Origin: an uncultured Pelagibacteraceae bacterium
Lineage (GTDB): Bacteria; Pseudomonadota; Alphaproteobacteria; Pelagibacterales; Pelagibacteraceae
Direction of reading: 5' to 3'
Assembly: GCA_902544135.1 (NCBI GenBank)
Contig: CACCBF010000001.1
Span: forward strand, 1-64,000
DNA length: 64,000 nt
Shown here: positions 1 to 64,000 of the stretch, piece after piece
Position numbering within the stretch: position 1 is the first letter of the stretch
Layout: every line of letters starts with the position of its first letter
The notes under the pieces: model-generated
Told to the model about the DNA's origin: nothing
Database searches by the model: none
The model's input: only the letters and a program-made list of their open reading frames with translations
Made by a program: the position numbers and the translations under genes

Positions 1-1
1 T

Positions 2-1561
2 ATAACTGAAAAAACCTCAATGCTTATTTGCTATGGTGATAGCATTTTTGCACAAAATCAAAAACATTCAATTAAAGTATTTAAAAATTTCTTTCAAAAA
101 AGATTAAGTAAAAATTTTAACACTGTTCACTTTTTACCATTTTATCCATCAAGCAGTGATAGTGGCTTTGCAGTAAAAGATCATTACAAGATAGATGGTA
201 GGCTTGGCAATTGGTCGGATATAAAAAGTTTTTCAAAAAAAAGTGATGTCATGGCTGATATTGTCATAAATCATTCATCTGCAAGAGGTTTGTGGTTTAA
301 AAATTTTTTAAGAGCAAAAAAACCCGGTAAAGACTATTTTTTAACTGTAGATTCTAAATTTAATATTTCAAAAGTTGTAAGACCAAGAGATCATAAACTT
401 TTAAAAAAAATAAATATTTTTAACAAAACTGATTATCTGTGGCGAACATTCAGTCCAGATCAATTAGATTTAAATTTTAAAAACCCAGCAGTGTTATTGC
501 GATTTATAAAGATCATGATTAATCTAATTAATAATGGAGTTACTATATTTAGGTTAGATGCAATTGCTTATCTTTGGAAAGAAAGTGGAACAAAATGTAA
601 AACACATGAAATCATAAAACTCCTAAGAATGATTTCTGGCTTACTTAATACCCAAACCTTAATAGTTACAGAAACAAACTTGCCTGAAAAAGAAAATTTA
701 AGTTACTTTGGAAAAAATGATGAAGCTAACTGGATATATAATTTTTCGTTACCGCCTTTATTGATCCATGCTTTTTTATTTGAAAACAATTCGTATCTTT
801 ATAATTGGAGTAAAAAACTTCCAAAAAGTAAAAATGGAAACTGTTATTTAAATTTCATTGCATCCCATGATGGAATTGGAATGAGACCCACTGAAGGATT
901 ATTAAGTAACAAAGTTTTAAAAGATTTTCTAAACAGGTTAAAAAAAAATGGATCAAAGTTTTCTTATAGAAAAATTCAAAATAAATCAAAAAAAGTTTAT
1001 GAGGCAAATATAACAATATTCGATGCTTTAAAAAAAACTAATTATGATAATGGCAAGTTTGCATTTGAAAGATATGTTTCTGCTCATTCAATAATGATTG
1101 CTTTCGAAGGAGTGCCAGCGATTTATTTCAACTCCATGTTTGGTACATCTAATGATGAAGCAAAATTTGTTATTACTGGAAATAATCGAGATGTTAATAG
1201 GTATAAATGGAATTTAAGAAATATTTCAAACAAACTTAATAATAAAGACTCTAAAGAGAACTATTTTTATAAAAAGATTTCCAATCTATTAAGTGTCAAA
1301 AAAAAGCAGAAAGCGTTTCATCCAAACGCAAGTAGAGAGAATATTAATCTTGGACCAAAAATATTTTCTTTTAAAAGAGAAAGTATTGATAAAAAACAAA
1401 CTATAATTTGCATAACAAATCTGTCATCAGAAATGCAGTATTTCAAGATAAATAAAAAGTTTCTAAGATACAAAGACTTACTGGGGAGTAAATTATTTTT
1501 TACACTTGATAAAAGAATTAAACTAGATCCGTGTCAAACAATCTGGCTATCTAATAAATAA
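2..1561 (+). CDS. GH13 subfamily 18 disaccharide phosphorylase, 5' end cut by window edge
   Basis: Probable sucrose-phosphorylase-type enzyme that cleaves an alpha-glucoside with phosphate to glucose-1-phosphate. Visible TIM-barrel landmarks are PFYPSSSDSGF, ADIVINHSS, the nucleophile region FRLDAIAYLWKE, the acid/base region VTETNLPEKENLSYFG, and ASHDGIG. The frame is open back to base 2, and the family has about 40-50 residues before the LICYGDS strand. The ATG at 20 is therefore an internal methionine and the real start lies outside the window. Within GH13_18, glucosylglycerate, glucosylglycerol and sucrose are all possible substrates. A compatible-solute role is plausible for a marine cell, but the sequence alone does not decide it. 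Confidence 0.85.
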   Translation: MTEKTSMLICYGDSIFAQNQKHSIKVFKNFFQKRLSKNFNTVHFLPFYPSSSDSGFAVKDHYKIDGRLGNWSDIKSFSKKSDVMADIVINHSSARGLWFKNFLRAKKPGKDYFLTVDSKFNISKVVRPRDHKLLKKINIFNKTDYLWRTFSPDQLDLNFKNPAVLLRFIKIMINLINNGVTIFRLDAIAYLWKESGTKCKTHEIIKLLRMISGLLNTQTLIVTETNLPEKENLSYFGKNDEANWIYNFSLPPLLIHAFLFENNSYLYNWSKKLPKSKNGNCYLNFIASHDGIGMRPTEGLLSNKVLKDFLNRLKKNGSKFSYRKIQNKSKKVYEANITIFDALKKTNYDNGKFAFERYVSAHSIMIAFEGVPAIYFNSMFGTSNDEAKFVITGNNRDVNRYKWNLRNISNKLNNKDSKENYFYKKISNLLSVKKKQKAFHPNASRENINLGPKIFSFKRESIDKKQTIICITNLSSEMQYFKINKKFLRYKDLLGSKLFFTLDKRIKLDPCQTIWLSNK

Positions 1562-1562
1562 A

Positions 1563-2288
1563 TTATTTTTCCCAATCAAATCTTGGAAAAGAATTAAAAA
1601 TTTTAAATATACCATCCGACCATTGATTGCATACTTTAGAATACTCATCATCAGCGATATTCAAACATTTTTGTGAAAGAATTTTATATCCATCTTTTTT
1701 ATAAACCACAAAATCAATTGGTGGCCCAACAGTTAAGTCACTTTTTAAGGTAGAGTCGATTGATATCAAAGCACATCTAGAAGCATCCCCAATTGATACA
1801 TCAGGTTTTATTACTCTATCTAAAATTGGTTTACCATATTTCACCTCACCAATTACTAGATAAGGTTTACTGTCTGCCGGTTTGATGTAGTTACCTTGCG
1901 GGTAAACTAAGTAAAGCTCCATTGGTTGGTCTTTAATTTGTCCACCGACTATAAAAGTTGAACCAAGCAATACTGTATCTGTATTAATGCCTTTTGGCAT
2001 TGAATGTTTTACATTTAGCGATCCAACATAAGAAGCTATTTGATCAAAATCTTTACAAGTGTTTAAATTAAGTTTTTCGGATGTGTCATCTAAATCTTTT
2101 TCAATGGATTTATATACTGCTTGTGAAGTTCCTAAATTTCCAGAGGTAACGATTACAATTGTTCTATCACCAACATCATAAGTAAACATTTTAGAGTAAA
2201 TATTTACATTGTCTAAACCAGCATTCGTTCTTGAGTCTGAAGCAAAAACTAGGCCATCATTTGCTTTTATACCAATACAATAAGTCAT
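1563..2288 (-). CDS. Anbu-type proteasome-like peptidase
   Basis: Cytosolic Ntn-hydrolase of the Anbu (bacterial proteasome-related, HslV-like) family. The ATG at 2286-2288 is preferred to the upstream TTG at 2298-2300. It makes the protein start M-TYCIGIK, so the catalytic threonine becomes residue 1 after methionine removal. Numbered that way, Asp17 (FASDSR) and Lys32 (YSKMF) fall where the Thr/Asp/Lys triad is expected. Length is 241 residues, normal for Anbu. It is transcribed away from the circularly permuted ATP-grasp gene, its usual companion. The natural substrate of Anbu is not established. The 3' end abuts the convergent phosphorylase gene with one base between stops. Confidence 0.85.
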   Translation of the reverse strand: MTYCIGIKANDGLVFASDSRTNAGLDNVNIYSKMFTYDVGDRTIVIVTSGNLGTSQAVYKSIEKDLDDTSEKLNLNTCKDFDQIASYVGSLNVKHSMPKGINTDTVLLGSTFIVGGQIKDQPMELYLVYPQGNYIKPADSKPYLVIGEVKYGKPILDRVIKPDVSIGDASRCALISIDSTLKSDLTVGPPIDFVVYKKDGYKILSQKCLNIADDEYSKVCNQWSDGIFKIFNSFPRFDWEK

Positions 2289-2396
2289 TATTTCTAGCAA
2301 TATTTTTAAATTTGCATAATGTATAATCTATTTCTTACATAACAGGTATAACAATTATACAATTGAATTAATTAATTTAAAATTTGAAGATATTTT

Positions 2397-3839
2397 ATGG
2401 CCTCTAAATTATGGAAAGATTATAACGCCAAAAATGCATATGATGGTTATTTTACAGCGGATAACAAATTAAGAAAACACGCAAAAATAATATCTGGTAT
2501 TTTAGAAAAGTACGGAAAAAAGAAACTGCAAGAAATTGAAAAAAACTGTCAAAGTACAATTAGTGCCAGAGGAATAAATTTTAGAGTTTACGCTGCAAAT
2601 AATAGAGCCGAAGAAAAAAAATGGCCGTTAGATATTATTCCAAGAATAATACCAAAACCTGTTTGGAATAAAATTTCCAAAGGTTTAAAACAAAGAGCCA
2701 AAGCTCTTAATCTTTTTATTGATGATATCTATAATCAAAAAAAAATTTTTAAAGACAAGATAATACCTGCAGACTTAATTTTAGAATCTCCCTATTATGT
2801 AAAACAGTGTGAAGGGTTTTCACCAAAGTTTAAGGCTTGGTCTAATATATCTGGGATCGATTTAATAAGAAACAAAAACGGAGAATATTTAGTTCTTGAA
2901 GATAATTTAAGAGTACCATCAGGTGTCTCTTATATGCTTGAGAATAGAATGGTTATGATGGATGTTTTTCCAGAACTATTTTCTAGATATAAGGTTTCAT
3001 CAATTCACCAGTACACAAATAAATTATACAATTGTATGGTTGAGTGTATTCCAAAAAAGACAGCTAATCCTCACATGGTTGTTTTAACTCCAGGAATTTA
3101 TAATTCGGCTTACTTTGAACACTCATTTTTAGCAGAGCAAATGGGAATTGCTTTAGTTGAAGGTAAGGACCTTTTTGTTGAAGATGATAATGTATATATG
3201 AAAACTGTTAAAGGACCTCTTAAAGTTGACTGTATTTATAGAAGACTTGATGACAGTTTTCTAGATCCCAAAGTATTTAATAAAGAGTCTTTAATTGGAG
3301 TTCCAGGTTTATTTAAATGTTGGTTAAAAAAAAATGTCGGTATCTTAAATGCGATAGGAACGGGAGTTGCAGACGACAAAGTTGTCTATTCGTATGTAAA
3401 TAGAATGATTACTTATTATCTAGGTGAACAACCTTTGTTAAACCAAGTAGAAACATATTTATGTCATGAAGAAGATCAAAAAAAATATGTTTTAGAAAAT
3501 CTATCCAAGTTAGTTGTAAAACCCGCAAATGCTTCAGGTGGCTATGGTTTAATGATAGGACCCAAAGCGCCAAAAAAAGAGATTGAAGAGGTAAGACAAA
3601 AAATTTTAAAAAATCCAAGAGAATTTATTGCTCAACCACTAGAAGTGTTGTCAACTGGTCCAACTATAACTAATAATAATATCGAGCCGAGACATGTTGA
3701 TTTAAGACCATTCGTTTTAACAGGAAAATCAAATTATGTAACTTCAGGCGGACTTACAAGAGTAGCCTTGAGAAAAGGTAGTACTATTGTAAATAGTTCA
3801 CAGGGTGGCGGATCCAAAGACACTTTAATTGTTGGCTAA
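2397..3839 (+). CDS. circularly permuted ATP-grasp protein (DUF404/DUF407)
   Basis: 480-residue CP_ATPgrasp_2 protein, predicted to activate a carboxylate with ATP for amide or peptide bond formation. Visible family landmarks are GEYLVLEDNLRVPSGVSYML, LTPGIYNSAYFEHSFLA, VKPANASGGYG, and the C-terminal GGLTRVAL...NSSQGGGSKDT, where the family normally ends. In many bacteria this gene sits with an alpha-E gene, a transglutaminase-like gene and Anbu. Here only Anbu is adjacent, divergent across 108 bases, and no alpha-E domain is fused. A peptide-tagging or cofactor-like ligation role is inferred from the family; no product is known to me. Confidence 0.85.
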   Translation: MASKLWKDYNAKNAYDGYFTADNKLRKHAKIISGILEKYGKKKLQEIEKNCQSTISARGINFRVYAANNRAEEKKWPLDIIPRIIPKPVWNKISKGLKQRAKALNLFIDDIYNQKKIFKDKIIPADLILESPYYVKQCEGFSPKFKAWSNISGIDLIRNKNGEYLVLEDNLRVPSGVSYMLENRMVMMDVFPELFSRYKVSSIHQYTNKLYNCMVECIPKKTANPHMVVLTPGIYNSAYFEHSFLAEQMGIALVEGKDLFVEDDNVYMKTVKGPLKVDCIYRRLDDSFLDPKVFNKESLIGVPGLFKCWLKKNVGILNAIGTGVADDKVVYSYVNRMITYYLGEQPLLNQVETYLCHEEDQKKYVLENLSKLVVKPANASGGYGLMIGPKAPKKEIEEVRQKILKNPREFIAQPLEVLSTGPTITNNNIEPRHVDLRPFVLTGKSNYVTSGGLTRVALRKGSTIVNSSQGGGSKDTLIVG

Positions 3840-3846
3840 AAAAAAT

Positions 3847-4248
3847 TTATTCAACAAGAGCTTTTTCTAAAAATTTTAAATCAAGTTTACAATCTTTGTA
3901 CCCACGCTTGACTACATTTAAATATCTTTCTGTTGGAAATCTAAAAGGTGTTTTTTTAGTCATGGTATAAGTCATTATTTTTTTTCCCTCATATAAAAAA
4001 TAATATTTTTTATATAAAATAGGAAAATCTTCATAGACATCTAGTTTTTTTTCATCACTCTTTGATATTTCAAATAAACCACCTGGAACCATTGAATTTT
4101 TTTTGGGTTCAATGTCAGCTGCTCTATATTTACTTCGAAAAGTTAATCTGAAATCTTTTAAGTCTATCTTTTTTAGAAAAATGCTATCCTTACATCTCCT
4201 TTTCATTTGAATGTGATGAAGATTACTACCGTAAGCAAAGTAAAGCAT
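3847..4248 (-). CDS. gamma-glutamylcyclotransferase-like protein (AIG2/GGCT fold)
   Basis: 133-residue protein opening with LYFAYGSNL, the substrate-binding YGSN loop of the GGCT fold. A glutamate at position 73 in LDVYEDFP sits where the catalytic glutamate of GGCT and GGACT enzymes lies. Such enzymes release 5-oxoproline from gamma-glutamyl amines or peptides. It is directly downstream of the MoCF-domain gene (4248/4249, no gap) and so probably cotranscribed with it. It converges on the ATP-grasp gene with 7 bases between stops. A link to the Anbu/ATP-grasp pair is only suggested by proximity. The exact substrate cannot be read from the sequence. Confidence 0.75.
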   Translation of the reverse strand: MLYFAYGSNLHHIQMKRRCKDSIFLKKIDLKDFRLTFRSKYRAADIEPKKNSMVPGGLFEISKSDEKKLDVYEDFPILYKKYYFLYEGKKIMTYTMTKKTPFRFPTERYLNVVKRGYKDCKLDLKFLEKALVE

Positions 4249-4998
4249 TTATCTCTCTACAATTTCGATATTTTTTTCTTTTATAAATTTTAGAATTTGA
4301 GTATTGCAGTAGTCAATTTTAGATTGATTTTCAGATCTCAAGACGATTGATACACCTAACTTGCCAGCATGAAAAAAAGGATAACTTCCAATTTCAACAT
4401 CCTGGTTTTGATCTTGAACTTTCATCAAAGAATTAGCAATTTCACTTTCAACTGTTCTTAGATTAATCGTATGACTTAAAATTGGTTCTCCACCAGCTAA
4501 TTTATTCTTCAATCCTCCTAACATAGACTTCATAATTGATGGTACACCTGGTAAACAAAATACATTTTCAACACTAAATCCTGGAGCACCACTTGTTGGA
4601 TTTAAAATTAATTCTGCGTTTTCTGGCATCCACGCCATTCTTTGTCTGCCTTCATTGAATTCCCCTTTTTTATAATAAGAGTCTAAAATCTTAAAAGCTT
4701 CTTTATGTATTTCATATTTTCGATTGAAAGCTTTTGAAACGGATTGTGCAGTAATATCGTCATGAGTAGGACCAATCCCTCCGGTTGTAAAAACATAATC
4801 GTTAGATTTCCTTAAAACATTAAGAGTATCGACGATTGTTTGCTCTACATCAGGAATAACTCTTACTTCATTTATTTTTATGCCGATTGAATTAAGCCAA
4901 AGAGCTAATGTGCTAGTATTTGTATCCTGAGTTCTTCCTGATAAAATTTCATTACCAATTATCAAAATTGCAGCATTAACTTTTTTGTTTTTACTCAT
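4249..4998 (-). CDS. molybdopterin-binding (MoCF/CinA N-terminal) domain protein
   Basis: 249 residues with the MoCF_biosynth fold shown by IIGNEILSGRTQDTN near residue 14 and FTTGGIGPTHDD near 70. It matches the N-terminal half of CinA and stand-alone FAD-synthetase-like or competence-damage proteins. The CinA C-terminal nicotinamide-nucleotide amidase domain is absent. Its role is uncertain; relatives have been linked to nucleotide pyrophosphatase activity, but a pterin cofactor role is not supported by any neighbour. The start is only 21 bases from the divergent sfsA start. It is followed without a gap by the GGCT-like gene. Confidence 0.75.
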   Translation of the reverse strand: MSKNKKVNAAILIIGNEILSGRTQDTNTSTLALWLNSIGIKINEVRVIPDVEQTIVDTLNVLRKSNDYVFTTGGIGPTHDDITAQSVSKAFNRKYEIHKEAFKILDSYYKKGEFNEGRQRMAWMPENAELILNPTSGAPGFSVENVFCLPGVPSIMKSMLGGLKNKLAGGEPILSHTINLRTVESEIANSLMKVQDQNQDVEIGSYPFFHAGKLGVSIVLRSENQSKIDYCNTQILKFIKEKNIEIVER

Positions 4999-5019
4999 TA
5001 TTATATGTATAATTTGAAA

Positions 5020-5718
5020 ATGGAATTTACCAAGTCTTTAATAAAAGGCAAATTAATCAAAAGATATAAACGTTTTTTTGTTGATGTTAAATTAGGTAAA
5101 CAAGTAGTTACGGCACATTGTCCTAATACAGGATCGATGAAAGGCTTGTTAGATGAGGGGAATGAGGCCTATCTTTTAAAGAACGATGATCCAAAAAGAA
5201 AGTTGAAATACACACTTCAAATTTTAAAAGCTAAGGGAAATCTTGTTGGTGTAAATACCCATTTAGCTAACAAAATTGTTCATAATGGTTTAATAGAAAA
5301 TCTTATAAGTGAGTTAAAGAATAATAAAACAATCAAACCAGAAGTTTTTTTCAATAAAGAGACAAGATTCGATTTTTTAGCTGAAAAAAATAATAAAAAG
5401 ATCTTTATAGAGGTAAAAAATGTAACACTTTTTCGTGATACTAAAACTGCTGAATTTCCTGATGCAATTACCTCAAGAGGATCAAAGCATTTACTCACCC
5501 TTATTGATGCCATAAAAAAAGGTTATAAAACATACTTAATTTTTCTAGTGCAAATACAAAATATGGAAAACTTTAAAATAGCAAAAGACATAGACCCAGA
5601 ATATTATAATAATTATCAGGTTGCTAAAAAAGCAGGGGTAAATTTTTTAGCGTATAGATGTAAAATTAGTTCAAAAAAAATTTTGATCGAAAAAAAATTA
5701 AAGATTATTAATGAATAA
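5020..5718 (+). CDS. sfsA: SfsA family DNA/RNA nuclease
   Basis: SfsA homologue. The start chosen is the ATG at 5020, giving MEFTKSLIKGKLIKRYKRF, which matches the family N-terminus and gives 232 residues, close to the usual length. An upstream in-frame ATG at 5005 would put a perfect TATAAT (5008-5013) inside the gene. Conserved stretches are AHCPNTGSMKGLL, ETRFDFL, IFIEVKNVTL, and FPDAITSRGSKHL, which contains the nuclease-like acidic and lysine residues. The family was first named for sugar-fermentation stimulation; nuclease activity is reported for relatives. The 3' end overlaps map by 8 bases. Confidence 0.9.
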   Translation: MEFTKSLIKGKLIKRYKRFFVDVKLGKQVVTAHCPNTGSMKGLLDEGNEAYLLKNDDPKRKLKYTLQILKAKGNLVGVNTHLANKIVHNGLIENLISELKNNKTIKPEVFFNKETRFDFLAEKNNKKIFIEVKNVTLFRDTKTAEFPDAITSRGSKHLLTLIDAIKKGYKTYLIFLVQIQNMENFKIAKDIDPEYYNNYQVAKKAGVNFLAYRCKISSKKILIEKKLKIINE

Positions 5719-6484
5719 TTACTCTGAAAAGTTTGAAAAAATGAGAATTGCAGGTAACCTTGCTGCAAAAACTTTAGATATGCTCACTGAAAATATTAAA
5801 GAAGGTGTTACAACAAGCTACATAGATAAACTTGGCTATGAATTTATAAGAGATAATGGAGGTCACTCTGCTCCACTTTTTTATAGGGGTTTTGAAAAAT
5901 CATTATGTACATCTTTAAACCATGTTGTCTGTCATGGTATACCCTCAGACGATAGAATTTTACAAGATGGCGATGCTTTAAATGTGGATGTTACTGCAAT
6001 CATTAATAATCATTATGGGGATACTAGTAGAATGTTTTGTGTTGGCAAAACGTCAGTAAAATTAAACAATTTAATTGATGCTACTTATGAAGGAATGATG
6101 AAAGCAATTAAAATTCTTAGACCAGGTATTAAAATTGGAGATATTGGACATGAAATTCAATCCTATGTCGAAGAAAGAGGTTTTTCAGTGGTAAGAGATT
6201 TTTGTGGTCATGGAATTGGAACAGTGTTTCATGAATCACCTAATATTTTACATTATGGTAATAAAAATACCGGTATGGAATTAAGACCAGGTATGACTTT
6301 TACAATAGAGCCAATGATAAATGCTGGAAAATTTGATACTAAAGTTTTAAACGATGGTTGGACTGCTGTAACAAAAGATAAATCTTTATCAGCACAATTC
6401 GAGCATACAATAGGAATAACTGAAAATGGTTATGAAATCTTTACAGAATCTGCTAAAGGATATTCTAAACCACCATACAATTAA
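5711..6484 (+). CDS. map: type I methionine aminopeptidase
   Basis: Removes the initiator methionine from new proteins in the cytosol. 257 residues, normal for type I MetAP. The metal-binding set is visible: Asp in DALNVDVTAI, Asp in YGDTSRMF, His in GHGIGTVFHE, Glu in TIEPM, and Glu in QFEHTIGIT. CHGIPSD holds the conserved substrate-pocket histidine. It overlaps sfsA by 8 bases and purB by 1 base (TAATG), so it sits in the middle of a plus-strand operon running into purine synthesis. No oddities. Confidence 0.96.
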   Translation: MNNYSEKFEKMRIAGNLAAKTLDMLTENIKEGVTTSYIDKLGYEFIRDNGGHSAPLFYRGFEKSLCTSLNHVVCHGIPSDDRILQDGDALNVDVTAIINNHYGDTSRMFCVGKTSVKLNNLIDATYEGMMKAIKILRPGIKIGDIGHEIQSYVEERGFSVVRDFCGHGIGTVFHESPNILHYGNKNTGMELRPGMTFTIEPMINAGKFDTKVLNDGWTAVTKDKSLSAQFEHTIGITENGYEIFTESAKGYSKPPYN

Positions 6485-7776
6485 TGATAAAAAGATACTC
6501 TCGTAAAGAATTAACAGACATATGGTCTGAGGAGAATAAGTACAAGATTTGGCTTGATGTAGAAATTGCAGCAGCTCAAGCAATGGAAAAATTAAACCAA
6601 ATTCCAAAAGGAGTTTCCTCAACGGTTAGAAAAAAAGCAAGAATTAACGTAAAAAGAATTCATCAAATTGAAAGTCAGGTCAAACATGATGTGATTGCTT
6701 TTTTAACATCTGTAACTGAAAAAGCTGGATTGAAAGCAAGGTATCTACATCAAGGGATGACATCGTCTGATGTCTTAGATACAAGTTTTAATATTCAATT
6801 AGTCCAATCAGGAAAAATTCTTGTCAAAGATTTAGATCAAATTTTAAAAGCACTAAAAAAACAAGCACTTAAATATAAATTTACTCCTTGTATGGGAAGA
6901 AGTCATGGTATACATGCTGAACCAATTACATTTGGTCTTAAATTAGCATCTTTTTATGAGGAGTTTAAAAGAAATAAAAAAAGATTAATCGATGCAATTG
7001 ATGAAGTCTCTACATGTGCAATATCAGGTGCTGTTGGGACTTTTGCAAATATTTCTCCAAAGGTCGAACAACATGTTGCAAAAAAACTTGGATTAAAAGT
7101 TGAACCAATTTCAACTCAAATAATTCCTCGTGATCGTCATGCTTTTTATTTTTCAGTCTTAGGTATTATAGCTGGATCCATTGAAAGAGTTGCAACAGAA
7201 ATAAGACATCTTCAAAGAACTGAAGTTTATGAGTTACAAGAATACTTCTCAAAAAATCAAAAGGGATCCTCGGCGATGCCACATAAAAAAAATCCTATCT
7301 TAAGTGAAAATCTTACAGGCTTGTCAAGAATAGTAAGAAGTGCTGTTGCGCCTGCTTTAGAAAATATTGCTTTATGGCATGAAAGAGACATTTCACACTC
7401 AAGTGTAGAGAGAAATATAGGACCAGACACAAACATCACTCTTGATTTCGCTTTAGTAAGACTAGCTAATATATTAGATAATATGATTGTTTATCCAAAA
7501 AAAATGTTACAAAATTTAAATTTAACAAAAGGATTAATTTTTTCTCAAGAATTAATGTTAGAATTAACAAAAACTGGATTAAGTAGAGAAAAATCTTATA
7601 GAATGATTCAAAATTATGCAAAAAAATGTTTTGCAGAAGATCTGGACTTGTATAGCGTTATTCACACTGATAAATACATAATTACTAAGATTTCACCAAA
7701 AAAATTACAATCCATTTTTAGTTACGCTAAACATTTTAAGAATGTGAACTTAATATTTAAAAGAGTATTCAGATAA
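6484..7776 (+). CDS. purB: adenylosuccinate lyase
   Basis: Catalyses two steps of purine synthesis: release of fumarate from SAICAR to give AICAR, and from adenylosuccinate to give AMP. 430 residues. Superfamily motifs are clear: [25 protein letters not shown] with the catalytic histidine, and the signature loop [16 protein letters not shown] with the catalytic serine. It starts one base inside map and ends one base inside purC. Together with purC, purS, purQ and purL it forms a tight operon. Confidence 0.96.
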
Positions 7777-8561
7777 TGAAAAAAGGTAAAAAATTATATG
7801 AAGGAAAAGCAAAAATCATTTATGCTTCTTCTGATAAAAATTTAGTTATTCAATATTTTAAAGATGACGCTACTGCTTTTAATAATCAAAAAAAAAGCAC
7901 TATAGAGGGAAAAGGTGTATTGAATAATCGTATTTCAGAACACATACTTTCTAATCTGTCTCAAATAGGAATTAAAAATCATTTAGTAAAAAGATTAAAT
8001 ATGAGAGAACAATTAATCAAATTAGTAGAAATTATTCCAATAGAGTTTGTTGTCAGAAATGTTGCTACCGGTTCTTTAACGAAAAGACTTGGAATTGAAG
8101 ATGGGACGGTTCTTAAAGAACCCCTAATAGAATACTGTTTAAAAGATGATGAACTTGGAGACCCCTTAATAGCAGAAGATCATATTTATGCTTTTGAGTG
8201 GGCCTCAAAAAAAGAAATTGAAAAAGTAAAAAAAATGATCTTAAGAATTAACGATTTCATGATTGGTATGTTTAGAGGCGTTGGCATCAAATTGATAGAC
8301 TTTAAACTTGAGTTTGGAAGAATAAAAATAAGCGGTAAGAATGAGGTTATTTTAGCTGATGAAATTAGTCCAGATACTTGTCGATTATGGGACTCTGTTA
8401 CTGAAAAGAAATTAGATAAAGATAGATTTAGAAAAGATTTAGGAGATTTAATACCAGCATATACTGAAGTAGCAAAAAGACTAGGAATTTTACATGAACA
8501 ATCCAATGTTACTGCAGTCAATGTAACAAAATTATCTTCAGTTAAAAAAAAGAGTAAATGA
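7776..8561 (+). CDS. purC: phosphoribosylaminoimidazole-succinocarboxamide synthase
   Basis: SAICAR synthetase, which joins aspartate to CAIR using ATP in purine synthesis. 261 residues. Family landmarks are [12 protein letters not shown] at the N-terminus, [15 protein letters not shown], and [14 protein letters not shown]. Its product feeds PurB, encoded just upstream. It overlaps purB by 1 base and purS by 4 (ATGA), which suggests translational coupling. The last ~15 residues are a lysine-rich tail. Confidence 0.96.
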
Positions 8562-8800
8562 AGGTTTCTGCAATTATCACTTTAAAAAAAGATGTTCTGG
8601 ATCCGCAAGGAAAAGTAATCCATCAAACTTTAGATGGAATGGGATTTAAAGATGTTAATGAAGTTAGACAAGGTAAATATTTTGAAATTGACGTAAAAGA
8701 AAACGATCCAAAAAAAGCTCAAAAAATTGTTGAAGATATGTGTAACAAACTCTTAGCGAATCTTGTAATAGAGAATTATAAAATTATTGAGATACAATAA
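8558..8800 (+). CDS. purS: phosphoribosylformylglycinamidine synthase subunit PurS
   Basis: 80-residue bridging subunit of the three-part FGAM synthase. PurS links the glutaminase PurQ to the small-form synthase PurL and helps channel ammonia. It shows the typical ferredoxin-like pattern: [28 protein letters not shown] and [11 protein letters not shown]. Its presence fits the short PurL downstream, since large fused PurL proteins do without PurS. It overlaps purC by 4 bases and is followed at once by purQ. Confidence 0.95.
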
Positions 8801-8803
8801 TTG

Positions 8804-9487
8804 ATGAAATCAGCAGTAATTACTTTTCCAGGTTCAAATTGTGACAGAGATATGCACGTTGCACTGACTAAGTTTGGTTTTAAAAATAAAATGGTCTGGC
8901 ATAATGATAATGAATTACCTAAATCTGATTTGGTAGTACTTCCAGGGGGATTTTCATATGGTGATTATTTGAGATGTGGAAGCATGGCTTCTAAATCAAA
9001 GATAATGCAATCAGTAATCAATTTTGCAAAATCAGGTGGATTAGTAATGGGAATTTGTAATGGTTTTCAGATTTTGGTTGAAAGCGGATTGGTTCCAGGA
9101 ATTTTGTTGAGAAATAAATATTTAGAATTTATTTGTAAAAATATTTTTGTAAAAATTGATAATAAAGACAACCCATATTTTAAAAATTTAGATAAAGAGG
9201 TATTTGAGCTTCATATTGCTCACAATGAGGGAAATTACTTTTGCACCAATGATCAACTTAAAGAAATTGAAGACAATAATCAGGTAGCAATTTATTATTG
9301 CAATGACAATGGAAAAACAGAAGAAAAATATAATCCAAATGGTTCTTTAAAGAATATTGCTGGTATTTTTAATAAGGAGAAAAATGTTTTAGGAATGATG
9401 CCCCATCCAGAGAGAATGATTGATCAGAGTTTATCTGGTGAAGATGGATCTTTATTTTTTAAAAATTTAATAAATAACATCAAATAA
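8804..9487 (+). CDS. purQ: phosphoribosylformylglycinamidine synthase glutaminase subunit PurQ
   Basis: Class I glutaminase that supplies ammonia to PurL. 227 residues from the ATG at 8804; a TTG directly before it (8801) is not needed. The catalytic cysteine is in GICNGFQIL, with the His/Glu of the triad in [17 protein letters not shown] and [14 protein letters not shown] are PurQ hallmarks. It lies between purS and purL, and the purL ATG overlaps its stop codon by one base. Confidence 0.95.
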
Positions 9488-11676
9488 TGGAAGTTAACGA
9501 ACAGATAGCTGTAGATCACGGTTTAAAAAAAGAAGAATATAAAAAAATTTGTGATCTATTAAAAAGGGTTCCTAATCTAACAGAACTTGGAATTTTCTCT
9601 GCAATGTGGAATGAACACTGTTCATATAAATCATCGAGACTTCATTTAAAAAAATTACCAACCTCTGGAAAAAAAGTGATTCAAGGACCAGGAGAAAATG
9701 CGGGCGTGATTGATATTGAAGATGGAGATGCAATTGTTTTCAAAATTGAAAGTCACAATCATCCTTCTTTTATTGAGCCTTATCAAGGAGCAGCCACTGG
9801 TGTAGGGGGTATAATGAGGGATGTATTTACAATGGGCGCAAGACCAATTGCAAATTTAAATTCAATTCATTTTGGATCATCACAACACAAAAAAACAAAA
9901 AATCTATTAAGAGGAGTTGTTCATGGAATAGGGGGTTATGGAAATTGCATGGGTGTCCCAACTATTGCAGGACAAACTTCTTTTGATAGTTCTTACAATG
10001 GCAATATTTTAGTCAATGCTATGACGCTTGGGTTGGTTAAGAAAAATAAAATTTTTTATTCAAAAGCTGCTGGTCTTAATAAACCTGTTATTTATGTTGG
10101 CTCAAAAACTGGACGAGATGGTATTCATGGAGCAAGTATGGCATCAGCTAGTTTTGATGAAAAAATTGAAGAAAAAAAACCAACTGTTCAAGTTGGAGAT
10201 CCTTTTACAGAAAAACTTTTACTTGAAGCTTGTTTAGAACTTATGGCCGGAGACTCAATTATTGCAATACAAGATATGGGTGCAGCAGGTCTTACATCAT
10301 CAAGTATTGAAATGGCTTCAAAAGGTAATTTAGGAATTGAGTTAAATCTAAATAAGGTTCCATGTAGAGAAAGCAAAATGACACCCTATGAAATCATGCT
10401 TTCTGAAAGCCAAGAAAGAATGTTGATTGTTTTAGAAAATGGAAAAGAAGATTTGGCAAAAAAAATATTTGATAAATGGGATTTAGATTTTTCTGTAATT
10501 GGTAAGACGACTAATACAAAAAACATTGAATTATATTATGATGAAAAACAAGTTGCTACTATTCCAATTAATACTTTAGTTGAAAATTCTCCAATGTATG
10601 ATCGAAAGTGGAAAAAAACAAAACTACCCAAAAAAAATTTGATCAAAAAGGAAGAATTTAAAAAGTTTAAAATCAAAGAAGTTTTGAGTAAAATTTTATC
10701 AAATCCTAATGTTTGTAGTAAAGAATGGATTTGGCAACAGTATGATCACACAGTAATGGGTGATACAATTCAAAAACCTGGTGGTGACTCGGGTGTAGTG
10801 CGAGTTCATGGAACCGATAAGGCAGTAGCTGCGACTGTTGATTCTTCAGCCATTTATTGTTGGGCTCACCCTCTTACAGGTGGAAAACAAGTTGTCTGTG
10901 AAAGTTGGAGAAATCTTATTTCGGTAGGAGCAACTCCAATTGCTATAACAAATTGTTTGAACTTTGGAAGTCCAGAAAAAGAAGAAAATATGGGGGAGTT
11001 TGTTGAATGTGTTCAGGGAATTGGTGAAGCTTGTGAATATTTAAAATTTCCAGTCGTCTCTGGAAATGTATCATTTTACAACCAAACAAAAGAAATTGGA
11101 ATTAAACCAACTCCATCGATTGGCGGTGTGGGTCTGATAAAAGATTATAAACAAATGGTTACTATGGACTTTAAAGAAATTGATAACCTCGTTTTAATAA
11201 TTGGTAAAACTGAAGGTCACATTGATCAAAGTCTTTTTGCAAGAAATATCTTAAATGAAAAGAATGGACCACCACCAGAAATAAATCTCTTTAATGAAAA
11301 AAATAATGGTGGAACAGTTCTCCAACTTATCAAAAATAATCTTGTTAGAAGTGCTCATGATGTATCTATCGGAGGAATTATTACAGCTATAAGTAAAATG
11401 TGTATAAAAGGAAATAAAGGAATAGAATTTAATAAACCTAAATATTTCATGAGTGAAATTGAATATTTATTTTCTGAAGATCAGGGTAGATATGTTATAG
11501 AAATTGAGTCTAAAAATTTAAAAAAGGTTATTAGTATATTAGACAAAAACTCTGTTCATTTTGATGAATTAGGTAAAATTACTGATAAAAATATGATTAT
11601 AAATGCGAAGACAAAAGTTACAATTGACGAATTAAAATCATATAATACTAATTGGTTAACTAACTACATGAATTAA
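9487..11676 (+). CDS. purL: phosphoribosylformylglycinamidine synthase subunit PurL (small form)
   Basis: ATP-dependent FGAM synthase, the fourth step of purine synthesis. At 729 residues it is the small PurL that works with PurS and PurQ, not the ~1300-residue fused enzyme. Landmarks are [10 protein letters not shown] near residue 42, the metal and substrate loop [42 protein letters not shown], and AHDVSIGG in the second half. It is the last purine gene of the operon and is followed after 2 bases by bolA. Confidence 0.96.
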
Positions 11677-11678
11677 TT

Positions 11679-11909
11679 ATGGCGATGGATTTAAAAGAAA
11701 TTGAAAAACATATTAAAGAAGCATTACCCGATGCATTGGTTGAGATTCAAGATTTAGCTGGTGACGGAAACCATTATTCTGCGACCATTACATCTTCTAA
11801 ATTTAGTGGTAAAAGTAAAATTGAGCAACATAAGATGGTATATAATTCTTTAAAAGGTAAAATGGGAAATGAACTTCACGCCCTAGCGATAAAAACAAAG
11901 GAGCAATAA
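11679..11909 (+). CDS. BolA family protein
   Basis: 76-residue BolA-like protein with the conserved C-terminal pattern EQHKMVYNSL...ELHALAIKT, which includes the histidine that helps bind an iron-sulfur cluster with monothiol glutaredoxins. The partner glutaredoxin gene follows, overlapping by one base. BolA-Grx pairs act in iron-sulfur cluster handling and iron sensing. The purL-bolA-grx order is a familiar alphaproteobacterial arrangement. It could equally be named BolA or IbaG type. Confidence 0.9.
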   Translation: MAMDLKEIEKHIKEALPDALVEIQDLAGDGNHYSATITSSKFSGKSKIEQHKMVYNSLKGKMGNELHALAIKTKEQ

Positions 11910-12241
11910 TGGACGATCAAATTAAAAATTTAATACAAAGTCATATTGATAATAATGAAGTTTGTTTATTCATGAAGGGAACGCCTGATGCTCCACAATG
12001 CGGATTTTCAATGGCAGTTGCAAATTTACTTAAAATCTTAGAAGTAAATTATAAAGGAGTTAATGTTTTAGAAGATCAATCTTTAAGAGAGGGTATAAAG
12101 ACCTTTAGTGATTGGCCAACAATACCACAATTATATGTTAAAAAAGAATTTGTTGGTGGTTGTGATATTGTTAAAGAAATGTATGAAAATGGTGAATTAA
12201 AAAAAGTCTTTGATGATAAAGGCGTAAAATATAAAAAGTAA
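11909..12241 (+). CDS. grxD: monothiol glutaredoxin (Grx4/GrxD type)
   Basis: 110-residue CGFS glutaredoxin. The single active cysteine is residue 31 in APQCGFSM, with the upstream FMKGTP lysine that contacts glutathione. WPTIPQLYVKKEFVGGCDIV carries the cis-proline and the glutathione-binding GG. Such proteins carry a glutathione-bridged [2Fe-2S] cluster and deliver it to apoproteins, usually with BolA, encoded just upstream. It is the end of the plus-strand run that began at sfsA and stops 2 bases short of the convergent rpsD stop. Confidence 0.95.
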   Translation: MDDQIKNLIQSHIDNNEVCLFMKGTPDAPQCGFSMAVANLLKILEVNYKGVNVLEDQSLREGIKTFSDWPTIPQLYVKKEFVGGCDIVKEMYENGELKKVFDDKGVKYKK

Positions 12242-12243
12242 TT

Positions 12244-12861
12244 CTATCTAGAATAATATTCGATAACTAAATTTGGTTCCATAACAATTGGATAAGGAAC
12301 TTCTTCAAACTTGGGCACCCTTATGAATTTAAATTTTTTATTCTTTTCATCCATTTGAATATATTCTGGAGTTTCTCTCTCTTTATTTGCTAAAGCTATA
12401 TCAACTATTGCTAATTGTTTTGACTTATCTCTAATCTCAATCGTATCCTCTTCCTTAACTGAATAACTTGAAATGTTGACTTTTTTTCCGTTTACTCTCA
12501 CATGACCATGATTAATGAGTTGACGTGCAGAAAAAATCGTTGTTGCAAATTTTGCTCTATATATAACTGCATCTAATCTTCTTTCTAACAAACCAATTAG
12601 GTTTTCACTTGTATCCCCTTTTAACATGCTAGCTTTTTTATAAATATTTCTAAATTGTCTTTCGTTGATATTACCGTAATAAGCTTTTAATTTTTGTTTT
12701 GCTTGAAGCTGAATACCATAATCTGAGGGTTTAGATGTTTTGGTCTGACCGTGCTGTCCTGGTCCATAAGCTCTGGTATTAAAAGGACTTTTAGGTCTTC
12801 CCCAAAGGTTTACTTTTAATCGTCTATCAACTTTATGTTTAGAGTTTAATCTTTTTGTCAT
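12244..12861 (-). CDS. rpsD: 30S ribosomal protein S4
   Basis: 205-residue S4, a primary 16S rRNA binder that starts 30S assembly. Family features are GPGQHGQ near residue 35, [16 protein letters not shown], and the S4 RNA-binding domain [20 protein letters not shown]. The zinc-binding cysteines found in some S4 proteins are absent. It is a stand-alone gene here, away from the large ribosomal clusters, as in many alphaproteobacteria. A gap of 40 bases separates it from the upstream methyltransferase gene. Confidence 0.97.
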
Positions 12862-12901
12862 TTAATCTTGGGTCTTATAAACTTACACATTATTTTGTCA
12901 A

Positions 12902-13615
12902 TCAATGTTTTTTTCCCAAACTTGCGAATACGCTTGATAAAATACGTGTTTCTTTATCCGATAATTCCATTTTATAAAAAATATTTCTTAAATTCTGTAA
13001 CATTACAGGTTTCTTTTCCTTTGGTTTAAAAAAATTGATGTCTTCTAAATTACTTAAACACAAGTTTATCATTGATTGAATTTCTTTTTTTGACGCTAGT
13101 TTAATTTTTTTTGACTTTTGAAATGGTTTGGTTCTCATCTTAATTATACTAGAGACTACTTGAGCTATAATAATTAAACTATGGGAAAGATTTAATGACT
13201 TAAATTCTGGATTGGTTGGAATTTGTAAAGTGTAATTAGCATAACTCACCTCTTCGTTTGAAAGACCTGAGGCTTCAGATCCAAATAAAAAACCGACTTT
13301 TTTTTTGAAATCTATTTTCTTCAAATCGTCTAGATTTATATGTTTTATATTTTTATTTCTAAATCGCGCTGAGGTCGCAATTACAATATCAATATCTTTG
13401 AGTGCTTTTTCAATATTCTCATACACTTTACTTTGATTAATAATATTTTTTGCACCTACTGATGTGGCGAAAATTTTATCATTTGGAAAAATTGGCTTAG
13501 GATTTATTAAAATTAACTTTTTAAAGTTAAAATTTTTTATTGCTCTTGCACATGCACCAATATTTTCTGACAATTGCGGCCTATGTAAAATAAATGAAAT
13601 ATTATTTTTTGACAT
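12902..13615 (-). CDS. trmJ: SPOUT RNA methyltransferase, TrmJ/TrmH family
   Basis: 237-residue SpoU-type RNA ribose methyltransferase. The knotted AdoMet-binding motifs are seen in FILHRPQLSENIGACARAIKNF (motif 1, with Asn and Arg), GFLFGSEASGLSNEE (motif 2) and IPTNPEFKSLNLSHSLIII (motif 3). The C-terminal extension after residue 160 resembles TrmJ, which makes 2'-O-methyl at tRNA position 32. The family is sure, the exact target less so. One base separates it from the DUF1989 gene upstream. Confidence 0.85.
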   Translation of the reverse strand: MSKNNISFILHRPQLSENIGACARAIKNFNFKKLILINPKPIFPNDKIFATSVGAKNIINQSKVYENIEKALKDIDIVIATSARFRNKNIKHINLDDLKKIDFKKKVGFLFGSEASGLSNEEVSYANYTLQIPTNPEFKSLNLSHSLIIIAQVVSSIIKMRTKPFQKSKKIKLASKKEIQSMINLCLSNLEDINFFKPKEKKPVMLQNLRNIFYKMELSDKETRILSSVFASLGKKH

Positions 13616-13616
13616 G

Positions 13617-14480
13617 TTAATCAGTCAAACCATGGTCTCTATTATAAGATGATATCTTAGAAATTTTTATACCTTCCAAAAATTTTTTATTTACATCCCA
13701 AATCGAAACTTTTAATGGATAACATTTTGCTACATCAGATGAATGTTCAGAACCACAATCACCACCTGGACATGCAGATAAGGCTCCTAATAGATCAGTC
13801 TCAGCAAAAAATTCTAAATAATCGCCAGGTCTTACTGGGCTTGATTTCATAAAATATTGCTTAGTATCATTGGTGAAACCAGTAAGCATAAATACATTTA
13901 ATACATCGTGTACAATTTTTTCTGCGTCATCTATTTTTAAATTCTTTTCCTTAACTAAAGCTCTAGTTAAATTTGAATGACAACAATAATGGTAATCGTT
14001 GTTTGATGTTAACTTGTAAGTATAAGGATCACATCTAGTTCCAATAACGTCATGAACTGAGCCCCCATCTTTATCATAACCATACCAATCTAATGTATCC
14101 CATGTAATTGTTGCCAATGATCTCAAATATGGGAAACTGCTGAACATTTTGTCACCAACTGAAATATGTGTTCCGTAGAGAGCTCTAGTTTTTCCAGAAT
14201 AAAACTTTTCATTTAAATTATCAGCTTGAAATATATTTAAATCTCCTACCTGTGGACCTTCAATGCTTTCTATTCTAAAGAAATTACCTGATTTAACATT
14301 GAAAGTTTTAGCATCTCTTGGTGGAATTATAATTTCATCGACTTGTTTAATGTGTTTTCTTGCTTCATGTAATATTTCAAGATTATTATTTATGCTATCA
14401 TTTGGGTAACAAACGACAGGACTTGCCCCAACCCTGCTTTCAATATCTACAGGTTTCATAGAGAACTTTTTAATTTTCAT
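13617..14480 (-). CDS. DUF1989 (urea carboxylase-associated) family protein
   Basis: 287-residue cupin-like DUF1989 protein. Family motifs are VHDVIGTRCDPYTY, HYCCHSNL, and SACPGGDCG, whose cysteine and histidines could bind a metal. Relatives often sit beside urea carboxylase or urea amidolyase genes, but none is present here. Instead it follows cimA without a gap and lies in a run with cysS. Its function is unknown to me; a metal-dependent role in small nitrogen-compound metabolism is a guess from the family name only. Confidence 0.75.
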   Translation of the reverse strand: MKIKKFSMKPVDIESRVGASPVVCYPNDSINNNLEILHEARKHIKQVDEIIIPPRDAKTFNVKSGNFFRIESIEGPQVGDLNIFQADNLNEKFYSGKTRALYGTHISVGDKMFSSFPYLRSLATITWDTLDWYGYDKDGGSVHDVIGTRCDPYTYKLTSNNDYHYCCHSNLTRALVKEKNLKIDDAEKIVHDVLNVFMLTGFTNDTKQYFMKSSPVRPGDYLEFFAETDLLGALSACPGGDCGSEHSSDVAKCYPLKVSIWDVNKKFLEGIKISKISSYNRDHGLTD

Positions 14481-16082
14481 TTATTTACTGGCAGGAGCTT
14501 TGTCCTTAAATAGTTTGAAATCTAAACTATCGATAAGAGCTTTAAATGATGCATCAATTATGTTTGGTGATACGCCGATTGTAAACCAATTTTTTCCTTG
14601 GGAGTCTGTACTTTCAATAGCTACTCTCGTAGTAGCTTCAGTTCCTGTATTTAAAATTCTTACCTTGTAGTCAACTAGTTTTAAATCTTTCAAATATTCA
14701 GAATATTTCTCTAACTTTGTAACATTTTTTCTTATAGCGTTGTCTAAAGCATGAACAGGTCCATTGCCCTCACCTTCGCAGACTATTTGCTCACCATCAA
14801 CTTCCAATTTTGCTTTTGCTCTAGAAACTATTTTATCTTGATCGTTTTTTGAAACTGAAACATCATATTCTTTTATTGAAATATATCTTGGAATTTCTCC
14901 CATTACTCTTCTAGCCAGTAACTCAAAAGATGCATCAGCTCCATCATAACTGTAACCAATAAACTCTCTATCTTTAACTTCTTCTAATAGTTTTTTAACC
15001 TTAGGATCATTTTCCTTAATATCGATTCCAATAGTTTTAAGTCGAGACAGGATATTTGATTTACCTGACTGATCAGAGACAACTATATTTCTGTTATTAC
15101 CAACTTCCTCAGGATTTATATGCTCATAAGTTTTAGGATCTTTTTGAACAGCAGATACATGTAAACCACCTTTATGTGAAAATGCTGCAGCACCAACATA
15201 TGGTAAATGTTTATTTGGTTTTCTATTTAGTATCTCATCAAGTAACCTTGAACATTGTGTAATATGTTTGATGTTTTTTTCTTTTATACTTATTTCAAAT
15301 TTATCTGATAGCTCTTTCTTAAGATGGAAAGTTGGAATAATTGACATTAGATTAGCATTACCACATCTTTCACCTAAGCCATTTATAGTACCTTGAATTT
15401 GTCTGGCTCCTGATAAAACGGCTGCTATTGAATTTGCAACAGCATTACCAGTATCATTATGTGCATGAATACCTAAGTTTTCACCAGGTATGTGTTCTGA
15501 AACTTCTTTTACTATCTTAGTTACTTCATGAGGAAGTGTACCGCCATTAGTATCACATAAAACTATCCATTTAGCTCCGTTATCATAGGCAGCTTTGATA
15601 CAAGCTAAAGCATATTCGGGGTTTGCCTTATAGCCGTCGAAGAAATGTTCTGCATCGAACATGAACTCTTTGTTATTTTTTACGAAATGCTTTGTTGTCT
15701 CTTTAATGTTATCTAAATTTTCCTCTTTTGATATTCCTAAAGCAACATCAACATGAAAATCCCAAGACTTTCCAACTAAACAAACAGATTTAGTATTAGA
15801 ATTTAAAATTGCTGACAAACCCGGATCATTATCAGCACTTCGTCCTGCTTTTTTGGTCATTCCAAAAGCAGTAAAGGTAGAGTTTTTTAAATCTAAACCT
15901 TTCTGAAAAAATTCTGTATCAGACGGATTAGCGCCTGGCCAACCTCCTTCAATATAATCTACACCAAGATCATCTAAAGCATGTGCAATTTTTTTTTTTT
16001 CGTCAATTGAAAAATGCACACCTTGGGTTTGAGCACCATCTCGAAGAGTTGTATCAAATATGTATAATCTTTCTTTACTCAT
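14481..16082 (-). CDS. cimA: (R)-citramalate synthase
   Basis: Condenses acetyl-CoA and pyruvate to citramalate, a threonine-independent route to 2-oxobutyrate and isoleucine. At 533 residues it fits the long CimA type. The HMGL-like domain shows IFDTTLRDGAQTQGV near the start with the metal-binding Asp, EGGWPGANPSD, and LGIHAHNDTGNAVAN. A C-terminal LeuA-type allosteric domain (about 390-525) contains KAKLEVDGEQ and NGPVHALDNAIRK. It could be confused with 2-isopropylmalate synthase, but EGGWPGANPSD is typical of citramalate synthase. It overlaps cysS by 4 bases. Confidence 0.88.
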   Translation of the reverse strand: MSKERLYIFDTTLRDGAQTQGVHFSIDEKKKIAHALDDLGVDYIEGGWPGANPSDTEFFQKGLDLKNSTFTAFGMTKKAGRSADNDPGLSAILNSNTKSVCLVGKSWDFHVDVALGISKEENLDNIKETTKHFVKNNKEFMFDAEHFFDGYKANPEYALACIKAAYDNGAKWIVLCDTNGGTLPHEVTKIVKEVSEHIPGENLGIHAHNDTGNAVANSIAAVLSGARQIQGTINGLGERCGNANLMSIIPTFHLKKELSDKFEISIKEKNIKHITQCSRLLDEILNRKPNKHLPYVGAAAFSHKGGLHVSAVQKDPKTYEHINPEEVGNNRNIVVSDQSGKSNILSRLKTIGIDIKENDPKVKKLLEEVKDREFIGYSYDGADASFELLARRVMGEIPRYISIKEYDVSVSKNDQDKIVSRAKAKLEVDGEQIVCEGEGNGPVHALDNAIRKNVTKLEKYSEYLKDLKLVDYKVRILNTGTEATTRVAIESTDSQGKNWFTIGVSPNIIDASFKALIDSLDFKLFKDKAPASK

Positions 16083-17422
16083 TTAAATTTCCACAGTGTT
16101 TTACCATCTTTGTCCTCTATTAAAACACCTTTGTCTGAAAGTTCATCTCTAATTCGATCAGCCTCTTTATAATCCTTATTTTCTCTAGCTTTATCTCTTA
16201 AGTTTATCATTTTTTCGATTTCGGGCTCACTTAATGAAACTCTATCTCTTTTAAAATCATGCCACTGGTCACGCGTTTCATTTAATAAACCAACAAATCT
16301 ACATGCTGATATAAATAAATCTTTGTTATCATCTTTAATTGCTTTTTCATACAAGCTATGGAGATTAGCAATATAACCTGGAGTATTTAAATCTTCATAT
16401 AGAGGTTTCAATATTTCATCAGGAACTTTTACAGGTTTGAAATTATCTAATTTTATTCGATACCACTTATCTAAAGTATTTTCACAATCAATTAATAATT
16501 TATCGTTCCAATCTAAGGGTTGTCTATAATGTGCACTCATCAGTGCTAACCTGATTATTTGACCACTAATTTTTTTTCTAAAGTCTTTTATCTTTAAAAT
16601 ATTACCTTGAGACTTAGCCATTTTTTCATTCGACATTGTTATAAAAGCGTTATGGATCCAAAAATTAGCAAAAACCTCTGTGTCATTAGCGCATCTAGAT
16701 TGAGCAATTTCATTTTCATGGTGAGGAAAAATTAAATCAATACCACCACCATGTATATCAAATTCATTACCTAGAAGTTTTTTTGACATAGCAGAACATT
16801 CTAAATGCCATCCTGGTCTACCTGGTCCCCAAGGAGAATCCCAATAAGGTTCATCCTTAGTTGATGGCTTCCATAACACAAAATCCTCAGAGTTTCTTTT
16901 ATTGTCACTTATTTCAACTCTCGAACCTGCAATTAAATCCTCTAACTTTTTATTTGATAATTTTCCATACTCAGAAAATTTTTTTACCTCAAAATATACA
17001 TGTTTATTGTTTTCATATGCGTAACCTTTTTTAATCAAATCATTAATCATTTGAATCATTAGATCTATATGCTCAGTCGCTTTTGGCTGGTGTGTGGGAT
17101 CCTCACAATTTAAAAATTTACAGTCTTCGAAAAAACTTTTAGTTATTTTTTCAGTTAACTCTTTTGTCGATATTTTAAGTTTTTGTGAAGATAAAATAAT
17201 TTTATCATCAATATCTGTGATATTTCTTACGTATGTGACTTTTGAAAAATTATTTTTTAAAATTTTAAAAAGAATATCAAAAATAACTAGTGGTCTTGCA
17301 TTCCCTATATGTGGATCATCATAGACAGTTGGTCCACAAACATACATTCCAATATTTTGTTTTTTTATCGGGATGAATTGTTCTTTTTTATTTGTTAAAT
17401 TGTTTGTTAAAAAAATATCCAT
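16079..17422 (-). CDS. cysS: cysteinyl-tRNA synthetase
   Basis: Class I synthetase charging tRNA-Cys. 447 residues. The zinc ligands and active site are visible: MYVCGPTVYD, HIGNARP (HIGH motif), WHLECSAM, and FPHHENEIAQSRC. The KMSKS loop reads KMAKSQGN, with alanine in the third position, a mild variant. The last 60 residues hold the usual helical tail. It overlaps the downstream cimA by 4 bases. Confidence 0.96.
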   Translation of the reverse strand: MDIFLTNNLTNKKEQFIPIKKQNIGMYVCGPTVYDDPHIGNARPLVIFDILFKILKNNFSKVTYVRNITDIDDKIILSSQKLKISTKELTEKITKSFFEDCKFLNCEDPTHQPKATEHIDLMIQMINDLIKKGYAYENNKHVYFEVKKFSEYGKLSNKKLEDLIAGSRVEISDNKRNSEDFVLWKPSTKDEPYWDSPWGPGRPGWHLECSAMSKKLLGNEFDIHGGGIDLIFPHHENEIAQSRCANDTEVFANFWIHNAFITMSNEKMAKSQGNILKIKDFRKKISGQIIRLALMSAHYRQPLDWNDKLLIDCENTLDKWYRIKLDNFKPVKVPDEILKPLYEDLNTPGYIANLHSLYEKAIKDDNKDLFISACRFVGLLNETRDQWHDFKRDRVSLSEPEIEKMINLRDKARENKDYKEADRIRDELSDKGVLIEDKDGKTLWKFK

Positions 17423-17473
17423 TTCGCTTGATTAAGAAATATACCTTATTTGATGATTTGTTAATCTAATTGA

Positions 17474-18211
17474 TTAACTAGGAATTTTGCATACTGGAAT
17501 AGGCTCCATTTTATGCATATTTTGTTTTCTAATTTTTTCGTATTCTGCTTTATGTGGAGAATTAGGATTCTTCATTGCATCTTCTAAGGCTTGGTAATCA
17601 AAACCTAACTGACCCTCGTCAGTTCTTCCATCATCCCAAAGGCCATCCGTTGGAGCGGCATCAATAATTTCTTGTAATATTCCGAGTTCTTTTCCAATCT
17701 CCCAAACCTCAGTTTTGTTACAATCTGCTATTGGTGAAATATCAACACCTCCATCTCCATATTTTGTATAAAATCCAACTCCAAAGTCCTCTACTTTGTT
17801 GCCTGTTCCGACAACAATTCCTTTATTAGCCGCTGCTACTTGATAAAGAGTTGTCATTCTCAGTCTTGCTCTTGAATTTGCAAATCCATGTTCATTGTTA
17901 AATTTATTTAATGTTGATGAAAATGTCTCAAATAATTTATCTAAACTTATAGTGTGAGCTTCAACATTCTTAAAATTTTTAACTAACCATTGTTGATGTT
18001 TTAAACTTAAATCATGTTGGTTTTCTATTTGCTTTATAGGCATGGTCAGAACAATAGTTTTTAAACCTGTCATCGCGCTTAATGTACTTGATACAGATGA
18101 ATCGATTCCTCCTGATATACCAATTACCAAAGCTTGCGCTTTAGATGGCATTTGATCAACATATGATTTGATCCAATTTGATATGTACTCTATTTTTTCT
18201 TTAGGATTCAT
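17474..18211 (-). CDS. nadE: ammonia-dependent NAD+ synthetase
   Basis: Last step of NAD synthesis, amidating deamido-NAD with ammonia and ATP. 245 residues, the short form without a glutaminase domain. The PP-loop is GISGGIDSSV near residue 30, and GTGNKVEDFGVGFYTKYGDGG binds the nicotinate part. It is flanked by gaps of 51 and 39 bases, so it may have its own promoter, although it lies in a run of minus-strand genes. Confidence 0.95.
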   Translation of the reverse strand: MNPKEKIEYISNWIKSYVDQMPSKAQALVIGISGGIDSSVSSTLSAMTGLKTIVLTMPIKQIENQHDLSLKHQQWLVKNFKNVEAHTISLDKLFETFSSTLNKFNNEHGFANSRARLRMTTLYQVAAANKGIVVGTGNKVEDFGVGFYTKYGDGGVDISPIADCNKTEVWEIGKELGILQEIIDAAPTDGLWDDGRTDEGQLGFDYQALEDAMKNPNSPHKAEYEKIRKQNMHKMEPIPVCKIPS

Positions 18212-18250
18212 GAATTAATATTTAACAATCTTACAATTTAAAGCAATAGA

Positions 18251-19630
18251 TCAAGATGCCACTTGGATAGAATTTTTCGAATAGCTGCTATTCTTTTTAA
18301 TCTCATCTGATATTAAAAATGCTAATTCTAAGGCTTGATCTGCATTAAGCCTAGGATCACAATGAGTGTGGTATCTGCTTGACAAATCAGCATCAGAAAT
18401 TTTTCTTGCACCACCAGTACATTCTGTCACATTTTGACCTGTCATTTCAATATGTAACCCTCCTGCATATGAACCCTCACTTTGGTGAACTGCAAATACA
18501 TCTCTTACTTCTTTTAAAACCCTATTAAATGGTCTAGTTTTAAATCCAGTTGTAGATTTGATCGTGTTTCCATGCATTGGATCACAAGACCAAATTACAT
18601 TTAAACCTTCTTTCTTAATAGTTCTTACAAGTTTAGGTAAAAACTTTTCAACTGAGTCGTGTCCAAATCTAGATATTAGTGTAATTTTGCCTTTTTCATT
18701 TTTTGGATTTATTGAGTTGCAAATTTTTACTATTTCCTCTGGTTTACTTGTGGGTCCACATTTTATTCCTATTGGATTTTCTATTCCTCTGCAAAACTCG
18801 ACATGACCCCCATCTAGCTGTCTAGTTCTATCACCAATCCATACAAAGTGAGCAGATGTGTCGTGGTATTCACCAGTTGTGGAATCTACTCTTGTCATGC
18901 TTTCTTCAAAAGGTAGATGTAAAGCCTCATGCGATGTCCAAAAATTAACTGTATATAATCTGTTATTAAAATCTGAAGTAATTCCACAAGCTGACATAAA
19001 AGCTAATGCATCAGCAATCTTATCTTCTAAATCCTTAAATTTTTTAGCTTGAGGGCTTTTTTTTATATAATCTAAATTCCACAAGTGAACTTTATTCAAA
19101 TCTGCAAAACCTCCTTTTGAAAATGCCCTTAATAAATTCAAAGTCGATGCAGATTGTGAGTAAGCTCTAAAAAGTCTTTTTGGATCATGCTCTCTTGCTT
19201 TTTTATTAAACTCAATACCATTTACATTATCACCCAAATAACTTGGAAGTTCTAAGTCCCCTTGTTTTTCAGTTGGCGCACTTCTTGGTTTAGCAAACTG
19301 ACCTGCAATTCTTCCAAGTTTAATTACTGGGAGCGATGCTGAATAAGTTAATACCAATGACATTTGTAAAATCAGTTTAAAGGTATCTCTAATATTATCT
19401 GGATTAAATTCAGCAAAACTTTCAGCACAATCTCCTCCCTGAAGTAAAAAAGCTTTACCATCTACTACTTCTGCAAGTTGTTGTTTTAAATGTCTTGTTT
19501 CACCAGCAAAAACAAGTGGTGGAAAATTTTTTATTTTATCTAACACTTGTTCTAATTCCTTTTTATCAGAATATTCAGGAATATGTTTTACAGGATACTT
19601 TCTCCAACTATTTACTTTCCAATTTTTCAT
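18251..19630 (-). CDS. class II (plant-type) DAHP synthase
   Basis: First step of the shikimate pathway, joining phosphoenolpyruvate and erythrose-4-phosphate. 459 residues from the ATG at 19628-19630; a TTG six bases upstream is less likely. Class II landmarks are FAGETRHLKQQLAEV, LQGGDCAESF with the metal-binding Cys, KLGRIAGQFAKPRS, DPMHGNTI, HIEMTGQNVTECTGG, and HTHCDPRLNADQAL. A plant-like enzyme is common in alphaproteobacteria. No class I homologue is seen in this window. Confidence 0.94.
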   Translation of the reverse strand: MKNWKVNSWRKYPVKHIPEYSDKKELEQVLDKIKNFPPLVFAGETRHLKQQLAEVVDGKAFLLQGGDCAESFAEFNPDNIRDTFKLILQMSLVLTYSASLPVIKLGRIAGQFAKPRSAPTEKQGDLELPSYLGDNVNGIEFNKKAREHDPKRLFRAYSQSASTLNLLRAFSKGGFADLNKVHLWNLDYIKKSPQAKKFKDLEDKIADALAFMSACGITSDFNNRLYTVNFWTSHEALHLPFEESMTRVDSTTGEYHDTSAHFVWIGDRTRQLDGGHVEFCRGIENPIGIKCGPTSKPEEIVKICNSINPKNEKGKITLISRFGHDSVEKFLPKLVRTIKKEGLNVIWSCDPMHGNTIKSTTGFKTRPFNRVLKEVRDVFAVHQSEGSYAGGLHIEMTGQNVTECTGGARKISDADLSSRYHTHCDPRLNADQALELAFLISDEIKKNSSYSKNSIQVAS

Positions 19631-19700
19631 GTTCAACCTGTAATTGTTGTATCAGAGTTTTATAAGTAATCAACTTAAGAGTAAAATTTTATTAAAATTG

Positions 19701-20525
19701 CTAAAAATCTAATTCTTTTAATGTTTCTTTTGAGACATACCAAGCATCAAAAGCTGTTAAATTATTAAAAATTCTTTCATAATTATTCGATTTCATCAAA
19801 TCATTAATACCTGTTTGTAAATCAGTGAAATTATGTTCAATCGTAAAAACTTTTGGTCGGTAAGTATTAAAGTTAAATGATTTCAAAATTTCATATTCAG
19901 AACCCTCAGTATCTATTGAAATATAAGAGGGAGATATATTGTTAAAATAATCCTTGATTACATCATTCAATGAAATTGTATTAACAGAAATAATTCTACC
20001 ACCTTTTTTTCTTTGAGTTGTATTTCCTGGCATAGAATTTTTATCACTTTCTATAAAATTTTTAAGAGTAGATAAAACGCCTATATCAGACATAAAAAAA
20101 TCTAAAGTTTTTCCACTTTCAGTCCAAATACATTTAGTAATTATTTCTGTATTTTTTCTATTTTCTTTTAAAGAATTATACCACTGAGGACTTGGTTCGG
20201 ACAAAGCCCCTTTCCAACCAAAAGAACTTTCTAACATATAAGAGTTAGATAATTCTAGACCGTCTGTTGCTCCAAATTCTAAAAACGTTTTATCGAATTT
20301 ATTTCCAATTATGAAATAAGCAAAAACATCTTGATATAATTGCGACTTTATATTCTTTATCTTTTTAAAACTATTAATAAATTTTTTTAAAAATATTTTA
20401 TTTTCCTCTTTTAATGCATCTTGCTCAAAAGCTTGATATAACATTTCATAGTCGCTTACATTTTTATCACGCGCAGCTGAAGCGATATGCCAAAAATTTA
20501 CATTGGTCTTAAAATTTATTCTCAC
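19701..20525 (-). CDS. FkbM-family methyltransferase
   Basis: 274-residue AdoMet-dependent methyltransferase of the FkbM type, which usually O-methylates glycans or natural products. Seen are SQLYQDVFAYF, the AdoMet loop FLEFGATDGLELSNSY near residue 81, and YISIDTEGSEYEIL near 201, which carries the FkbM acidic motif. The start is GTG at 20523-20525; a later ATG would delete the conserved N-terminal helices. It lies 5 bases after glmS. Together with glmS and the GlmU-like gene it suggests envelope-sugar work, but the acceptor is unknown. Confidence 0.8.
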   Translation of the reverse strand: MRINFKTNVNFWHIASAARDKNVSDYEMLYQAFEQDALKEENKIFLKKFINSFKKIKNIKSQLYQDVFAYFIIGNKFDKTFLEFGATDGLELSNSYMLESSFGWKGALSEPSPQWYNSLKENRKNTEIITKCIWTESGKTLDFFMSDIGVLSTLKNFIESDKNSMPGNTTQRKKGGRIISVNTISLNDVIKDYFNNISPSYISIDTEGSEYEILKSFNFNTYRPKVFTIEHNFTDLQTGINDLMKSNNYERIFNNLTAFDAWYVSKETLKELDF

Positions 20526-20530
20526 TATCT

Positions 20531-22351
20531 TTATTCAACTGTGACTGATTTAGCTAAATTTCTAGGCTTATCTATATCATATCCTTTTTTTAATGCTGAA
20601 TAGTAAGCTAATTTTTGCAACGGTATAGTTAAAAGGAATGGTAAAAGATCCTCATTGGTATTCTCTACTTCTATAGTTTCCCAAATATTTTCTGAAAAAA
20701 CTTCATCTTTACTTTTATTGGTGATTAATAAAACTTTAGCTCCTCTAGCAATAACCTCTTGCATGTTTGATATTGTTTTTTTGTAATAATTATCTCTTGG
20801 GGCCAACACAACGACTGGCATACCTTTTTCTATTAACGCTAATGGTCCATGTTTCATTTCACCTGCTGGATAACCTTCAGCATGAACATAAGATAATTCT
20901 TTTAATTTTAAAGCTCCTTCTAATGCTATAGGGTATGAAAATCCTCGACCCAAAAACATCGAGCCTTTAGCCTCAATAAAAGTACCCGAGGTAGTTTGAA
21001 TTTTATTATCAATAAGCAATGTTTTTTTAACTAATTCAGGTAGATCTTTTAAATCCTTCAGCTTTTTTGAAAATTTTTTCTTATTGATATCTCCTCTAAT
21101 TAATCCAAGTTTTAAAGAGAGAATGTATAATATCAACATCTGGCCTAAGAAAGCTTTTGTTGAGGCAACACCTATCTCTGTGCCACAGTGAATTGGTAAA
21201 ACAAATTTAGAATCTCTTGCTATCGAGCTTTCAATTACATTAACAACACCACAAGTTTTCATACCATTTTTATTACACAAATCTAAAGCTGCATAAGTAT
21301 CAGCAGTTTCACCTGATTGTGATACAAAAATATATAAACTATCTTTTTTAAATCTATTTTTTCTGTACCTAAATTCTGAAGCTACATCTACACTTATATC
21401 TAAAGAGGTTAATTCCTCGAACCAATATTTGGCCATTAAACATGAATGATATGCGGTACCACAGCCTACCAGTATTATTGAGGAAATATCTTCAGCTTTC
21501 CAAGGAAAATTGAATATATTAATGTCATTGTTTGCCGTATCTAAGTATTCTTTAATACCATTCTTTATTGATATTGGTTGTTCGTCTATTTCTTTAGCCA
21601 TAAAATGTTTGTAGTCTCCTTTATCATATTTTTGATCCTCACTTGATAATTCTAAAATTTTTTTGTTAATTTTTTTTCCCTTCTCATCAAAAAACTCCAC
21701 TTGATCTTTTTTAATCACACAAAATTCACCATCATTTAGATAAGTAATTTTGTTTGTCATTGATTTCAAAGCATAAGAGTCTGAACCTAAATAATTTTCA
21801 TTTGGACCATAACCGACAGCTAAAGGTGAACCTCTTCTAGCACCAATGATTAAATCTGGTTGATCTTTAAAAATAATTCCTAAAGCAAAACTTCCATGAA
21901 GTAATTTTAAAGTTTTTTTTATTGAATTAATTATATTTTCTGTTTTTAAATGTTCTGTTATTAAATGAACAATAACCTCTGTATCTGTTTGAGATTTAAA
22001 TTTATGCCCTTTACCAATTAAAAATTTTTTTAAGATAGTCGAATTTTCAATTATTCCATTATGAACCACTGAAACATTTTGTGAAGAATGAGGATGAGCA
22101 TTCAAACTGCTAGGTATTCCATGTGTTGCCCATCTAACATGACCGATACCTATAGTTCCTTCCATTTTTTGGACAAGAGAATTTTTTTCTAAATTATCTA
22201 CCCTACCTTCCGATTTAATCTCATTTATAAAACCGCTTGTTAACGTGGCTATTCCTGCTGAGTCATAACCTCGATATTCTAATTTTTTTAATGAATTAAT
22301 TATTGCCGATGAAACTGGTTTGTAACTATTTATTCCAATAATTCCACACAT
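20531..22351 (-). CDS. glmS: glutamine-fructose-6-phosphate aminotransferase
   Basis: Makes glucosamine-6-phosphate for peptidoglycan and lipopolysaccharide. 606 residues, typical length. The glutaminase half begins MCGIIGI, so Cys1 is exposed after methionine removal, and GHVRWATHG and NGIIENS follow. Two SIS sugar isomerase domains hold VGCGTAYHS, SQSGETADT, GTEIGVASTKAF and EGALKLKELSY. The C-terminus KPRNLAKSVTVE is the conserved DxPRNLAKSVTVE tail. It starts one base inside the GlmU-like gene (TAATG). Confidence 0.96.
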   Translation of the reverse strand: MCGIIGINSYKPVSSAIINSLKKLEYRGYDSAGIATLTSGFINEIKSEGRVDNLEKNSLVQKMEGTIGIGHVRWATHGIPSSLNAHPHSSQNVSVVHNGIIENSTILKKFLIGKGHKFKSQTDTEVIVHLITEHLKTENIINSIKKTLKLLHGSFALGIIFKDQPDLIIGARRGSPLAVGYGPNENYLGSDSYALKSMTNKITYLNDGEFCVIKKDQVEFFDEKGKKINKKILELSSEDQKYDKGDYKHFMAKEIDEQPISIKNGIKEYLDTANNDINIFNFPWKAEDISSIILVGCGTAYHSCLMAKYWFEELTSLDISVDVASEFRYRKNRFKKDSLYIFVSQSGETADTYAALDLCNKNGMKTCGVVNVIESSIARDSKFVLPIHCGTEIGVASTKAFLGQMLILYILSLKLGLIRGDINKKKFSKKLKDLKDLPELVKKTLLIDNKIQTTSGTFIEAKGSMFLGRGFSYPIALEGALKLKELSYVHAEGYPAGEMKHGPLALIEKGMPVVVLAPRDNYYKKTISNMQEVIARGAKVLLITNKSKDEVFSENIWETIEVENTNEDLLPFLLTIPLQKLAYYSALKKGYDIDKPRNLAKSVTVE

Positions 22352-22974
22352 TATTTTTTTCTTGTTGTGTAATTTTTAATTTCTTTTTGTTCACTTCTTG
22401 TTAGAGCTAATGTTTTTTTATTTACATTTCTTGTTATAACAGAACCAGCTCCGACTGTACTTTCTTTACCAATAGTTATTGGAGCTACAAGCGATGAATT
22501 TGATCCTATAAATGCTTTATCTTTTATATTAGTTACATATTTCTTTTTTCCATCATAATTACAAGTAATTGTTCCTGCACCAACATTAACAGATTTACCA
22601 ATTTTACTATCACCAATGTATGTCAAATGATTTACCTTTGACTTTTTTCCAATTACACTTTTTTTTACTTCAACAAAATTTCCAACTTTTGAACCTTCTT
22701 TTAGAATTGTATTAGGTCTTATTCTTGCATAGGGTCCAATTTCAACTTTATTCTCAATTTTACATGACTCAAGGTGAGAAAAAGATTTAATCACAACATT
22801 ATTTCCAATTTTCACTTTAGAACCAATCACAACATAAGGCTCTATAATTACATTTTTTCCTATTTGTGTATCATCAGAAAAAAAAATTGTTTCAGGACCA
22901 ATCATTTTTACACCTGATTTTAAAAACTTATTTCTTAAATTAATTTGAGAATTTTTTAAATTAAGCTGTTTCAT
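22351..22974 (-). CDS. GlmU-like left-handed beta-helix acetyltransferase, uridylyltransferase half missing
   Basis: 207 residues matching only the C-terminal half of GlmU. The linker helix is followed by hexapeptide repeats (IGKNVIIEPYVVIG, IGPYARIRPN), then HLTYIGDSKIG and AGTITCNYDGKKK, which carry the acetyltransferase active-site residues. Full GlmU is about 450 residues, with an N-terminal LAAGxGTRM pyrophosphorylase domain. Here only 71 bases separate the start from the divergent gph gene, so that domain is not nearby as a broken fragment. The protein should acetylate glucosamine-1-phosphate, the step after GlmS. The uridylyltransferase would have to be a separate gene elsewhere. Confidence 0.85.
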   Translation of the reverse strand: MKQLNLKNSQINLRNKFLKSGVKMIGPETIFFSDDTQIGKNVIIEPYVVIGSKVKIGNNVVIKSFSHLESCKIENKVEIGPYARIRPNTILKEGSKVGNFVEVKKSVIGKKSKVNHLTYIGDSKIGKSVNVGAGTITCNYDGKKKYVTNIKDKAFIGSNSSLVAPITIGKESTVGAGSVITRNVNKKTLALTRSEQKEIKNYTTRKK

Positions 22975-23045
22975 CTTTTAAATTCTTTATATTATGTATA
23001 TATGTTTCTTAATTCACAAAATATTTCTTAAAAATACTTTTAAAT

Positions 23046-23729
23046 ATGAAACAAAAATTTACAATTTTATTTGATTTAGATGGAACTTTAGTTGATACGG
23101 CCCCAGATCTTATGCGTGCCCATAATCATGTAATGAGGAAATTTGGTTACCCAACAAAATCTACTGAGGAAATTAGAAATCTTGTTGGACAAGGTGCTGG
23201 TGCAATGCTTGGACGATCGATTTGGGGACAAGCTAAAAAAGAATTTGGTAAAGTGCAAGATGATCAAATAAAAAAAGAAATGGTGAAAGATTTCATAGAT
23301 TTTTATGGAAAAAACATCGTCAATGAAAGCACATTAATTAATGGTGTAAGGGAATTTTTAATATGGTCAAAAAAAAATGATATTTCTATGGCGGTTTGTA
23401 CCAATAAACAAGAACACTTAGCTATTGATCTTTTGAAAAAAATTGGGATTTATCATTTTTTTGAATATGTGGCTGGACACAATACATTCGATTATTGCAA
23501 ACCTGATCCAAGACACCTAACCTCTGTTATAGAAATTTTAGATGGTGATATTAAAAGAACTCTCATGATTGGTGACAGTGAAACAGATGCTAATGCTGCA
23601 AAAAGTGCAGGTATCCCAGTTATTTTACTCGAAGATGGATATACAGAAAAAAATACAACTGAAATTTACCACAATCACTTGGTAACAGACTTTATAGGTA
23701 TGGAAAAAATAGTGTCTAAATATCTTTAA
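23046..23729 (+). CDS. gph: phosphoglycolate phosphatase-like HAD hydrolase
   Basis: 227-residue HAD phosphatase. Motif I is LFDLDGTLVDTAPD near residue 8, motif II is VCTNKQ, the motif III lysine is in CKPDPRH, and motif IV is MIGDSETDANAA. The cap-domain size fits phosphoglycolate phosphatase, which clears 2-phosphoglycolate, for example after DNA repair. Substrate specificity in this family is loose, so the name is a best fit. It is divergent from the GlmU-like gene across 71 bases. Confidence 0.85.
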   Translation: MKQKFTILFDLDGTLVDTAPDLMRAHNHVMRKFGYPTKSTEEIRNLVGQGAGAMLGRSIWGQAKKEFGKVQDDQIKKEMVKDFIDFYGKNIVNESTLINGVREFLIWSKKNDISMAVCTNKQEHLAIDLLKKIGIYHFFEYVAGHNTFDYCKPDPRHLTSVIEILDGDIKRTLMIGDSETDANAAKSAGIPVILLEDGYTEKNTTEIYHNHLVTDFIGMEKIVSKYL

Positions 23730-23773
23730 TATTGATTATTTTTTTTTAACTATTACAAACAGTTTCGATAGTT

Positions 23774-23778
23774 AGGAG
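23774..23778 (+). promoter_or_regulatory. Shine-Dalgarno site for prpD TTG start
   Basis: AGGAG five bases upstream of the TTG at 23784. No in-frame ATG lies between this site and the first conserved PrpD residues, so it decides the start codon. Confidence 0.7.
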
Positions 23779-23783
23779 TTATT

Positions 23784-25286
23784 TTGATATTACATAAAGT
23801 AAAAGTTTATCCATCCAAAATTCACTTACCTAAAAAAAAACAACTTGCTTGGAAAATTGCTGAAATAGCAAGTGATAATGCAAAATTGAATAAAGACTCG
23901 ATAGAAATGGTTATTAATAGAATAATTGATAATGCATCTGTTGCGATTGCATCTCTAAATAGAAAACCTGTAGTTTCATCTAGAGAAATGGCTTTAAAAC
24001 ATTCTAGAAAAAATGGTGCTACACTCTTTGGTGTTAATAAAAAATTAAAATTTGATTGTGAATGGGCTGCATGGTCAAACGGAACAGCTGTTAGAGAACT
24101 TGATTTCCATGATACTTTTTTAGCAGCAGATTATAGTCATCCTGGGGATAATATTCCTCCATTGATAAGTGTAGCGCAACAAAACAAAAAAAATGGATTA
24201 GATCTTTTAAGAGGAATTATTACAGCTTATGAGATACAAGTTAATTTGGTTAAAGGAATATGTTTACATAAACATAAAGTTGATCATATTGCTCATTTAG
24301 GACCTAGTGTTGCTGCAGGAATAGGATCGATGCTCAGACTAAATACTGAAACAATTTATCAAGCTGTTCAACAAGCTTTACATACAACTATTTCTACTAG
24401 ACAATCTAGAAAAGGAGAGATCTCAAGTTGGAAAGCATATGCACCAGCTCATGCTGGTAAACTAGCAATTGAAGCTGTTGATAGAGTTATGCGTGGAGAA
24501 GGTGCTCCAAGTCCAATCTACGAGGGAGAAGATAGTGTTATCGCCAGAATACTAGATGGAAAAAAATCATTATATAAAGTCCCACTTCCAAAAAAAGGTG
24601 AGACTAAAAAAGCAATACTTGAAACTTATACAAAAGAATATTCAGCTGAATATCAATCACAAGCATTAATTGATTTAGCAAAAAAGTTAAAAAAGAAAGT
24701 ACAAAATTTAAATCAAATAAAAAAAATTGATATTTATACAAGTCATCACACTCATTATGTAATTGGAACTGGTGCAAATGACCCACAAAAAATGGACCCC
24801 AATGCAAGTAGAGAAACTTTAGATCATTCAATAATGTATATTTTTGCTGTTGCTTTAGAGGATGGAAACTGGCACCACATAAAATCTTATACTAAATCCA
24901 GGGCTAAGAAAAAAAGCACAATAAAAATTTGGAGATCTATAAAGACTCATGAAGATAAAAAATGGACTAAAAAATACCATAATCCAGATCCTAGAAAGAA
25001 AGCTTTTGGTGCAAAGGTAGTAATTACTCTGAAAAATGGTAAAAAAATTTCAGAACAACAAGATATAGCTGATGCCCATCCTTATGGATCACGACCTTTT
25101 AAAAGATGGAATTATATAAATAAATTTTTAACTTTAACTGAAAATTTACTGACTAAAAAAGAGAGTGATAGATTTTTAAAAGTAGTCCAAAATTTGAAAA
25201 AATTAAAATCGGGTCAATTAGATAGTTTAAATATTGAAGTGAAAAAAAATAAACTAAAAAGAAACTTAAAAAGAGGAATTTTTTAA
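23784..25286 (+). CDS. prpD: MmgE/PrpD family 2-methylcitrate dehydratase
   Basis: Dehydrates 2-methylcitrate in the methylcitrate cycle that oxidises propionyl-CoA. 500 residues. PrpD landmarks are [54 protein letters not shown] and [11 protein letters not shown]. The start is a TTG at 23784 supported by a strong ribosome-binding site AGGAG at 23774-23778, five bases before it. It is the first gene of a tight plus-strand prpD-prpB-prpC set, and the prpB ATG overlaps its stop by one base. The usual PrpR regulator is not adjacent. Confidence 0.9.
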
Positions 25287-26182
25287 TGCATTTTGTTGAG
25301 AAAAAACCAAATCAAAAAAGAGAAGATTTCGATAAAAAATTAAAATCAAATAAAATTTTAAGAGTTCCTGGAGCTTATAATCCTTTAACAGCAAAACTTA
25401 TCGAGGAAATTGGGTATGATGCAGTTTATGTTTCGGGTGGAGTTATGGCTAATGATCTTGGTTTTCCTGATATTGGATTAACAACACTACAGGATGTAAG
25501 TACAAGATCGTATCTAATATCTAGAGTTACAAATCTTCCAACTATTGTGGATATAGATACAGGTTTTAAATCTTGTAAAGAAACAATTGAAACTTTTGAA
25601 GAGTTTGGAATTTCAGCTGTACATATAGAAGATCAGATTGAAAGGAAAAGATGCGGTCATCTAGATAATAAAGAGTTAATTTCTACTGACGCTATGGTTA
25701 AGAAAATCAAAGAATGTGTTTTAGCTAGAAAAGATAAGAATTTTAAAATTATAGCTAGATCAGATGCAAAAAGTGTAGAAGGAATAAATATGATGATTGA
25801 TAGATGCAAAGCTTATGTCGATGCTGGAGCTGAAATTATTTTTCCAGAAGCTCTACATGATGAAAAAGATTTTGAAAAAGTAAGAAAAGAGCTCTCATGC
25901 TATTTATTAGCAAATATGACAGAATTTGGAAAAACTAAATTGTTTAATTTTAAAGAATTAGAACAGTTTGGTTATAACATAGTGATTTATCCAGTCACCA
26001 CTCAAAGATTAGCGATGAAAAACGTTGAAGATGGATTAAGAGACATTTATGCAAGTGGACATCAAAACAATATTATAGATAAGATGCAAACTAGAAAAAG
26101 GTTATATGAGCTTGTAGATTACGAAAAATATAATAGTTTAGATGAAACTATTTATAATTTTAATACTGATGGACATGAATAA
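25286..26182 (+). CDS. prpB: 2-methylisocitrate lyase
   Basis: Splits 2-methylisocitrate to pyruvate and succinate. 298 residues, a member of the PEP mutase/isocitrate lyase superfamily. The catalytic signature is IERKRCGH near residue 113, the methylisocitrate lyase form of the KKCGH loop. VSGGVMANDLGFPDIGLTTLQD and PTIVDIDTGF complete the active site with the metal-binding aspartates. It shares single-base overlaps with prpD and prpC, consistent with one transcript. Confidence 0.92.
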   Translation: MHFVEKKPNQKREDFDKKLKSNKILRVPGAYNPLTAKLIEEIGYDAVYVSGGVMANDLGFPDIGLTTLQDVSTRSYLISRVTNLPTIVDIDTGFKSCKETIETFEEFGISAVHIEDQIERKRCGHLDNKELISTDAMVKKIKECVLARKDKNFKIIARSDAKSVEGINMMIDRCKAYVDAGAEIIFPEALHDEKDFEKVRKELSCYLLANMTEFGKTKLFNFKELEQFGYNIVIYPVTTQRLAMKNVEDGLRDIYASGHQNNIIDKMQTRKRLYELVDYEKYNSLDETIYNFNTDGHE

Positions 26183-27306
26183 TGACTGATGACATAAAAA
26201 AAGGCTTACTTGGAATTGTAGTTGATGAAACAGAGGTTTCAAAAGTTATGCCAGAGATAAATTCTCTTACATATAGAGGTTATGCAGCTCAAGATCTGTG
26301 TGAATATTGTAAATTTGAAGAAGTCGCCTATTTGATTTTGAATAAAGATTTACCAAACTCAATAGAATTAAAAAAATTTGAAAAAGAGGAGAGAAATAAT
26401 AGAGATCTCTCTAAAGATCTTTACTCATTTATAAAAAGAATGCCTAAGAAATCCCATCCAATGGATGTAGCTAGAACTGCGGTCAGTATAATGGGTTTAG
26501 AAGATAAGGAAACAACGTACTCTTCACCTGAAGCAAACATGAGAAAAGCAGTTAGAATTTTAGCGAAAACACCAACTGCTTTAGCTGCGTTTTATAGAAT
26601 AAGAAAAGGTAAAAGTATAATCAAACCAAAAAAAAATTTAAATATGTCTGAGAATTTTTTTTATATGTGCTTTGGAAAAGTTCCTCAAAAAGAAATTGTA
26701 AAAGCATTTGATGTATCTTTAATTTTATATGCTGAACACAGTTTCAATGTTTCAACATTTACAGCAAGAACTATAACAAGTAGTTTGTCTGATATTCACG
26801 GAGCTATAACAGGTGCAATAGCAAGTTTAAAAGGTCCTCTTCATGGTGGAGCTAATGAAGAAGTCATGCATATGATGAACAAAATAAAAAGTCCTAAAAA
26901 CGCATTAAAGTGGATAAACAATGCACTCGCCAAAAAAGAAGTTGTAATGGGTTTTGGTCATAGAGTTTATAAATCTGGTGACTCGAGGGTCCCTACCATG
27001 AGGAAATATTTTGCTAAAGTAGCGAAGATCAAAAAAGATAAAAAATTTGAAAAAATTTACGACATTGTTGAAAAAGTTATGATTGATAAAAAAAATATAC
27101 ACCCTAATGTAGATTATCCAACTGGACCAACATATCATTTAATGGGTTTTGACACAGATTTTTTTACACCAATATTTGTAATTTCGAGAATTACAGGGTG
27201 GTCTGCACATATAATGGAACAACATGCTGCAAATAAACTAATTAGACCTTTGGCAAGCTATAAAGGTAATAAACACAGAAAAGTTCTACAATTAAATCAA
27301 AGATAG
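26182..27306 (+). CDS. prpC: 2-methylcitrate synthase / citrate synthase family
   Basis: Condenses propionyl-CoA (or acetyl-CoA) with oxaloacetate. 374 residues, the short type II-like form that includes PrpC. Active-site residues are visible in LYAEHSFNVSTF, LKGPLHGGANEEV, GFGHRVYKSGDSR with the catalytic His, and the C-terminal MGFDTDFFTPIFVISRITGWSAHIMEQ. Calling it methylcitrate synthase rests on the operon with prpD and prpB; the sequence alone would also fit citrate synthase. The gene ends 4 bases from the convergent methyltransferase. Confidence 0.88.
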   Translation: MTDDIKKGLLGIVVDETEVSKVMPEINSLTYRGYAAQDLCEYCKFEEVAYLILNKDLPNSIELKKFEKEERNNRDLSKDLYSFIKRMPKKSHPMDVARTAVSIMGLEDKETTYSSPEANMRKAVRILAKTPTALAAFYRIRKGKSIIKPKKNLNMSENFFYMCFGKVPQKEIVKAFDVSLILYAEHSFNVSTFTARTITSSLSDIHGAITGAIASLKGPLHGGANEEVMHMMNKIKSPKNALKWINNALAKKEVVMGFGHRVYKSGDSRVPTMRKYFAKVAKIKKDKKFEKIYDIVEKVMIDKKNIHPNVDYPTGPTYHLMGFDTDFFTPIFVISRITGWSAHIMEQHAANKLIRPLASYKGNKHRKVLQLNQR

Positions 27307-27310
27307 TTGT

Positions 27311-27937
27311 TTACTTTTGAATTTTAGCAAATCGATTTTCACAAAGTATTTCAACATTCAATTGATTTTTTTTTACAAATTCATCAATAGCTCTTTTTAC
27401 ACCTGGCGCTGAGCCTAAATTATAGTCATCGCATAAAACACTTCCACCCTTTTTAATAACCTCAATACAGTTATCCAAGTCGTCCTTAACCGTATTATAT
27501 TCATGACCCCCATCTAAAAAAACATAATCTATTTTGCTCATGTCTATTTTTTTCAAAACTTTGTTTGAATTACCTTGAATTAAATGAACATTTTTTTCAA
27601 ATTTTTTTAATAAATCTCTTACGGCCTCAAGACTATATGGATTTTGTTTTTTAATGTATTTGAAATAAATTCTTTTTAACGGGTTGTTAAATGTATTATT
27701 AGGTATAACCTCATTTTTATTTTCTTCATTTTCCTTAAATAAATCTAGCCCTATATATTTAAAATCGTTTTTATGAGTTTGATAAAGTAGTTCACAAATA
27801 TTTCGCGCAGTGACTCCATGAAAAACTCCTATCTCTAAAAAAATTTTAGGTTTTTCTTTTCTAACTTCGTCCAAAAGGAAATCTCCATGACCTTTTTGTT
27901 TAAGGCTTGTTTTCCTAAAATATTTCTTATATTTCAT
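27311..27937 (-). CDS. class I SAM-dependent methyltransferase (Methyltransf_24 type)
   Basis: 208-residue Rossmann methyltransferase. The AdoMet loop is KIFLEIGVFHGVTARN near residue 31, and the acidic strand IDYVFLDGGHEYNTVKDDL near 132 matches small-molecule or glycan methyltransferases of the Methyltransf_24 group. GGSVLCDDYN closes the fold. I cannot tell the substrate. It lies alone between the convergent prpC and DUF1289, with 49 bases upstream. Confidence 0.75.
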   Translation of the reverse strand: MKYKKYFRKTSLKQKGHGDFLLDEVRKEKPKIFLEIGVFHGVTARNICELLYQTHKNDFKYIGLDLFKENEENKNEVIPNNTFNNPLKRIYFKYIKKQNPYSLEAVRDLLKKFEKNVHLIQGNSNKVLKKIDMSKIDYVFLDGGHEYNTVKDDLDNCIEVIKKGGSVLCDDYNLGSAPGVKRAIDEFVKKNQLNVEILCENRFAKIQK

Positions 27938-27986
27938 TAGTAAATTTTTTATTTTTTTTAAATTATTTAATTAAGTCAAAGATAAT

Positions 27987-28235
27987 TTATTTAAGCATTT
28001 CTTTTTTAAAAAGAGAAATACCGTTCTCAACTTTATTCTTATATGAGTCCTCGAAACTTTTTAATTGCCAGCCATTAAGTCTGCTTTTGATTTCTATAAG
28101 ATTTTTTTGCTTCCATTCGTCAGTGGTTTCACTGAGTTTCCAGTTTTTTTTTTCCTCATTGGTCCTTCCACACCCATAACAAAAACCTGTTACAGGATCC
28201 GTTTTGCAAATACTTATGCAAGGTGATACGGTCAT
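27987..28235 (-). CDS. DUF1289 small cysteine-rich protein
   Basis: 82 residues. Its N-terminus, SPCISICKTDPVTGFCYGCGRT, carries four regularly spaced cysteines typical of DUF1289 and likely to bind zinc or an iron-sulfur cluster. The rest is helical and charged. DUF1289 proteins are widespread in proteobacteria, with no settled role. The gene is isolated, with about 50 bases on each side. Confidence 0.85.
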   Translation of the reverse strand: MTVSPCISICKTDPVTGFCYGCGRTNEEKKNWKLSETTDEWKQKNLIEIKSRLNGWQLKSFEDSYKNKVENGISLFKKEMLK

Positions 28236-28286
28236 ATGACCATATTAGATAATTTATGGCAATCTATCTAGTAATTTATTTAATAA

Positions 28287-29303
28287 TTAACTAAAAGCTT
28301 CAACCCAAGTCCCTTGTGTTGATGCTTTAGAATACTCAGTAGCACGACCTTCAAAGAAGTTCATATGCTCAACAGCATTAAGCATTGTATCAAGCCATCC
28401 AAGTGGATTTTTATCTACATCATAAATTGGTTCTAATCCTAATTGGACTAACCTTCTATTTCCAATAAATCTAATGTAATCTTTGACCTCTTGCGCTGTT
28501 AAACCTTCCATTGGACCCATTTCAAAAGCTAAATCTATAAAAGCATCTTCATGCTCAACAATTGTTCTGCAAGCTTCGTAAAGTTCTTTTTTTAATTTTG
28601 GTGTCCAGATTTCTGGATTCTCTTTTATAAACTCTTTAAAGATTCTAATCATTGAGTTGCAATGAAGAGTTTCATCTCTAACAGACCAGGTTACTATCTG
28701 TCCCATTCCTTTCAATTTGTTATGTCTTGGAAAATTTAAAAGAATTGCAAAACTAGCAAATAACTGCAAACCTTCAGTAAAAGCACTAAAAACTGCAACT
28801 GTCTTTGCAATGTCTTCTTTCGAGTTTACATTAAAACCTTGCATGTAATCATACTTATCTTTCATCTCTTTGTATTTCATAAAAGCTGAATACTCGGATT
28901 CGGGCATTCCGATTGTATCTAACAAATGTGAGTATGCTGCTACATGAACTGTTTCCATTGCTGCAAAAGCAGTCATCATCATTAATACCTCGGTTGGTTT
29001 AAATACTGTTGTGTAGTGTCTTAAATAACAGTTGTTAACCTCAACATCCGCTTGAGTAAAAAATCTAAATATTTGAGTAACCAAATTTTTTTCAGGTTGT
29101 GATAAATTTTTTTGCCAATCTCTTACATCGTCACCAAGTGGCACCTCTTCTGGTAACCAGTGAATTCTTTGTTGCGTTAACCATGCATCATAACACCATG
29201 GATATCTAAATGGTTTGTACACAGGGTTTTCTACCAATAAACCCATCTTTTTTGGTTGAATAATTTCTTTTTTCTCTGCCTTAGTTTTTTCTGTTACTGA
29301 CAT
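28287..29303 (-). CDS. nrdB: ribonucleotide reductase class I, beta subunit
   Basis: Makes and holds the radical used by NrdA to reduce ribonucleotides. 338 residues from the ATG at 29301-29303. An AGGAG site lies 8 bases before that ATG but only 1 base before the in-frame GTG at 29310-29312, so ATG is chosen. The ligand and radical pattern METVHVAAY has Glu, then His at +3 and Tyr at +7, the same spacing as E. coli Glu115, His118 and Tyr122. The gene starts 10 bases inside the end of nrdA. Confidence 0.93.
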   Translation of the reverse strand: MSVTEKTKAEKKEIIQPKKMGLLVENPVYKPFRYPWCYDAWLTQQRIHWLPEEVPLGDDVRDWQKNLSQPEKNLVTQIFRFFTQADVEVNNCYLRHYTTVFKPTEVLMMMTAFAAMETVHVAAYSHLLDTIGMPESEYSAFMKYKEMKDKYDYMQGFNVNSKEDIAKTVAVFSAFTEGLQLFASFAILLNFPRHNKLKGMGQIVTWSVRDETLHCNSMIRIFKEFIKENPEIWTPKLKKELYEACRTIVEHEDAFIDLAFEMGPMEGLTAQEVKDYIRFIGNRRLVQLGLEPIYDVDKNPLGWLDTMLNAVEHMNFFEGRATEYSKASTQGTWVEAFS

Positions 29304-31234
29304 GATAAACACTCCTCATATTCTGGTTGTTCGTTAGATTGTTGTTTTTTTGATTTATATACATTGGCTGTAATATCGGTTGAGTTAGCATTATTAATAT
29401 TTTCAGCTCTTTGAATTGATTTCGATCTACAGTAATAAAGGCTTTTAAGACCCTTTTTCCATGCATCAAAATGAATTCTATGTAATTCTTTTTTATGGAC
29501 ATCTGCTGGCAAAAATAAATTAACTGATTGTGCTTGGGAGATATATGGAGTTCGATCTCCGCTTAATTCAATAATCCATTTTTGATTTAACTCAAATGCA
29601 GTTTTGAAAACATCTTTTTCAAGATCAGTTAAAAAATCTAGGTGAGAAACTGAACCTTGATTTGTAGTAATTGTAGACCAAGTTTCATCATCATTTTTAC
29701 CATGACTTTCAAGTATTTCTTCAAGATATCTATTTCTAACATTAAAAGAACCTGACAAAGTTTTATGCGTATAACTATTAGCAGCAATTGGTTCAACACC
29801 AGGTGAAGCACCTCCACAAATAATTGAAATAGATGCGGTTGGAGCTATTGCAGTTTTATTTGAAAATCTTTCCATGTAACCATACTCAGCCGCGTCTGGA
29901 CAAGCACCTCTTTCTTCAGCTAAATCTTTTGAAGCTTGATTAACTTGTTCATCAATTTGTTTGAATATTTTTTTATTCCAAGATTTTGCCATTACTGATT
30001 CAAGTGGAATTCTCTTTTTTTGTAGAAAAGAATGGAAACCCATCACACCAAGGCCAACACTTCTCTCTCTTTCTGCAGAATACTTGGCGTCTTTAAATTG
30101 ATCTGGGGCTTTATTAATAAAATCAGTTAAAACATTATCTAAGAATCTCATTACATCTGCAATCATGTTTGGATCGTCTTTCCACTCATCGTATTTTTCT
30201 AAATTTAAAGATGACAAGCAACAAACGGCAGTTCTATCTCTTCCATCTTTATCTATCCCTGTGGGTAAAGTTATTTCACTACAAAGATTTGATGTTTTAA
30301 CTGTTAAGTTTGCTAGTTTATGATGCTGAGGGATTTGTCTGTTAACAGTATCAATGTAGATAATGTAAGGCTCTCCAGTTTCAATTCGAGCTGTCAATAA
30401 TCTTATCCATAAATTTCTTGCAGAAATTGTTTGTTGAATAGATCCATCAGCTGGACTTTTCAATGCCCATTCTTCATCGTTTTGAACTGCTCTCATAAAT
30501 GCATCAGTAACCAAAACACCATGATGTAAATTAAGAGCTTTTCTATTTGGATCACCACCAGTTGGTCTTCTCATTTCCATAAATTCTTCAATCTCAGGAT
30601 GATCAATTGGAAGATAACAAGCTGCAGATCCTCTTCTCAATGAACCTTGACTTATTGCCATAGTTAAAGAGTCCATAACTTTTATGAAAGGAATAATTCC
30701 AGAAGTTTTTCCTACTTTACCAATTTTTTCTCCGATAGATCTTAAATTTCCCCAGTAACTACCAATACCACCACCTTTTGCAGCTAACCAAACATTTTCG
30801 CTCCAAAGGTCAAGTATACCTCCTAAACTATCGGAAGCCTCATTAAGAAAACATGAAATAGGTAAACCTCTTTTTGTGCCACCATTTGATAAAACAGGTG
30901 TTGCTGGCATAAACCACAATTTACTTATGTAGTTATAAATTCTTTGAGCATGCAAATTATCATCAGCGTAAGTGCTAGCAACTCTTGCAAATAAATCTTG
31001 AAAAGACTCGTTATGACCTAGATATCTATCTTTTAAAGTTGCTTTTCCAAAATCTGTTAGATTTAGATCTCTAGATCGATCAATTTTAATTATGATGCCT
31101 CTATCATTTTGAAAAAGTTCAGTTTCATTGTTAAGTGAGAATAAATCAGGCCTATTATCATTTACTACTTTTTCAACCTTGGGGTTATATTCAGAGACAG
31201 CTTTCTTAATTGCTAGCGATACTATTTTATTCAT
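29294..31234 (-). CDS. nrdA: ribonucleotide reductase class I, alpha subunit
   Basis: Catalytic subunit that reduces ribonucleotides to deoxyribonucleotides. 646 residues. Active-site cysteines are in GLPISCFLNEA, SNLCSEITLP and AVCCLSSLNLEKY. The radical-transfer tyrosine pair is LKSLYYCR, and the redox tail is EECLSCQ at the C-terminus. The N-terminus lacks a recognisable ATP-cone, so the overall activity switch of E. coli NrdA seems absent, although other alphaproteobacteria also have short forms. The promoter region carries a candidate NrdR operator. Confidence 0.94.
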   Translation of the reverse strand: MNKIVSLAIKKAVSEYNPKVEKVVNDNRPDLFSLNNETELFQNDRGIIIKIDRSRDLNLTDFGKATLKDRYLGHNESFQDLFARVASTYADDNLHAQRIYNYISKLWFMPATPVLSNGGTKRGLPISCFLNEASDSLGGILDLWSENVWLAAKGGGIGSYWGNLRSIGEKIGKVGKTSGIIPFIKVMDSLTMAISQGSLRRGSAACYLPIDHPEIEEFMEMRRPTGGDPNRKALNLHHGVLVTDAFMRAVQNDEEWALKSPADGSIQQTISARNLWIRLLTARIETGEPYIIYIDTVNRQIPQHHKLANLTVKTSNLCSEITLPTGIDKDGRDRTAVCCLSSLNLEKYDEWKDDPNMIADVMRFLDNVLTDFINKAPDQFKDAKYSAERERSVGLGVMGFHSFLQKKRIPLESVMAKSWNKKIFKQIDEQVNQASKDLAEERGACPDAAEYGYMERFSNKTAIAPTASISIICGGASPGVEPIAANSYTHKTLSGSFNVRNRYLEEILESHGKNDDETWSTITTNQGSVSHLDFLTDLEKDVFKTAFELNQKWIIELSGDRTPYISQAQSVNLFLPADVHKKELHRIHFDAWKKGLKSLYYCRSKSIQRAENINNANSTDITANVYKSKKQQSNEQPEYEECLSCQ

Positions 31235-31243
31235 AAATAAAGT

Positions 31244-31271
31244 ATTATATTTGTTATTTTAACGAAAACAA
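31244..31271 (-). promoter_or_regulatory. predicted nrdAB promoter
   Basis: On the minus strand, TTGTTT (31266-31271) and TATAAT (31244-31249) are separated by 16 bases. The predicted transcript start lies only a few bases before the nrdA ATG, so the message would have almost no leader. The -35 element overlaps the first candidate NrdR box. Confidence 0.5.
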
Positions 31272-31315
31272 CTATATGTTGTGTGCGTTTGGTGTTAATA
31301 TACTATATAAACAAC
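31269..31315 (-). promoter_or_regulatory. candidate tandem NrdR boxes upstream of nrdAB
   Basis: Box 1, CAACTATATGTTGTGT at 31269-31284, matches 13 of 16 positions of the NrdR consensus acaCwAtATaTwGtgt. Box 2, ATACTATATAAACAAC at 31300-31315, matches its left half well (9 of 10) and its right half poorly. The boxes start 31 bases apart, the three-helical-turn spacing known for NrdR sites. Box 1 overlaps the predicted -35. NrdR itself is not encoded in this window. Confidence 0.55.
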
Positions 31316-31394
31316 AAATCAATAGAACATTTATAGAACATGGCAAAAAAATTATCAATAAAAAAATCCAAAAAAATGTAAGTAATTAACAATT

Positions 31395-32849
31395 ATGTCT
31401 GAAAATTTAAAAATAAGTCCCTATGGTTTTAGAGAATATGATGCTAGATGGTTGTTTGAGGAAGATATAAATTTGGATGGAATGACGAATCTAGGAAAAG
31501 GATTCGGGTCACAAATTCTAAAACACACAAAAAAAAATAATCCGAGAGTAATAGTAGGTCATGATTATAGATCTTACAGTGAAGAAATTAAAAAAGCGTT
31601 TAAGAAGGGTCTTATTTCAACAGGATGTAATGTCGAAGATGTAGGATTGTCATTATCTCCAATGGTTTATTTTGCTCAATTTAATTTAAACTCAGATGCA
31701 GTTGCAATGATAACTGCCAGCCATAATGAAAATGGTTGGACTGGTGTTAAAATGGGTATCAAAAAAGGATTAACCCATGCACCAGATGAGATGAAAGAGT
31801 TAAAAGAAATTACATTAAATAAAAGCTTTTTGACAGGCAGTGGAAGTGAAAAACAAATAAGCAATTTTCAACAAGTGTATAAAGACGATTTAATAAAAAA
31901 AAATAAAATTAAAAAGAAGATAAAGGCTGTTGTTGCCTGTGGAAATGGAACCGCAAGTATTTTCGCACCTGATATTTTAAGGGGAATAGGTTGTGATGTA
32001 ATTGAATTAGATTGTAAATTAGATTGGACATTTCCAAAATATAATCCAAATCCAGAAGATCTAGAAATGCTCCATGAAATATCAAAATTTGTAAAAGAAA
32101 ATAATGCCGATATTGGTTTTGGTTTTGATGGTGATGGTGATAGATTAGGTGTGATAGATAATAAAGGAAATGAAATATTTTCAGATAAAATTGGTCTTTT
32201 GATAGCAAGAAATCTTTCCAACTCTCATAAAAATTCCAAATTCATCGTAGATGTCAAATCAACAGGCTTATATTCAAACGACAAAATATTAAAAAATAAT
32301 CAATGCCAAACGATCTATTGGAAGACAGGCCATTCACATATAAAAAGAAAAGTACATAATGAGAAAGCGCTAGCCGGTTTTGAGAAAAGTGGGCATTTCT
32401 TTTTTAACCAACCTCTGGGGTATGGATATGATGATGGTATCAACTCAGCAATCCAAGTGTGTCACTTACTTGATAACGATAATAGAAAAATTAGTGAAAT
32501 AATGAATGAATTACCCAAAACATTTCAATCACCTACAATGGCTCCTTTTTGTAAAGATAATGAAAAATATGAGGTGGTAAATCAGCTTGTAAAGGAAATT
32601 GAGAATATAAAAAAAAATAAAACTAAAATAGACGAACAAGAAATAACAGAAATTATTACTGTAAATGGAGTAAGATTTTCATTTAATGATGGATCCTGGG
32701 GCTTGATTAGAGCTTCATCAAATAAACCTTCGTTGGTGGTTGTTACAGAAAGCCCAACCTCTGATGAAAGAAAGAAAAAGATATTTGAATTTATTGATCA
32801 ATTATTACAAAAAACTGGTAAAATTGGAGAATACGACCAAAAAATATAA
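31395..32849 (+). CDS. phosphomannomutase/phosphoglucomutase
   Basis: 484-residue alpha-D-phosphohexomutase interconverting hexose 6- and 1-phosphates for nucleotide-sugar synthesis. The phosphoserine loop is MITASHNENGWTGVKMG near residue 106, the metal loop is GFGFDGDGDRLGVID near 241, the sugar loop is AGFEKSGHFFF, and a phosphate-binding domain closes the C-terminus. It resembles dual-specificity ManB/AlgC enzymes, and PMM against PGM cannot be separated by eye. It is divergent from nrdA across 160 bases that hold the nrd operator. Confidence 0.88.
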   Translation: MSENLKISPYGFREYDARWLFEEDINLDGMTNLGKGFGSQILKHTKKNNPRVIVGHDYRSYSEEIKKAFKKGLISTGCNVEDVGLSLSPMVYFAQFNLNSDAVAMITASHNENGWTGVKMGIKKGLTHAPDEMKELKEITLNKSFLTGSGSEKQISNFQQVYKDDLIKKNKIKKKIKAVVACGNGTASIFAPDILRGIGCDVIELDCKLDWTFPKYNPNPEDLEMLHEISKFVKENNADIGFGFDGDGDRLGVIDNKGNEIFSDKIGLLIARNLSNSHKNSKFIVDVKSTGLYSNDKILKNNQCQTIYWKTGHSHIKRKVHNEKALAGFEKSGHFFFNQPLGYGYDDGINSAIQVCHLLDNDNRKISEIMNELPKTFQSPTMAPFCKDNEKYEVVNQLVKEIENIKKNKTKIDEQEITEIITVNGVRFSFNDGSWGLIRASSNKPSLVVVTESPTSDERKKKIFEFIDQLLQKTGKIGEYDQKI

Positions 32850-32933
32850 TCTTTCTCTAGTCTATTTATCAACAACTAATAAATTCAATTATTACGAGTT
32901 TTGTGTTTTTTTAAGAATCAAATAAAGTTTTTT

Positions 32934-32972
32934 TAAGGGTGGTAGAGGGAGACTGAAACCACCCTTACCCCC
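32934..32972 (+). promoter_or_regulatory. possible structured leader (stem with candidate pseudoknot) before DUF2061
   Basis: A perfect 10-base-pair stem pairs TAAGGGTGGT (32934-32943) with ACCACCCTTA (32958-32967) around a 14-base loop. GGG in the loop (32947-32949) can pair with the CCCCC at 32968-32972 just after the stem, as in H-type pseudoknots. No T-run follows on either strand, so it is not a simple intrinsic terminator. It ends 28 bases before the DUF2061 ATG. The stretch is unusually GC-rich for this window. I do not recognise a known riboswitch class. Confidence 0.4.
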
Positions 32973-33000
32973 ATCTTTAAGCAAAGTTGAACACAATTAA

Positions 33001-33207
33001 ATGGCGGATAAAAAGATAAGATCAGTTGCGAAAACTTTTTCCTGGAGATTTCTTATATTTGTATACTGGATGCTGTTCGGATATATTTTTACTGGTTCAT
33101 TTAAAGTCGCAGGAATATTAGGAATTGGATCAATAGTACCACTTTTTTTTTACTATTTTCACGAAAGAATTTGGAATAAAATTAAATGGGGCACTGATCA
33201 AGATTAG
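33001..33207 (+). CDS. DUF2061 small membrane protein
   Basis: 68 residues with SVAKTFSWRFLIFVYWMLFGYIFTG and GILGIGSIVPLFFYYFHERIW, the two hydrophobic segments of DUF2061. The motif K(T/A)xSWRxxxxxxT and the C-terminal YYxHERxW are typical. Relatives occur near sulfate-assimilation genes in other bacteria. Here the convergent neighbour (2 bases between stops) is a TauE/SafE exporter, a family linked to sulfur compounds. Its function is unknown. The possible structured RNA upstream may control it. Confidence 0.85.
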   Translation: MADKKIRSVAKTFSWRFLIFVYWMLFGYIFTGSFKVAGILGIGSIVPLFFYYFHERIWNKIKWGTDQD

Positions 33208-33209
33208 TT

Positions 33210-34046
33210 TTAACTAATATTTAAATACTCAATAAACGATCTAATAGACACTATAATTAAAAAAGTTCCAAAAATTTTACTTAATAATTTTTTATCAATT
33301 CGATAAACTGCTTTTGCACCTAAACGAGCCATGACTGTTGTCACTGGTACAAAAACCAGAAAACCCAATAAGTTTATGTAACCAACACTAAAAGGAGTGC
33401 TTACATTATTAATTATTTTACCCCCTAAAATCATTGTTATGCTACCACTCACAGCGATCAAAAAACCTACTGCAGCGGCTGTTCCAATGGATTTTCTAAT
33501 ATCATAACCAAATGTTCTCATAAAAGGCACCATCAATGAACCACCACCAATTCCAAGAGGCACTGAGATAAAACCTATCCCAATACCAGAAATATTTTTT
33601 ACTAAATCAGAAATCTCTTTTGGATTTTCAAGAAGTTTTTCTCTCAAAAAAATAAAAAATAAACCTACAATAAAGGCAAATATAGAAAAGAATAAAACTA
33701 AAGCTGCAGTTTTCAAGTTCACAGCTAAAAAAGTTCCAGCAATTACTCCAAATAAAATAAAAATACCAAATGATTTTACCATTTTAAAATCCACTGCATC
33801 ATATTCCATATGTGTTTTTGTAGAAATAATAGATGTTGGAATTATTATTGCTAAAGAGGTACCAACTGATAAATGCATTCTTGTTATAATATCAAAATCT
33901 AAAACCGTGAAAGCATAGTATAAAGCGGGAACCATAATTATTCCTCCACCAACACCTAGTAAGCCAGCTAAAAAACCTGCAACTGCTGCTGCAACACTCA
34001 AGACTAATAATAAATTTATTAATTCACTTAAATCTATTATTTCCAT
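33210..34046 (-). CDS. TauE/SafE family anion exporter
   Basis: 278-residue inner-membrane protein with about 8 hydrophobic segments. The two repeat signatures of TauE/SafE are GFLAGLLGVGGGIIMVPAL near residue 22 and GIGFISVPLGIGGGSLMVPFM near 153. The family moves sulfite, sulfoacetate or other organosulfur anions; the substrate here is unknown. It overlaps dusA by one base (TAATG), in line with the dctM-dusA-tauE gene order. Confidence 0.88.
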   Translation of the reverse strand: MEIIDLSELINLLLVLSVAAAVAGFLAGLLGVGGGIIMVPALYYAFTVLDFDIITRMHLSVGTSLAIIIPTSIISTKTHMEYDAVDFKMVKSFGIFILFGVIAGTFLAVNLKTAALVLFFSIFAFIVGLFFIFLREKLLENPKEISDLVKNISGIGIGFISVPLGIGGGSLMVPFMRTFGYDIRKSIGTAAAVGFLIAVSGSITMILGGKIINNVSTPFSVGYINLLGFLVFVPVTTVMARLGAKAVYRIDKKLLSKIFGTFLIIVSIRSFIEYLNIS

Positions 34047-35050
34047 TACTGACTTTTTTGATTTGCTTTTTCATTATTTTGAACAATGGTCATAATATGT
34101 TTTGCTTTTTGAAAATCAGAATCTCTTGCCATCATATTATCACTTAAATACCTTTTCCATTCTTTAGATCCAACTTGACCATGATATAATCCAACTGTGT
34201 GTCTCATTATGTGATTAACTTTGGTACCCTCTTTAACTTCTTTATCTAAATATTCTAAAAGTTTATGAACAACTTCTTCTCTTGTGGGGCTATTGTCGAC
34301 ATTAAAAATTTCTTTTTCTATTTCCACGAGAGAATATGGATTTTGGTAAATAGATCTACCAATCATTACACCATCACAATAATTTAAATGATCTTTTATT
34401 TCACTTACTTTGGTTATACCTCCATTAATTATAATTTCTAAATTTGGATTTTCTTTTTTAATTTTGTAAACCATATCGTAGTTTAACTTTGGAATATTCA
34501 AATTTTGTTTTGGAGATAATCCACTTAACATTGCTTTTCTAGCATGCAAAATAAATGTCTGCGTTCCTGCATCTCTCATTTGTCCAATAAAATTATTTAG
34601 ATAATCAAAATCTTCTACATCATCAAAACCAATACGTGTTTTAGCAGTTACTGGAATTTTGCAAGCATTTACCATTGAGTGTATGCACTCAGCTACTAAC
34701 TCTGGTTCTTTCATTAAACATGCGCCAAATTTATTTTTTTGAACTTTTTTGCTAGGACATCCAAGGTTGATATTTATTTCATCATAACCCATGTCTTCTC
34801 CAATTTTAGCAACTTCTGCTAGTTCATCTTTATTGGAACCACCAACCTGTAAAGCAAGAGGTTTTTCCTCAGGACTGAAAGACAAAATTTTTTTTCTATC
34901 ACCGTGAATTGCTGACTTTGTTGCTACCATTTCAGTATAGAGCATTACATTTTTACTCATCAGTCTTAAAAAGAAACGATCGTGTCTGTCAGTGCAATCC
35001 ATCATTGGAGCAACTGATATTTTTCTATTTATTTCTTTTTTAGAATCCAA
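34046..35050 (-). CDS. dusA: tRNA-dihydrouridine synthase A
   Basis: FMN enzyme reducing uridines in the tRNA D-loop. 334 residues. DusA features are ISVAPMMDCTDRHDRFF near residue 11, ALQVGGSN, EININLGCPSKKVQ, the catalytic cysteine in KFGACLM, ILHARKA, INGGI, and VMIGRSIYQNP. CTDRHDR, in place of the DusB pattern, supports the A type. It starts 11 bases inside the end of dctM, so it appears to ride on the TRAP transporter transcript. Confidence 0.93.
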   Translation of the reverse strand: MDSKKEINRKISVAPMMDCTDRHDRFFLRLMSKNVMLYTEMVATKSAIHGDRKKILSFSPEEKPLALQVGGSNKDELAEVAKIGEDMGYDEININLGCPSKKVQKNKFGACLMKEPELVAECIHSMVNACKIPVTAKTRIGFDDVEDFDYLNNFIGQMRDAGTQTFILHARKAMLSGLSPKQNLNIPKLNYDMVYKIKKENPNLEIIINGGITKVSEIKDHLNYCDGVMIGRSIYQNPYSLVEIEKEIFNVDNSPTREEVVHKLLEYLDKEVKEGTKVNHIMRHTVGLYHGQVGSKEWKRYLSDNMMARDSDFQKAKHIMTIVQNNEKANQKSQ

Positions 35051-36371
35051 GGTCCTTACCCATTATTTTATCAGGTAACCATGTAACAATCTCAGGAAAA
35101 ATACATAAAATTACTATAGCTAAAGCCATAATTATCATGAATGGTATAGATCCTTTTAAAATTTCTGACAAACTAACATCTGGGGTAATTCCTTTTATGA
35201 TATAAAGATTTAGTCCAACTGGCGGTGTTATTAAGCCAATCTCCATATTGATTGTAAATACTATTGCAAACCAATACGGATCAAACCCTAAAGTGGTTAT
35301 TACAGGCAATAATATAGCTGAAGTCATTACAATAACTGCGACTGGTGGTAAAAAGAAACCAGCTATTAAAAGAAATATATTTATCAAAATGAACACAACC
35401 CATTTGTTTGAACTTAATTCAACCATGCTCTGTGCTAAAGATTGAGTTACATAGAGTTGTGAGAGAGTAAAAGCAAAAAGATAGGATGCAGCAATGATAA
35501 ACATTATCATCACACTTTCTTTCATTGAAACTTTAACAATGTTCCATATTTTGCTTGGTTGATAAATTTTGTAAACTACCGCAATCAATACAAAAACTAA
35601 GAATGCTCCTACTCCAGATGCCTCGGATGGTGTTGCAACCCCTCCATAAAGAACATACAAAACACCAGCAATAATAGCTAAGAAAGGAAGAATTCTTGGT
35701 AATACTTCAAGTTTTTCCTTTAAAGTTGGTCTCACTCTATTTCTCAGAGCTTTTGCAGCGTCTTTATCAATAAAATAACTATGAATAAGAGCCCAAATTG
35801 CAAACATACCTGCTAACATGAAACCTGGTACAAGACCACATAAAAATAATCTACCTATTGATGTTCCTGTTGCAATTCCATAAACAATTAAAACAATACT
35901 AGGAGGAATTAAAACTCCTAAAGTACCTCCAGCTGCAATAGTTCCTGTTGCGATTTGGTCAGAGTACCCTCTTTTCCTCATTTCAGGTATTCCCATCGTT
36001 CCAATTGCTGCACAAGTTGCAGGACTAGATCCACTTAAAGCTGCAAAAATTGAACAAGCCCCAATATTAGAAATGACTAATCCACCTGGTACTCTCCAAA
36101 GCCATCTATCCAAACCTGTATATAAATCTTTTCCTGCAGGAGAATTGGCAACAGCCATTCCCATTAAAATAAACATTGGTATGGAAAGTAAAACAAAAGA
36201 ATTTAATCCTGCAAAAAATGTTTCAGCAAATACATCAAGCATTTGAACTCCCTCAAATGTTACTAACAAAGCAATCGAAACAAAACTCAAACCAAAAGCA
36301 ATTGGAATTCCAGAAAAAAGTACCAATAAAGTAAATACTGCAACAATTAATGCTATAATCAGAGGATCCAT
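35040..36371 (-). CDS. dctM: TRAP transporter large permease DctM
   Basis: 443-residue polytopic membrane protein of the DctM/SiaM family, about 12 hydrophobic segments. Landmarks are LSIPMFILMGMAVANS, SGSSPATCAAIGTMGIPEM, TIAAGGTLGVLIPPSIVLIVYG, and LITPPVGLNLYI near the end. It works with DctQ and the periplasmic DctP as a sodium-driven importer of organic acids or similar solutes. It follows dctQ with no gap. Confidence 0.95.
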   Translation of the reverse strand: MDPLIIALIVAVFTLLVLFSGIPIAFGLSFVSIALLVTFEGVQMLDVFAETFFAGLNSFVLLSIPMFILMGMAVANSPAGKDLYTGLDRWLWRVPGGLVISNIGACSIFAALSGSSPATCAAIGTMGIPEMRKRGYSDQIATGTIAAGGTLGVLIPPSIVLIVYGIATGTSIGRLFLCGLVPGFMLAGMFAIWALIHSYFIDKDAAKALRNRVRPTLKEKLEVLPRILPFLAIIAGVLYVLYGGVATPSEASGVGAFLVFVLIAVVYKIYQPSKIWNIVKVSMKESVMIMFIIAASYLFAFTLSQLYVTQSLAQSMVELSSNKWVVFILINIFLLIAGFFLPPVAVIVMTSAILLPVITTLGFDPYWFAIVFTINMEIGLITPPVGLNLYIIKGITPDVSLSEILKGSIPFMIIMALAIVILCIFPEIVTWLPDKIMGKDLGF

Positions 36372-36866
36372 TTATTTAAAATCCTTATCATCAGTTAATT
36401 TTATAATTTCTGCGATATACTGTAATATCATTAACAAAGCTCCCAACATCATTGATGAATATGGTATCCATAGTGGTGGATCCCAAACAGTTCCTGTTGA
36501 ATAATTTTTAGTAAATGCTTCCTCAAACATTAAAAATCCAAAATAAAATAAAATTAAGAAAAAAAGTAAGCTTATTGATGATGTAAAAATTTTTAATCTA
36601 ATTATATTTTTTTTTGATAGAAAGTCATAAATCCATTCCATACTAACATGAGCTTTTTCACTTAAAACGTACACACTTCCTATAAAAGTTGAGGCAACCA
36701 ATAACATGGTGACAAGTTCTGTCTGCCATGTAATTGCTCTTTGAAAAAAATATCTTTCAAAAACAAGCTCAACAATTACCAAGATTGATAAAAGCAATGC
36801 CAACACAGCGAAAGCACCACATGCTTTAGCTATATAGTCACAAAGTTGTAGATATTTTTTTTTCAT
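36372..36866 (-). CDS. dctQ: TRAP transporter small permease DctQ
   Basis: 164-residue four-helix membrane protein of the DctQ family. The conserved core is AITWQTELVTMLLVASTFIGSVYVL, with the periplasm-side KAHVSMEW. It pairs with DctM. Its ATG at 36864-36866 lies immediately after the T-run of the terminator-like hairpin between it and dctP, so it is probably expressed below DctP. Confidence 0.92.
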   Translation of the reverse strand: MKKKYLQLCDYIAKACGAFAVLALLLSILVIVELVFERYFFQRAITWQTELVTMLLVASTFIGSVYVLSEKAHVSMEWIYDFLSKKNIIRLKIFTSSISLLFFLILFYFGFLMFEEAFTKNYSTGTVWDPPLWIPYSSMMLGALLMILQYIAEIIKLTDDKDFK

Positions 36867-36902
36867 AAAAAAACCCCTATTTAATAAGAATAAATAGGGG
36901 TT
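36865..36902 (-). terminator. intrinsic terminator/attenuator between dctP and dctQ
   Basis: A 12-base-pair stem (AACCCCTATTTA at 36872-36883 with TAAATAGGGGTT at 36891-36902) has a 7-base loop. On the minus strand it is followed at once by seven T. It comes 14 bases after the dctP stop and ends at the dctQ start, so it should reduce read-through into the permease genes while stabilising dctP message. Confidence 0.85.
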
Positions 36903-36916
36903 CTTTATATATTATT

Positions 36917-37927
36917 TTATTTAACTGCTAAAGCCATTTCCATCAGCTTATCGCCACCTGGAACTTTATCAGCAAATGCTTTATGAGAAGATTTTTTCGC
37001 AATCTCTACCCATGCAGCATGGTCTTTTGCATCCATGTATACCAATTTTACACCAGCAGCCTTATAAGCATCTTCGAACTTTTTATCTAAGTTCTCTACT
37101 TGAGCTGTCATGTATTTCTCAGCAACTTTACCAGCTTTCATTAAAGCTTTTTGTTGCTTTGAACTTAATGCATCATAAGACTTTTTTGACATTAAGATTG
37201 GTTCATACATAAACCATAGACCAAATTTTCCTGGAGGAGTTGCACATGAAACTTGTTCATAAATTTTATAACTTACAAAACTTCCTGAACTAGTGTTAGC
37301 ACCTGTTAATACACCAGTTTGTAAACCTGTGTAAATTTCAGATGATGGCATACTTTGTATACCAGCTCCTGCTGCTTCTAACATTTGGTTAAATGCTTTA
37401 CCTGCAGCTCTCATAACTTGACCTTTTGCATCACTAGGGTTTTTGATACATTTTGTTTTTGAAGCAAAACCACCCCCCAACCAAGCATCAGATAAAACTA
37501 CAACACCAGCATCATTAATAATTTTTTTAATCTCTGTCATCATTGGTCCTTTATTAAATCTCAATGCATGATCATGATTTTTAACTGTTCCTGGCATTAA
37601 AGTTGCGTCAAATTCTGGATGGAATTTAGATGCATATGCTAATGGAAAAGCAGAAATATCCAACTGACCTGTTGTCATTGGTTTCCACTGTTCTTTTGGT
37701 TTGTATAATGATTTAGCTGGATAAATTCTTATATCTATTCCAACGTTTGCTTTTTTGACTTCGTCAGCAATGATTTGCACCATTTCATGACGAGGGTCAA
37801 AAGATCCATCAGCTCTTGGTGTTCCCGGCCATTGGTGACTTGCTTTTAGAGTTACAGCAAAAGCAGAACCAATAGTTGTGAAAACGAAAACTAATGAAGT
37901 TAAGTATAAAGATATTTTTTTAAACAT
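36917..37927 (-). CDS. dctP: TRAP transporter substrate-binding protein DctP
   Basis: Periplasmic solute-binding protein. The ATG at 37925-37927 is chosen, giving 336 residues that start with a signal peptide (MFKKISLYLTSLVFVFTTIG, cut after SAFA). The longer in-frame start at 37990 would add 21 non-signal residues. The mature part has LKASHQWPGT, QLDISAFPLAYASKFHPEF and the dicarboxylate-type arginine region GQVMRAAGKAFNQML. The ligand is not predictable by eye. A 98-base gap separates it from the divergent CoA transferase. Confidence 0.93.
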   Translation of the reverse strand: MFKKISLYLTSLVFVFTTIGSAFAVTLKASHQWPGTPRADGSFDPRHEMVQIIADEVKKANVGIDIRIYPAKSLYKPKEQWKPMTTGQLDISAFPLAYASKFHPEFDATLMPGTVKNHDHALRFNKGPMMTEIKKIINDAGVVVLSDAWLGGGFASKTKCIKNPSDAKGQVMRAAGKAFNQMLEAAGAGIQSMPSSEIYTGLQTGVLTGANTSSGSFVSYKIYEQVSCATPPGKFGLWFMYEPILMSKKSYDALSSKQQKALMKAGKVAEKYMTAQVENLDKKFEDAYKAAGVKLVYMDAKDHAAWVEIAKKSSHKAFADKVPGGDKLMEMALAVK

Positions 37928-37972
37928 TATTTTTCCCTCTATTGTTATTTTTAATAATTCAATTAAAGTGAA

Positions 37973-37984
37973 CTTATTAATAAG
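37973..37984. promoter_or_regulatory. 12-base perfect palindrome between dctP and the CoA-transferase gene
   Basis: CTTATTAATAAG lies near the middle of the divergent spacer, about 46 bases from the dctP start and 42 from the CoA-transferase start. It could be an operator shared by both genes, but short AT palindromes arise easily in this composition. Confidence 0.3.
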
Positions 37985-38025
37985 AGTCAAGTCGGTAAAA
38001 GCACTTAATATATAAAACTATATTT

Positions 38026-39171
38026 ATGGATGGACCTTTAAAAAACCTTTTAGTTGTTGATTTAACAAGAGTATTAGTTGGGCCTTATTGTACAATGATA
38101 TTATCAGATTTAGGTGCAAGGGTGATAAAAGTTGAAGCACCAGAAATTGGTGATGACTCAAGAAATTTTGGACCATTTATAAAAGATTACTCTGCTTATT
38201 TTATGTCTTTAAATAGAGGTAAGGAAAGTATTGCTCTCAATTTAAAAAATATAGAAGATAAAAAAATTTTTGAAAAAATTTTATCTAAAGCAGATATTTT
38301 AGTAGAAAATTTTAAACCAGGTACTCTAGAAAAATGGGGATATGGATGGAAGGATGTGTCCAAAAAATACCCAAAACTAATTTATGCTTCTGCATCAGGA
38401 TTTGGTCAAACAGGTCCACTTAAAGAATTACCAGCTTATGACATGGTGGTACAAGGTATGGGGGGATTAATGAGTGTAACTGGCCAACCAAATTCTGAAC
38501 CTACAAGAGTTGGGACATCTATCGGAGATATAACTGCAGGACTTTTTACTACGATTGGAATTAATGCTGCTCTTTATGATAGACAAAAAACTGGAAAAGG
38601 AATGTACATAGATGTGTCGATGCTTGATTGTCAAATAGCTATTCTAGAAAATGCTATCGCACGATATCTTTCAAAGAATGAAATTCCAAAACCGATGGGA
38701 TCACGTCATCCATCAATTGCTCCATTTGAAGCCTTCAAGACAAAAGATAGTTATATAATAATTGCAGCAGGTAATGATAAATTGTTTGAAAAACTGTGTA
38801 ATGTTTTAAAAATAAGTGAAGTAAATCAAAATCCAAAATTTTCAAATAATTCATCCAGAGCTAAAAATATGGATGAGCTTAAAAAAATTTTAGAGGATAA
38901 ATTATCTACAAAAATTACAGATGAGTGGGTTAAAGAAATGGAAAAAGATAAAATTCCATGTGGTCCAATCTTCAACATAAAAGAGGCTGTAGAAAATCCT
39001 CAAATAGAATCAAGAAACATGATTGTAAAAGCTTTTCATAAAGTTGTGGGCGATTTTAAATTAGCTGGAAACCCGATTAAAATGTCATCATATAAGGATG
39101 AAAAGACTAGAGGTGATATTCCTGATTTAGATGAGCATCGACAAAAAATTTTAGAAGAATTTAATAATTAA
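38026..39171 (+). CDS. CaiB/BaiF (family III) CoA transferase
   Basis: 381-residue CoA transferase moving CoA between carboxylic acids. Family features are [29 protein letters not shown] at the N-terminus, [27 protein letters not shown], and the catalytic aspartate region [13 protein letters not shown] near residue 165. The substrate cannot be named. The divergent TRAP transporter could import its acid substrate, which would make transporter and enzyme a unit. That is inference from position only. Its stop shares the TTAA at 39168-39171 with rpoZ. Confidence 0.88.
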
Positions 39172-39701
39172 TTATTTTCTTCAGAAGAATCTGTATCTTG
39201 TTGACTTGCCTGTTCTTCAGCTTCTGAAACTTCATCAAGAGAAACATCATCAGAATCGCTCTCCATTTCCTCTGATGGTTGAGAGTCCACGTCGAGACTA
39301 GCTGTTTGAGAAAGCTCGGCTAAATCATCTTTTGAAACTTGAATTTTTTCTGGAGCTTTTCTAGCTCTCTTTGATGGCAATATTGGAACACCACTTTTTG
39401 AAATTTCACCTTTATATAAACTTTCAAAATCATCACCTACATCTTCGTCATCTTCCGTTCCATCATCAACTTGCTCTACATGTTTTCTCAATTTATAGAT
39501 TGCACTCTCACTTAAATCTGAAACTTTGATGTTTTCTTCAGCTATTTCTCTTAGTGAAATGACTGTATTTTTGTCATTATCTCTATCTAAAGTTGGCTCA
39601 ACACCAGAGTTTAATTGAGTTGCTCTTTCTTTTGCAACTAAAACAAGCTCATAGGGACTTTCAACTTTATCGATACAATCTTCAACAGTAACTCTAGCCA
39701 T
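39168..39701 (-). CDS. rpoZ: RNA polymerase omega subunit with extended acidic tail
   Basis: 177 residues. The first ~70 match omega: [27 protein letters not shown], then [14 protein letters not shown]. Omega helps RNA polymerase assembly and, with DksA, ppGpp response. After residue ~75 comes a long Asp/Glu/Ser-rich region, with [12 protein letters not shown] and a highly acidic last 50 residues. This makes the protein much longer than the ~90 residues of E. coli and longer than most alphaproteobacterial omegas. The tail looks disordered. The gene stands alone. Confidence 0.88.
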
Positions 39702-39745
39702 GCGCAGTATCTATACAGTGACTAAAAAAAAATCAAGGAGATTTT

Positions 39746-40954
39746 TTATATATATTGTGGATTTAGCTTATTTCTTACAAAAAATAATAAGATCAAGGAG
39801 ATTAAAATATAAACAAATGAAACCATAGCAATTTGCTCAATAGAAAAGCCTCTATCTATCAAAAAACCGAATAAAGCTGTTCCAAAAGCAGTGGAAAAAA
39901 CCATTAAAGCTGTAGTTAGAGCTTTAATTGAGCCAATAAATTTTACACCATAAATTTCAGCCCATGTTGATGAACCTAGAACATTGGCTAAACCATTAGA
40001 AATACCTATTAATCCAAGAAAAATAAAAGATGTTATTGGATTATTAAAATAAAATAAAACTAAAGTAGAAATTAACAAAGGTATATTCATAAAGATTAAA
40101 AGTTTTCTGCTAGTAAACTTATCGATTAGAAATCCAGAACCTAGCAAAGTGAGCACAGACAATATTGAATAAACCATGAATGATTGAGCAATAACAAAAG
40201 AACCCCATTCCTTAGCTTCAGTAATGAAAGACTGATAAACAAATACACCAGTTGCAATCCACGGCATTGCTAACATATTTAAACATACAATATAAAATCT
40301 ATAATCTTTTATAACCTCAATTCTTTTCCATTGTTTAATTTCTTTTATTTCAGAGTCAGTTGGGTCTACTTGTTCTCTTGTATCAAAATCCAATTTTTTA
40401 ATTAAAAAAAATGATGTCAAAGGTAAAAAAATCAAAACTAAAATTGAAATAGATATCCAAATATTCTGCCAAGCTGTAATTGAAAGTAAATAAACAATTA
40501 ATACAGGTAAAATAAATTCAGCTGTTGAAAGACCAAACCAACCTACACTTAAGGCTTTCCCTCTAGATTTTGTAAAATACCTTGTAATTGTTGTAGTTGC
40601 AGTGTGAGACATTAATCCTTGTCCAGAAAATCTCATCAAAAAAACAGCTATAAATAAAAAAATTATTGAAGATATTTTTGAAAAAAAGAAACATGAAAAT
40701 GCTAAGAGTAAAGTAACATAAAATGCAAATCGAAAAATATTGATATCATCAATTTTTTTTCCAACCCAAATTAAAAGAAAACTACTTAACAATGTAGCAG
40801 ATGCATAAATTGAGCCAAATTGTCCATGAGTGATAGAAAGTGTTTCTCTTATGCTCGAATTAAACAAACCTAAAAAAAAACTCTGTCCAAAACTAGAAAA
40901 AAATGTAAAAATAAATCCAAATATAATTACTTTTAAACTTAAACTATTAAACAT
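39746..40954 (-). CDS. MFS transporter
   Basis: 402-residue major facilitator protein with about 12 membrane segments. The MFS loop after segment 2 appears as WVGKKIDDINIFR, with a central charged loop at 185-205 (KIDFDTREQVDPTD region) and GSGFLIDKFTSRKL in the second half. Resemblance to the oxalate/formate-type group is loose, and the substrate is unknown. Its start is only 8 bases from the divergent dehydrogenase start. Confidence 0.82.
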   Translation of the reverse strand: MFNSLSLKVIIFGFIFTFFSSFGQSFFLGLFNSSIRETLSITHGQFGSIYASATLLSSFLLIWVGKKIDDINIFRFAFYVTLLLAFSCFFFSKISSIIFLFIAVFLMRFSGQGLMSHTATTTITRYFTKSRGKALSVGWFGLSTAEFILPVLIVYLLSITAWQNIWISISILVLIFLPLTSFFLIKKLDFDTREQVDPTDSEIKEIKQWKRIEVIKDYRFYIVCLNMLAMPWIATGVFVYQSFITEAKEWGSFVIAQSFMVYSILSVLTLLGSGFLIDKFTSRKLLIFMNIPLLISTLVLFYFNNPITSFIFLGLIGISNGLANVLGSSTWAEIYGVKFIGSIKALTTALMVFSTAFGTALFGFLIDRGFSIEQIAMVSFVYILISLILLFFVRNKLNPQYI

Positions 40955-40962
40955 AAAAAATT

Positions 40963-41832
40963 ATGAGTTGTAATGTTGCTTTCATAGGTCTTGGTGTCAT
41001 GGGGTATCCAATGGCTGGTTATATATCAAAAGGTGGACACAATGTAACTGTTTTTAATCGAACAAAATCAAAAGCAGAAAAATGGATTAGTGAATACAAA
41101 GGTAAAATAGCAGAAACTCCAGCTGAAGCAGCTAAAGATGCAGAATATATTTTTACCTGCGTTGGAAATGATAATGATTTAAGAGAAGTAACTTTTGGTG
41201 ACAACGGTGCTTTCAAAACAATTAAAAAAGGAGCAGTTTACATTGATAATACTACTGCATCTGCAACTATTGCAAGAGAGATTTATGATTACGCAAAAAA
41301 AAATAATTTTGGCGCATTAGATGCACCTGTATCTGGAGGACAAGCCGGTGCAGAGAATGGCGCACTAACCGTAATGATTGGTGGTGATCAAGCTGATTTT
41401 GATAAAGCAAAAGATAAAATAGATTGTTACAGTAAAAAGATGAAGCTACTGGGTAGTGCTGGCAATGGCCAACTTGCCAAAATGGTTAATCAAATTTGTA
41501 TTGCTGGTTTAGTTCAGGGTTTATCTGAAGCAATTAACTTTGGTATGAAAGCTGGACTGAATATGGAAGATGTAATTGAAGTTATTTCAAAAGGTGCAGC
41601 TCAATCATGGCAAATGGAAAATAGATACAAGACAATGATTGATGATAAGTTTGATTTTGGTTTTGCAGTCGATTGGATGAGGAAAGATTTAAAGATTGCA
41701 ATGGATGAAGCAAAAAACAATGGATCATTATTACCTGTTACTGAACTTGTTGATAAGTACTATGGAGAAGTTCAAGGCATGGGGGGTAATCGTTGGGATA
41801 CATCAAGTTTAATTAAAAGATTTAGAAAGTAA
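40963..41832 (+). CDS. NAD-dependent beta-hydroxyacid dehydrogenase (3-hydroxyisobutyrate/tartronate semialdehyde type)
   Basis: 289 residues of the 6-phosphogluconate dehydrogenase-like family. Seen are the NAD loop FIGLGVMGYPMAGYI, the substrate motif DAPVSGGQAGAENGALTVMIGG near residue 123, and the catalytic lysine in GNGQLAKMVNQI near 171. Candidates are 3-hydroxyisobutyrate dehydrogenase (valine breakdown) and 2-hydroxy-3-oxopropionate reductase; the neighbours do not decide. It is followed after 3 bases by the flavin-binding gene. Confidence 0.88.
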   Translation: MSCNVAFIGLGVMGYPMAGYISKGGHNVTVFNRTKSKAEKWISEYKGKIAETPAEAAKDAEYIFTCVGNDNDLREVTFGDNGAFKTIKKGAVYIDNTTASATIAREIYDYAKKNNFGALDAPVSGGQAGAENGALTVMIGGDQADFDKAKDKIDCYSKKMKLLGSAGNGQLAKMVNQICIAGLVQGLSEAINFGMKAGLNMEDVIEVISKGAAQSWQMENRYKTMIDDKFDFGFAVDWMRKDLKIAMDEAKNNGSLLPVTELVDKYYGEVQGMGGNRWDTSSLIKRFRK

Positions 41833-41835
41833 TGT

Positions 41836-42435
41836 ATGCAACCAGCATACTATGAAGATTTAGCTGAAATTCAAAATAAGTACTGGTCAATGTTAGATGA
41901 TGCAGTGACTAATAGAGCTTCGCCATTTAGAATTCCAGTTTTTATTTGTGCTCACCAAGATGAAGTAGATGGTAGAATTGTTGTTTTACGTAAATCAGAT
42001 AGAGCAAGCAATCTATTGCAATTTCATACAGACTTAAGATCTCCTAAAGTCGATATTCTAAAAAAAAATAATAAAGCTTCACTAGTATTTTATGATAAAG
42101 AAGAAAAGATACAATTAAGAGTAAAAGTAGAATGTGAAGTTAATAATCAAAATTCTACAACTGAAGAGTCATGGAAGAAAACTCAGCATATAAGTAGAAG
42201 ATGTTATTTGACCGATAGCCCTCCTGGAACTACTTCAGAAAATCCAACTTCTGGAATGATATCTAAATTAGAAGATTTTGATTACACAATGGAACAAAGT
42301 GAGGAAGGTTATAAAAATTTCACTGTAATTAAATGTAAAATTCAATCTGTTGAATGGCTATATCTTGCAGCAAAAGGACATCGAAGAGCTAAGTTTGATT
42401 TGGAAAATAAAAAAGAAAGCTGGTTAGTTCCTTAA
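41836..42435 (+). CDS. pyridoxamine 5'-phosphate oxidase-family FMN-binding protein
   Basis: 199-residue split-barrel flavoprotein. IPVFICAHQDEVDGRIVVLRKSD near residue 35 and LLQFHTDLRSPKVDIL resemble the PNPOx FMN-binding barrel. ISRRCYLTDSPPGTTSENP sits where PdxH has its substrate loop. The C-terminal EWLYLAAKGHRRAKFD is similar to PdxH but lacks its RLNP ending, so true PdxH activity is doubtful. It is probably cotranscribed with the dehydrogenase upstream. Confidence 0.75.
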   Translation: MQPAYYEDLAEIQNKYWSMLDDAVTNRASPFRIPVFICAHQDEVDGRIVVLRKSDRASNLLQFHTDLRSPKVDILKKNNKASLVFYDKEEKIQLRVKVECEVNNQNSTTEESWKKTQHISRRCYLTDSPPGTTSENPTSGMISKLEDFDYTMEQSEEGYKNFTVIKCKIQSVEWLYLAAKGHRRAKFDLENKKESWLVP

Positions 42436-42436
42436 A

Positions 42437-42877
42437 TTATTTTTCAATAGCTGCTAATTTTTTCTTTAATTTAATGGGCAAATTTGCAAACCACTCTTTC
42501 TCTTTCCCCGACTCTGGTAAAACTGCACCATACTCAATCATTTGAGAAGGAGGAAGATCATTAATGTAAACCCATACTTGGGTTTCATCTAATTTAGAAT
42601 TTTTTACTAATACATGTTTTAAATCTGAAATTAATTTGTCTTTCACCTCTTTTGATCGACCTGCTCTTATTTGCCCAAGTAAAAATAAAGATGGCTCCTT
42701 GACTTTTTTTCCACCCATAAAATGATTATTTTTTTTTGTTTTGTTAAATATCACTTGAGCAAAATATGTATTCGCACCAGTTACTACATTATGAACTTTT
42801 GTAATTCCTTCAGCTAATTTTTTTTGTTGTTTAGAGGAAATATTAAAATTTGAATTTGTAATTGTATAAGTTGGCAT
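42437..42877 (-). CDS. tautomerase-superfamily protein, cis-3-chloroacrylate dehalogenase type
   Basis: 146 residues starting MPTYTITN, so Pro1 is exposed once methionine is removed. Counting from that proline, His28, Arg70, Arg73, Tyr103 and Glu114 all fall exactly on the six catalytic positions of cis-CaaD. The length also fits (~149). cis-CaaD hydrolyses cis-3-chloroacrylate. The homologue Cg10062 keeps the same six residues but is a poor dehalogenase that hydrates acetylenic acids, so the real substrate may differ. It is downstream of a gamma carbonic anhydrase (5 bases). Confidence 0.8.
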   Translation of the reverse strand: MPTYTITNSNFNISSKQQKKLAEGITKVHNVVTGANTYFAQVIFNKTKKNNHFMGGKKVKEPSLFLLGQIRAGRSKEVKDKLISDLKHVLVKNSKLDETQVWVYINDLPPSQMIEYGAVLPESGKEKEWFANLPIKLKKKLAAIEK

Positions 42878-42882
42878 AAAAA

Positions 42883-43395
42883 TTAAAATATAGACTTTGA
42901 ATATTTTTTCCAGTTGTCTTGGTAATGCTTAGTGTTTTCCCAAACAGCTTTTTTTTCTTCTTCGGTCACTTCTCTTACAACCTTACCTGGTGAACCAACG
43001 ACTAGTGAATTATCAGGAATTACTTTGTTTTCTGTGATTAAAGCTTTTGCACCTATAATACAATTTTTACCGATCTTAGCATTATTTAGAATCACTGCAC
43101 CGATGCCTATCAAACTATTATCTCCTACTGTACATCCATGAAGCATAACTAAATGACCTACGGTGACATCTTTTCCAACTTTTAAAGGACAGCCTGGGTC
43201 TGTATGCAGAACACATCCATCTTGAACGTTTGATCCCTCACCTATATGAATATTTTCAATATCGCCTCTTAAAGTTGCATTAAACCAAACGCTAGTATTT
43301 TTTTCTAAAGTAACATCGCCAATGACTACCGCATTTGGAGCCACCCAATTTTCGCCAGAGTTTTTTGGTTTTTTATCTTTTAAATCGTAAAACAT
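42883..43395 (-). CDS. gamma-carbonic anhydrase-like hexapeptide protein
   Basis: 170-residue left-handed beta-helix protein of the YrdA/CaiE group. Zinc ligands are His64 (CVLHTDPGC), His81 and His86 (GHLVMLHGC), with the 17 and 5 spacing of the family. Hexapeptide repeats run through the first 130 residues, followed by a C-terminal helix. Carbonic anhydrase activity is often weak or absent in this group, so the role is uncertain. Its start is 20 bases from the divergent thioredoxin-fold gene. Confidence 0.85.
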
Positions 43396-43415
43396 AATTT
43401 ATATATTATTACATT

Positions 43416-43970
43416 ATGCCAATACAAACTCCAATATGTGATTTCGGCCAAAAGGCTCATGACTTTCGGTTAAAATCTACAGAAAATAAAATTATTTCTC
43501 TAAATGACATTAAAGGTGAAAACGGAACTTTAATAATGTTTATTTGTAACCACTGCCCATACGTCAAAGCAGTGACCAAAGATATTGTTGATGATTGTAA
43601 TAAATTAAAAGAGTTAGGTATTAATTCAGTAGCTATATGTGCTAATGATGCAGAAAATTATCCAGAGGATTCATTTGATAATATGATCGAATTTGCCAAA
43701 AAAAACCAATTTAGTTTTCCGTATTTAAGTGATGAGTCACAAGAGGTCGCTAAAACTTATGATGCAGTATGCACACCTGACTTTTTTGGCTATAATAAAA
43801 ACTTGGAGCTTCAATATAGAGGCAGACTAAGAGAATTAAAAAACTTAATTCCTGTAAGAGATGGCGATAGTGATTTATTAAAAGCTATGAGACAAATAGC
43901 CGAAACTGGCAAAGGGCCAGAGAGTCAGGTCCCAAGTGCTGGCTGTGGTATTAAGTGGAAAACTAACTAA
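43416..43970 (+). CDS. thioredoxin-fold AhpC/TSA-like protein
   Basis: 184-residue thioredoxin-family protein of the thiol peroxidase/ResA-like type. A CxxC pair is at Cys44 and Cys47 in FICNHCPYVKAV, and the cis-proline is in VCTPDFFGY. A further cysteine is in the C-terminal SAGCGIKWK. No signal peptide is visible, so it should be cytosolic. Similar proteins are widespread but poorly characterised. It overlaps the glycosyltransferase gene by one base. Confidence 0.82.
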   Translation: MPIQTPICDFGQKAHDFRLKSTENKIISLNDIKGENGTLIMFICNHCPYVKAVTKDIVDDCNKLKELGINSVAICANDAENYPEDSFDNMIEFAKKNQFSFPYLSDESQEVAKTYDAVCTPDFFGYNKNLELQYRGRLRELKNLIPVRDGDSDLLKAMRQIAETGKGPESQVPSAGCGIKWKTN

Positions 43971-45052
43971 TGTATTTAATCGCTACAAGATCTTTTCCAC
44001 CAGAAATTGGTGGGATGCAAAGTTTAATGTGGGGTCTCGCACGAGAGATGTCAAAAAACTTTATGATTAAAGTCTTTGCTGATTATCATGAAAATCACAA
44101 AGAATTTGATGAAGATGTAAATTTTTCTATTGAAAGAGTTGGTGGTCTTAAATTTTTGAGAAAAATTAGAAAAGCCCAATTGGTTAATGAGTTTCTCAAA
44201 GATAATAAAGTTCAAGGAATTATAGCTGACCATTGGAAAAGTTTAGAATTAATCAAATCTAATAAAAAGAAATATTGTCTGATACATGGCAAAGAAATTA
44301 ATTATCCAAAAGATAGTTATCAAAATAAAAGGATTGTGAAAGTAATTGATAATGTCGAAAAAATTATTGCTAACTCTGAATATACTAAAAACCTAGCTAT
44401 TAATATAGGCTTAAATCCTGAAAAAATCGTTGTTATAAATCCTGGAGTAAATCCTCCTATAGACCTAAATAAAAAATCTTTAGATAAAGTTGAAAGTTTA
44501 CTCAAAATAAAAACGCCACGCTTAATTACTGTCTCAAGATTTGATAAAAGGAAAAATCATGAAAAAGTATTAATGGCTTTAAGAAACTTAAAACAAATTT
44601 ATCCAGATATAGTCTATATTTGTATAGGTTATGGAGATGAAGAAAAAAATATTAAAGAATTGGTAAAACAGCTTGATTTAAGTTCTCAAGTAATGTTTTT
44701 CAAAGAAATTAGTGAAGATTTAAAAAATGCTTTAATAGCAAAATCAAATATCTTTGTGATGCCATCAATTATTCACAAAAAGTCTGTTGAAGGATTCGGA
44801 ATAGCATACGTAGAAGCTGCTCAGTATGGTGTTGCTTCTCTTGGTGGTAAAGATGGAGGTGCCTCAGATGCTATCAAGCATGACACAACAGGATTAATTT
44901 GTGATGGAAATGAGCTAGAAGATATTTATTCTTCTTTAAATTCCATGTTAGAGAATAAAAAATATTCAGAGTTAGGTAAAAATGCAAAAGAATATTCTTC
45001 TAAATTTAATTGGTCTAATACTATAGAAGAATATAAAAAAATCTTACAATAA
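43970..45052 (+). CDS. GT4 family glycosyltransferase
   Basis: 360-residue GT-B glycosyltransferase. The N-terminus ATRSFPPEIGGMQSLMWGLA is the acceptor-side loop. The C-terminal nucleotide-sugar half has LITVSRFDKRKNHEKVLMAL, the EX7E region EGFGIAYVEAAQYGV with GGKDGG, and SKFNWSNTIEEY at the end. It likely adds a sugar to lipopolysaccharide or another surface glycan in the cytosol. It ends 9 bases inside the convergent GT9 gene. Confidence 0.85.
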   Translation: MYLIATRSFPPEIGGMQSLMWGLAREMSKNFMIKVFADYHENHKEFDEDVNFSIERVGGLKFLRKIRKAQLVNEFLKDNKVQGIIADHWKSLELIKSNKKKYCLIHGKEINYPKDSYQNKRIVKVIDNVEKIIANSEYTKNLAINIGLNPEKIVVINPGVNPPIDLNKKSLDKVESLLKIKTPRLITVSRFDKRKNHEKVLMALRNLKQIYPDIVYICIGYGDEEKNIKELVKQLDLSSQVMFFKEISEDLKNALIAKSNIFVMPSIIHKKSVEGFGIAYVEAAQYGVASLGGKDGGASDAIKHDTTGLICDGNELEDIYSSLNSMLENKKYSELGKNAKEYSSKFNWSNTIEEYKKILQ

Positions 45053-45982
45053 GTTTAATAACCTTTCAAAAACTTTACCAGCACTTAAATTATTTAAATC
45101 AGTTACCTGTATTGCTTTAAAATTTTCTCTTTCGATACTAACTTTATTTGCGGTTGTATGTTTTCCAAATAGAGTTAAACCTTTTGCTGCAACATGAGCA
45201 GCTATATGAGCAGGACCAGTATCATTAGCAACAATAAAGGAGCTCTCTTTGATAAGAGATGTTAACTGAGATAAATTCAAGGCTTTATCATTATCAAGAA
45301 CACTTATTGCATCAAATTTTCTAGCATCATCTATTTCATTAGGTCCAGGTGCTGTTATAACTTTATATTCTGAGCCAAACTTATCTTTAATCAATCCAAT
45401 CAGTTTATCGTAATAAGGCCATTTTTTAACTGATAGATGTGGTGAACAAAAAGGAAATAATAAAATATATTTTTGTAAGTCATATTTATTTTTTATTTCG
45501 TTAATTTCAGAACAAGCCCAACTAAAGTTAGGTTTAAGTGTGTTAATAGTATTTAAACCAGACTCTTTTAGCTGATAATCAAATCTATTTAATACTGAAT
45601 CTTTATCAAATTTTTCTTTATTTATTTCTGCTGGTAAAGTTGTTTTAGTGCTAGACCAAGTATCTTTATTAGCTTTTGGAAAAAGTATACTCTTATAAAA
45701 AGAAGTTCTTGATGAATTTTGAAGATCAAACACCCTTGAAAAATTATACTTCTTAAGCTCTCTCATTAGAAAATATAGATAAATTAAATTATATTTTGGT
45801 AATCTTTTGTCTAAGATCACCTCATTTACAAAAGGATTTTTCTTAAATAATTCAAAATAGGGTTTTGTTGTCAGCATATATATTTGGTCATTTTTATGAT
45901 TTTCAGATATGTCTTGAATTGCACCACTTGCTTGAGCTATATCTCCTAATGACCCGTGTTTAATAATTAAAATATTAGACAT
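45044..45982 (-). CDS. GT9 family (heptosyltransferase-like) glycosyltransferase
   Basis: 312-residue GT-B protein of the ADP-heptose:LPS heptosyltransferase family. ILIIKHGSLGDIAQASGAIQ at the start, ILLFPFCSPHLSVKKWPYYDKL in the middle, and SFIVANDTGPAHIAAHVAAKGLTLFG near residue 250 are the family marks. It lies next to a GT4 gene and a DUF6165 gene, so it probably acts in lipopolysaccharide core assembly. The donor could be a hexose instead of heptose. Confidence 0.85.
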   Translation of the reverse strand: MSNILIIKHGSLGDIAQASGAIQDISENHKNDQIYMLTTKPYFELFKKNPFVNEVILDKRLPKYNLIYLYFLMRELKKYNFSRVFDLQNSSRTSFYKSILFPKANKDTWSSTKTTLPAEINKEKFDKDSVLNRFDYQLKESGLNTINTLKPNFSWACSEINEIKNKYDLQKYILLFPFCSPHLSVKKWPYYDKLIGLIKDKFGSEYKVITAPGPNEIDDARKFDAISVLDNDKALNLSQLTSLIKESSFIVANDTGPAHIAAHVAAKGLTLFGKHTTANKVSIERENFKAIQVTDLNNLSAGKVFERLLNLL

Positions 45983-46014
45983 ATTTATAACAAGATAGCA
46001 CAGTATTAAATTTT

Positions 46015-46404
46015 ATGAATAAAATTATAGTCGAAGTTTCAATTGGGGAACTTTTAGACAAAGTTTCAATTTTAGAGATTAAGCAAGAAAAAATTAAAGA
46101 CACTGAAAAGCTAAAATTTATAAACAACGAACATTCTGTTTTAAAAGATCAATTAGAAAAAAATGTAAAGTCTGATGAAAAACTTGAGAAACTTTATCAA
46201 TCACTAAAAGAAATAAATTCAAAACTTTGGTTAATTGAAGATGAAAAAAGATTATGTGAAAAAGAAAAGGATTTTGGAGAAAAATTTATTAAACTTTCAA
46301 GAGATGTTCACTTCTTAAATGATGATCGTGCAAAAATTAAATTAGAAATTAACATTTATACAGGCTCAAAAATTAAAGAAATTAAAGAATATACAAAATA
46401 TTAG
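46015..46404 (+). CDS. DUF6165 family coiled-coil protein
   Basis: 129 residues beginning IIVEVSIGELLDKVSILEIKQEKI, the DUF6165 signature, followed by long charged helices likely to form a coiled coil. Relatives are often placed beside LPS glycosyltransferases, as here (33 bases from the divergent GT9 gene). No enzyme motif is seen and its function is unknown. Its TAG shares 46401-46404 with the stop of the convergent permease gene. Confidence 0.75.
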   Translation: MNKIIVEVSIGELLDKVSILEIKQEKIKDTEKLKFINNEHSVLKDQLEKNVKSDEKLEKLYQSLKEINSKLWLIEDEKRLCEKEKDFGEKFIKLSRDVHFLNDDRAKIKLEINIYTGSKIKEIKEYTKY

Positions 46405-47075
46405 TAGCTATATTTTTTTTCCAAAAACTTTATTAAATTGTGAATTATAAAAGTCATAAATAAATAAATTCCACCTGCAACTATAAAGACTTCAATTGGT
46501 TTAAAAGTAGTAGATATTATGTATTTTGCTACGCCCGTTAAATCCATCAATGTAACTGTGCTTGCTAAAGAGGTACCTTTGAGCATTAGTATTATTTCAT
46601 TCCCATATGCGGGAAGAGATTGTCTAATAGCTATAGGAATTTGAACTTTGTAAAAAATAATCTTATTAGATATACCTAAACTTTTTCCAGCTTCAATAAT
46701 GCCTGGTTTAATTGTTTGAAAAGCAGACCTTAAAATTTCAGAAGTATAAGCACCAGTATTTAATGCAAAAGCAATAATTGCACACCAGTAAGGTTCTTTA
46801 AGTATTACCCACAAAAAAGAAGATCTTAAAGACTCTATCTGACCTAAGCCGAAATATATAATAAATATTTGCACTAACAATGGAGTTCCTCTAAATACAT
46901 ATGAATATCCATATGCAAATTTATTGATAAAAATATTTTTATTTAATCTTAAAATTGCAAATAATAATCCAATGAATAAACCAACGATCAAAGAAACTGA
47001 CAAAAGTTTCAAAGTTACTACTGCAGCATTTAATAGCTTTGGAAAACTATTGATCATTAATTCAAAGTCCATCAA
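46401..47075 (-). CDS. amino-acid ABC transporter permease
   Basis: 224-residue HisM/HisQ-type inner-membrane protein with about 5 segments. The N-terminal LKLLSVSLIVGLFIGLLFAILRL and the cytoplasmic EAA loop EAGKSLGISNKIIFYKVQIPIAIRQSLPAYGNE are typical of polar amino acid permeases. It is the last gene of the binding protein-permease-permease set and overlaps the upstream permease by 4 bases. No ATPase gene follows. Confidence 0.92.
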   Translation of the reverse strand: MMDFELMINSFPKLLNAAVVTLKLLSVSLIVGLFIGLLFAILRLNKNIFINKFAYGYSYVFRGTPLLVQIFIIYFGLGQIESLRSSFLWVILKEPYWCAIIAFALNTGAYTSEILRSAFQTIKPGIIEAGKSLGISNKIIFYKVQIPIAIRQSLPAYGNEIILMLKGTSLASTVTLMDLTGVAKYIISTTFKPIEVFIVAGGIYLFMTFIIHNLIKFLEKKYSY

Positions 47076-47764
47076 TACCCTCTACCGTACTTAACTTCTA
47101 ATTTATTAATTAACTTCATGCTTATAAAAGTAAGCAATAAATATAAAACTGCAGCGAATGAATAAAAGAATAATGGATCTCTTGTAGAGCCAGCAGCAAT
47201 GTAAGACTGTCTCATTATTTCAACTAAACCTGTTACTGAGATTAAAGATGTATCTTTTAGAGTAATTTGCCAAACATTACTTAAATTTGGGATAGCTAGT
47301 CTTAACATTTGAGGAAAAACAATTTTATAAAACTGTTTAAATTTACTAAAACCCAAAACTTTTGCAGCCTCAAATTGACCTTTATCAATCGATTGAATTG
47401 CCCCTCTAAAAACTTCAGTCGAATAAGCACCAGATATAATACCAATAGCAAATGAACCTGTAACAAACGCATTAATTTCTATGTAGTCTTTGTATCCAAA
47501 CATTGAAGCAACAAACATAATCGCTCCACTCCCACCAAAAAAGAAAAGATAAATAACTAATAATTCAGGAACACCTCTGATGACTGTTGTGTAAATATTA
47601 GCAATTAAATTTAGAAATTTAAATTTAGATAGTTTTAAAGGAGTGAAAATTGCGGCGAAACTAAAACCGATTAACATTGCTGTTATCGAAACAGCTATGG
47701 TCATTAAGGTTGCACGAAATAACTCATCACCCCAACCAGTATCTCCAAAAGCTAGAAGTTCCAT
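47072..47764 (-). CDS. amino-acid ABC transporter permease
   Basis: 230-residue polar amino acid permease of the HisQ/ArtQ type, about 5 membrane segments. It shows VIRGVPELLVIYLFFFGG and the EAA loop GQFEAAKVLGFSKFKQFYKIVFPQMLRLAIPNLSN that docks on the ATPase. It should form a heterodimer with the second permease, which it overlaps by 4 bases. It starts just after the stem-loop that separates it from the binding-protein gene. Confidence 0.92.
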   Translation of the reverse strand: MELLAFGDTGWGDELFRATLMTIAVSITAMLIGFSFAAIFTPLKLSKFKFLNLIANIYTTVIRGVPELLVIYLFFFGGSGAIMFVASMFGYKDYIEINAFVTGSFAIGIISGAYSTEVFRGAIQSIDKGQFEAAKVLGFSKFKQFYKIVFPQMLRLAIPNLSNVWQITLKDTSLISVTGLVEIMRQSYIAAGSTRDPLFFYSFAAVLYLLLTFISMKLINKLEVKYGRGY

Positions 47765-47769
47765 ATAGA

Positions 47770-47796
47770 TTGGCGACTATACATGATAGTCGCCAA
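47770..47796 (-). promoter_or_regulatory. stem-loop between binding-protein and permease genes
   Basis: An 11-base-pair perfect stem (TTGGCGACTAT with ATAGTCGCCAA) encloses a 5-base loop and is placed 13 bases after the binding-protein stop. No T-run follows on the minus strand, so it looks like an mRNA-stabilising or processing hairpin more than a full terminator. It would keep binding-protein message above permease message. Confidence 0.65.
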
Positions 47797-47809
47797 ACCT
47801 AAAATTCAA

Positions 47810-48637
47810 TTACATAGAAGCGTCAAAACCGAACCATTTAGTAGCTATTCTACTAATATCTCCGTTCTTTCTTGCTTTATTAATTGCAGCATTAAACTTT
47901 TTTAAAAGTTCAGTATCATCTTTTCTAATACCTACCCCAACGCCATTTCCAAAAGCACCGCCTGAAAATGTTGGTCCAGTTAAAACAACTGGCTTACCAG
48001 ATTTTTCTGCATAATCACTAAATGCTACTGCTGCAGCTAATGCAGCATCACATCTTCCAGATGCTAAGTCTAAGTTAACTTCATCTTGTGTCTTATAAGT
48101 TCTGACATTTACTTTTCCTACATCACCAGAGTCTAAAAAGTTTTGATGAATTGTAGCAGTTTGTACACAAACAGTTTTACCTGCTAATGCAGCAGTAAGT
48201 GTTTTAAGATCTTTTTTAGCTGCAGCATTTGGTTTAGTAAGATTTATCCCAGCAGATGTATCTAGACCTTCTAGGCTAGATCCTTTCATGACTGCTAATG
48301 ATGCAACTTCATCTGCGTATCCTTGTGAAAAGCTGATTGCTTTTTGTCTTTCTGCAGTAATTGACATACCTGCCATTATTGCATCAAACTTTCTCATGAT
48401 TAAAGCTGGAATCATTCCGTCCCAATCTTGCTCAACTATTACACATTGCTGTCCAATGTATCTACAAAGTGTATAAGCTAATTCAACTTCGAATCCTATT
48501 AACTTACCTGCTTCATTTTTTGAGTTCCATGGAGGATAAGCACCCTCTGTTCCAATCCTTATTTTATCAGCATTAACATTTCCTATTACCAATAAAGAAA
48601 GTAAAACTGAAAAAATAGTTTTTTTAAATATATTCAT
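47810..48637 (-). CDS. periplasmic polar amino acid-binding protein
   Basis: 275-residue SBP family 3 protein with a signal peptide (MNIFKKTIFSVLLSLLVIGN, cut near VNA-DK). The mature protein has IRIGTEGAYPPWNSKNEAGKLIGFEVELAYTLC, typical of the HisJ/ArtJ/OccT group, and WDGMIPALIMRKFDAIMAGMSIT. Basic amino acids or opine-like compounds are the likely ligands, but the pocket is not decisive by eye. AGGAG lies before the ATG. The gene follows speDE after 59 bases. Confidence 0.92.
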   Translation of the reverse strand: MNIFKKTIFSVLLSLLVIGNVNADKIRIGTEGAYPPWNSKNEAGKLIGFEVELAYTLCRYIGQQCVIVEQDWDGMIPALIMRKFDAIMAGMSITAERQKAISFSQGYADEVASLAVMKGSSLEGLDTSAGINLTKPNAAAKKDLKTLTAALAGKTVCVQTATIHQNFLDSGDVGKVNVRTYKTQDEVNLDLASGRCDAALAAAVAFSDYAEKSGKPVVLTGPTFSGGAFGNGVGVGIRKDDTELLKKFNAAINKARKNGDISRIATKWFGFDASM

Positions 48638-48696
48638 TATTATCTCCTTTAGTAAAAAAATATTATTTCACAAATTGTGGATATTAAAAAGAAAAA

Positions 48697-49737
48697 TTAA
48701 TGATTTATTGAAGAAGAAAAATTCCAAGAACAATCAAAACTAGGTATATAAACTCTTGATAAATTAGTATTTCCAAAATGATGATTGAACACATTTAACC
48801 AATTTTCAACTTGCAGAGGTTTTTTATCCTGACTTCCAACTTGTGCGGTAATAACGCCTTTAGGCTTGAGAATTCTTACTAAAGAGTCCATATTTTTAGC
48901 AGCGAGATCTATGCAAAACTGATCATCATTTAAATCAACAAAAATATGATCATATGTATCTTCGTTCACTGTCTTTATACTTTCAAATGCATCTCCCCAA
49001 ACACATTTTACAGAATTTTTTTCTGTAGCTTTTTTTCCAATATCACCAAGATGTTTATTGCAAACTTCAACAACTTCAGGATCTAATTCATACCAATCTA
49101 TAAAGTTAAACTTTTTTGAAATACATTCTCTTGCAACACCCCCATCACCGCCACCAATAATTGCTGCTCTTTCATTTTTTTTATTTAACTTAAGACCAGC
49201 TCCAACAAAAGTTGAGCTATATAAATATTCATCCGATGCCGCCACTTGTATTTCACCATCAATAAATAAAGATTTTCCGAATTGCTCCAATTCTAAAATT
49301 TCTATATGTTGACCCACTTTTGATTTAAAATCCTCCAAGACTTCATTTACAACATATGATTTTTGTAAACCAGGTGAGCTATAAATATCATGATACAAAG
49401 ATCGGGTATCTCTATTAAATTCTTTTTTTACAATTCTTTTGTGTTCAAATTCTTTTTTAATAATATCAATTGCCACCGATGGACTTATTTTTCCACAGGT
49501 AAAAAAATCAAAACTAATTATTCCATTTTCTGGAAATGTATGAAAACTAATATGACTCTCAGCCAATAAAGCTAAAATAGTAAAACCCTGAGGTTCAAAT
49601 TTATATTTTGAAATATTCAAAATAGTTACGTTAGCTGCTTTAGCTATTTTATATATAACTTTCTCATAAACTGAAGGATCGTACTCTTTTGTAGTACCTA
49701 TAATATCTAAAGTAATATGCTCCCCAACTTTAATCAT
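48697..49737 (-). CDS. fused S-adenosylmethionine decarboxylase-spermidine synthase
   Basis: 346 residues with two enzymes in one chain. Residues 1-~120 are a bacterial SpeD: self-cleavage would occur between Glu60 and Ser61 in LLAESHISFHTFPE, with His66 and Cys81 at positions matching the known catalytic His and Cys of Thermotoga SpeD. Residues ~123-346 are a SpeE: SLFIDGEIQVAASDEYLY, the AdoMet-type loop IIGGGDGGVARE, and FVDLNDDQF. Decarboxylated AdoMet made by the first half is the aminopropyl donor for the second, giving spermidine and methylthioadenosine. It is last in the mtnP-mtnA-aldolase-speDE operon. Confidence 0.92.
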   Translation of the reverse strand: MIKVGEHITLDIIGTTKEYDPSVYEKVIYKIAKAANVTILNISKYKFEPQGFTILALLAESHISFHTFPENGIISFDFFTCGKISPSVAIDIIKKEFEHKRIVKKEFNRDTRSLYHDIYSSPGLQKSYVVNEVLEDFKSKVGQHIEILELEQFGKSLFIDGEIQVAASDEYLYSSTFVGAGLKLNKKNERAAIIGGGDGGVARECISKKFNFIDWYELDPEVVEVCNKHLGDIGKKATEKNSVKCVWGDAFESIKTVNEDTYDHIFVDLNDDQFCIDLAAKNMDSLVRILKPKGVITAQVGSQDKKPLQVENWLNVFNHHFGNTNLSRVYIPSFDCSWNFSSSINH

Positions 49738-49738
49738 C

Positions 49739-50395
49739 TTACCCTTTTTTATAGTTTTTAGCCTTATCTAAAACTTTTTTCATTTCTTCAAATGAAAGTA
49801 TCTTAGGTTGTCCTAGTTTTAAAGCAATAGTGTATTGATGACAAATATTTTCTATCTCTTGTGCAAGTTCAAATGCATCCTCTAAATTTTTTCCAAAAGC
49901 AACCTGGCCGTGATTAGACATTAAACAAGCATATCTATTTTCTAAAGCTTTGATAACATTTTTGGATAATTCCTCTGTTCCAAAAGTAGCGTATTCAGCA
50001 CATTTAATGTTATCTCCACCAGCTAGAGCGATCATATAATGAAAGGGTGGAATAGGTTTTCCATGTGAAGATACAGCTGTTGCGTGTGGAGAATGAGCAT
50101 GAACAATTGCCTGTGCCTCTTTTTTATTTTTATAAATATCTCTATGAAATCTCCATTCAGATGATGGTTTGTTGGTTGAATTGTTTTTTTCTTCTTCTTC
50201 ATTTAAACCCATAAAAACAATATCTTCAGGTTTTAATGTTTCATATTTTTTTCCTGATGGAGTAATTAAATATCCTTCTGTGTTATCCTCTATTCCTCTC
50301 AATGATATATTGCCTGATCTAAGAGGTGAAAGATTTGTAGAATTTAATTTTAACGAATATTCTATAATCTGATTTCTTTGCTCTAAATTCTTCAT
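49739..50395 (-). CDS. class II aldolase, probable 5-methylthioribulose-1-phosphate aldolase
   Basis: 218-residue class II (fuculose-phosphate type) aldolase. Seen are SPLRSGNISLRG, LITPSGKKYETLKPEDIVFM, the metal and catalytic region PSSEWRFHRDIY, IVHAHSPHATAVSS with two histidines, and SNHGQVAFG. Between mtnA and speDE, its likely substrate is 5-methylthioribulose-1-phosphate, split to dihydroxyacetone phosphate and methylthioacetaldehyde as in the DHAP shunt. The related dehydratase MtnB has the same fold, so that alternative stays open. It overlaps mtnA by 4 bases. Confidence 0.8.
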   Translation of the reverse strand: MKNLEQRNQIIEYSLKLNSTNLSPLRSGNISLRGIEDNTEGYLITPSGKKYETLKPEDIVFMGLNEEEEKNNSTNKPSSEWRFHRDIYKNKKEAQAIVHAHSPHATAVSSHGKPIPPFHYMIALAGGDNIKCAEYATFGTEELSKNVIKALENRYACLMSNHGQVAFGKNLEDAFELAQEIENICHQYTIALKLGQPKILSFEEMKKVLDKAKNYKKG

Positions 50396-51462
50396 TTAAA
50401 TAATTCTTTAAGTCCTTTTTCTGAAGCCTCGCATACACCTTTTTCGGTAATTAATCCTGTAACATATTTTGCTGGAGTTACATCAAAAGCTAAATTCATG
50501 GCTTTACTTTTTTTTGGATAAATTTGTATTTTTTTTATATCTCCTTTTTCATCTAAACCTTCAACATGAGATAATTCATCTGAATTTCTCTCTTCGATTG
50601 GGATATCTTTATGATCTTTTATGTTCCAGTCAATCGTTGAACTTGGTAGCGCAACATAAAAAGGAATATTATTATCACGAGCTGCTAATGCTTTAAGATA
50701 AGTTCCAACCTTATTACAAACATCTCCATTGGCTAGAGTTCTATCTGTTCCAACAATACACATGTCAACTTCACCTCTTTGCATTAATATGCCGCCTGTA
50801 TTATCTGCAATGATTGTGTTTTTAATTCCTTCTTCATTTAATTCATAAGATGTAAGATTTGCTCCTTGATTTCTTGGTCTAGTTTCGTCTGCCCAGACAT
50901 GAACGGGAATTCCTTTTTTGTGTGCATGATAAATTGGAGAGGTTGCAGTTCCCCAATTTATAGTTGCAAGCCAACCTGCATTACAATGAGTTAATATATT
51001 AACTGTATCTTTTTTTTTATTATAGATTTCCTCAATAATTTTTAGTCCATTTATTCCTATATTTTCACAAAATTTTACATCCTCTTCACATATATCTTTT
51101 GCTTCCTTCAAGGCTATTTCTAAAATTTTATCGCTATTAACACCTGATAATTTATTCATCATTCTATCAACAGCCCACTTTAAATTTATTGCTGTTGGTC
51201 TTGAACTAATTAAATCTTCTGCAGATTTTTTTAAAAATGATTGATCATTATTTTCAATTATAGCTAAAGCCATTCCATAAGCTGCTGTAGCTCCAATTAG
51301 AGGTGCGCCTCTAACTTCCATTACCTTAATCGCATTTATTGAGTCCTCTACAGTTTTGAGGTCTTTAATAATAAATTGATGTGGAAGTTTTGTTTGATTA
51401 ATAATTTTTACGACATTATTTTCAAACCAAATAGTACGATATTCTTTTCCTTCTATTCTCAT
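50392..51462 (-). CDS. mtnA: methylthioribose-1-phosphate isomerase
   Basis: Converts methylthioribose-1-phosphate to methylthioribulose-1-phosphate. 356 residues. Motifs are RGAPLIGATAAYGMAL near residue 54, LTHCNAGWLAT with the catalytic cysteine near 160, and CIVGTDRTLANGDVCNKVGTY with the catalytic aspartate near 240. The related eIF2B-like proteins lack this set. It sits between mtnP (4-base overlap) and the aldolase (4-base overlap), exactly the order of the pathway. Confidence 0.94.
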   Translation of the reverse strand: MRIEGKEYRTIWFENNVVKIINQTKLPHQFIIKDLKTVEDSINAIKVMEVRGAPLIGATAAYGMALAIIENNDQSFLKKSAEDLISSRPTAINLKWAVDRMMNKLSGVNSDKILEIALKEAKDICEEDVKFCENIGINGLKIIEEIYNKKKDTVNILTHCNAGWLATINWGTATSPIYHAHKKGIPVHVWADETRPRNQGANLTSYELNEEGIKNTIIADNTGGILMQRGEVDMCIVGTDRTLANGDVCNKVGTYLKALAARDNNIPFYVALPSSTIDWNIKDHKDIPIEERNSDELSHVEGLDEKGDIKKIQIYPKKSKAMNLAFDVTPAKYVTGLITEKGVCEASEKGLKELFK

Positions 51463-52331
51463 TGATTTAAAACTCTACCAGCAACAGTTTTAAGTTTTTC
51501 TATTGTTTTTTTTGTTCTTTTTTCAGGTGCTGTAATAATTGCAACATCTAAACAATTATTGGTTGGATCATTAGGATCAATGAAATCTTCAAAATTTTCT
51601 ATCAAGTTTTTAATCATGTTTTTTGCTTTTGCGGCATTACCTAACAAAACTTTTATTACTTGTTGAACATCAACATTTTCATGATCTGGATGCCAGCAGT
51701 CATAATCTGTAACCATAGAAACTGACGCATATCTTATCTCTGCCTCTCTTGCTAATTTTGCCTCTGGCATATTAGTCATTCCAATTACATCTGCTTTCCA
51801 AGATCTATATAAGTTTGATTCTGCTAAAGTTGAAAATTGCGGACCCTCCATAACCACATAAGTTCCACCTCTTTGATATTCTATTTTTTCTTTTTTAATT
51901 GCCTCTTCACATGCGTTCATCAAACCGTTAGATGTTGGATGAGCCATAGAAACATGTGCAACTATTTCATTGTCAAAAAATGTTTTTACCCTAGAGAAAG
52001 TTCTATCTATAAATTGATCTACTATTACAAACTTTCCAGGAGGTAAATCTTCTTTTAATGACCCGACAGCTGAAACAGATACGATGTCTGTAACCCCTAA
52101 TTGTTTCAATGCATCAATATTAGCTCTAAAGTTAATATTTGAGGGTGAAATGAAATGTCCTCTTCCATGTCTTGGTAAGAAATAAACTTCTTTATTTTTA
52201 TAAATTGTTTTTAAAATTTGATCAGATGGCTCACCCCAGGGAGTATTCAGATTTATTAATTCCCTGTCAGTAAATTCCTCTACATCATATAGACCACTTC
52301 CACCAATTATTGCCAATTTATTTCTTGTCAT
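51459..52331 (-). CDS. mtnP: S-methyl-5'-thioadenosine phosphorylase
   Basis: Phosphorolysis of methylthioadenosine to adenine and methylthioribose-1-phosphate. 290 residues. Phosphate and substrate motifs are LAIIGGSGLYD, FLPRHGRGH, YVVMEGPQFSTLAES, and IGMTNMPEAKLAREAE; the last one separates MTA phosphorylase from purine nucleoside phosphorylase. It is the first gene of the minus-strand operon with mtnA, the aldolase and speDE, and diverges from apt across 41 bases. Confidence 0.94.
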   Translation of the reverse strand: MTRNKLAIIGGSGLYDVEEFTDRELINLNTPWGEPSDQILKTIYKNKEVYFLPRHGRGHFISPSNINFRANIDALKQLGVTDIVSVSAVGSLKEDLPPGKFVIVDQFIDRTFSRVKTFFDNEIVAHVSMAHPTSNGLMNACEEAIKKEKIEYQRGGTYVVMEGPQFSTLAESNLYRSWKADVIGMTNMPEAKLAREAEIRYASVSMVTDYDCWHPDHENVDVQQVIKVLLGNAAKAKNMIKNLIENFEDFIDPNDPTNNCLDVAIITAPEKRTKKTIEKLKTVAGRVLNQ

Positions 52332-52372
52332 GTTTAAAATATAAATTATTTATACTTTAATAATTACTTATT

Positions 52373-52900
52373 ATGAATTTAAAAGATTTTATAAGATCTA
52401 TTCAAGACTATCCAAAAAAGGGGATTCTTTTTAGAGATATTACCACACTAATTAAAGACAAAGATGCATTCGCTGAAGCAATTAGTCAAATAGTTGAAAG
52501 ATCTAAAAAATATGATTTTGATAAGATCGCTGCAATTGAGTCTCGAGGATTTGTTTTTGCTTCAGCAGTCTCATTTATTTTGAAAAAACCTTTTATTATG
52601 CTTAGGAAAAAAAATAAACTTCCTGCAGAAGTTCACTCAGTTGATTTCGAGTTAGAATATGGAACAGCTACAATTGAAGTTCATAAGGACTCTTTTGAGA
52701 AAAATGATAATGTTTTAATCATTGATGATTTGATTGCTACTGGGGGAACAGCTGAAGCTGCTGCTAAGTTAATTAAAATGTCAGAAGCTAATGTTGCAGC
52801 ATTTATTTTTGTTATAAATTTATTTGATTTGGGTGGATGCAAAAAGCTTGAAGATAAAGGTTTTAAAGTAGAAAATTTAATAGAATTTCCTGGACATTAA
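52373..52900 (+). CDS. apt: adenine phosphoribosyltransferase
   Basis: Joins adenine to PRPP to give AMP. 175 residues, normal for Apt. The type I PRTase motif is VLIIDDLIATGGTAEAAAKL, with AIESRGFVFASAVSF and LRKKNKLPAEVHS forming the purine side. It diverges from mtnP by 41 bases, so the adenine that MtnP releases can be recaptured by its neighbour. Its TAA shares 52897-52900 with the stop of the convergent SGNH gene. Confidence 0.95.
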   Translation: MNLKDFIRSIQDYPKKGILFRDITTLIKDKDAFAEAISQIVERSKKYDFDKIAAIESRGFVFASAVSFILKKPFIMLRKKNKLPAEVHSVDFELEYGTATIEVHKDSFEKNDNVLIIDDLIATGGTAEAAAKLIKMSEANVAAFIFVINLFDLGGCKKLEDKGFKVENLIEFPGH

Positions 52901-53934
52901 TTTTTGAAGGTCTTTACAAAATTTTGAAATATTTTTTCATTACCTAAAGAATTAAAATGTACATCACCTTTAATATAATACTTAGAAATAATTTTTTCTT
53001 TTTCAGTAAAAGTAATTTCATTGAAGAAATCAGTAAAATTGTTAAAGAAAAACTCACATTTGTTTACACAAAAATTATTCATTAATTTAACAATCTTCGA
53101 TTGACTATTATCGTACAAAATTTGAGCTGGCCAAGGATAAATTCCAACTGACATTTTAATATCATTTTTCTGTAAAAGTTCATATGTCATTTCCATAAAT
53201 TCTAGTGATTTACTAATTTCTTTGTCTCCAAAAAACTTATTGTTAAAAGTCCACGAACTTTTTTCATGACAGAAATCTAGATAAGTACATTTATTTATTA
53301 CATCTGTTTTTTTAAATACATCATTCTTCAATACTTTTGACGAATATGCCAAAAATGGAAAAGTTGATTTCAGGGTTCTTTGGATATTAGATAAAATTAC
53401 TGATTTTTTTCTACTTATTTTGTTATCTATTAATCTGTATTTTCTATTATCGTCATGTATATCGCTAATATCAAAATAAATGATTACTCTTTTGAATTTG
53501 TAACCATTTTCTAATAAATATCTTAACTTAGTAAAATAAATTGATGGCGAATAAGATACAACACCTAAATTAGCAATCTTTAGCTTGTCAAATTTATTTT
53601 CAATTCTTCCAACAAAAGTATCTTCGTAATCAACCCCAACACCTTCTGTAAAACTATCTCCTATGAATGCTATATCAAATTCTTTTGACTCAAAATCCAT
53701 TTTATTACAAAAAGTTCTAAATGAATTTTTATTAGAACAAAAAAGATATGTTTCGCCGGGAGACCATTCTAAATTTCCTTTGAAACTTTTTTTTAGATCA
53801 TGATCGTAGACATTGTGAATTGTTGTATGATCAATCTTTTTGGGGGTAAATTTTAATAAATAAGCCCCAAATAAAAAGTCAATCAACAAAACAAATATTA
53901 AACATATACCAATTACAGAAAGAATTTTTTTCAT
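52897..53934 (-). CDS. membrane-anchored SGNH/GDSL-like hydrolase
   Basis: 345 residues with one N-terminal hydrophobic segment (residues 4-28). Block I is IAFIGDSFTEGVGV near residue 90, with the presumed catalytic serine, and block V is KGDVHFNSLGNEKIF near 327, with the Asp and His. Similar proteins act as O-acyl transferases or esterases on surface polysaccharides (DltD- or AlgX-like). The substrate is unknown. It is a lone gene, 5 bases before the tRNA 3' end. Confidence 0.72.
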   Translation of the reverse strand: MKKILSVIGICLIFVLLIDFLFGAYLLKFTPKKIDHTTIHNVYDHDLKKSFKGNLEWSPGETYLFCSNKNSFRTFCNKMDFESKEFDIAFIGDSFTEGVGVDYEDTFVGRIENKFDKLKIANLGVVSYSPSIYFTKLRYLLENGYKFKRVIIYFDISDIHDDNRKYRLIDNKISRKKSVILSNIQRTLKSTFPFLAYSSKVLKNDVFKKTDVINKCTYLDFCHEKSSWTFNNKFFGDKEISKSLEFMEMTYELLQKNDIKMSVGIYPWPAQILYDNSQSKIVKLMNNFCVNKCEFFFNNFTDFFNEITFTEKEKIISKYYIKGDVHFNSLGNEKIFQNFVKTFKN

Positions 53935-53939
53935 TTAAA

Positions 53940-54016
53940 TGGTAGCGGGAAGTGGGATCGAACCACTGACCTCAGGCTTATGAGTCCTGCGCTCTAACCA
54001 ACTGAGCTACCCCGCC
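53940..54016 (-). tRNA. tRNA-Met (anticodon CAT), elongator type
   Basis: The 77-base cloverleaf on the minus strand starts GGCGGGGTAGCTCAG and ends with an encoded CCA (53940-53942). The anticodon loop is CTCATAA, and the T arm is AGTGG-TTCGATC-CCACT. The acceptor stem has G-U pairs at 1-72 and 7-66. The anticodon stem's lowest pair is A31 opposite G39, a mismatch. A tRNA-Ile2 with a modified C34 is possible, but the acceptor stem resembles alphaproteobacterial elongator tRNA-Met. Confidence 0.93.
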
Positions 54017-54074
54017 GTTAAATTATTTTTGATATATACTACTTTTATTTTTTCTTTCAAACACTAAAGAAATA

Positions 54075-56204
54075 TTAAAAGCTATTGCTTATTGAAATAT
54101 TTGCATTGTAATTAGGTGCAACACTTAAAAAATCATAATTTGTAACAATCTTTAAATCTAAGTCATTCACTTCTTTAGTAAATTCTAGTCCAGCATTTTT
54201 AAAATCATTTATCTTAAATGCATATTTAATTTCATCAATTGGCACATATCCTACAGATAAATAAAGTTCATTACTATGACCTTTGCCTCTAGCGCCAAAT
54301 CTTTCAAAATTTACCACTGTTGACCAGCCAGAAATCGAAGTTGTATCAATACCATAACCAACTCTGTAATTATGTTCTGATTTATTATTTGATGTGTAAT
54401 TATATAATGTGCTCGGATTATTGATAAAATAAAAGTCTGAGTCAGAAGATGAGCTTAGATCCCCAACATATTCTAACCTTCCATGATGATTTATAATTGT
54501 GTCACCTTGTTTGTCTGTAGTATCAAAAAGAATTCCAATTGTTGCAATCGCGGTTTTAATTTCTTGTTCTTTATAAATTAATGCATCTGCAAGACTATTA
54601 CCTATTGTAGTTTGTTCCCTCAATATTTTAAGTTTAGTGTATCCAAGATCTAATTTAATTCCTGGATTTAAATTAAATTTTTCATCTATAATTCTTTTTC
54701 CAAAATTAATTGAGCCAAATATTTGTTGTCCTTCTCTGTCACCTCTTAACGTATTTCCATTAATTACTCTTTTATGGTCAATATCGAGATGACTGATGCC
54801 AATAATACCGTCCGTAAAAATTTGATTATCTCTAAGTTTTGTTTCATATAGAGCTAAGCTGTAAACATCAGTATTTACTTTTGTACCATTACCACCAATG
54901 TGAATGACATCTGTTCCATACTGAAAAACATAACCATACATTTTATCTCTATCTTTTTTTTTAATTCTATCAGCACCTATTGAAACACCTAGATTATGAA
55001 AATCTCTAGAGGACGTATTTCTAGTATGTTTGTTTCCTAAAACAATTCTTCCTTCACTCCATTCAAACCAATCATCACTATTGTAAGAACGATCCTTTTC
55101 TTTTTTTAAAGACTTAAGAGCACTAGCAAATTTCGCAACAGTTTGATTTGTAAAATCAATTTCTGCATTCAAATTAGAAAGGTTATCTTTATTTTTATGT
55201 CTTCTTAACCATTCCATTCTATGAAATATTGGAAGGGTGTTGCTTTGAATAATACGCTTAGCTGACTCTACATTAGCTTCAATGATAGCTTTTACATCAG
55301 CATTAGTTGAAGCATCAAGACAAGTTATAGTTTCAGCACAAGCCACACTATATTCATATACAGTATTAACACCTGTCTGACTTTGTCTAGAGTCTGTATC
55401 TTGAGTAATATATAATTTTGTAAAATTGGCTGTAAAAATAAAACCTGCCATAATTGAATTACCAGATGATGAAACTTGAGCACTAAATGAATATGACTGT
55501 GAAAATTCTAATGTGCTTACGTCCCAAGGAGTTGATAGAGTGTATTTATTAATAGAGTCTGTATCATTGCCACCTATATAAAATATAGTTCCATCTGAAT
55601 TAAATTGGATACTTCTTACTTTGTCTTCTTTGGCGCTTAAAGAAGGAGATTCAGTTGAGTCTTTTGTTGCACTTGTTACATCCCAAGGAACAGATAAAGT
55701 AAACTGTTGTATTACCTCTGTTTCAGCACCAGTTACGTACATTTTGGTTCCATCATATTTAAAAGCTAATGATCTTAATTGATTTTCATCCGATATAGTA
55801 AAATTATCGTCGTGAACTAAAGTAGAACTATCCCAAGCAGTAGTTAAATTGTATTGTTCGACTGTAAGAGATCCATTGTCTATAACATACATAACCTTTC
55901 CATCTGGCTTAAAATGTATTGCATGAGGTTTATCTATATTTGTTAATGTAGTAGAAGAGGTTAGAGTCGCCGTACTAATATCAAATGGAGTGCTTAAAGA
56001 ATATTGTATTACACTATCAACCTCAGATACGGTATTTTTTTCACGATTGGTGACATACATAATTGTTCCATCGGGTTTAAAATTTATTTGTCTAAGACCT
56101 GTTGCGTCTGATGAAATATCTTTTGATTGTTTAAATGTTATAAAACCAAATGAATTTGAGCTAAAAACAAAAAAGAAAAATATAAATAAGACGTATCTAA
56201 TCAT
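54075..56204 (-). CDS. beta-propeller autotransporter-type outer-membrane protein
   Basis: 709 residues. A signal peptide (1-20, MIRYVLFIFFFFVFSSNSFG) leads into five propeller-like repeats at about 41-78, 97-128, 147-178, 199-231 and 255-287. Each has a FkxDGTxMYV strand and an (S/T)xxWDxST strand. A helical linker at 300-345 (RMEWLRRHKNKDN) precedes a beta-barrel at ~385-709 ending in phenylalanine, as outer-membrane proteins do. Repeats plus barrel suggest a surface-exposed binding domain, ligand unknown. Cys289 and Cys295 could form a disulfide. No mobile-element signs. Confidence 0.82.
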   Translation of the reverse strand: MIRYVLFIFFFFVFSSNSFGFITFKQSKDISSDATGLRQINFKPDGTIMYVTNREKNTVSEVDSVIQYSLSTPFDISTATLTSSTTLTNIDKPHAIHFKPDGKVMYVIDNGSLTVEQYNLTTAWDSSTLVHDDNFTISDENQLRSLAFKYDGTKMYVTGAETEVIQQFTLSVPWDVTSATKDSTESPSLSAKEDKVRSIQFNSDGTIFYIGGNDTDSINKYTLSTPWDVSTLEFSQSYSFSAQVSSSGNSIMAGFIFTANFTKLYITQDTDSRQSQTGVNTVYEYSVACAETITCLDASTNADVKAIIEANVESAKRIIQSNTLPIFHRMEWLRRHKNKDNLSNLNAEIDFTNQTVAKFASALKSLKKEKDRSYNSDDWFEWSEGRIVLGNKHTRNTSSRDFHNLGVSIGADRIKKKDRDKMYGYVFQYGTDVIHIGGNGTKVNTDVYSLALYETKLRDNQIFTDGIIGISHLDIDHKRVINGNTLRGDREGQQIFGSINFGKRIIDEKFNLNPGIKLDLGYTKLKILREQTTIGNSLADALIYKEQEIKTAIATIGILFDTTDKQGDTIINHHGRLEYVGDLSSSSDSDFYFINNPSTLYNYTSNNKSEHNYRVGYGIDTTSISGWSTVVNFERFGARGKGHSNELYLSVGYVPIDEIKYAFKINDFKNAGLEFTKEVNDLDLKIVTNYDFLSVAPNYNANISISNSF
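55341..56090 (-). repeat. five degenerate ~52-residue propeller repeats inside the autotransporter gene
   Basis: The protein repeats share FxxDGTxMYV then xxQYxLSTPWDxST, with a period near 52 residues. At DNA level they have diverged, so this is an old internal duplication and not a recent tandem array. Confidence 0.75.
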
Positions 56205-56257
56205 TTACCTTAAATAACTGTTAATTATCCACTAAAAGTATTTTTTTCAACTAATAA

Positions 56258-56281
56258 TATAATTGATATTTCGAATATCAA
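56258..56281 (+). promoter_or_regulatory. guaC -10 element with overlapping inverted repeat
   Basis: TATAAT (56258-56263) is followed directly by an inverted repeat, TTGATATT-TCG-AATATCAA (56263-56281), with 8-base perfect arms. The repeat would cover the transcription start, 16 bases before the guaC ATG. This is a repressor-operator arrangement. The protein that would bind is not known. Confidence 0.5.
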
Positions 56282-56297
56282 AGTTATCTTTCACTTA

Positions 56298-57332
56298 ATG
56301 AGAATAGAAGAAGAGCTTAAATTAGACTACTCTGATGTCTTATTTAGACCTAAAAGAAGCACATTGAAAAGTCGTAAGGATGTAAATCTATTAAGAACTT
56401 ATCGATTTAAATATAGTAAAAATGAATGGTCAGGAATCCCAATAATAGCTGCCAATATGGACGGTGTTGGAGAACTTAGTGTAGCAGAAAAGTTAAACGA
56501 GCATGGCATGATAACATGTCTTACAAAACAACACGATGTTAAAAAAATTAAACAAAATAAAAATATTAAAAAAATTTATCAAAATATAGCTTTAAGTGTT
56601 GGTATTAAAAAAGAGGATTTTCAAACTTTAGATAAAGTATTAAAAGAATTTAGTTTTTTTAAATTTATATGTATAGATGTAGCTAATGGATATACAGAGC
56701 ATTTTACTAATTTCATAAAATCTGTAAGAGATAAATATCCAACGAAAACTATTATTGCAGGAAACGTAGTTACTGCAGACATGACACAAGAGTTAGTTTT
56801 AAGTGGTGCTGATATTGTAAAAGTTGGTATCGGACCTGGAAGTGTATGTACTACAAGAATACAAACAGGAGTTGGTTATCCTCAATTAAGTGCGGTAATT
56901 GAATGTGCAGATGCAGCTCATGGTTTAGGAGCACACATTATTGCTGATGGAGGTTGTACTTGTCCTGGTGATGTTGCAAAAGGTTTTGGTGGAGGTGCTG
57001 ATTTTGTTATGTTGGGTGGAATGTTAGCAGGACATGACGAAGGAGGTGGAAAAATAATCAAAAAAAATGGCTCAAAATATATCGAATTTTATGGCTCTAG
57101 TTCTGAAGTTGCTAATAAAAAACATTATGGAGGTCTTTCCAATTACAGGAGCAGTGAGGGAAGATCTGTGAAGATTAATTACCGAGGAAAAATTAATGAT
57201 ACTATTTTAAATATTCTTGGTGGTGTAAGAAGCAGCTGTACTTACGTTGGTGCACCATCTTTAAAACAACTAAGTAAGTGTACGACTTTTGTAAGAGTTA
57301 GCAATCAGTTTAATGAAACTTTTACGAAATAA
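56298..57332 (+). CDS. guaC: GMP reductase
   Basis: NADPH-dependent deamination of GMP to IMP, balancing guanine and adenine pools. 344 residues, the size of GuaC and without the CBS domains of IMP dehydrogenase. Seen are [26 protein letters not shown], the catalytic cysteine loop [18 protein letters not shown] near residue 181, and [34 protein letters not shown]. The Cys-Thr-Thr-Arg form with GVGYPQ fits GuaC better than IMPDH. Confidence 0.92.
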
Positions 57333-57335
57333 ATT

Positions 57336-57584
57336 TTAGAAAATTAGAAGTCCAAATAATACCAAACCAGTAGAAGCTGCAGCAGAAAAATATAATTTTT
57401 TCATACTTTCATTTTTCTTTTCATTCTTAACCCTGTTAAGTAAAACATTAATATTTGTACTTTTTGTTTGGTTTTTTATATTGTCTTTAACAAGATATTT
57501 TTCAATTAATTTTTCTTTAATGTTAAAACCAGAATTTTTCATTAAACTATTAAACCATGAAAAACATATATTTGCAAATTTCAT
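57336..57584 (-). CDS. hypothetical small protein with C-terminal membrane segment
   Basis: 82 residues that I do not recognise. The N-terminal half is basic and helical; the last ~18 residues (LYFSAAASTGLVLFGLLIF) form a single hydrophobic tail-anchor-like segment. It starts one base inside the upstream small gene (TAATG), which has the same plan, so the two are probably cotranscribed and may work together. It converges on guaC with 3 bases between stops. Confidence 0.55.
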   Translation of the reverse strand: MKFANICFSWFNSLMKNSGFNIKEKLIEKYLVKDNIKNQTKSTNINVLLNRVKNEKKNESMKKLYFSAAASTGLVLFGLLIF

Positions 57585-57796
57585 TATAATGAGAGGTTTA
57601 TCCCTAAAACTCCTAACATTGTAAATAACAATATTAAAATGATAAGATTTTTTTTGAACTCTCTACTCTCAGTCTCTTGAAGTTTTGATTTTAAATGGTT
57701 GATATCAACTCTTCTTTTTAAAGGCTTTCCAGCTTCACTGAAATCATTTGGGGTCTCGATTTCGGTATTTAAATCTGTAAAGCCCTTATTTTTCAT
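57584..57796 (-). CDS. hypothetical small protein with C-terminal membrane segment
   Basis: 70 residues, unrecognised. A polar N-terminal region (KGFTDLNTEIETPNDFSEAG) and a basic helix lead to a C-terminal hydrophobic segment (NLIILILLFTMLGVLGINL). Like its downstream partner it looks tail-anchored in the inner membrane. It diverges from the winged-helix regulator across 113 bases that carry a direct-repeat candidate operator, so the regulator could control it. Confidence 0.55.
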   Translation of the reverse strand: MKNKGFTDLNTEIETPNDFSEAGKPLKRRVDINHLKSKLQETESREFKKNLIILILLFTMLGVLGINLSL

Positions 57797-57845
57797 ACAA
57801 TCTATAAATCATAGAGTGTAAATTTTTTCAATTTACAAAAAAGTC

Positions 57846-57896
57846 CAATATGGGTCTGTATTTAGTTGACATGTGTTCAATTTGGGTCATTAATAT
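57846..57896 (+). promoter_or_regulatory. candidate operator/promoter of the tandem winged-helix regulator
   Basis: Two near-identical 11-mers, CAATATGGGTC (57846-57856) and CAATTTGGGTC (57878-57888), lie 32 bases apart in direct orientation and flank TTGACA (57866-57871), a perfect -35. TAATAT (57891-57896) could be the -10, at a long 19-base spacing. The first copy extends to GTCCAATATGGGTC, a near-palindrome. The pattern suits a regulator with two DNA-binding domains, as encoded 14 bases downstream. Confidence 0.45.
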
Positions 57897-57909
57897 CTAA
57901 TTTTAATTT

Positions 57910-58887
57910 ATGGAAGTTAAACAAATAGATTTTTCAAAAACACTCTCTGAGGATCAAGTTTATAATTGTATTGTACAAAATTATGAAGCCCTAGGTACGG
58001 ATTGGATAACACATCAGTGGAATTGGATTAATGGAATCTACAAGTCTTTTCAAGATCATATAAAATTTTTGATAATAATTTCTCTAGTTGAAAAAACTTT
58101 AAATTTCTATCATCAAGTTAATATTACACAAAATTATGACCAATATTATGCAAAAGATAATTTAAAAATAGATAAGTTTAGTATCTCAGAATTATGTGAA
58201 AAGCTTAATTTACCTAAAGAAACTTTAAGACGTAAAGTTTTAGAACTAGAAAAATTAGGTGTTATCAAGAGAAAAAAAAAACAAGTTGAAATTGATGGAT
58301 CTGCTTATGAATATGTTAAACCACAAAATCAAATACCACTAACTGCTAAATATCTTGCTAGAGTAGGAGCGCTTTTAAATAAAGAAAAAATATATGATAA
58401 AAAAATTGACAAGAATAGTTTAGAAAAATTAATAAAAAGAAATTTTACGTTATGTTGGAGATGGTATTATAGAATGCAAATTCCATGGATTATTGGTTAT
58501 CAAAAAATGTTTAATGACTTAACGACTGTTCATGTCATAGGAACAATTATGATGCATCAAGCATTAAATACAAAAACATTTCCAAGAGACTTTTCTATGA
58601 ATAGAGATAACAGACATTTTGTTGATAATACATTTTCTAATCCTCTTCAGTTAACCAAACCAGGTTTGAGTGCCATGTCTATTTCAGAAATGACAAATAT
58701 TCCAAGAGCAACAGTTATAAGAAAATGTAAATTTTTAATTAAGAAAGGAAATTTGAAAGTTAATGATAAAAAACAATATTTTCTAACAGGAAATAACAGA
58801 GATCAGATAATTAATTATCAGTTGGATTTTTTCAGGGAAAAATCAAAATTTATAACAAGAATTTTGAATTTGATTGCAATTTCATAA
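57910..58887 (+). CDS. putative transcriptional regulator with two winged-helix domains
   Basis: 325 residues; I do not know the family name. Two winged helix-turn-helix units are visible: residues 89-135 (ISELCEKLNLPKETLRRKVLELEKLGVIKR) and 256-295 (SISEMTNIPRATVIRKCKFLIKKGNL). Each is preceded by a similar aromatic helical stretch (HQWNWINGIYKSFQDH near 35, CWRWYYRMQIPWIIGYQK near 182), so the protein looks like a tandem duplication. No ligand or receiver domain is seen. It lies between two small membrane-protein genes and a BASS symporter. Autoregulation is inferred. Confidence 0.7.
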   Translation: MEVKQIDFSKTLSEDQVYNCIVQNYEALGTDWITHQWNWINGIYKSFQDHIKFLIIISLVEKTLNFYHQVNITQNYDQYYAKDNLKIDKFSISELCEKLNLPKETLRRKVLELEKLGVIKRKKKQVEIDGSAYEYVKPQNQIPLTAKYLARVGALLNKEKIYDKKIDKNSLEKLIKRNFTLCWRWYYRMQIPWIIGYQKMFNDLTTVHVIGTIMMHQALNTKTFPRDFSMNRDNRHFVDNTFSNPLQLTKPGLSAMSISEMTNIPRATVIRKCKFLIKKGNLKVNDKKQYFLTGNNRDQIINYQLDFFREKSKFITRILNLIAIS

Positions 58888-58930
58888 ATCCTAAATAAAT
58901 TATAGATGAGTACTATTACACAGAGGGGTC

Positions 58931-59782
58931 ATGGAGATAGTAACAAAAATAGCACCTATCATACTCGCATTAATAATGTTGGGTTTAGGTTTGGGATTAA
59001 AGATTGACGATTTTACGAAGATATTAAAAACTCCAAAGGATTTTTTTGTTGGTTTTTTTTCTCAATTAATTATTCTTCCATTAGTTGCTTACTTATTAAT
59101 TATTATTTTAAAAGTACCACCTGAAATAGCAATTGGAGTTATGATTATCGCTGCTGCACCAGGTGGAGTTACATCTAATATATTAACAAAATTTGCTAAT
59201 GGAGATGTTGCTTTATCTATTTCTTTAACAGCTGTAATCAGTTTAATTTCTATTATTACCGTTCCTCTTATAATTTTTACATCTGCAGATTTACTTGAAA
59301 TTACAAATATTTCTCAAAATATTTCAATGACTGTTATAGCGCTAAAAATGTTTTTGGTTGTAACAGTTCCAGTTATCTTGGGAATGATTATAAGAAAATT
59401 TGCTGAAAATTTTGTAAATTCAAAAATTCAAATATTTGAAAAACTCAATATACTATTATTTGTCATTTTCTTTATTGCTGCATTTTATGAAGAAAGAGAG
59501 AGTTTTATAGATTTTCTAATGCAAGCAGGTTTCATTACTTTAACTCTAAATATAACAATGATGATTATGGCTTATTACCTTAGTAAAACTTTTGCTTCAG
59601 GAGTGAAACAACAAAAATGTATTGCTTTAGAGTGTGGTTTACAAAATGGTACTTTAGCAATATTTGTTTCTACACAAATATTCGGTACAGATTTAATCTA
59701 CATAACTCCAACAGCTGCATATGCTTTAATTATGTACATCACTGGTTTTATATTTGTTTTTCTTCTAAAAAATAAAGCTTAA
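58931..59782 (+). CDS. bile acid:sodium symporter (BASS) family transporter
   Basis: 283-residue inner-membrane protein with 8-9 hydrophobic segments. The family marks are LGLGLKIDDFTKILKTPKDFFVGFFSQLIILPL, MIIAAAPGGVTSNILTKFANGDVALSISLTAV, and ECGLQNGTLAIFVST near residue 235, with the sodium-site residues. Substrates in bacteria are small organic anions, not necessarily bile acids. A GAGGGG site precedes the ATG. Its TAA shares 59779-59782 with the stop of the DMGDH-like gene. Confidence 0.9.
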   Translation: MEIVTKIAPIILALIMLGLGLGLKIDDFTKILKTPKDFFVGFFSQLIILPLVAYLLIIILKVPPEIAIGVMIIAAAPGGVTSNILTKFANGDVALSISLTAVISLISIITVPLIIFTSADLLEITNISQNISMTVIALKMFLVVTVPVILGMIIRKFAENFVNSKIQIFEKLNILLFVIFFIAAFYEERESFIDFLMQAGFITLTLNITMMIMAYYLSKTFASGVKQQKCIALECGLQNGTLAIFVSTQIFGTDLIYITPTAAYALIMYITGFIFVFLLKNKA

Positions 59783-62223
59783 TTACTTTTAAAATTGGTC
59801 TGTTTTAATGGTTTATCAATCAATTCAATTTCGTATTTTTTTTTCTCAACCTCAATGAATAATTTACTATCTCTCAATTTTTGATTGGAAAAATTGTTTT
59901 TAATGTAACCAAAAGTTAGATTTTTCTTAAAGTTAAAAGAGTAATTCCCTGAAGTTGATCTGCCTATTATCCTATCCTCTAAATAAATAGGCTCATCATG
60001 AAGTAATAGTGGTTCTCCAGGTTTACTATCTTTTAAGGTAAACATAGCAAATCTTGTTTTTATCTTCTTATTATTAATTTTTTCAAGAGCTGACTTACCA
60101 ATAAAATCTATATTTTTTTTATTACTGATTGTAAAAGATAATCCTGCTTGATATTGATTTTCCTCAGGTGAAATATCGTGTCCCCAATGTAGAAAGCCAC
60201 TCTCCATTCGCATAATATCCATTGCGTGCATACCACAATTTGAAAGATTAAAATTTTTACCTTTTTCTATAATTAATTCATAAATATTTTTCGCATCTTT
60301 GGCTTCAACGTAAAGTTCATATCCTAACTCCCCAACATAAGACAATCTCTGTATCCAAATTTTAATATCCTCGATTGAAATAAATTTTGCTGTTCCAAAT
60401 TTGAAATTTTCATTATCAAAATTATCTTTACTTAATGAACTTAATAGATTTCTACTTTTGGGTCCAAATAAACCAAAAACACAATAATCATCAGTTACAT
60501 CTTTCAATTCAATATCTTTATTTAAATGTTTTTTGATGTGATGTTTGTCTCTTTCTCTTGTTGCGGCAGAACTAATTATTCTAAAATGGTTTTCATCTAT
60601 CGTTACTATGGTTAAATCAGTCTCAATACCTCCATCTGAGTTTAACATATGAGTATAGGTACATTTACCAACTTCTTTTTTAATATTTGCAGTACAAATT
60701 CTTTGTAATTCTTGATGGGCTTTATCAGATTTTATTTCGAACTTTGAAAAAGGAGTTAGATCAAATAAACCAACATTCTTTATTGTATTACTTGTTTCAT
60801 ACTCAGCTGAAGGATACCAACTTTGATAGTTATAACTATATTCATACTCTGCCTTTTCACCATCTAGTGCAAACCACATTGGTCTTTCATATCCACCAGA
60901 GACACCAAAACAGGCTCCAAAACTTTTCAAATTATCATGATGTGGAAGTTTTTTTATATCTCGAGAAGTTTTGTGTTGTTTGAAGGGCCAATGCATTCCA
61001 TACAAATCTCCCAATGACTCTGTAATCCTTTTTTTGATAAAACCTAATTCTGAATGAAACTTTTGAAATCTTTTTATATCATAACTAAAAATATCTTCAT
61101 TAATATGACCAGTCATCAACCATTCTGCTGTAACCTTACCAACACCACCGCCACTGCCAATTCCAATACTATTTAACCCACAACATACAAAAAAATTTTC
61201 AATTTCAGGTACCTCTCCTAATAATGTGTTGGTGTCAGGAGTAAAAGACTCTGGTCCAGAAAAAAATTTTCTAATTCCTGCGGTTTCTAGAATTGGAAAT
61301 CTTTTAATTGCTGAAGCTAAATAAGGTTCAAAATGTTCAAAATTTTCTTGAAACTCACCAAAGGAAAAATCTTCTGGAACTTTATTGGTTTTATTCCAAG
61401 CAGGAATTGAATTGCCCTCAAAAATTCCAACTAGTATTTTTCCTGCATCTTCTTTTATATAAGTTCGATTATCAAAATCTCTAACAACTGGTAATGTTTT
61501 AGATAAATTTTTAATTGGTTCAGTAATAATGTAAAAATGTTCTGCTGGATACAAGGGAATACTAACACCAGCTTTTTCTCCTATTTGCCTTGACCACATA
61601 CCTGAGGCTAAAACAATATATTCACATTCAATTTTTTGGCCTTTTACTTTAACTCCAGAAATTTTTCCATCTTTAGTTAAAATTTCTTCAACAGGTGACT
61701 TTTCGAAAATTTGTGCACCTTCCATTCTTGCTGCTTTAGCCAATATATGGGTAACACCTGAAGGATCAGCAGCACCATCGCCTGGCATTAAAATTCCTCC
61801 TATAACTTCATCAGTATTGATTATGGGATAATCTTTTTTAATTTGATCTTTATCTAAAATTCTTACATCAACATCGTAAAGTTGTGCGGTCGTTGCTTGT
61901 CTTTGAAGTTCTTGCCATCTTCCTTTATGTTGAGCGATTGAAAGTGCTCCGTTTAATCTTAAACCTGCAGAATGGTCAACTTTTTTTTCAAGCTCTTTAT
62001 ATAAATCTAAAGTATATTTTCTAATTTTTGTAACTGCTGCAGTTGGACCCAACTGACTTACTAAACCTGCAGCATGCCAAGTTGTTCCTGACGTTAATTG
62101 ATCTCTTTCTAAAAGAATTGTGTCTTTCCAACCTAATTTAGCTAAATGATAAGCAACAGAGCAACCTACTACCCCACCTCCTATCACAACAACTTTTGTG
62201 CTACTTGGAAGTTTTTTTTCCAT
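59779..62223 (-). CDS. dimethylglycine/sarcosine dehydrogenase-like flavoprotein with GcvT domain
   Basis: 814 residues. The FAD domain starts VVVIGGGVVGCSVAYHLAKLG. SGTTWHAAGLV puts His50 where DMGDH and sarcosine dehydrogenase bind FAD covalently. A middle FAO-type region follows (to ~430). The C-terminal half is a GcvT-like folate domain (CTYTHMLNSDGGIETDLTI, ELGYELYVEA, MDIMRMESGFLHWG). The enzyme should demethylate an N-methyl amine such as dimethylglycine and pass the one-carbon unit to tetrahydrofolate, fitting the heavy use of glycine betaine in SAR11. The exact substrate is inferred. It follows ald after 4 bases. Confidence 0.87.
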   Translation of the reverse strand: MEKKLPSSTKVVVIGGGVVGCSVAYHLAKLGWKDTILLERDQLTSGTTWHAAGLVSQLGPTAAVTKIRKYTLDLYKELEKKVDHSAGLRLNGALSIAQHKGRWQELQRQATTAQLYDVDVRILDKDQIKKDYPIINTDEVIGGILMPGDGAADPSGVTHILAKAARMEGAQIFEKSPVEEILTKDGKISGVKVKGQKIECEYIVLASGMWSRQIGEKAGVSIPLYPAEHFYIITEPIKNLSKTLPVVRDFDNRTYIKEDAGKILVGIFEGNSIPAWNKTNKVPEDFSFGEFQENFEHFEPYLASAIKRFPILETAGIRKFFSGPESFTPDTNTLLGEVPEIENFFVCCGLNSIGIGSGGGVGKVTAEWLMTGHINEDIFSYDIKRFQKFHSELGFIKKRITESLGDLYGMHWPFKQHKTSRDIKKLPHHDNLKSFGACFGVSGGYERPMWFALDGEKAEYEYSYNYQSWYPSAEYETSNTIKNVGLFDLTPFSKFEIKSDKAHQELQRICTANIKKEVGKCTYTHMLNSDGGIETDLTIVTIDENHFRIISSAATRERDKHHIKKHLNKDIELKDVTDDYCVFGLFGPKSRNLLSSLSKDNFDNENFKFGTAKFISIEDIKIWIQRLSYVGELGYELYVEAKDAKNIYELIIEKGKNFNLSNCGMHAMDIMRMESGFLHWGHDISPEENQYQAGLSFTISNKKNIDFIGKSALEKINNKKIKTRFAMFTLKDSKPGEPLLLHDEPIYLEDRIIGRSTSGNYSFNFKKNLTFGYIKNNFSNQKLRDSKLFIEVEKKKYEIELIDKPLKQTNFKSN

Positions 62224-62227
62224 CTAA

Positions 62228-63346
62228 TTAGTTATTGATTGCATCTCCTGGGTTAACATATTCATGTCCAAAAACATCTGCAACCGCTTTATAAGTCACA
62301 TGACCTTTGTAAACATTTAATCCCGCTAGAAAGTTTTTATCTTCACCAAGAGCTTTTTGATAACCTTTGTTAGCTAATTTTACCAAATATGGAAGTGTCG
62401 CTTTATTTAATGCGATAGTGGACGTTCTTGGAACTCCACCTGGCATGTTAGCTACACAATAATGAACAACATTATCTACTATAAAAGTTGGATCATTAAA
62501 AGTTGTAGGTTTGCTCGTTTCTACACACCCACCCTGATCGATTGCAACATCAACAATTACAGAACCTCTTTTCATCAATTTAAGCATATCTTTAGTAACT
62601 AATTTTGGTGCCTCTGCTCCAGGTATTAAAACTCCACCGACTATTAAGTCTGCTTCAGCTACTAACTTTTTTAAGTCTATTTTATCACTTTGTTCTGGAA
62701 TTATTTTATCTCCAAAAATTTCAACTAATTGTTTTAATCTTGCTTCTGATTTATCTACAACATGAACTTTTGCTTTCATACCAGTTGCTATTATTGCAGC
62801 ATTTTCTCCAACAACTCCTCCACCTAAAATTAAAACATTTGCAGGCTCACCACCAGGAGCTCCTCCCAATAAAACTCCCCTGCCTTTTTGATTTTTTTCT
62901 AGACAATGTGCTCCTGCTTGGACTGACATACGTCCAGCTACCGCACTCATAGGTGCCAACAAAGGAAGTCGTCCATTGTCATCTGTAATGGTTTCGTAAG
63001 CAATATTAATACTTTTTGATTTTACCAAACCCTCAGTTAATTCTTTTGCAGCAGCCAAATGCAAATAGGTATAAACAATTTGATTTTCCCTAATCATTTC
63101 AACCTCAACTTTTTGAGGCTCTTTAACTTTAACAATTATCTCAGCGTCATTAAAAATATCAGCAGCTTTTTCTATAATTTTTGCCCCAGCATTTTTATAC
63201 TGATCATTATCGAAACCTGCTTCAAAGCCTCCATTATTTTCAACTAAAACTTCATGACCCTCTGAAACCAAAGTTTTAACACTATCCGGTGTCAGGCCAA
63301 TTCTATTTTCTTGAGGTTTTATTTCTTTAGGTACGCCAATTCTCAT
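62228..63346 (-). CDS. ald: alanine dehydrogenase
   Basis: NAD-dependent interconversion of alanine with pyruvate and ammonia. 372 residues. The N-terminus MRIGVPKEIKPQENRIGLTP, the lysine in VKVKEPQ, the histidine in YTYLHLAAA, and the NAD loop ILGGGVVGENAA are standard. AVAGRMSVQAGAHCLEK and PGGVPRTSTIALNKATLPY are also typical. It follows the aminotransferase after 9 bases, which suggests it regenerates pyruvate from the alanine that enzyme makes. Confidence 0.95.
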   Translation of the reverse strand: MRIGVPKEIKPQENRIGLTPDSVKTLVSEGHEVLVENNGGFEAGFDNDQYKNAGAKIIEKAADIFNDAEIIVKVKEPQKVEVEMIRENQIVYTYLHLAAAKELTEGLVKSKSINIAYETITDDNGRLPLLAPMSAVAGRMSVQAGAHCLEKNQKGRGVLLGGAPGGEPANVLILGGGVVGENAAIIATGMKAKVHVVDKSEARLKQLVEIFGDKIIPEQSDKIDLKKLVAEADLIVGGVLIPGAEAPKLVTKDMLKLMKRGSVIVDVAIDQGGCVETSKPTTFNDPTFIVDNVVHYCVANMPGGVPRTSTIALNKATLPYLVKLANKGYQKALGEDKNFLAGLNVYKGHVTYKAVADVFGHEYVNPGDAINN

Positions 63347-63355
63347 TAACGAAAT

Positions 63356-64000
63356 TTAATTCTTTTTACTCTTTGCGTAATTAGTAATTCCAGTTCTTAG
63401 TTTTTCTATGATTTCATCAATGTGTTTTTTTTCACAAATAAACATTGGTGCTATAATTAAGCAATCACCAGTCGCTTTGAAATTTACTCCTGCATCGTAA
63501 CAATGTTTGAAAGTAGCTAAACCTGCTTTGCCAGGTCTACCATCAGTTTTAATATCTATACCACCCATCATTCCATAACCTCTTATGTTGTCGACAACAT
63601 CAATGTCTTTAAGAGAAAATAGACCTTCTTGAAAGTAAGGAGCAAGTTCTTTAGCTCTATTAAAAATATCTTCCTTTTCGAAAATATCTTGAACTGCTAA
63701 TGCTGCGGCAACTGAAACTGGAATTCCAGAGTATGTATAGCCATGAAATAATTCTATTGCACCTTTTGGAGAATTATCCATCACTGCATCATAAATTTCC
63801 TCTTTACAAGCGACCACACCAAAAGGAACTATTCCATTAGTTGTTGCTTTTGCCATAGTCATTATGTCAGGTGTTACTCCAAACTCTTGGGCTCCAAAAG
63901 CCGAACCAGTTCTTCCCCAACCCGTGATAACTTCATCAAAAATTAAAAGTATTTTATGTTTGTCACAAAGTTCTCTTAGTCTTTGTAAATATCCAACTGG
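63356..64000 (-). CDS. class III omega-amino acid:pyruvate aminotransferase, N-terminal part outside window
   Basis: PLP enzyme. The frame stays open from the stop to the window edge, giving 214 residues, about the C-terminal half of a ~450-residue protein. The ATG at 63862 is internal. The edge-proximal part reads LLIFDEVITGWGRTGSAFGAQ, with the PLP-stacking Asp, then TMAKATTNG, with the Schiff-base lysine. The C-terminus has VDNIRGYGMMGGID and CLIIAPMF. Beta-alanine, taurine or another omega-amine with pyruvate is the likely substrate pair, since ald is just downstream. Confidence 0.88.
   Translation of the reverse strand, partial: PVGYLQRLRELCDKHKILLIFDEVITGWGRTGSAFGAQEFGVTPDIMTMAKATTNGIVPFGVVACKEEIYDAVMDNSPKGAIELFHGYTYSGIPVSVAAALAVQDIFEKEDIFNRAKELAPYFQEGLFSLKDIDVVDNIRGYGMMGGIDIKTDGRPGKAGLATFKHCYDAGVNFKATGDCLIIAPMFICEKKHIDEIIEKLRTGITNYAKSKKN

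Follow-up and report, generated by a model that had tools for sequence, protein, structure and literature searches.

The window, a stretch of 64,000 nucleotides of SAR11 DNA, very probably contains a polyamine operon that carries its own means of disposing of the by-product, S-methyl-5'-thioadenosine (MTA). The best reading of the locus is polyamine synthesis coupled to a DHAP shunt of the MtnP type, not methionine salvage of the MtnB type. Relatives swap the disposal part, so that the locus acts like a polyamine synthase whose MTA-disposal cassette can be exchanged. No description of this module exchange at the SAR11 locus was found among the papers listed; the synthase fusion and the DHAP shunt are each already known.

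SAR11 bacteria depend on reduced sulfur, and they both make and take up polyamines. Their cells represent a large share of ocean bacteria (PMC8437039). Every aminopropyl transfer leaves one MTA, so the disposal route sets how much adenine, carbon and methyl sulfur the cell keeps or leaks to seawater.

Organization of the Locus

On the minus strand the genes lie in the order mtnP, mtnA, class II aldolase and speDE (Table 1). The mtnP/mtnA and mtnA/aldolase junctions are 4-base overlaps, and the aldolase/speDE junction is 1 base. The divergent apt has its start codon 41 bases from that of mtnP. These measurements agree with the operon with 1–4 base junctions and a divergent apt described in an earlier note on this DNA. 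Its statement that the gene order follows the chemistry is not exactly true, because the MTA-producing fusion stands last. Judging by the spacing alone, the four minus-strand genes are probably co-transcribed. Among relatives, the genes inserted between mtnP and mtnA vary by clade.

Table 1. Genes of the polyamine locus and the transporter genes beyond it.
Feature	Coordinates	Strand	Length (aa)	Model
mtnP, S-methyl-5'-thioadenosine phosphorylase	51459-52331	minus	290	PRK08931, TIGR01694
mtnA, methylthioribose-1-phosphate isomerase	50392-51462	minus	356	TIGR00512
Class II aldolase	49739-50395	minus	218	Aldolase_II
speD-speE fusion (speDE)	48697-49737	minus	346	
Family 3 amino-acid-type substrate-binding protein	47810-48637	minus		PF00497, TIGR01096
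Two amino-acid-type ABC permeases, after the binding protein	46401-47764	minus		PF00528 (both over cut-off)
apt, adenine phosphoribosyltransferase	52373-52900	plus	175	TIGR01090

The gene for the substrate-binding protein (PF00497, 126.8 bits; TIGR01096, 229.1 bits, under the cut-off of 256.35) starts 59 bases past speDE and is possibly the tail of the operon. As for RNA control, the sole Rfam match up to E 1 at 44–56 kb is a tRNA. The window's genome is 92.5% complete.

The SpeD-SpeE Fusion

Two domains are found in a single chain: AdoMetDC at about residues 4–109 and aminopropyltransferase at about residues 119–340. The SpeD domain scores 99 bits with TIGR03330 (cut-off 75.65). The SpeE domain falls under the curated cut-offs (TIGR00417, 98.8 against 249.55; PRK00811, 123.1 against 260) and exceeds that of Pfam Spermine_synth (80.2 against 22.9). 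PF02675, PF01564 and PF17284 are all over cut-off. Ser61, His66, Cys81 and the nucleotide loop, pointed out in the earlier note, are present at these positions, and the three residues together with three tested positions of GGGDGG are invariant in the alignment of 59 fusions. The fusion is found in 59 of the 64 genomes of the window's family.

The domain order is the same as in the fusions of Ca. Pelagibacter HTCC1062 and HTCC7211, which are functional and make spermidine, spermine and thermospermine (PMC11107197). By analogy with them, we infer that the window fusion acts as AdoMetDC and aminopropyltransferase. Spermidine, which the earlier note predicts as a product, is made by these orthologues, but they make spermine and thermospermine too. 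Such a fusion is already known and not limited to one product, and "spermidine synthase only" is a wrong label (PMC11107197). No difference from the Pelagibacter fusions is shown. Two loci titled Candidatus Pelagibacter ubique encode fusions 96% identical to the window's.

MtnP, MtnA and Apt

Both the MTA phosphorylase and the MtnA isomerase of the MtnP variant of the DHAP shunt are found here. MtnP scores 446.2 bits with PRK08931 (cut-off 437) and 307.2 bits with the MTAP model TIGR01694 (cut-off 274.85). It carries the TDYDCW motif, and its Asp209 and Asp211 are invariant (48/48). MtnA scores 423.9 bits with TIGR00512 (cut-off 279). Cys160 and Asp240, which we take to be its catalytic positions, are conserved in 48 of 49 sequences (one gap) and in 49 of 49, respectively. 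The score of Apt with TIGR01090 is 201.3 bits (cut-off 185.85). Outside SAR11, apt is next to mtnA and the aldolase gene in 6 of the 27 alphaproteobacterial loci examined.

Identity of the Class II Aldolase

The aldolase has a single domain (Aldolase_II, 180.8 bits; cut-off 22.2) and is the one Aldolase_II protein in the window's 92.5% complete genome. Glu80, His99, His101 and His162 are invariant in all 44 sequences. It matches E. coli FucA at 45%. In the PDB search, FucA chains (161.6 bits) precede 6btd (138.3 bits). The deposited label of 6btd is fuculose phosphate aldolase, and it is a candidate aldolase of the 5-deoxyribose pathway; presumably it is DrdA.

The phylogeny includes 12 of the 44 SAR11 aldolases. 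They belong to a starred group of 14, whose two other members have mtnA alongside. E. coli FucA belongs to a starred group of seven, in which no mtn gene was found. The deepest split of the tree is weak. In 22 of the 27 non-SAR11 loci examined (78 genomes have a match), mtnA or mtnP lies within 1.5 kb of the aldolase gene. A plasmid search for named aldolase relatives gave 162 records, of which four were inspected. The one from E. coli is FucA, as its printed start is the same as in PDB 1fua; around the remaining three, neither mtnA nor mtnP lies within 4 kb. For this reason, the tree is without a characterised Ald2; it also lacks a characterised DrdA sequence.

The adjacency to mtnA and the grouping with mtn-linked aldolases predict a methylthioribulose-1-phosphate/5-deoxyribulose-1-phosphate aldolase of the Ald2/DrdA type, while raw scores favour FucA. 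From sequence alone, one cannot tell whether the substrate is methylthioribulose-1-phosphate, deoxyribulose-1-phosphate or another keto-sugar phosphate.

It is extremely improbable that the aldolase is MtnB and that the operon starts standard methionine salvage with the later genes elsewhere. The two enzymes share a superfamily and the MtnB models do match weakly, but both cut-offs are missed by far (TIGR03328, 70.1 against 137.05; PRK09220, 65.7 against 226), and these scores are also under the best FucA score (196.6). In the tree, the window aldolase is closest to mtn-linked aldolases. Moreover, acireductone dioxygenase (ARD/MtnD, PF03079) is over cut-off in none of the 117 genomes of the order, with one sub-threshold match, in genome G007; in the control, 5 of 14 known genomes match, including B. 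subtilis, two of them over cut-off. MtnB-type methionine salvage was rejected on the model scores and the absence of an MtnD over cut-off. Thus neither MtnB dehydratase nor MtnD of the oxygen-dependent, universal methionine salvage route was found, in line with the earlier proposal that this route is avoided. Nearly as improbable is the chance presence of a sugar-catabolic enzyme, a fuculose- or ribulose-phosphate aldolase. The top NCBIfam and PDB scores do go to FucA, and related plasmid copies adjoin sugar kinases and transporters. Against this, all three FucA cut-offs are missed (196.6 and 191.6 against 264; 172.8 against 400.25), the operon is without a sugar kinase, and the tree, whose deepest split is weak, sets the window aldolase apart from FucA and among the mtn-linked copies. 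In nine relatives, it is replaced by another, often mtn-linked, aldolase. FucA identity was rejected on the cut-offs and the tree, with the reservation that raw similarity is highest to FucA.

Exchange of Disposal Modules among Relatives

The survey covers 117 genomes of the order, 64 of the window's family and 53 of a second family. The 59 genomes with the fusion, all of the window's family, differ in how MTA would be disposed of. The single-domain aldolase (type A) is found in 44, and a 677-residue aldolase/short-chain dehydrogenase fusion (type B) takes its place in nine. Five are without mtnP, mtnA and the aldolase and have a short MTA-nucleosidase-like gene, which stands directly before speDE. 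One has no assigned disposal type. None of these 59 genomes has two disposal modules, and their distribution takes 10 changes of state on the tree of the fusion. The aldolase gene ends at most 142 bases before the fusion in 43 of 58 relatives' loci, that is, in all 43 type-A relatives. The aldolase is also present in each of the 80 named loci, whose fusions share 92% identity or more with that of the window.

This gene association is more than chance. It could be argued that only the small size and collinearity of SAR11 genomes keep the neighbors together, and the downstream amino-acid transporter, whose binding-protein gene comes after the fusion in 45 of the 58 loci read in relatives, is about equally conserved. 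However, collinearity is an improbable explanation of overlapping start and stop codons, of a module exchanged repeatedly at the same site, and of a set retained despite other genes inserted between neighbors. Two genomes of another SAR11 family even have apt, mtnP, mtnA and the aldolase-dehydrogenase gene on one strand with no fusion.

It is more difficult to decide which nucleoside is the main substrate. At least one MTA-disposal module gene is present in 59 of 59 fusion genomes and in 8 of 58 fusion-less genomes. In the second family, the fusion is absent from all 53 genomes, mtnP is present in two, and mtnA in three, two of which are those with mtnP. The link to spermidine rather than to 5'-deoxyadenosine draws mainly on this one contrast between the two families. 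Of the five genomes in the window's family that have no fusion, four lack the module as well; this co-absence was set aside as evidence for MTA, because these four are 94–96% complete drafts in which one assembly gap would remove both neighbors. The Fisher values take neither this nor kinship into account. A rather unlikely but more serious alternative is that 5'-deoxyadenosine from radical SAM enzymes is the main substrate, MTA is secondary, and the place beside speDE is incidental. All 117 genomes of the order have radical SAM proteins, a similar B. thuringiensis cluster salvages 5-deoxyribose (PMC6079011), the E. coli DHAP shunt takes both nucleosides (PMC10986504), and the second-family genomes with mtnA or mtnP have no fusion. 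Yet radical SAM proteins occur throughout the second family, which has no fusion, and of its 53 genomes only two have mtnP and three mtnA. The short distance between aldolase and speDE in every type-A relative and the replacement by an MTA-nucleosidase-like gene just before speDE also point to MTA. Based on the literature, dual use including 5-deoxyribulose-1-phosphate is likely.

Among the papers listed on SAR11 with the DHAP shunt or MTA disposal, no description of this locus or of its swapped modules was found; priority is not established. The three modules at one site are natural variants, and they turn the fate of sulfur into a testable question.

Proposed Pathway and Fate of Sulfur

The SpeD domain would decarboxylate AdoMet; the SpeE domain would use the product to aminopropylate putrescine and longer amines, and each such step would release one MTA. 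MtnP would convert MTA and phosphate to adenine and methylthioribose-1-phosphate, Apt would convert the adenine to AMP, and MtnA would isomerize methylthioribose-1-phosphate to methylthioribulose-1-phosphate. Judging from its family, phylogeny and context, the aldolase would then give DHAP and 2-(methylthio)acetaldehyde. MtnP, MtnA and the aldolase probably accept the 5'-deoxyadenosine route as well. The aldehyde probably becomes 2-(methylthio)ethanol and is lost, as in E. coli with the DHAP shunt, unless some enzyme frees methanethiol. Methanethiol could be captured by the encoded O-acetylhomoserine sulfhydrylase (609.9 bits; cut-off 495.1).

The gene models thus lend support to the phosphorolysis, isomerization, class II aldol cleavage and adenine recapture proposed earlier. 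The loop, claimed to be closed, is not closed for sulfur. The earlier observation is confirmed and its interpretation partly supported; of greater interest is that close relatives replace the aldolase step in two other ways.

The DHAP shunt, its MtnP variant and the methylthioethanol end product are published (PMC10986504; PMC5893883). The three enzyme families are the same as in the MtnP variant (MtnP-MtnA-Ald2) of R. rubrum and R. palustris. The genes are adjacent in both cases and no MtnB or MtnD was found; the window set differs in sharing an operon with a fused polyamine synthase. The MtnK variant occurs in some E. coli. The DrdK-DrdI-DrdA salvage of 5-deoxyribose (PMC6079011) has the same isomerase and class II aldolase families, but the window has a phosphorylase where B. 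thuringiensis has a kinase, and is linked to speDE.

The Aldolase-Dehydrogenase of Type B

The type-B enzyme shares its two-domain architecture with RhaEW, a rhamnulose-1-phosphate aldolase/lactaldehyde dehydrogenase (PMC3870299). The SAR11 type-B gene adjoins mtnA/mtnP and not rha genes, the rha-locus copies are about 30% identical to the type-B enzyme, and they branch apart from it in the tree. The one SAR11 type-B protein scored has 441 bits with the RhaD_aldol-ADH model, under the cut-off of 567.75, so neither the score nor the rha-locus context of RhaEW was found. The aldolase His and the Ser, Tyr and Lys positions of the short-chain dehydrogenase are conserved in 48 of 48 aligned rows, two of which are rha-locus copies, and the aldolase Glu in 47 of 48.

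Among 30 other alphaproteobacterial type-B loci examined, 18 adjoin mtnA/mtnP and 12 have neither within 1.5 kb. Type-B relatives of S. meliloti and Agrobacterium are in polyol/glycerol-3-phosphate-type loci. These facts argue against calling every type-B member an MTA enzyme. No description of an mtnA-linked aldolase-dehydrogenase was found together with SAR11 among the papers listed; here too, priority is not established.

By analogy with RhaEW, the type-B enzyme might oxidize methylthioacetaldehyde to (methylthio)acetate. For SAR11 and other Alphaproteobacteria alike, it is a candidate for the step that takes up the aldehyde left by the DHAP shunt. It can be speculated, at somewhat less than an even chance, that Alphaproteobacteria including SAR11 have a second kind of DHAP shunt, in which the type-B fusion cleaves methylthioribulose-1-phosphate, oxidizes the resulting methylthioacetaldehyde directly and so gives DHAP, NADH and (methylthio)acetate, the modules swap repeatedly, and relatives release different sulfur compounds. 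The 677-residue protein would then be a predicted RhaE-like class II aldolase joined to an NAD-type short-chain dehydrogenase. With such swapping of three modules, the same spermidine synthesis could yield methylthioethanol, methylthioacetate or methylthioribose. Irreversible hydrolysis of MTA as against phosphorolysis may also be a candidate cause of strain differences in the backward aminopropyltransferase reaction.

Probable disposal modules at the speDE locus

The SpeD-SpeE fusion (speDE), the class II aldolase and their neighbors were surveyed in the same 117 genomes of the order, 64 from the window's family and 53 from a second family. The fusion is encoded in 59 of the 64 and in none of the 53, where three weak matches span only part of the protein. 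Three types of modules for the probable disposal of MTA are seen at this locus. Type A, the single-domain aldolase of the window, is present in 44 genomes at a threshold of at least 263 bits; weaker matches in further genomes are to other Aldolase_II proteins. All of the nearest 80 named loci, whose fusions are at least 92% identical to that of the window (one is identical), contain type A. Every one of these loci belongs to a record of Pelagibacteraceae or Candidatus Pelagibacter, so the source of the window is a SAR11 bacterium. In nine other fusion genomes (type B), a 677-residue protein combining a class II aldolase with a short-chain dehydrogenase adjoins speDE on the opposite strand. The one type B protein scored reaches 901.7 bits against a bifunctional aldolase/SDR model (cut-off 639). 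Its gene is directly between mtnA and speDE in seven genomes, and is separated from mtnA by other genes or a longer stretch in two (G088 and G090).

Type C corresponds to five fusion genomes that lack matches to mtnP and mtnA as well as type A or B aldolases, and have a PNP_UDP_1-family gene immediately preceding speDE. Two of them are single-contig assemblies, so the missing genes there are not due to an assembly gap. The three type C proteins examined are nearest to nucleosidases, yet score under the nucleosidase cut-offs. The short nucleosidase-like proteins of loci L031, L030, L051 and L203 have 174–178 residues; the solved MTA nucleosidases matched have at least 229. In eight nucleosidase-like copies, four of them from fusion-less genomes, two of the three expected active-site residues are always present, and the third in five. 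One genome (G109) was given no type: its fusion is at a contig start, its mtnP is on another contig, and no mtnA was found. No fusion genome surveyed contains two module types. On the fusion tree, in which many branches are weak, the three states require 10 changes among 58 typed genomes, against an average of 13.4 for shuffled labels. The slot between mtnP and mtnA also holds differing extra genes across relatives.

Features of the window locus and of related SAR11 loci
Feature	Position	Strand	Remark
mtnP	51459-52331	minus	4-base overlap with mtnA
mtnA	50392-51462	minus	4-base overlap with class II aldolase
Class II aldolase	49739-50395	minus	1-base gap to SpeD-SpeE fusion
SpeD-SpeE fusion	48697-49737	minus	follows class II aldolase
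apt	52373-52900	divergent	41 bases from mtnP
Amino-acid-type ABC transporter genes	46401-48637	same as speDE	start 59 bases after speDE
tRNA gene	53943-54016	minus	63.4 bits
Type B fusion	L040:10147-12180 and eight further SAR11 loci		replaces single-domain aldolase
Type C nucleosidase-like genes	L031:10320-10844, L030:8753-9280, L051:4768-5304		directly before speDE
Further short MTA/SAH-nucleosidase-like gene	L203:9085-9615
Extra gene between mtnP and mtnA	L036:6407-7336		weakly alpha/beta-hydrolase-like
Extra gene between mtnP and mtnA	L047:11855-12295		GFA
Extra gene between mtnP and mtnA	L053:11977-12420		tautomerase-like
Second-family aldolase-dehydrogenase loci	L200, L201, L202
PF04371 ORF	L200:11244-12383

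The window locus and published systems

The source genome (1,137,313 bases, 22 contigs) is 92.5% complete. Each locus gene is backed by family scores in profile comparison; the SpeE domain and the aldolase are under the equivalog cut-offs and over the Pfam cut-offs. The gene arrangement with divergent apt described in the earlier note is confirmed. Ser61, His66 and Cys81, which that note lists as kept, and three tested GGGDGG positions are identical in all 59 fusions compared, as are Glu80, His99, His101 and His162 in 44 of 44 aldolases. We take their roles to be those known from their families. Of the 58 loci read from relatives, 45 have the gene for the ABC binding protein after the fusion, and the transporter downstream of speDE possibly supplies arginine or ornithine for putrescine. 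A tRNA gene is located near the locus.

In E. coli deleted for speD, the fusions of HTCC1062 and HTCC7211 produce spermidine; they also yield spermine and thermospermine (PMC11107197). Polyamine use by SAR11 is described, with SpeE proposed to run in reverse too (PMC8437039), and a homologue of ornithine decarboxylase from Pelagibacter acts as an arginine decarboxylase (PMC9992855). MtnP, MtnA and the aldolase Ald2 constitute the DHAP shunt; in R. palustris it gives rise to methanethiol, and in E. coli its main end product is 2-methylthioethanol (PMC5893883, PMC10986504). A related cluster serves 5-deoxyribose salvage (PMC6079011). The window locus thus places known parts in a new context and adds a member to a pathway already described. 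Two features go beyond the published systems: the exchange between disposal modules at a single polyamine locus, and an aldolase-dehydrogenase with mtn linkage. Neither was found described in the open-access literature searched, with incomplete coverage, for SAR11 together with MTA disposal, the DHAP shunt or mtnA-linked aldolase-dehydrogenases.

Substrate and pathway

The module could act on MTA from polyamine synthesis or on 5'-deoxyadenosine. Radical SAM proteins are found in all 117 genomes. At least one disposal-module gene is present in 59 of 59 fusion genomes versus 8 of 58 others (one of the eight is a contig-end fragment). Most of this association comes from a single contrast, that of the window's family with the second family. 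In the second family, mtnP is seen in two and mtnA in three of 53 genomes. In the window's family, five genomes lack the fusion. Four are drafts with incomplete sequence, and the remaining one, the single-contig G009, keeps apt and a nucleosidase-like gene. Because radical SAM proteins are everywhere and the module tracks the fusion, MTA from polyamine synthesis is favored over 5'-deoxyadenosine.

The window aldolase, the only Aldolase_II protein found in its genome, scores 196.6 bits against the best FucA model (cut-off 264). Its MtnB score is lower, 70.1 bits (cut-off 137.05), and identification as MtnB was rejected, in agreement with the earlier note. No acireductone dioxygenase (MtnD) over the cut-off was found in the 117 genomes; in the control, 5 of 14 known genomes had matches, two of them over the cut-off. 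Among 289 alphaproteobacterial genomes, 81 (3 SAR11 and 78 others) contain an aldolase relative at E 1e-30. Among the matches listed, mtnA or mtnP is within 1.5 kb of the aldolase in 22 of 27 non-SAR11 loci, six of which also contain apt. In the aldolase tree, which takes in 12 of the 44 SAR11 aldolases, the SAR11 copies belong to a starred group of 14 whose two remaining members are mtn-linked. E. coli FucA belongs to a starred group of seven, and no mtn gene was found for any of its members. Support for the deepest split is weak, and the copies with mtn linkage do not form one clade. Together, the scores, mtn neighbors and tree support a role of the window aldolase in the DHAP shunt, its substrate being predicted. 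The overall interpretation of the earlier note is partly supported.

No aldehyde reductase was found in the window's operon by gene-by-gene family scores. Loss of the methylthio group as methylthioethanol is the simplest expectation. The genome encodes an O-acetylhomoserine sulfhydrylase (609.9 bits; cut-off 495.1), as do 100 of the 117 genomes over the cut-off; this enzyme could capture any methanethiol that is freed. According to a review, methanethiol is a metabolic waste product that P. ubique exports (PMC6302742).

Aldolase-dehydrogenase beyond the window's family

Two second-family SAR11 genomes contain apt, mtnP, mtnA and the aldolase-dehydrogenase gene on one strand without speDE. In a third, mtnA adjoins the aldolase-dehydrogenase gene at a locus cut by a contig end. 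Relatives at E 1e-100 are seen in 49 of the 289 alphaproteobacterial genomes, and mtnA or mtnP is within 1.5 kb in 18 of 30 loci among the matches listed. Matches are also seen in 136 plasmid records, six of which were examined. Four copies are 46–50% identical, two near mtnK-mtnA and a sugar transporter and two in polyol-type loci; the two low-identity copies are in rhamnose loci. Based on the phylogeny, in which long branches make fine placement unsure, the SAR11 copies are one clade; the copies around it have mtn linkage in most cases, and those of the rhamnose loci lie far away. The single-domain aldolase and the aldolase-dehydrogenase co-occur in 4 of 289 genomes versus about 14 expected by chance, the 81 genomes with the former including some without mtn linkage.

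All 48 rows compared keep the dehydrogenase Ser/Tyr/Lys as well as an Asp of the kind that fits NAD, their roles being those known from the family. The characterized cousin of the type B enzyme, RhaEW of Chloroflexus, oxidizes its own aldehyde with NAD and had no reductase activity (PMC3870299). By analogy, the type B enzyme would yield (methylthio)acetate.

At L200, one of the second-family loci, the ORF following mtnP, mtnA and the aldolase-dehydrogenase gene belongs to PF04371, and has no match in L201 or L202. We take this family to include agmatine deiminases, and the ORF might be a second link to polyamines.
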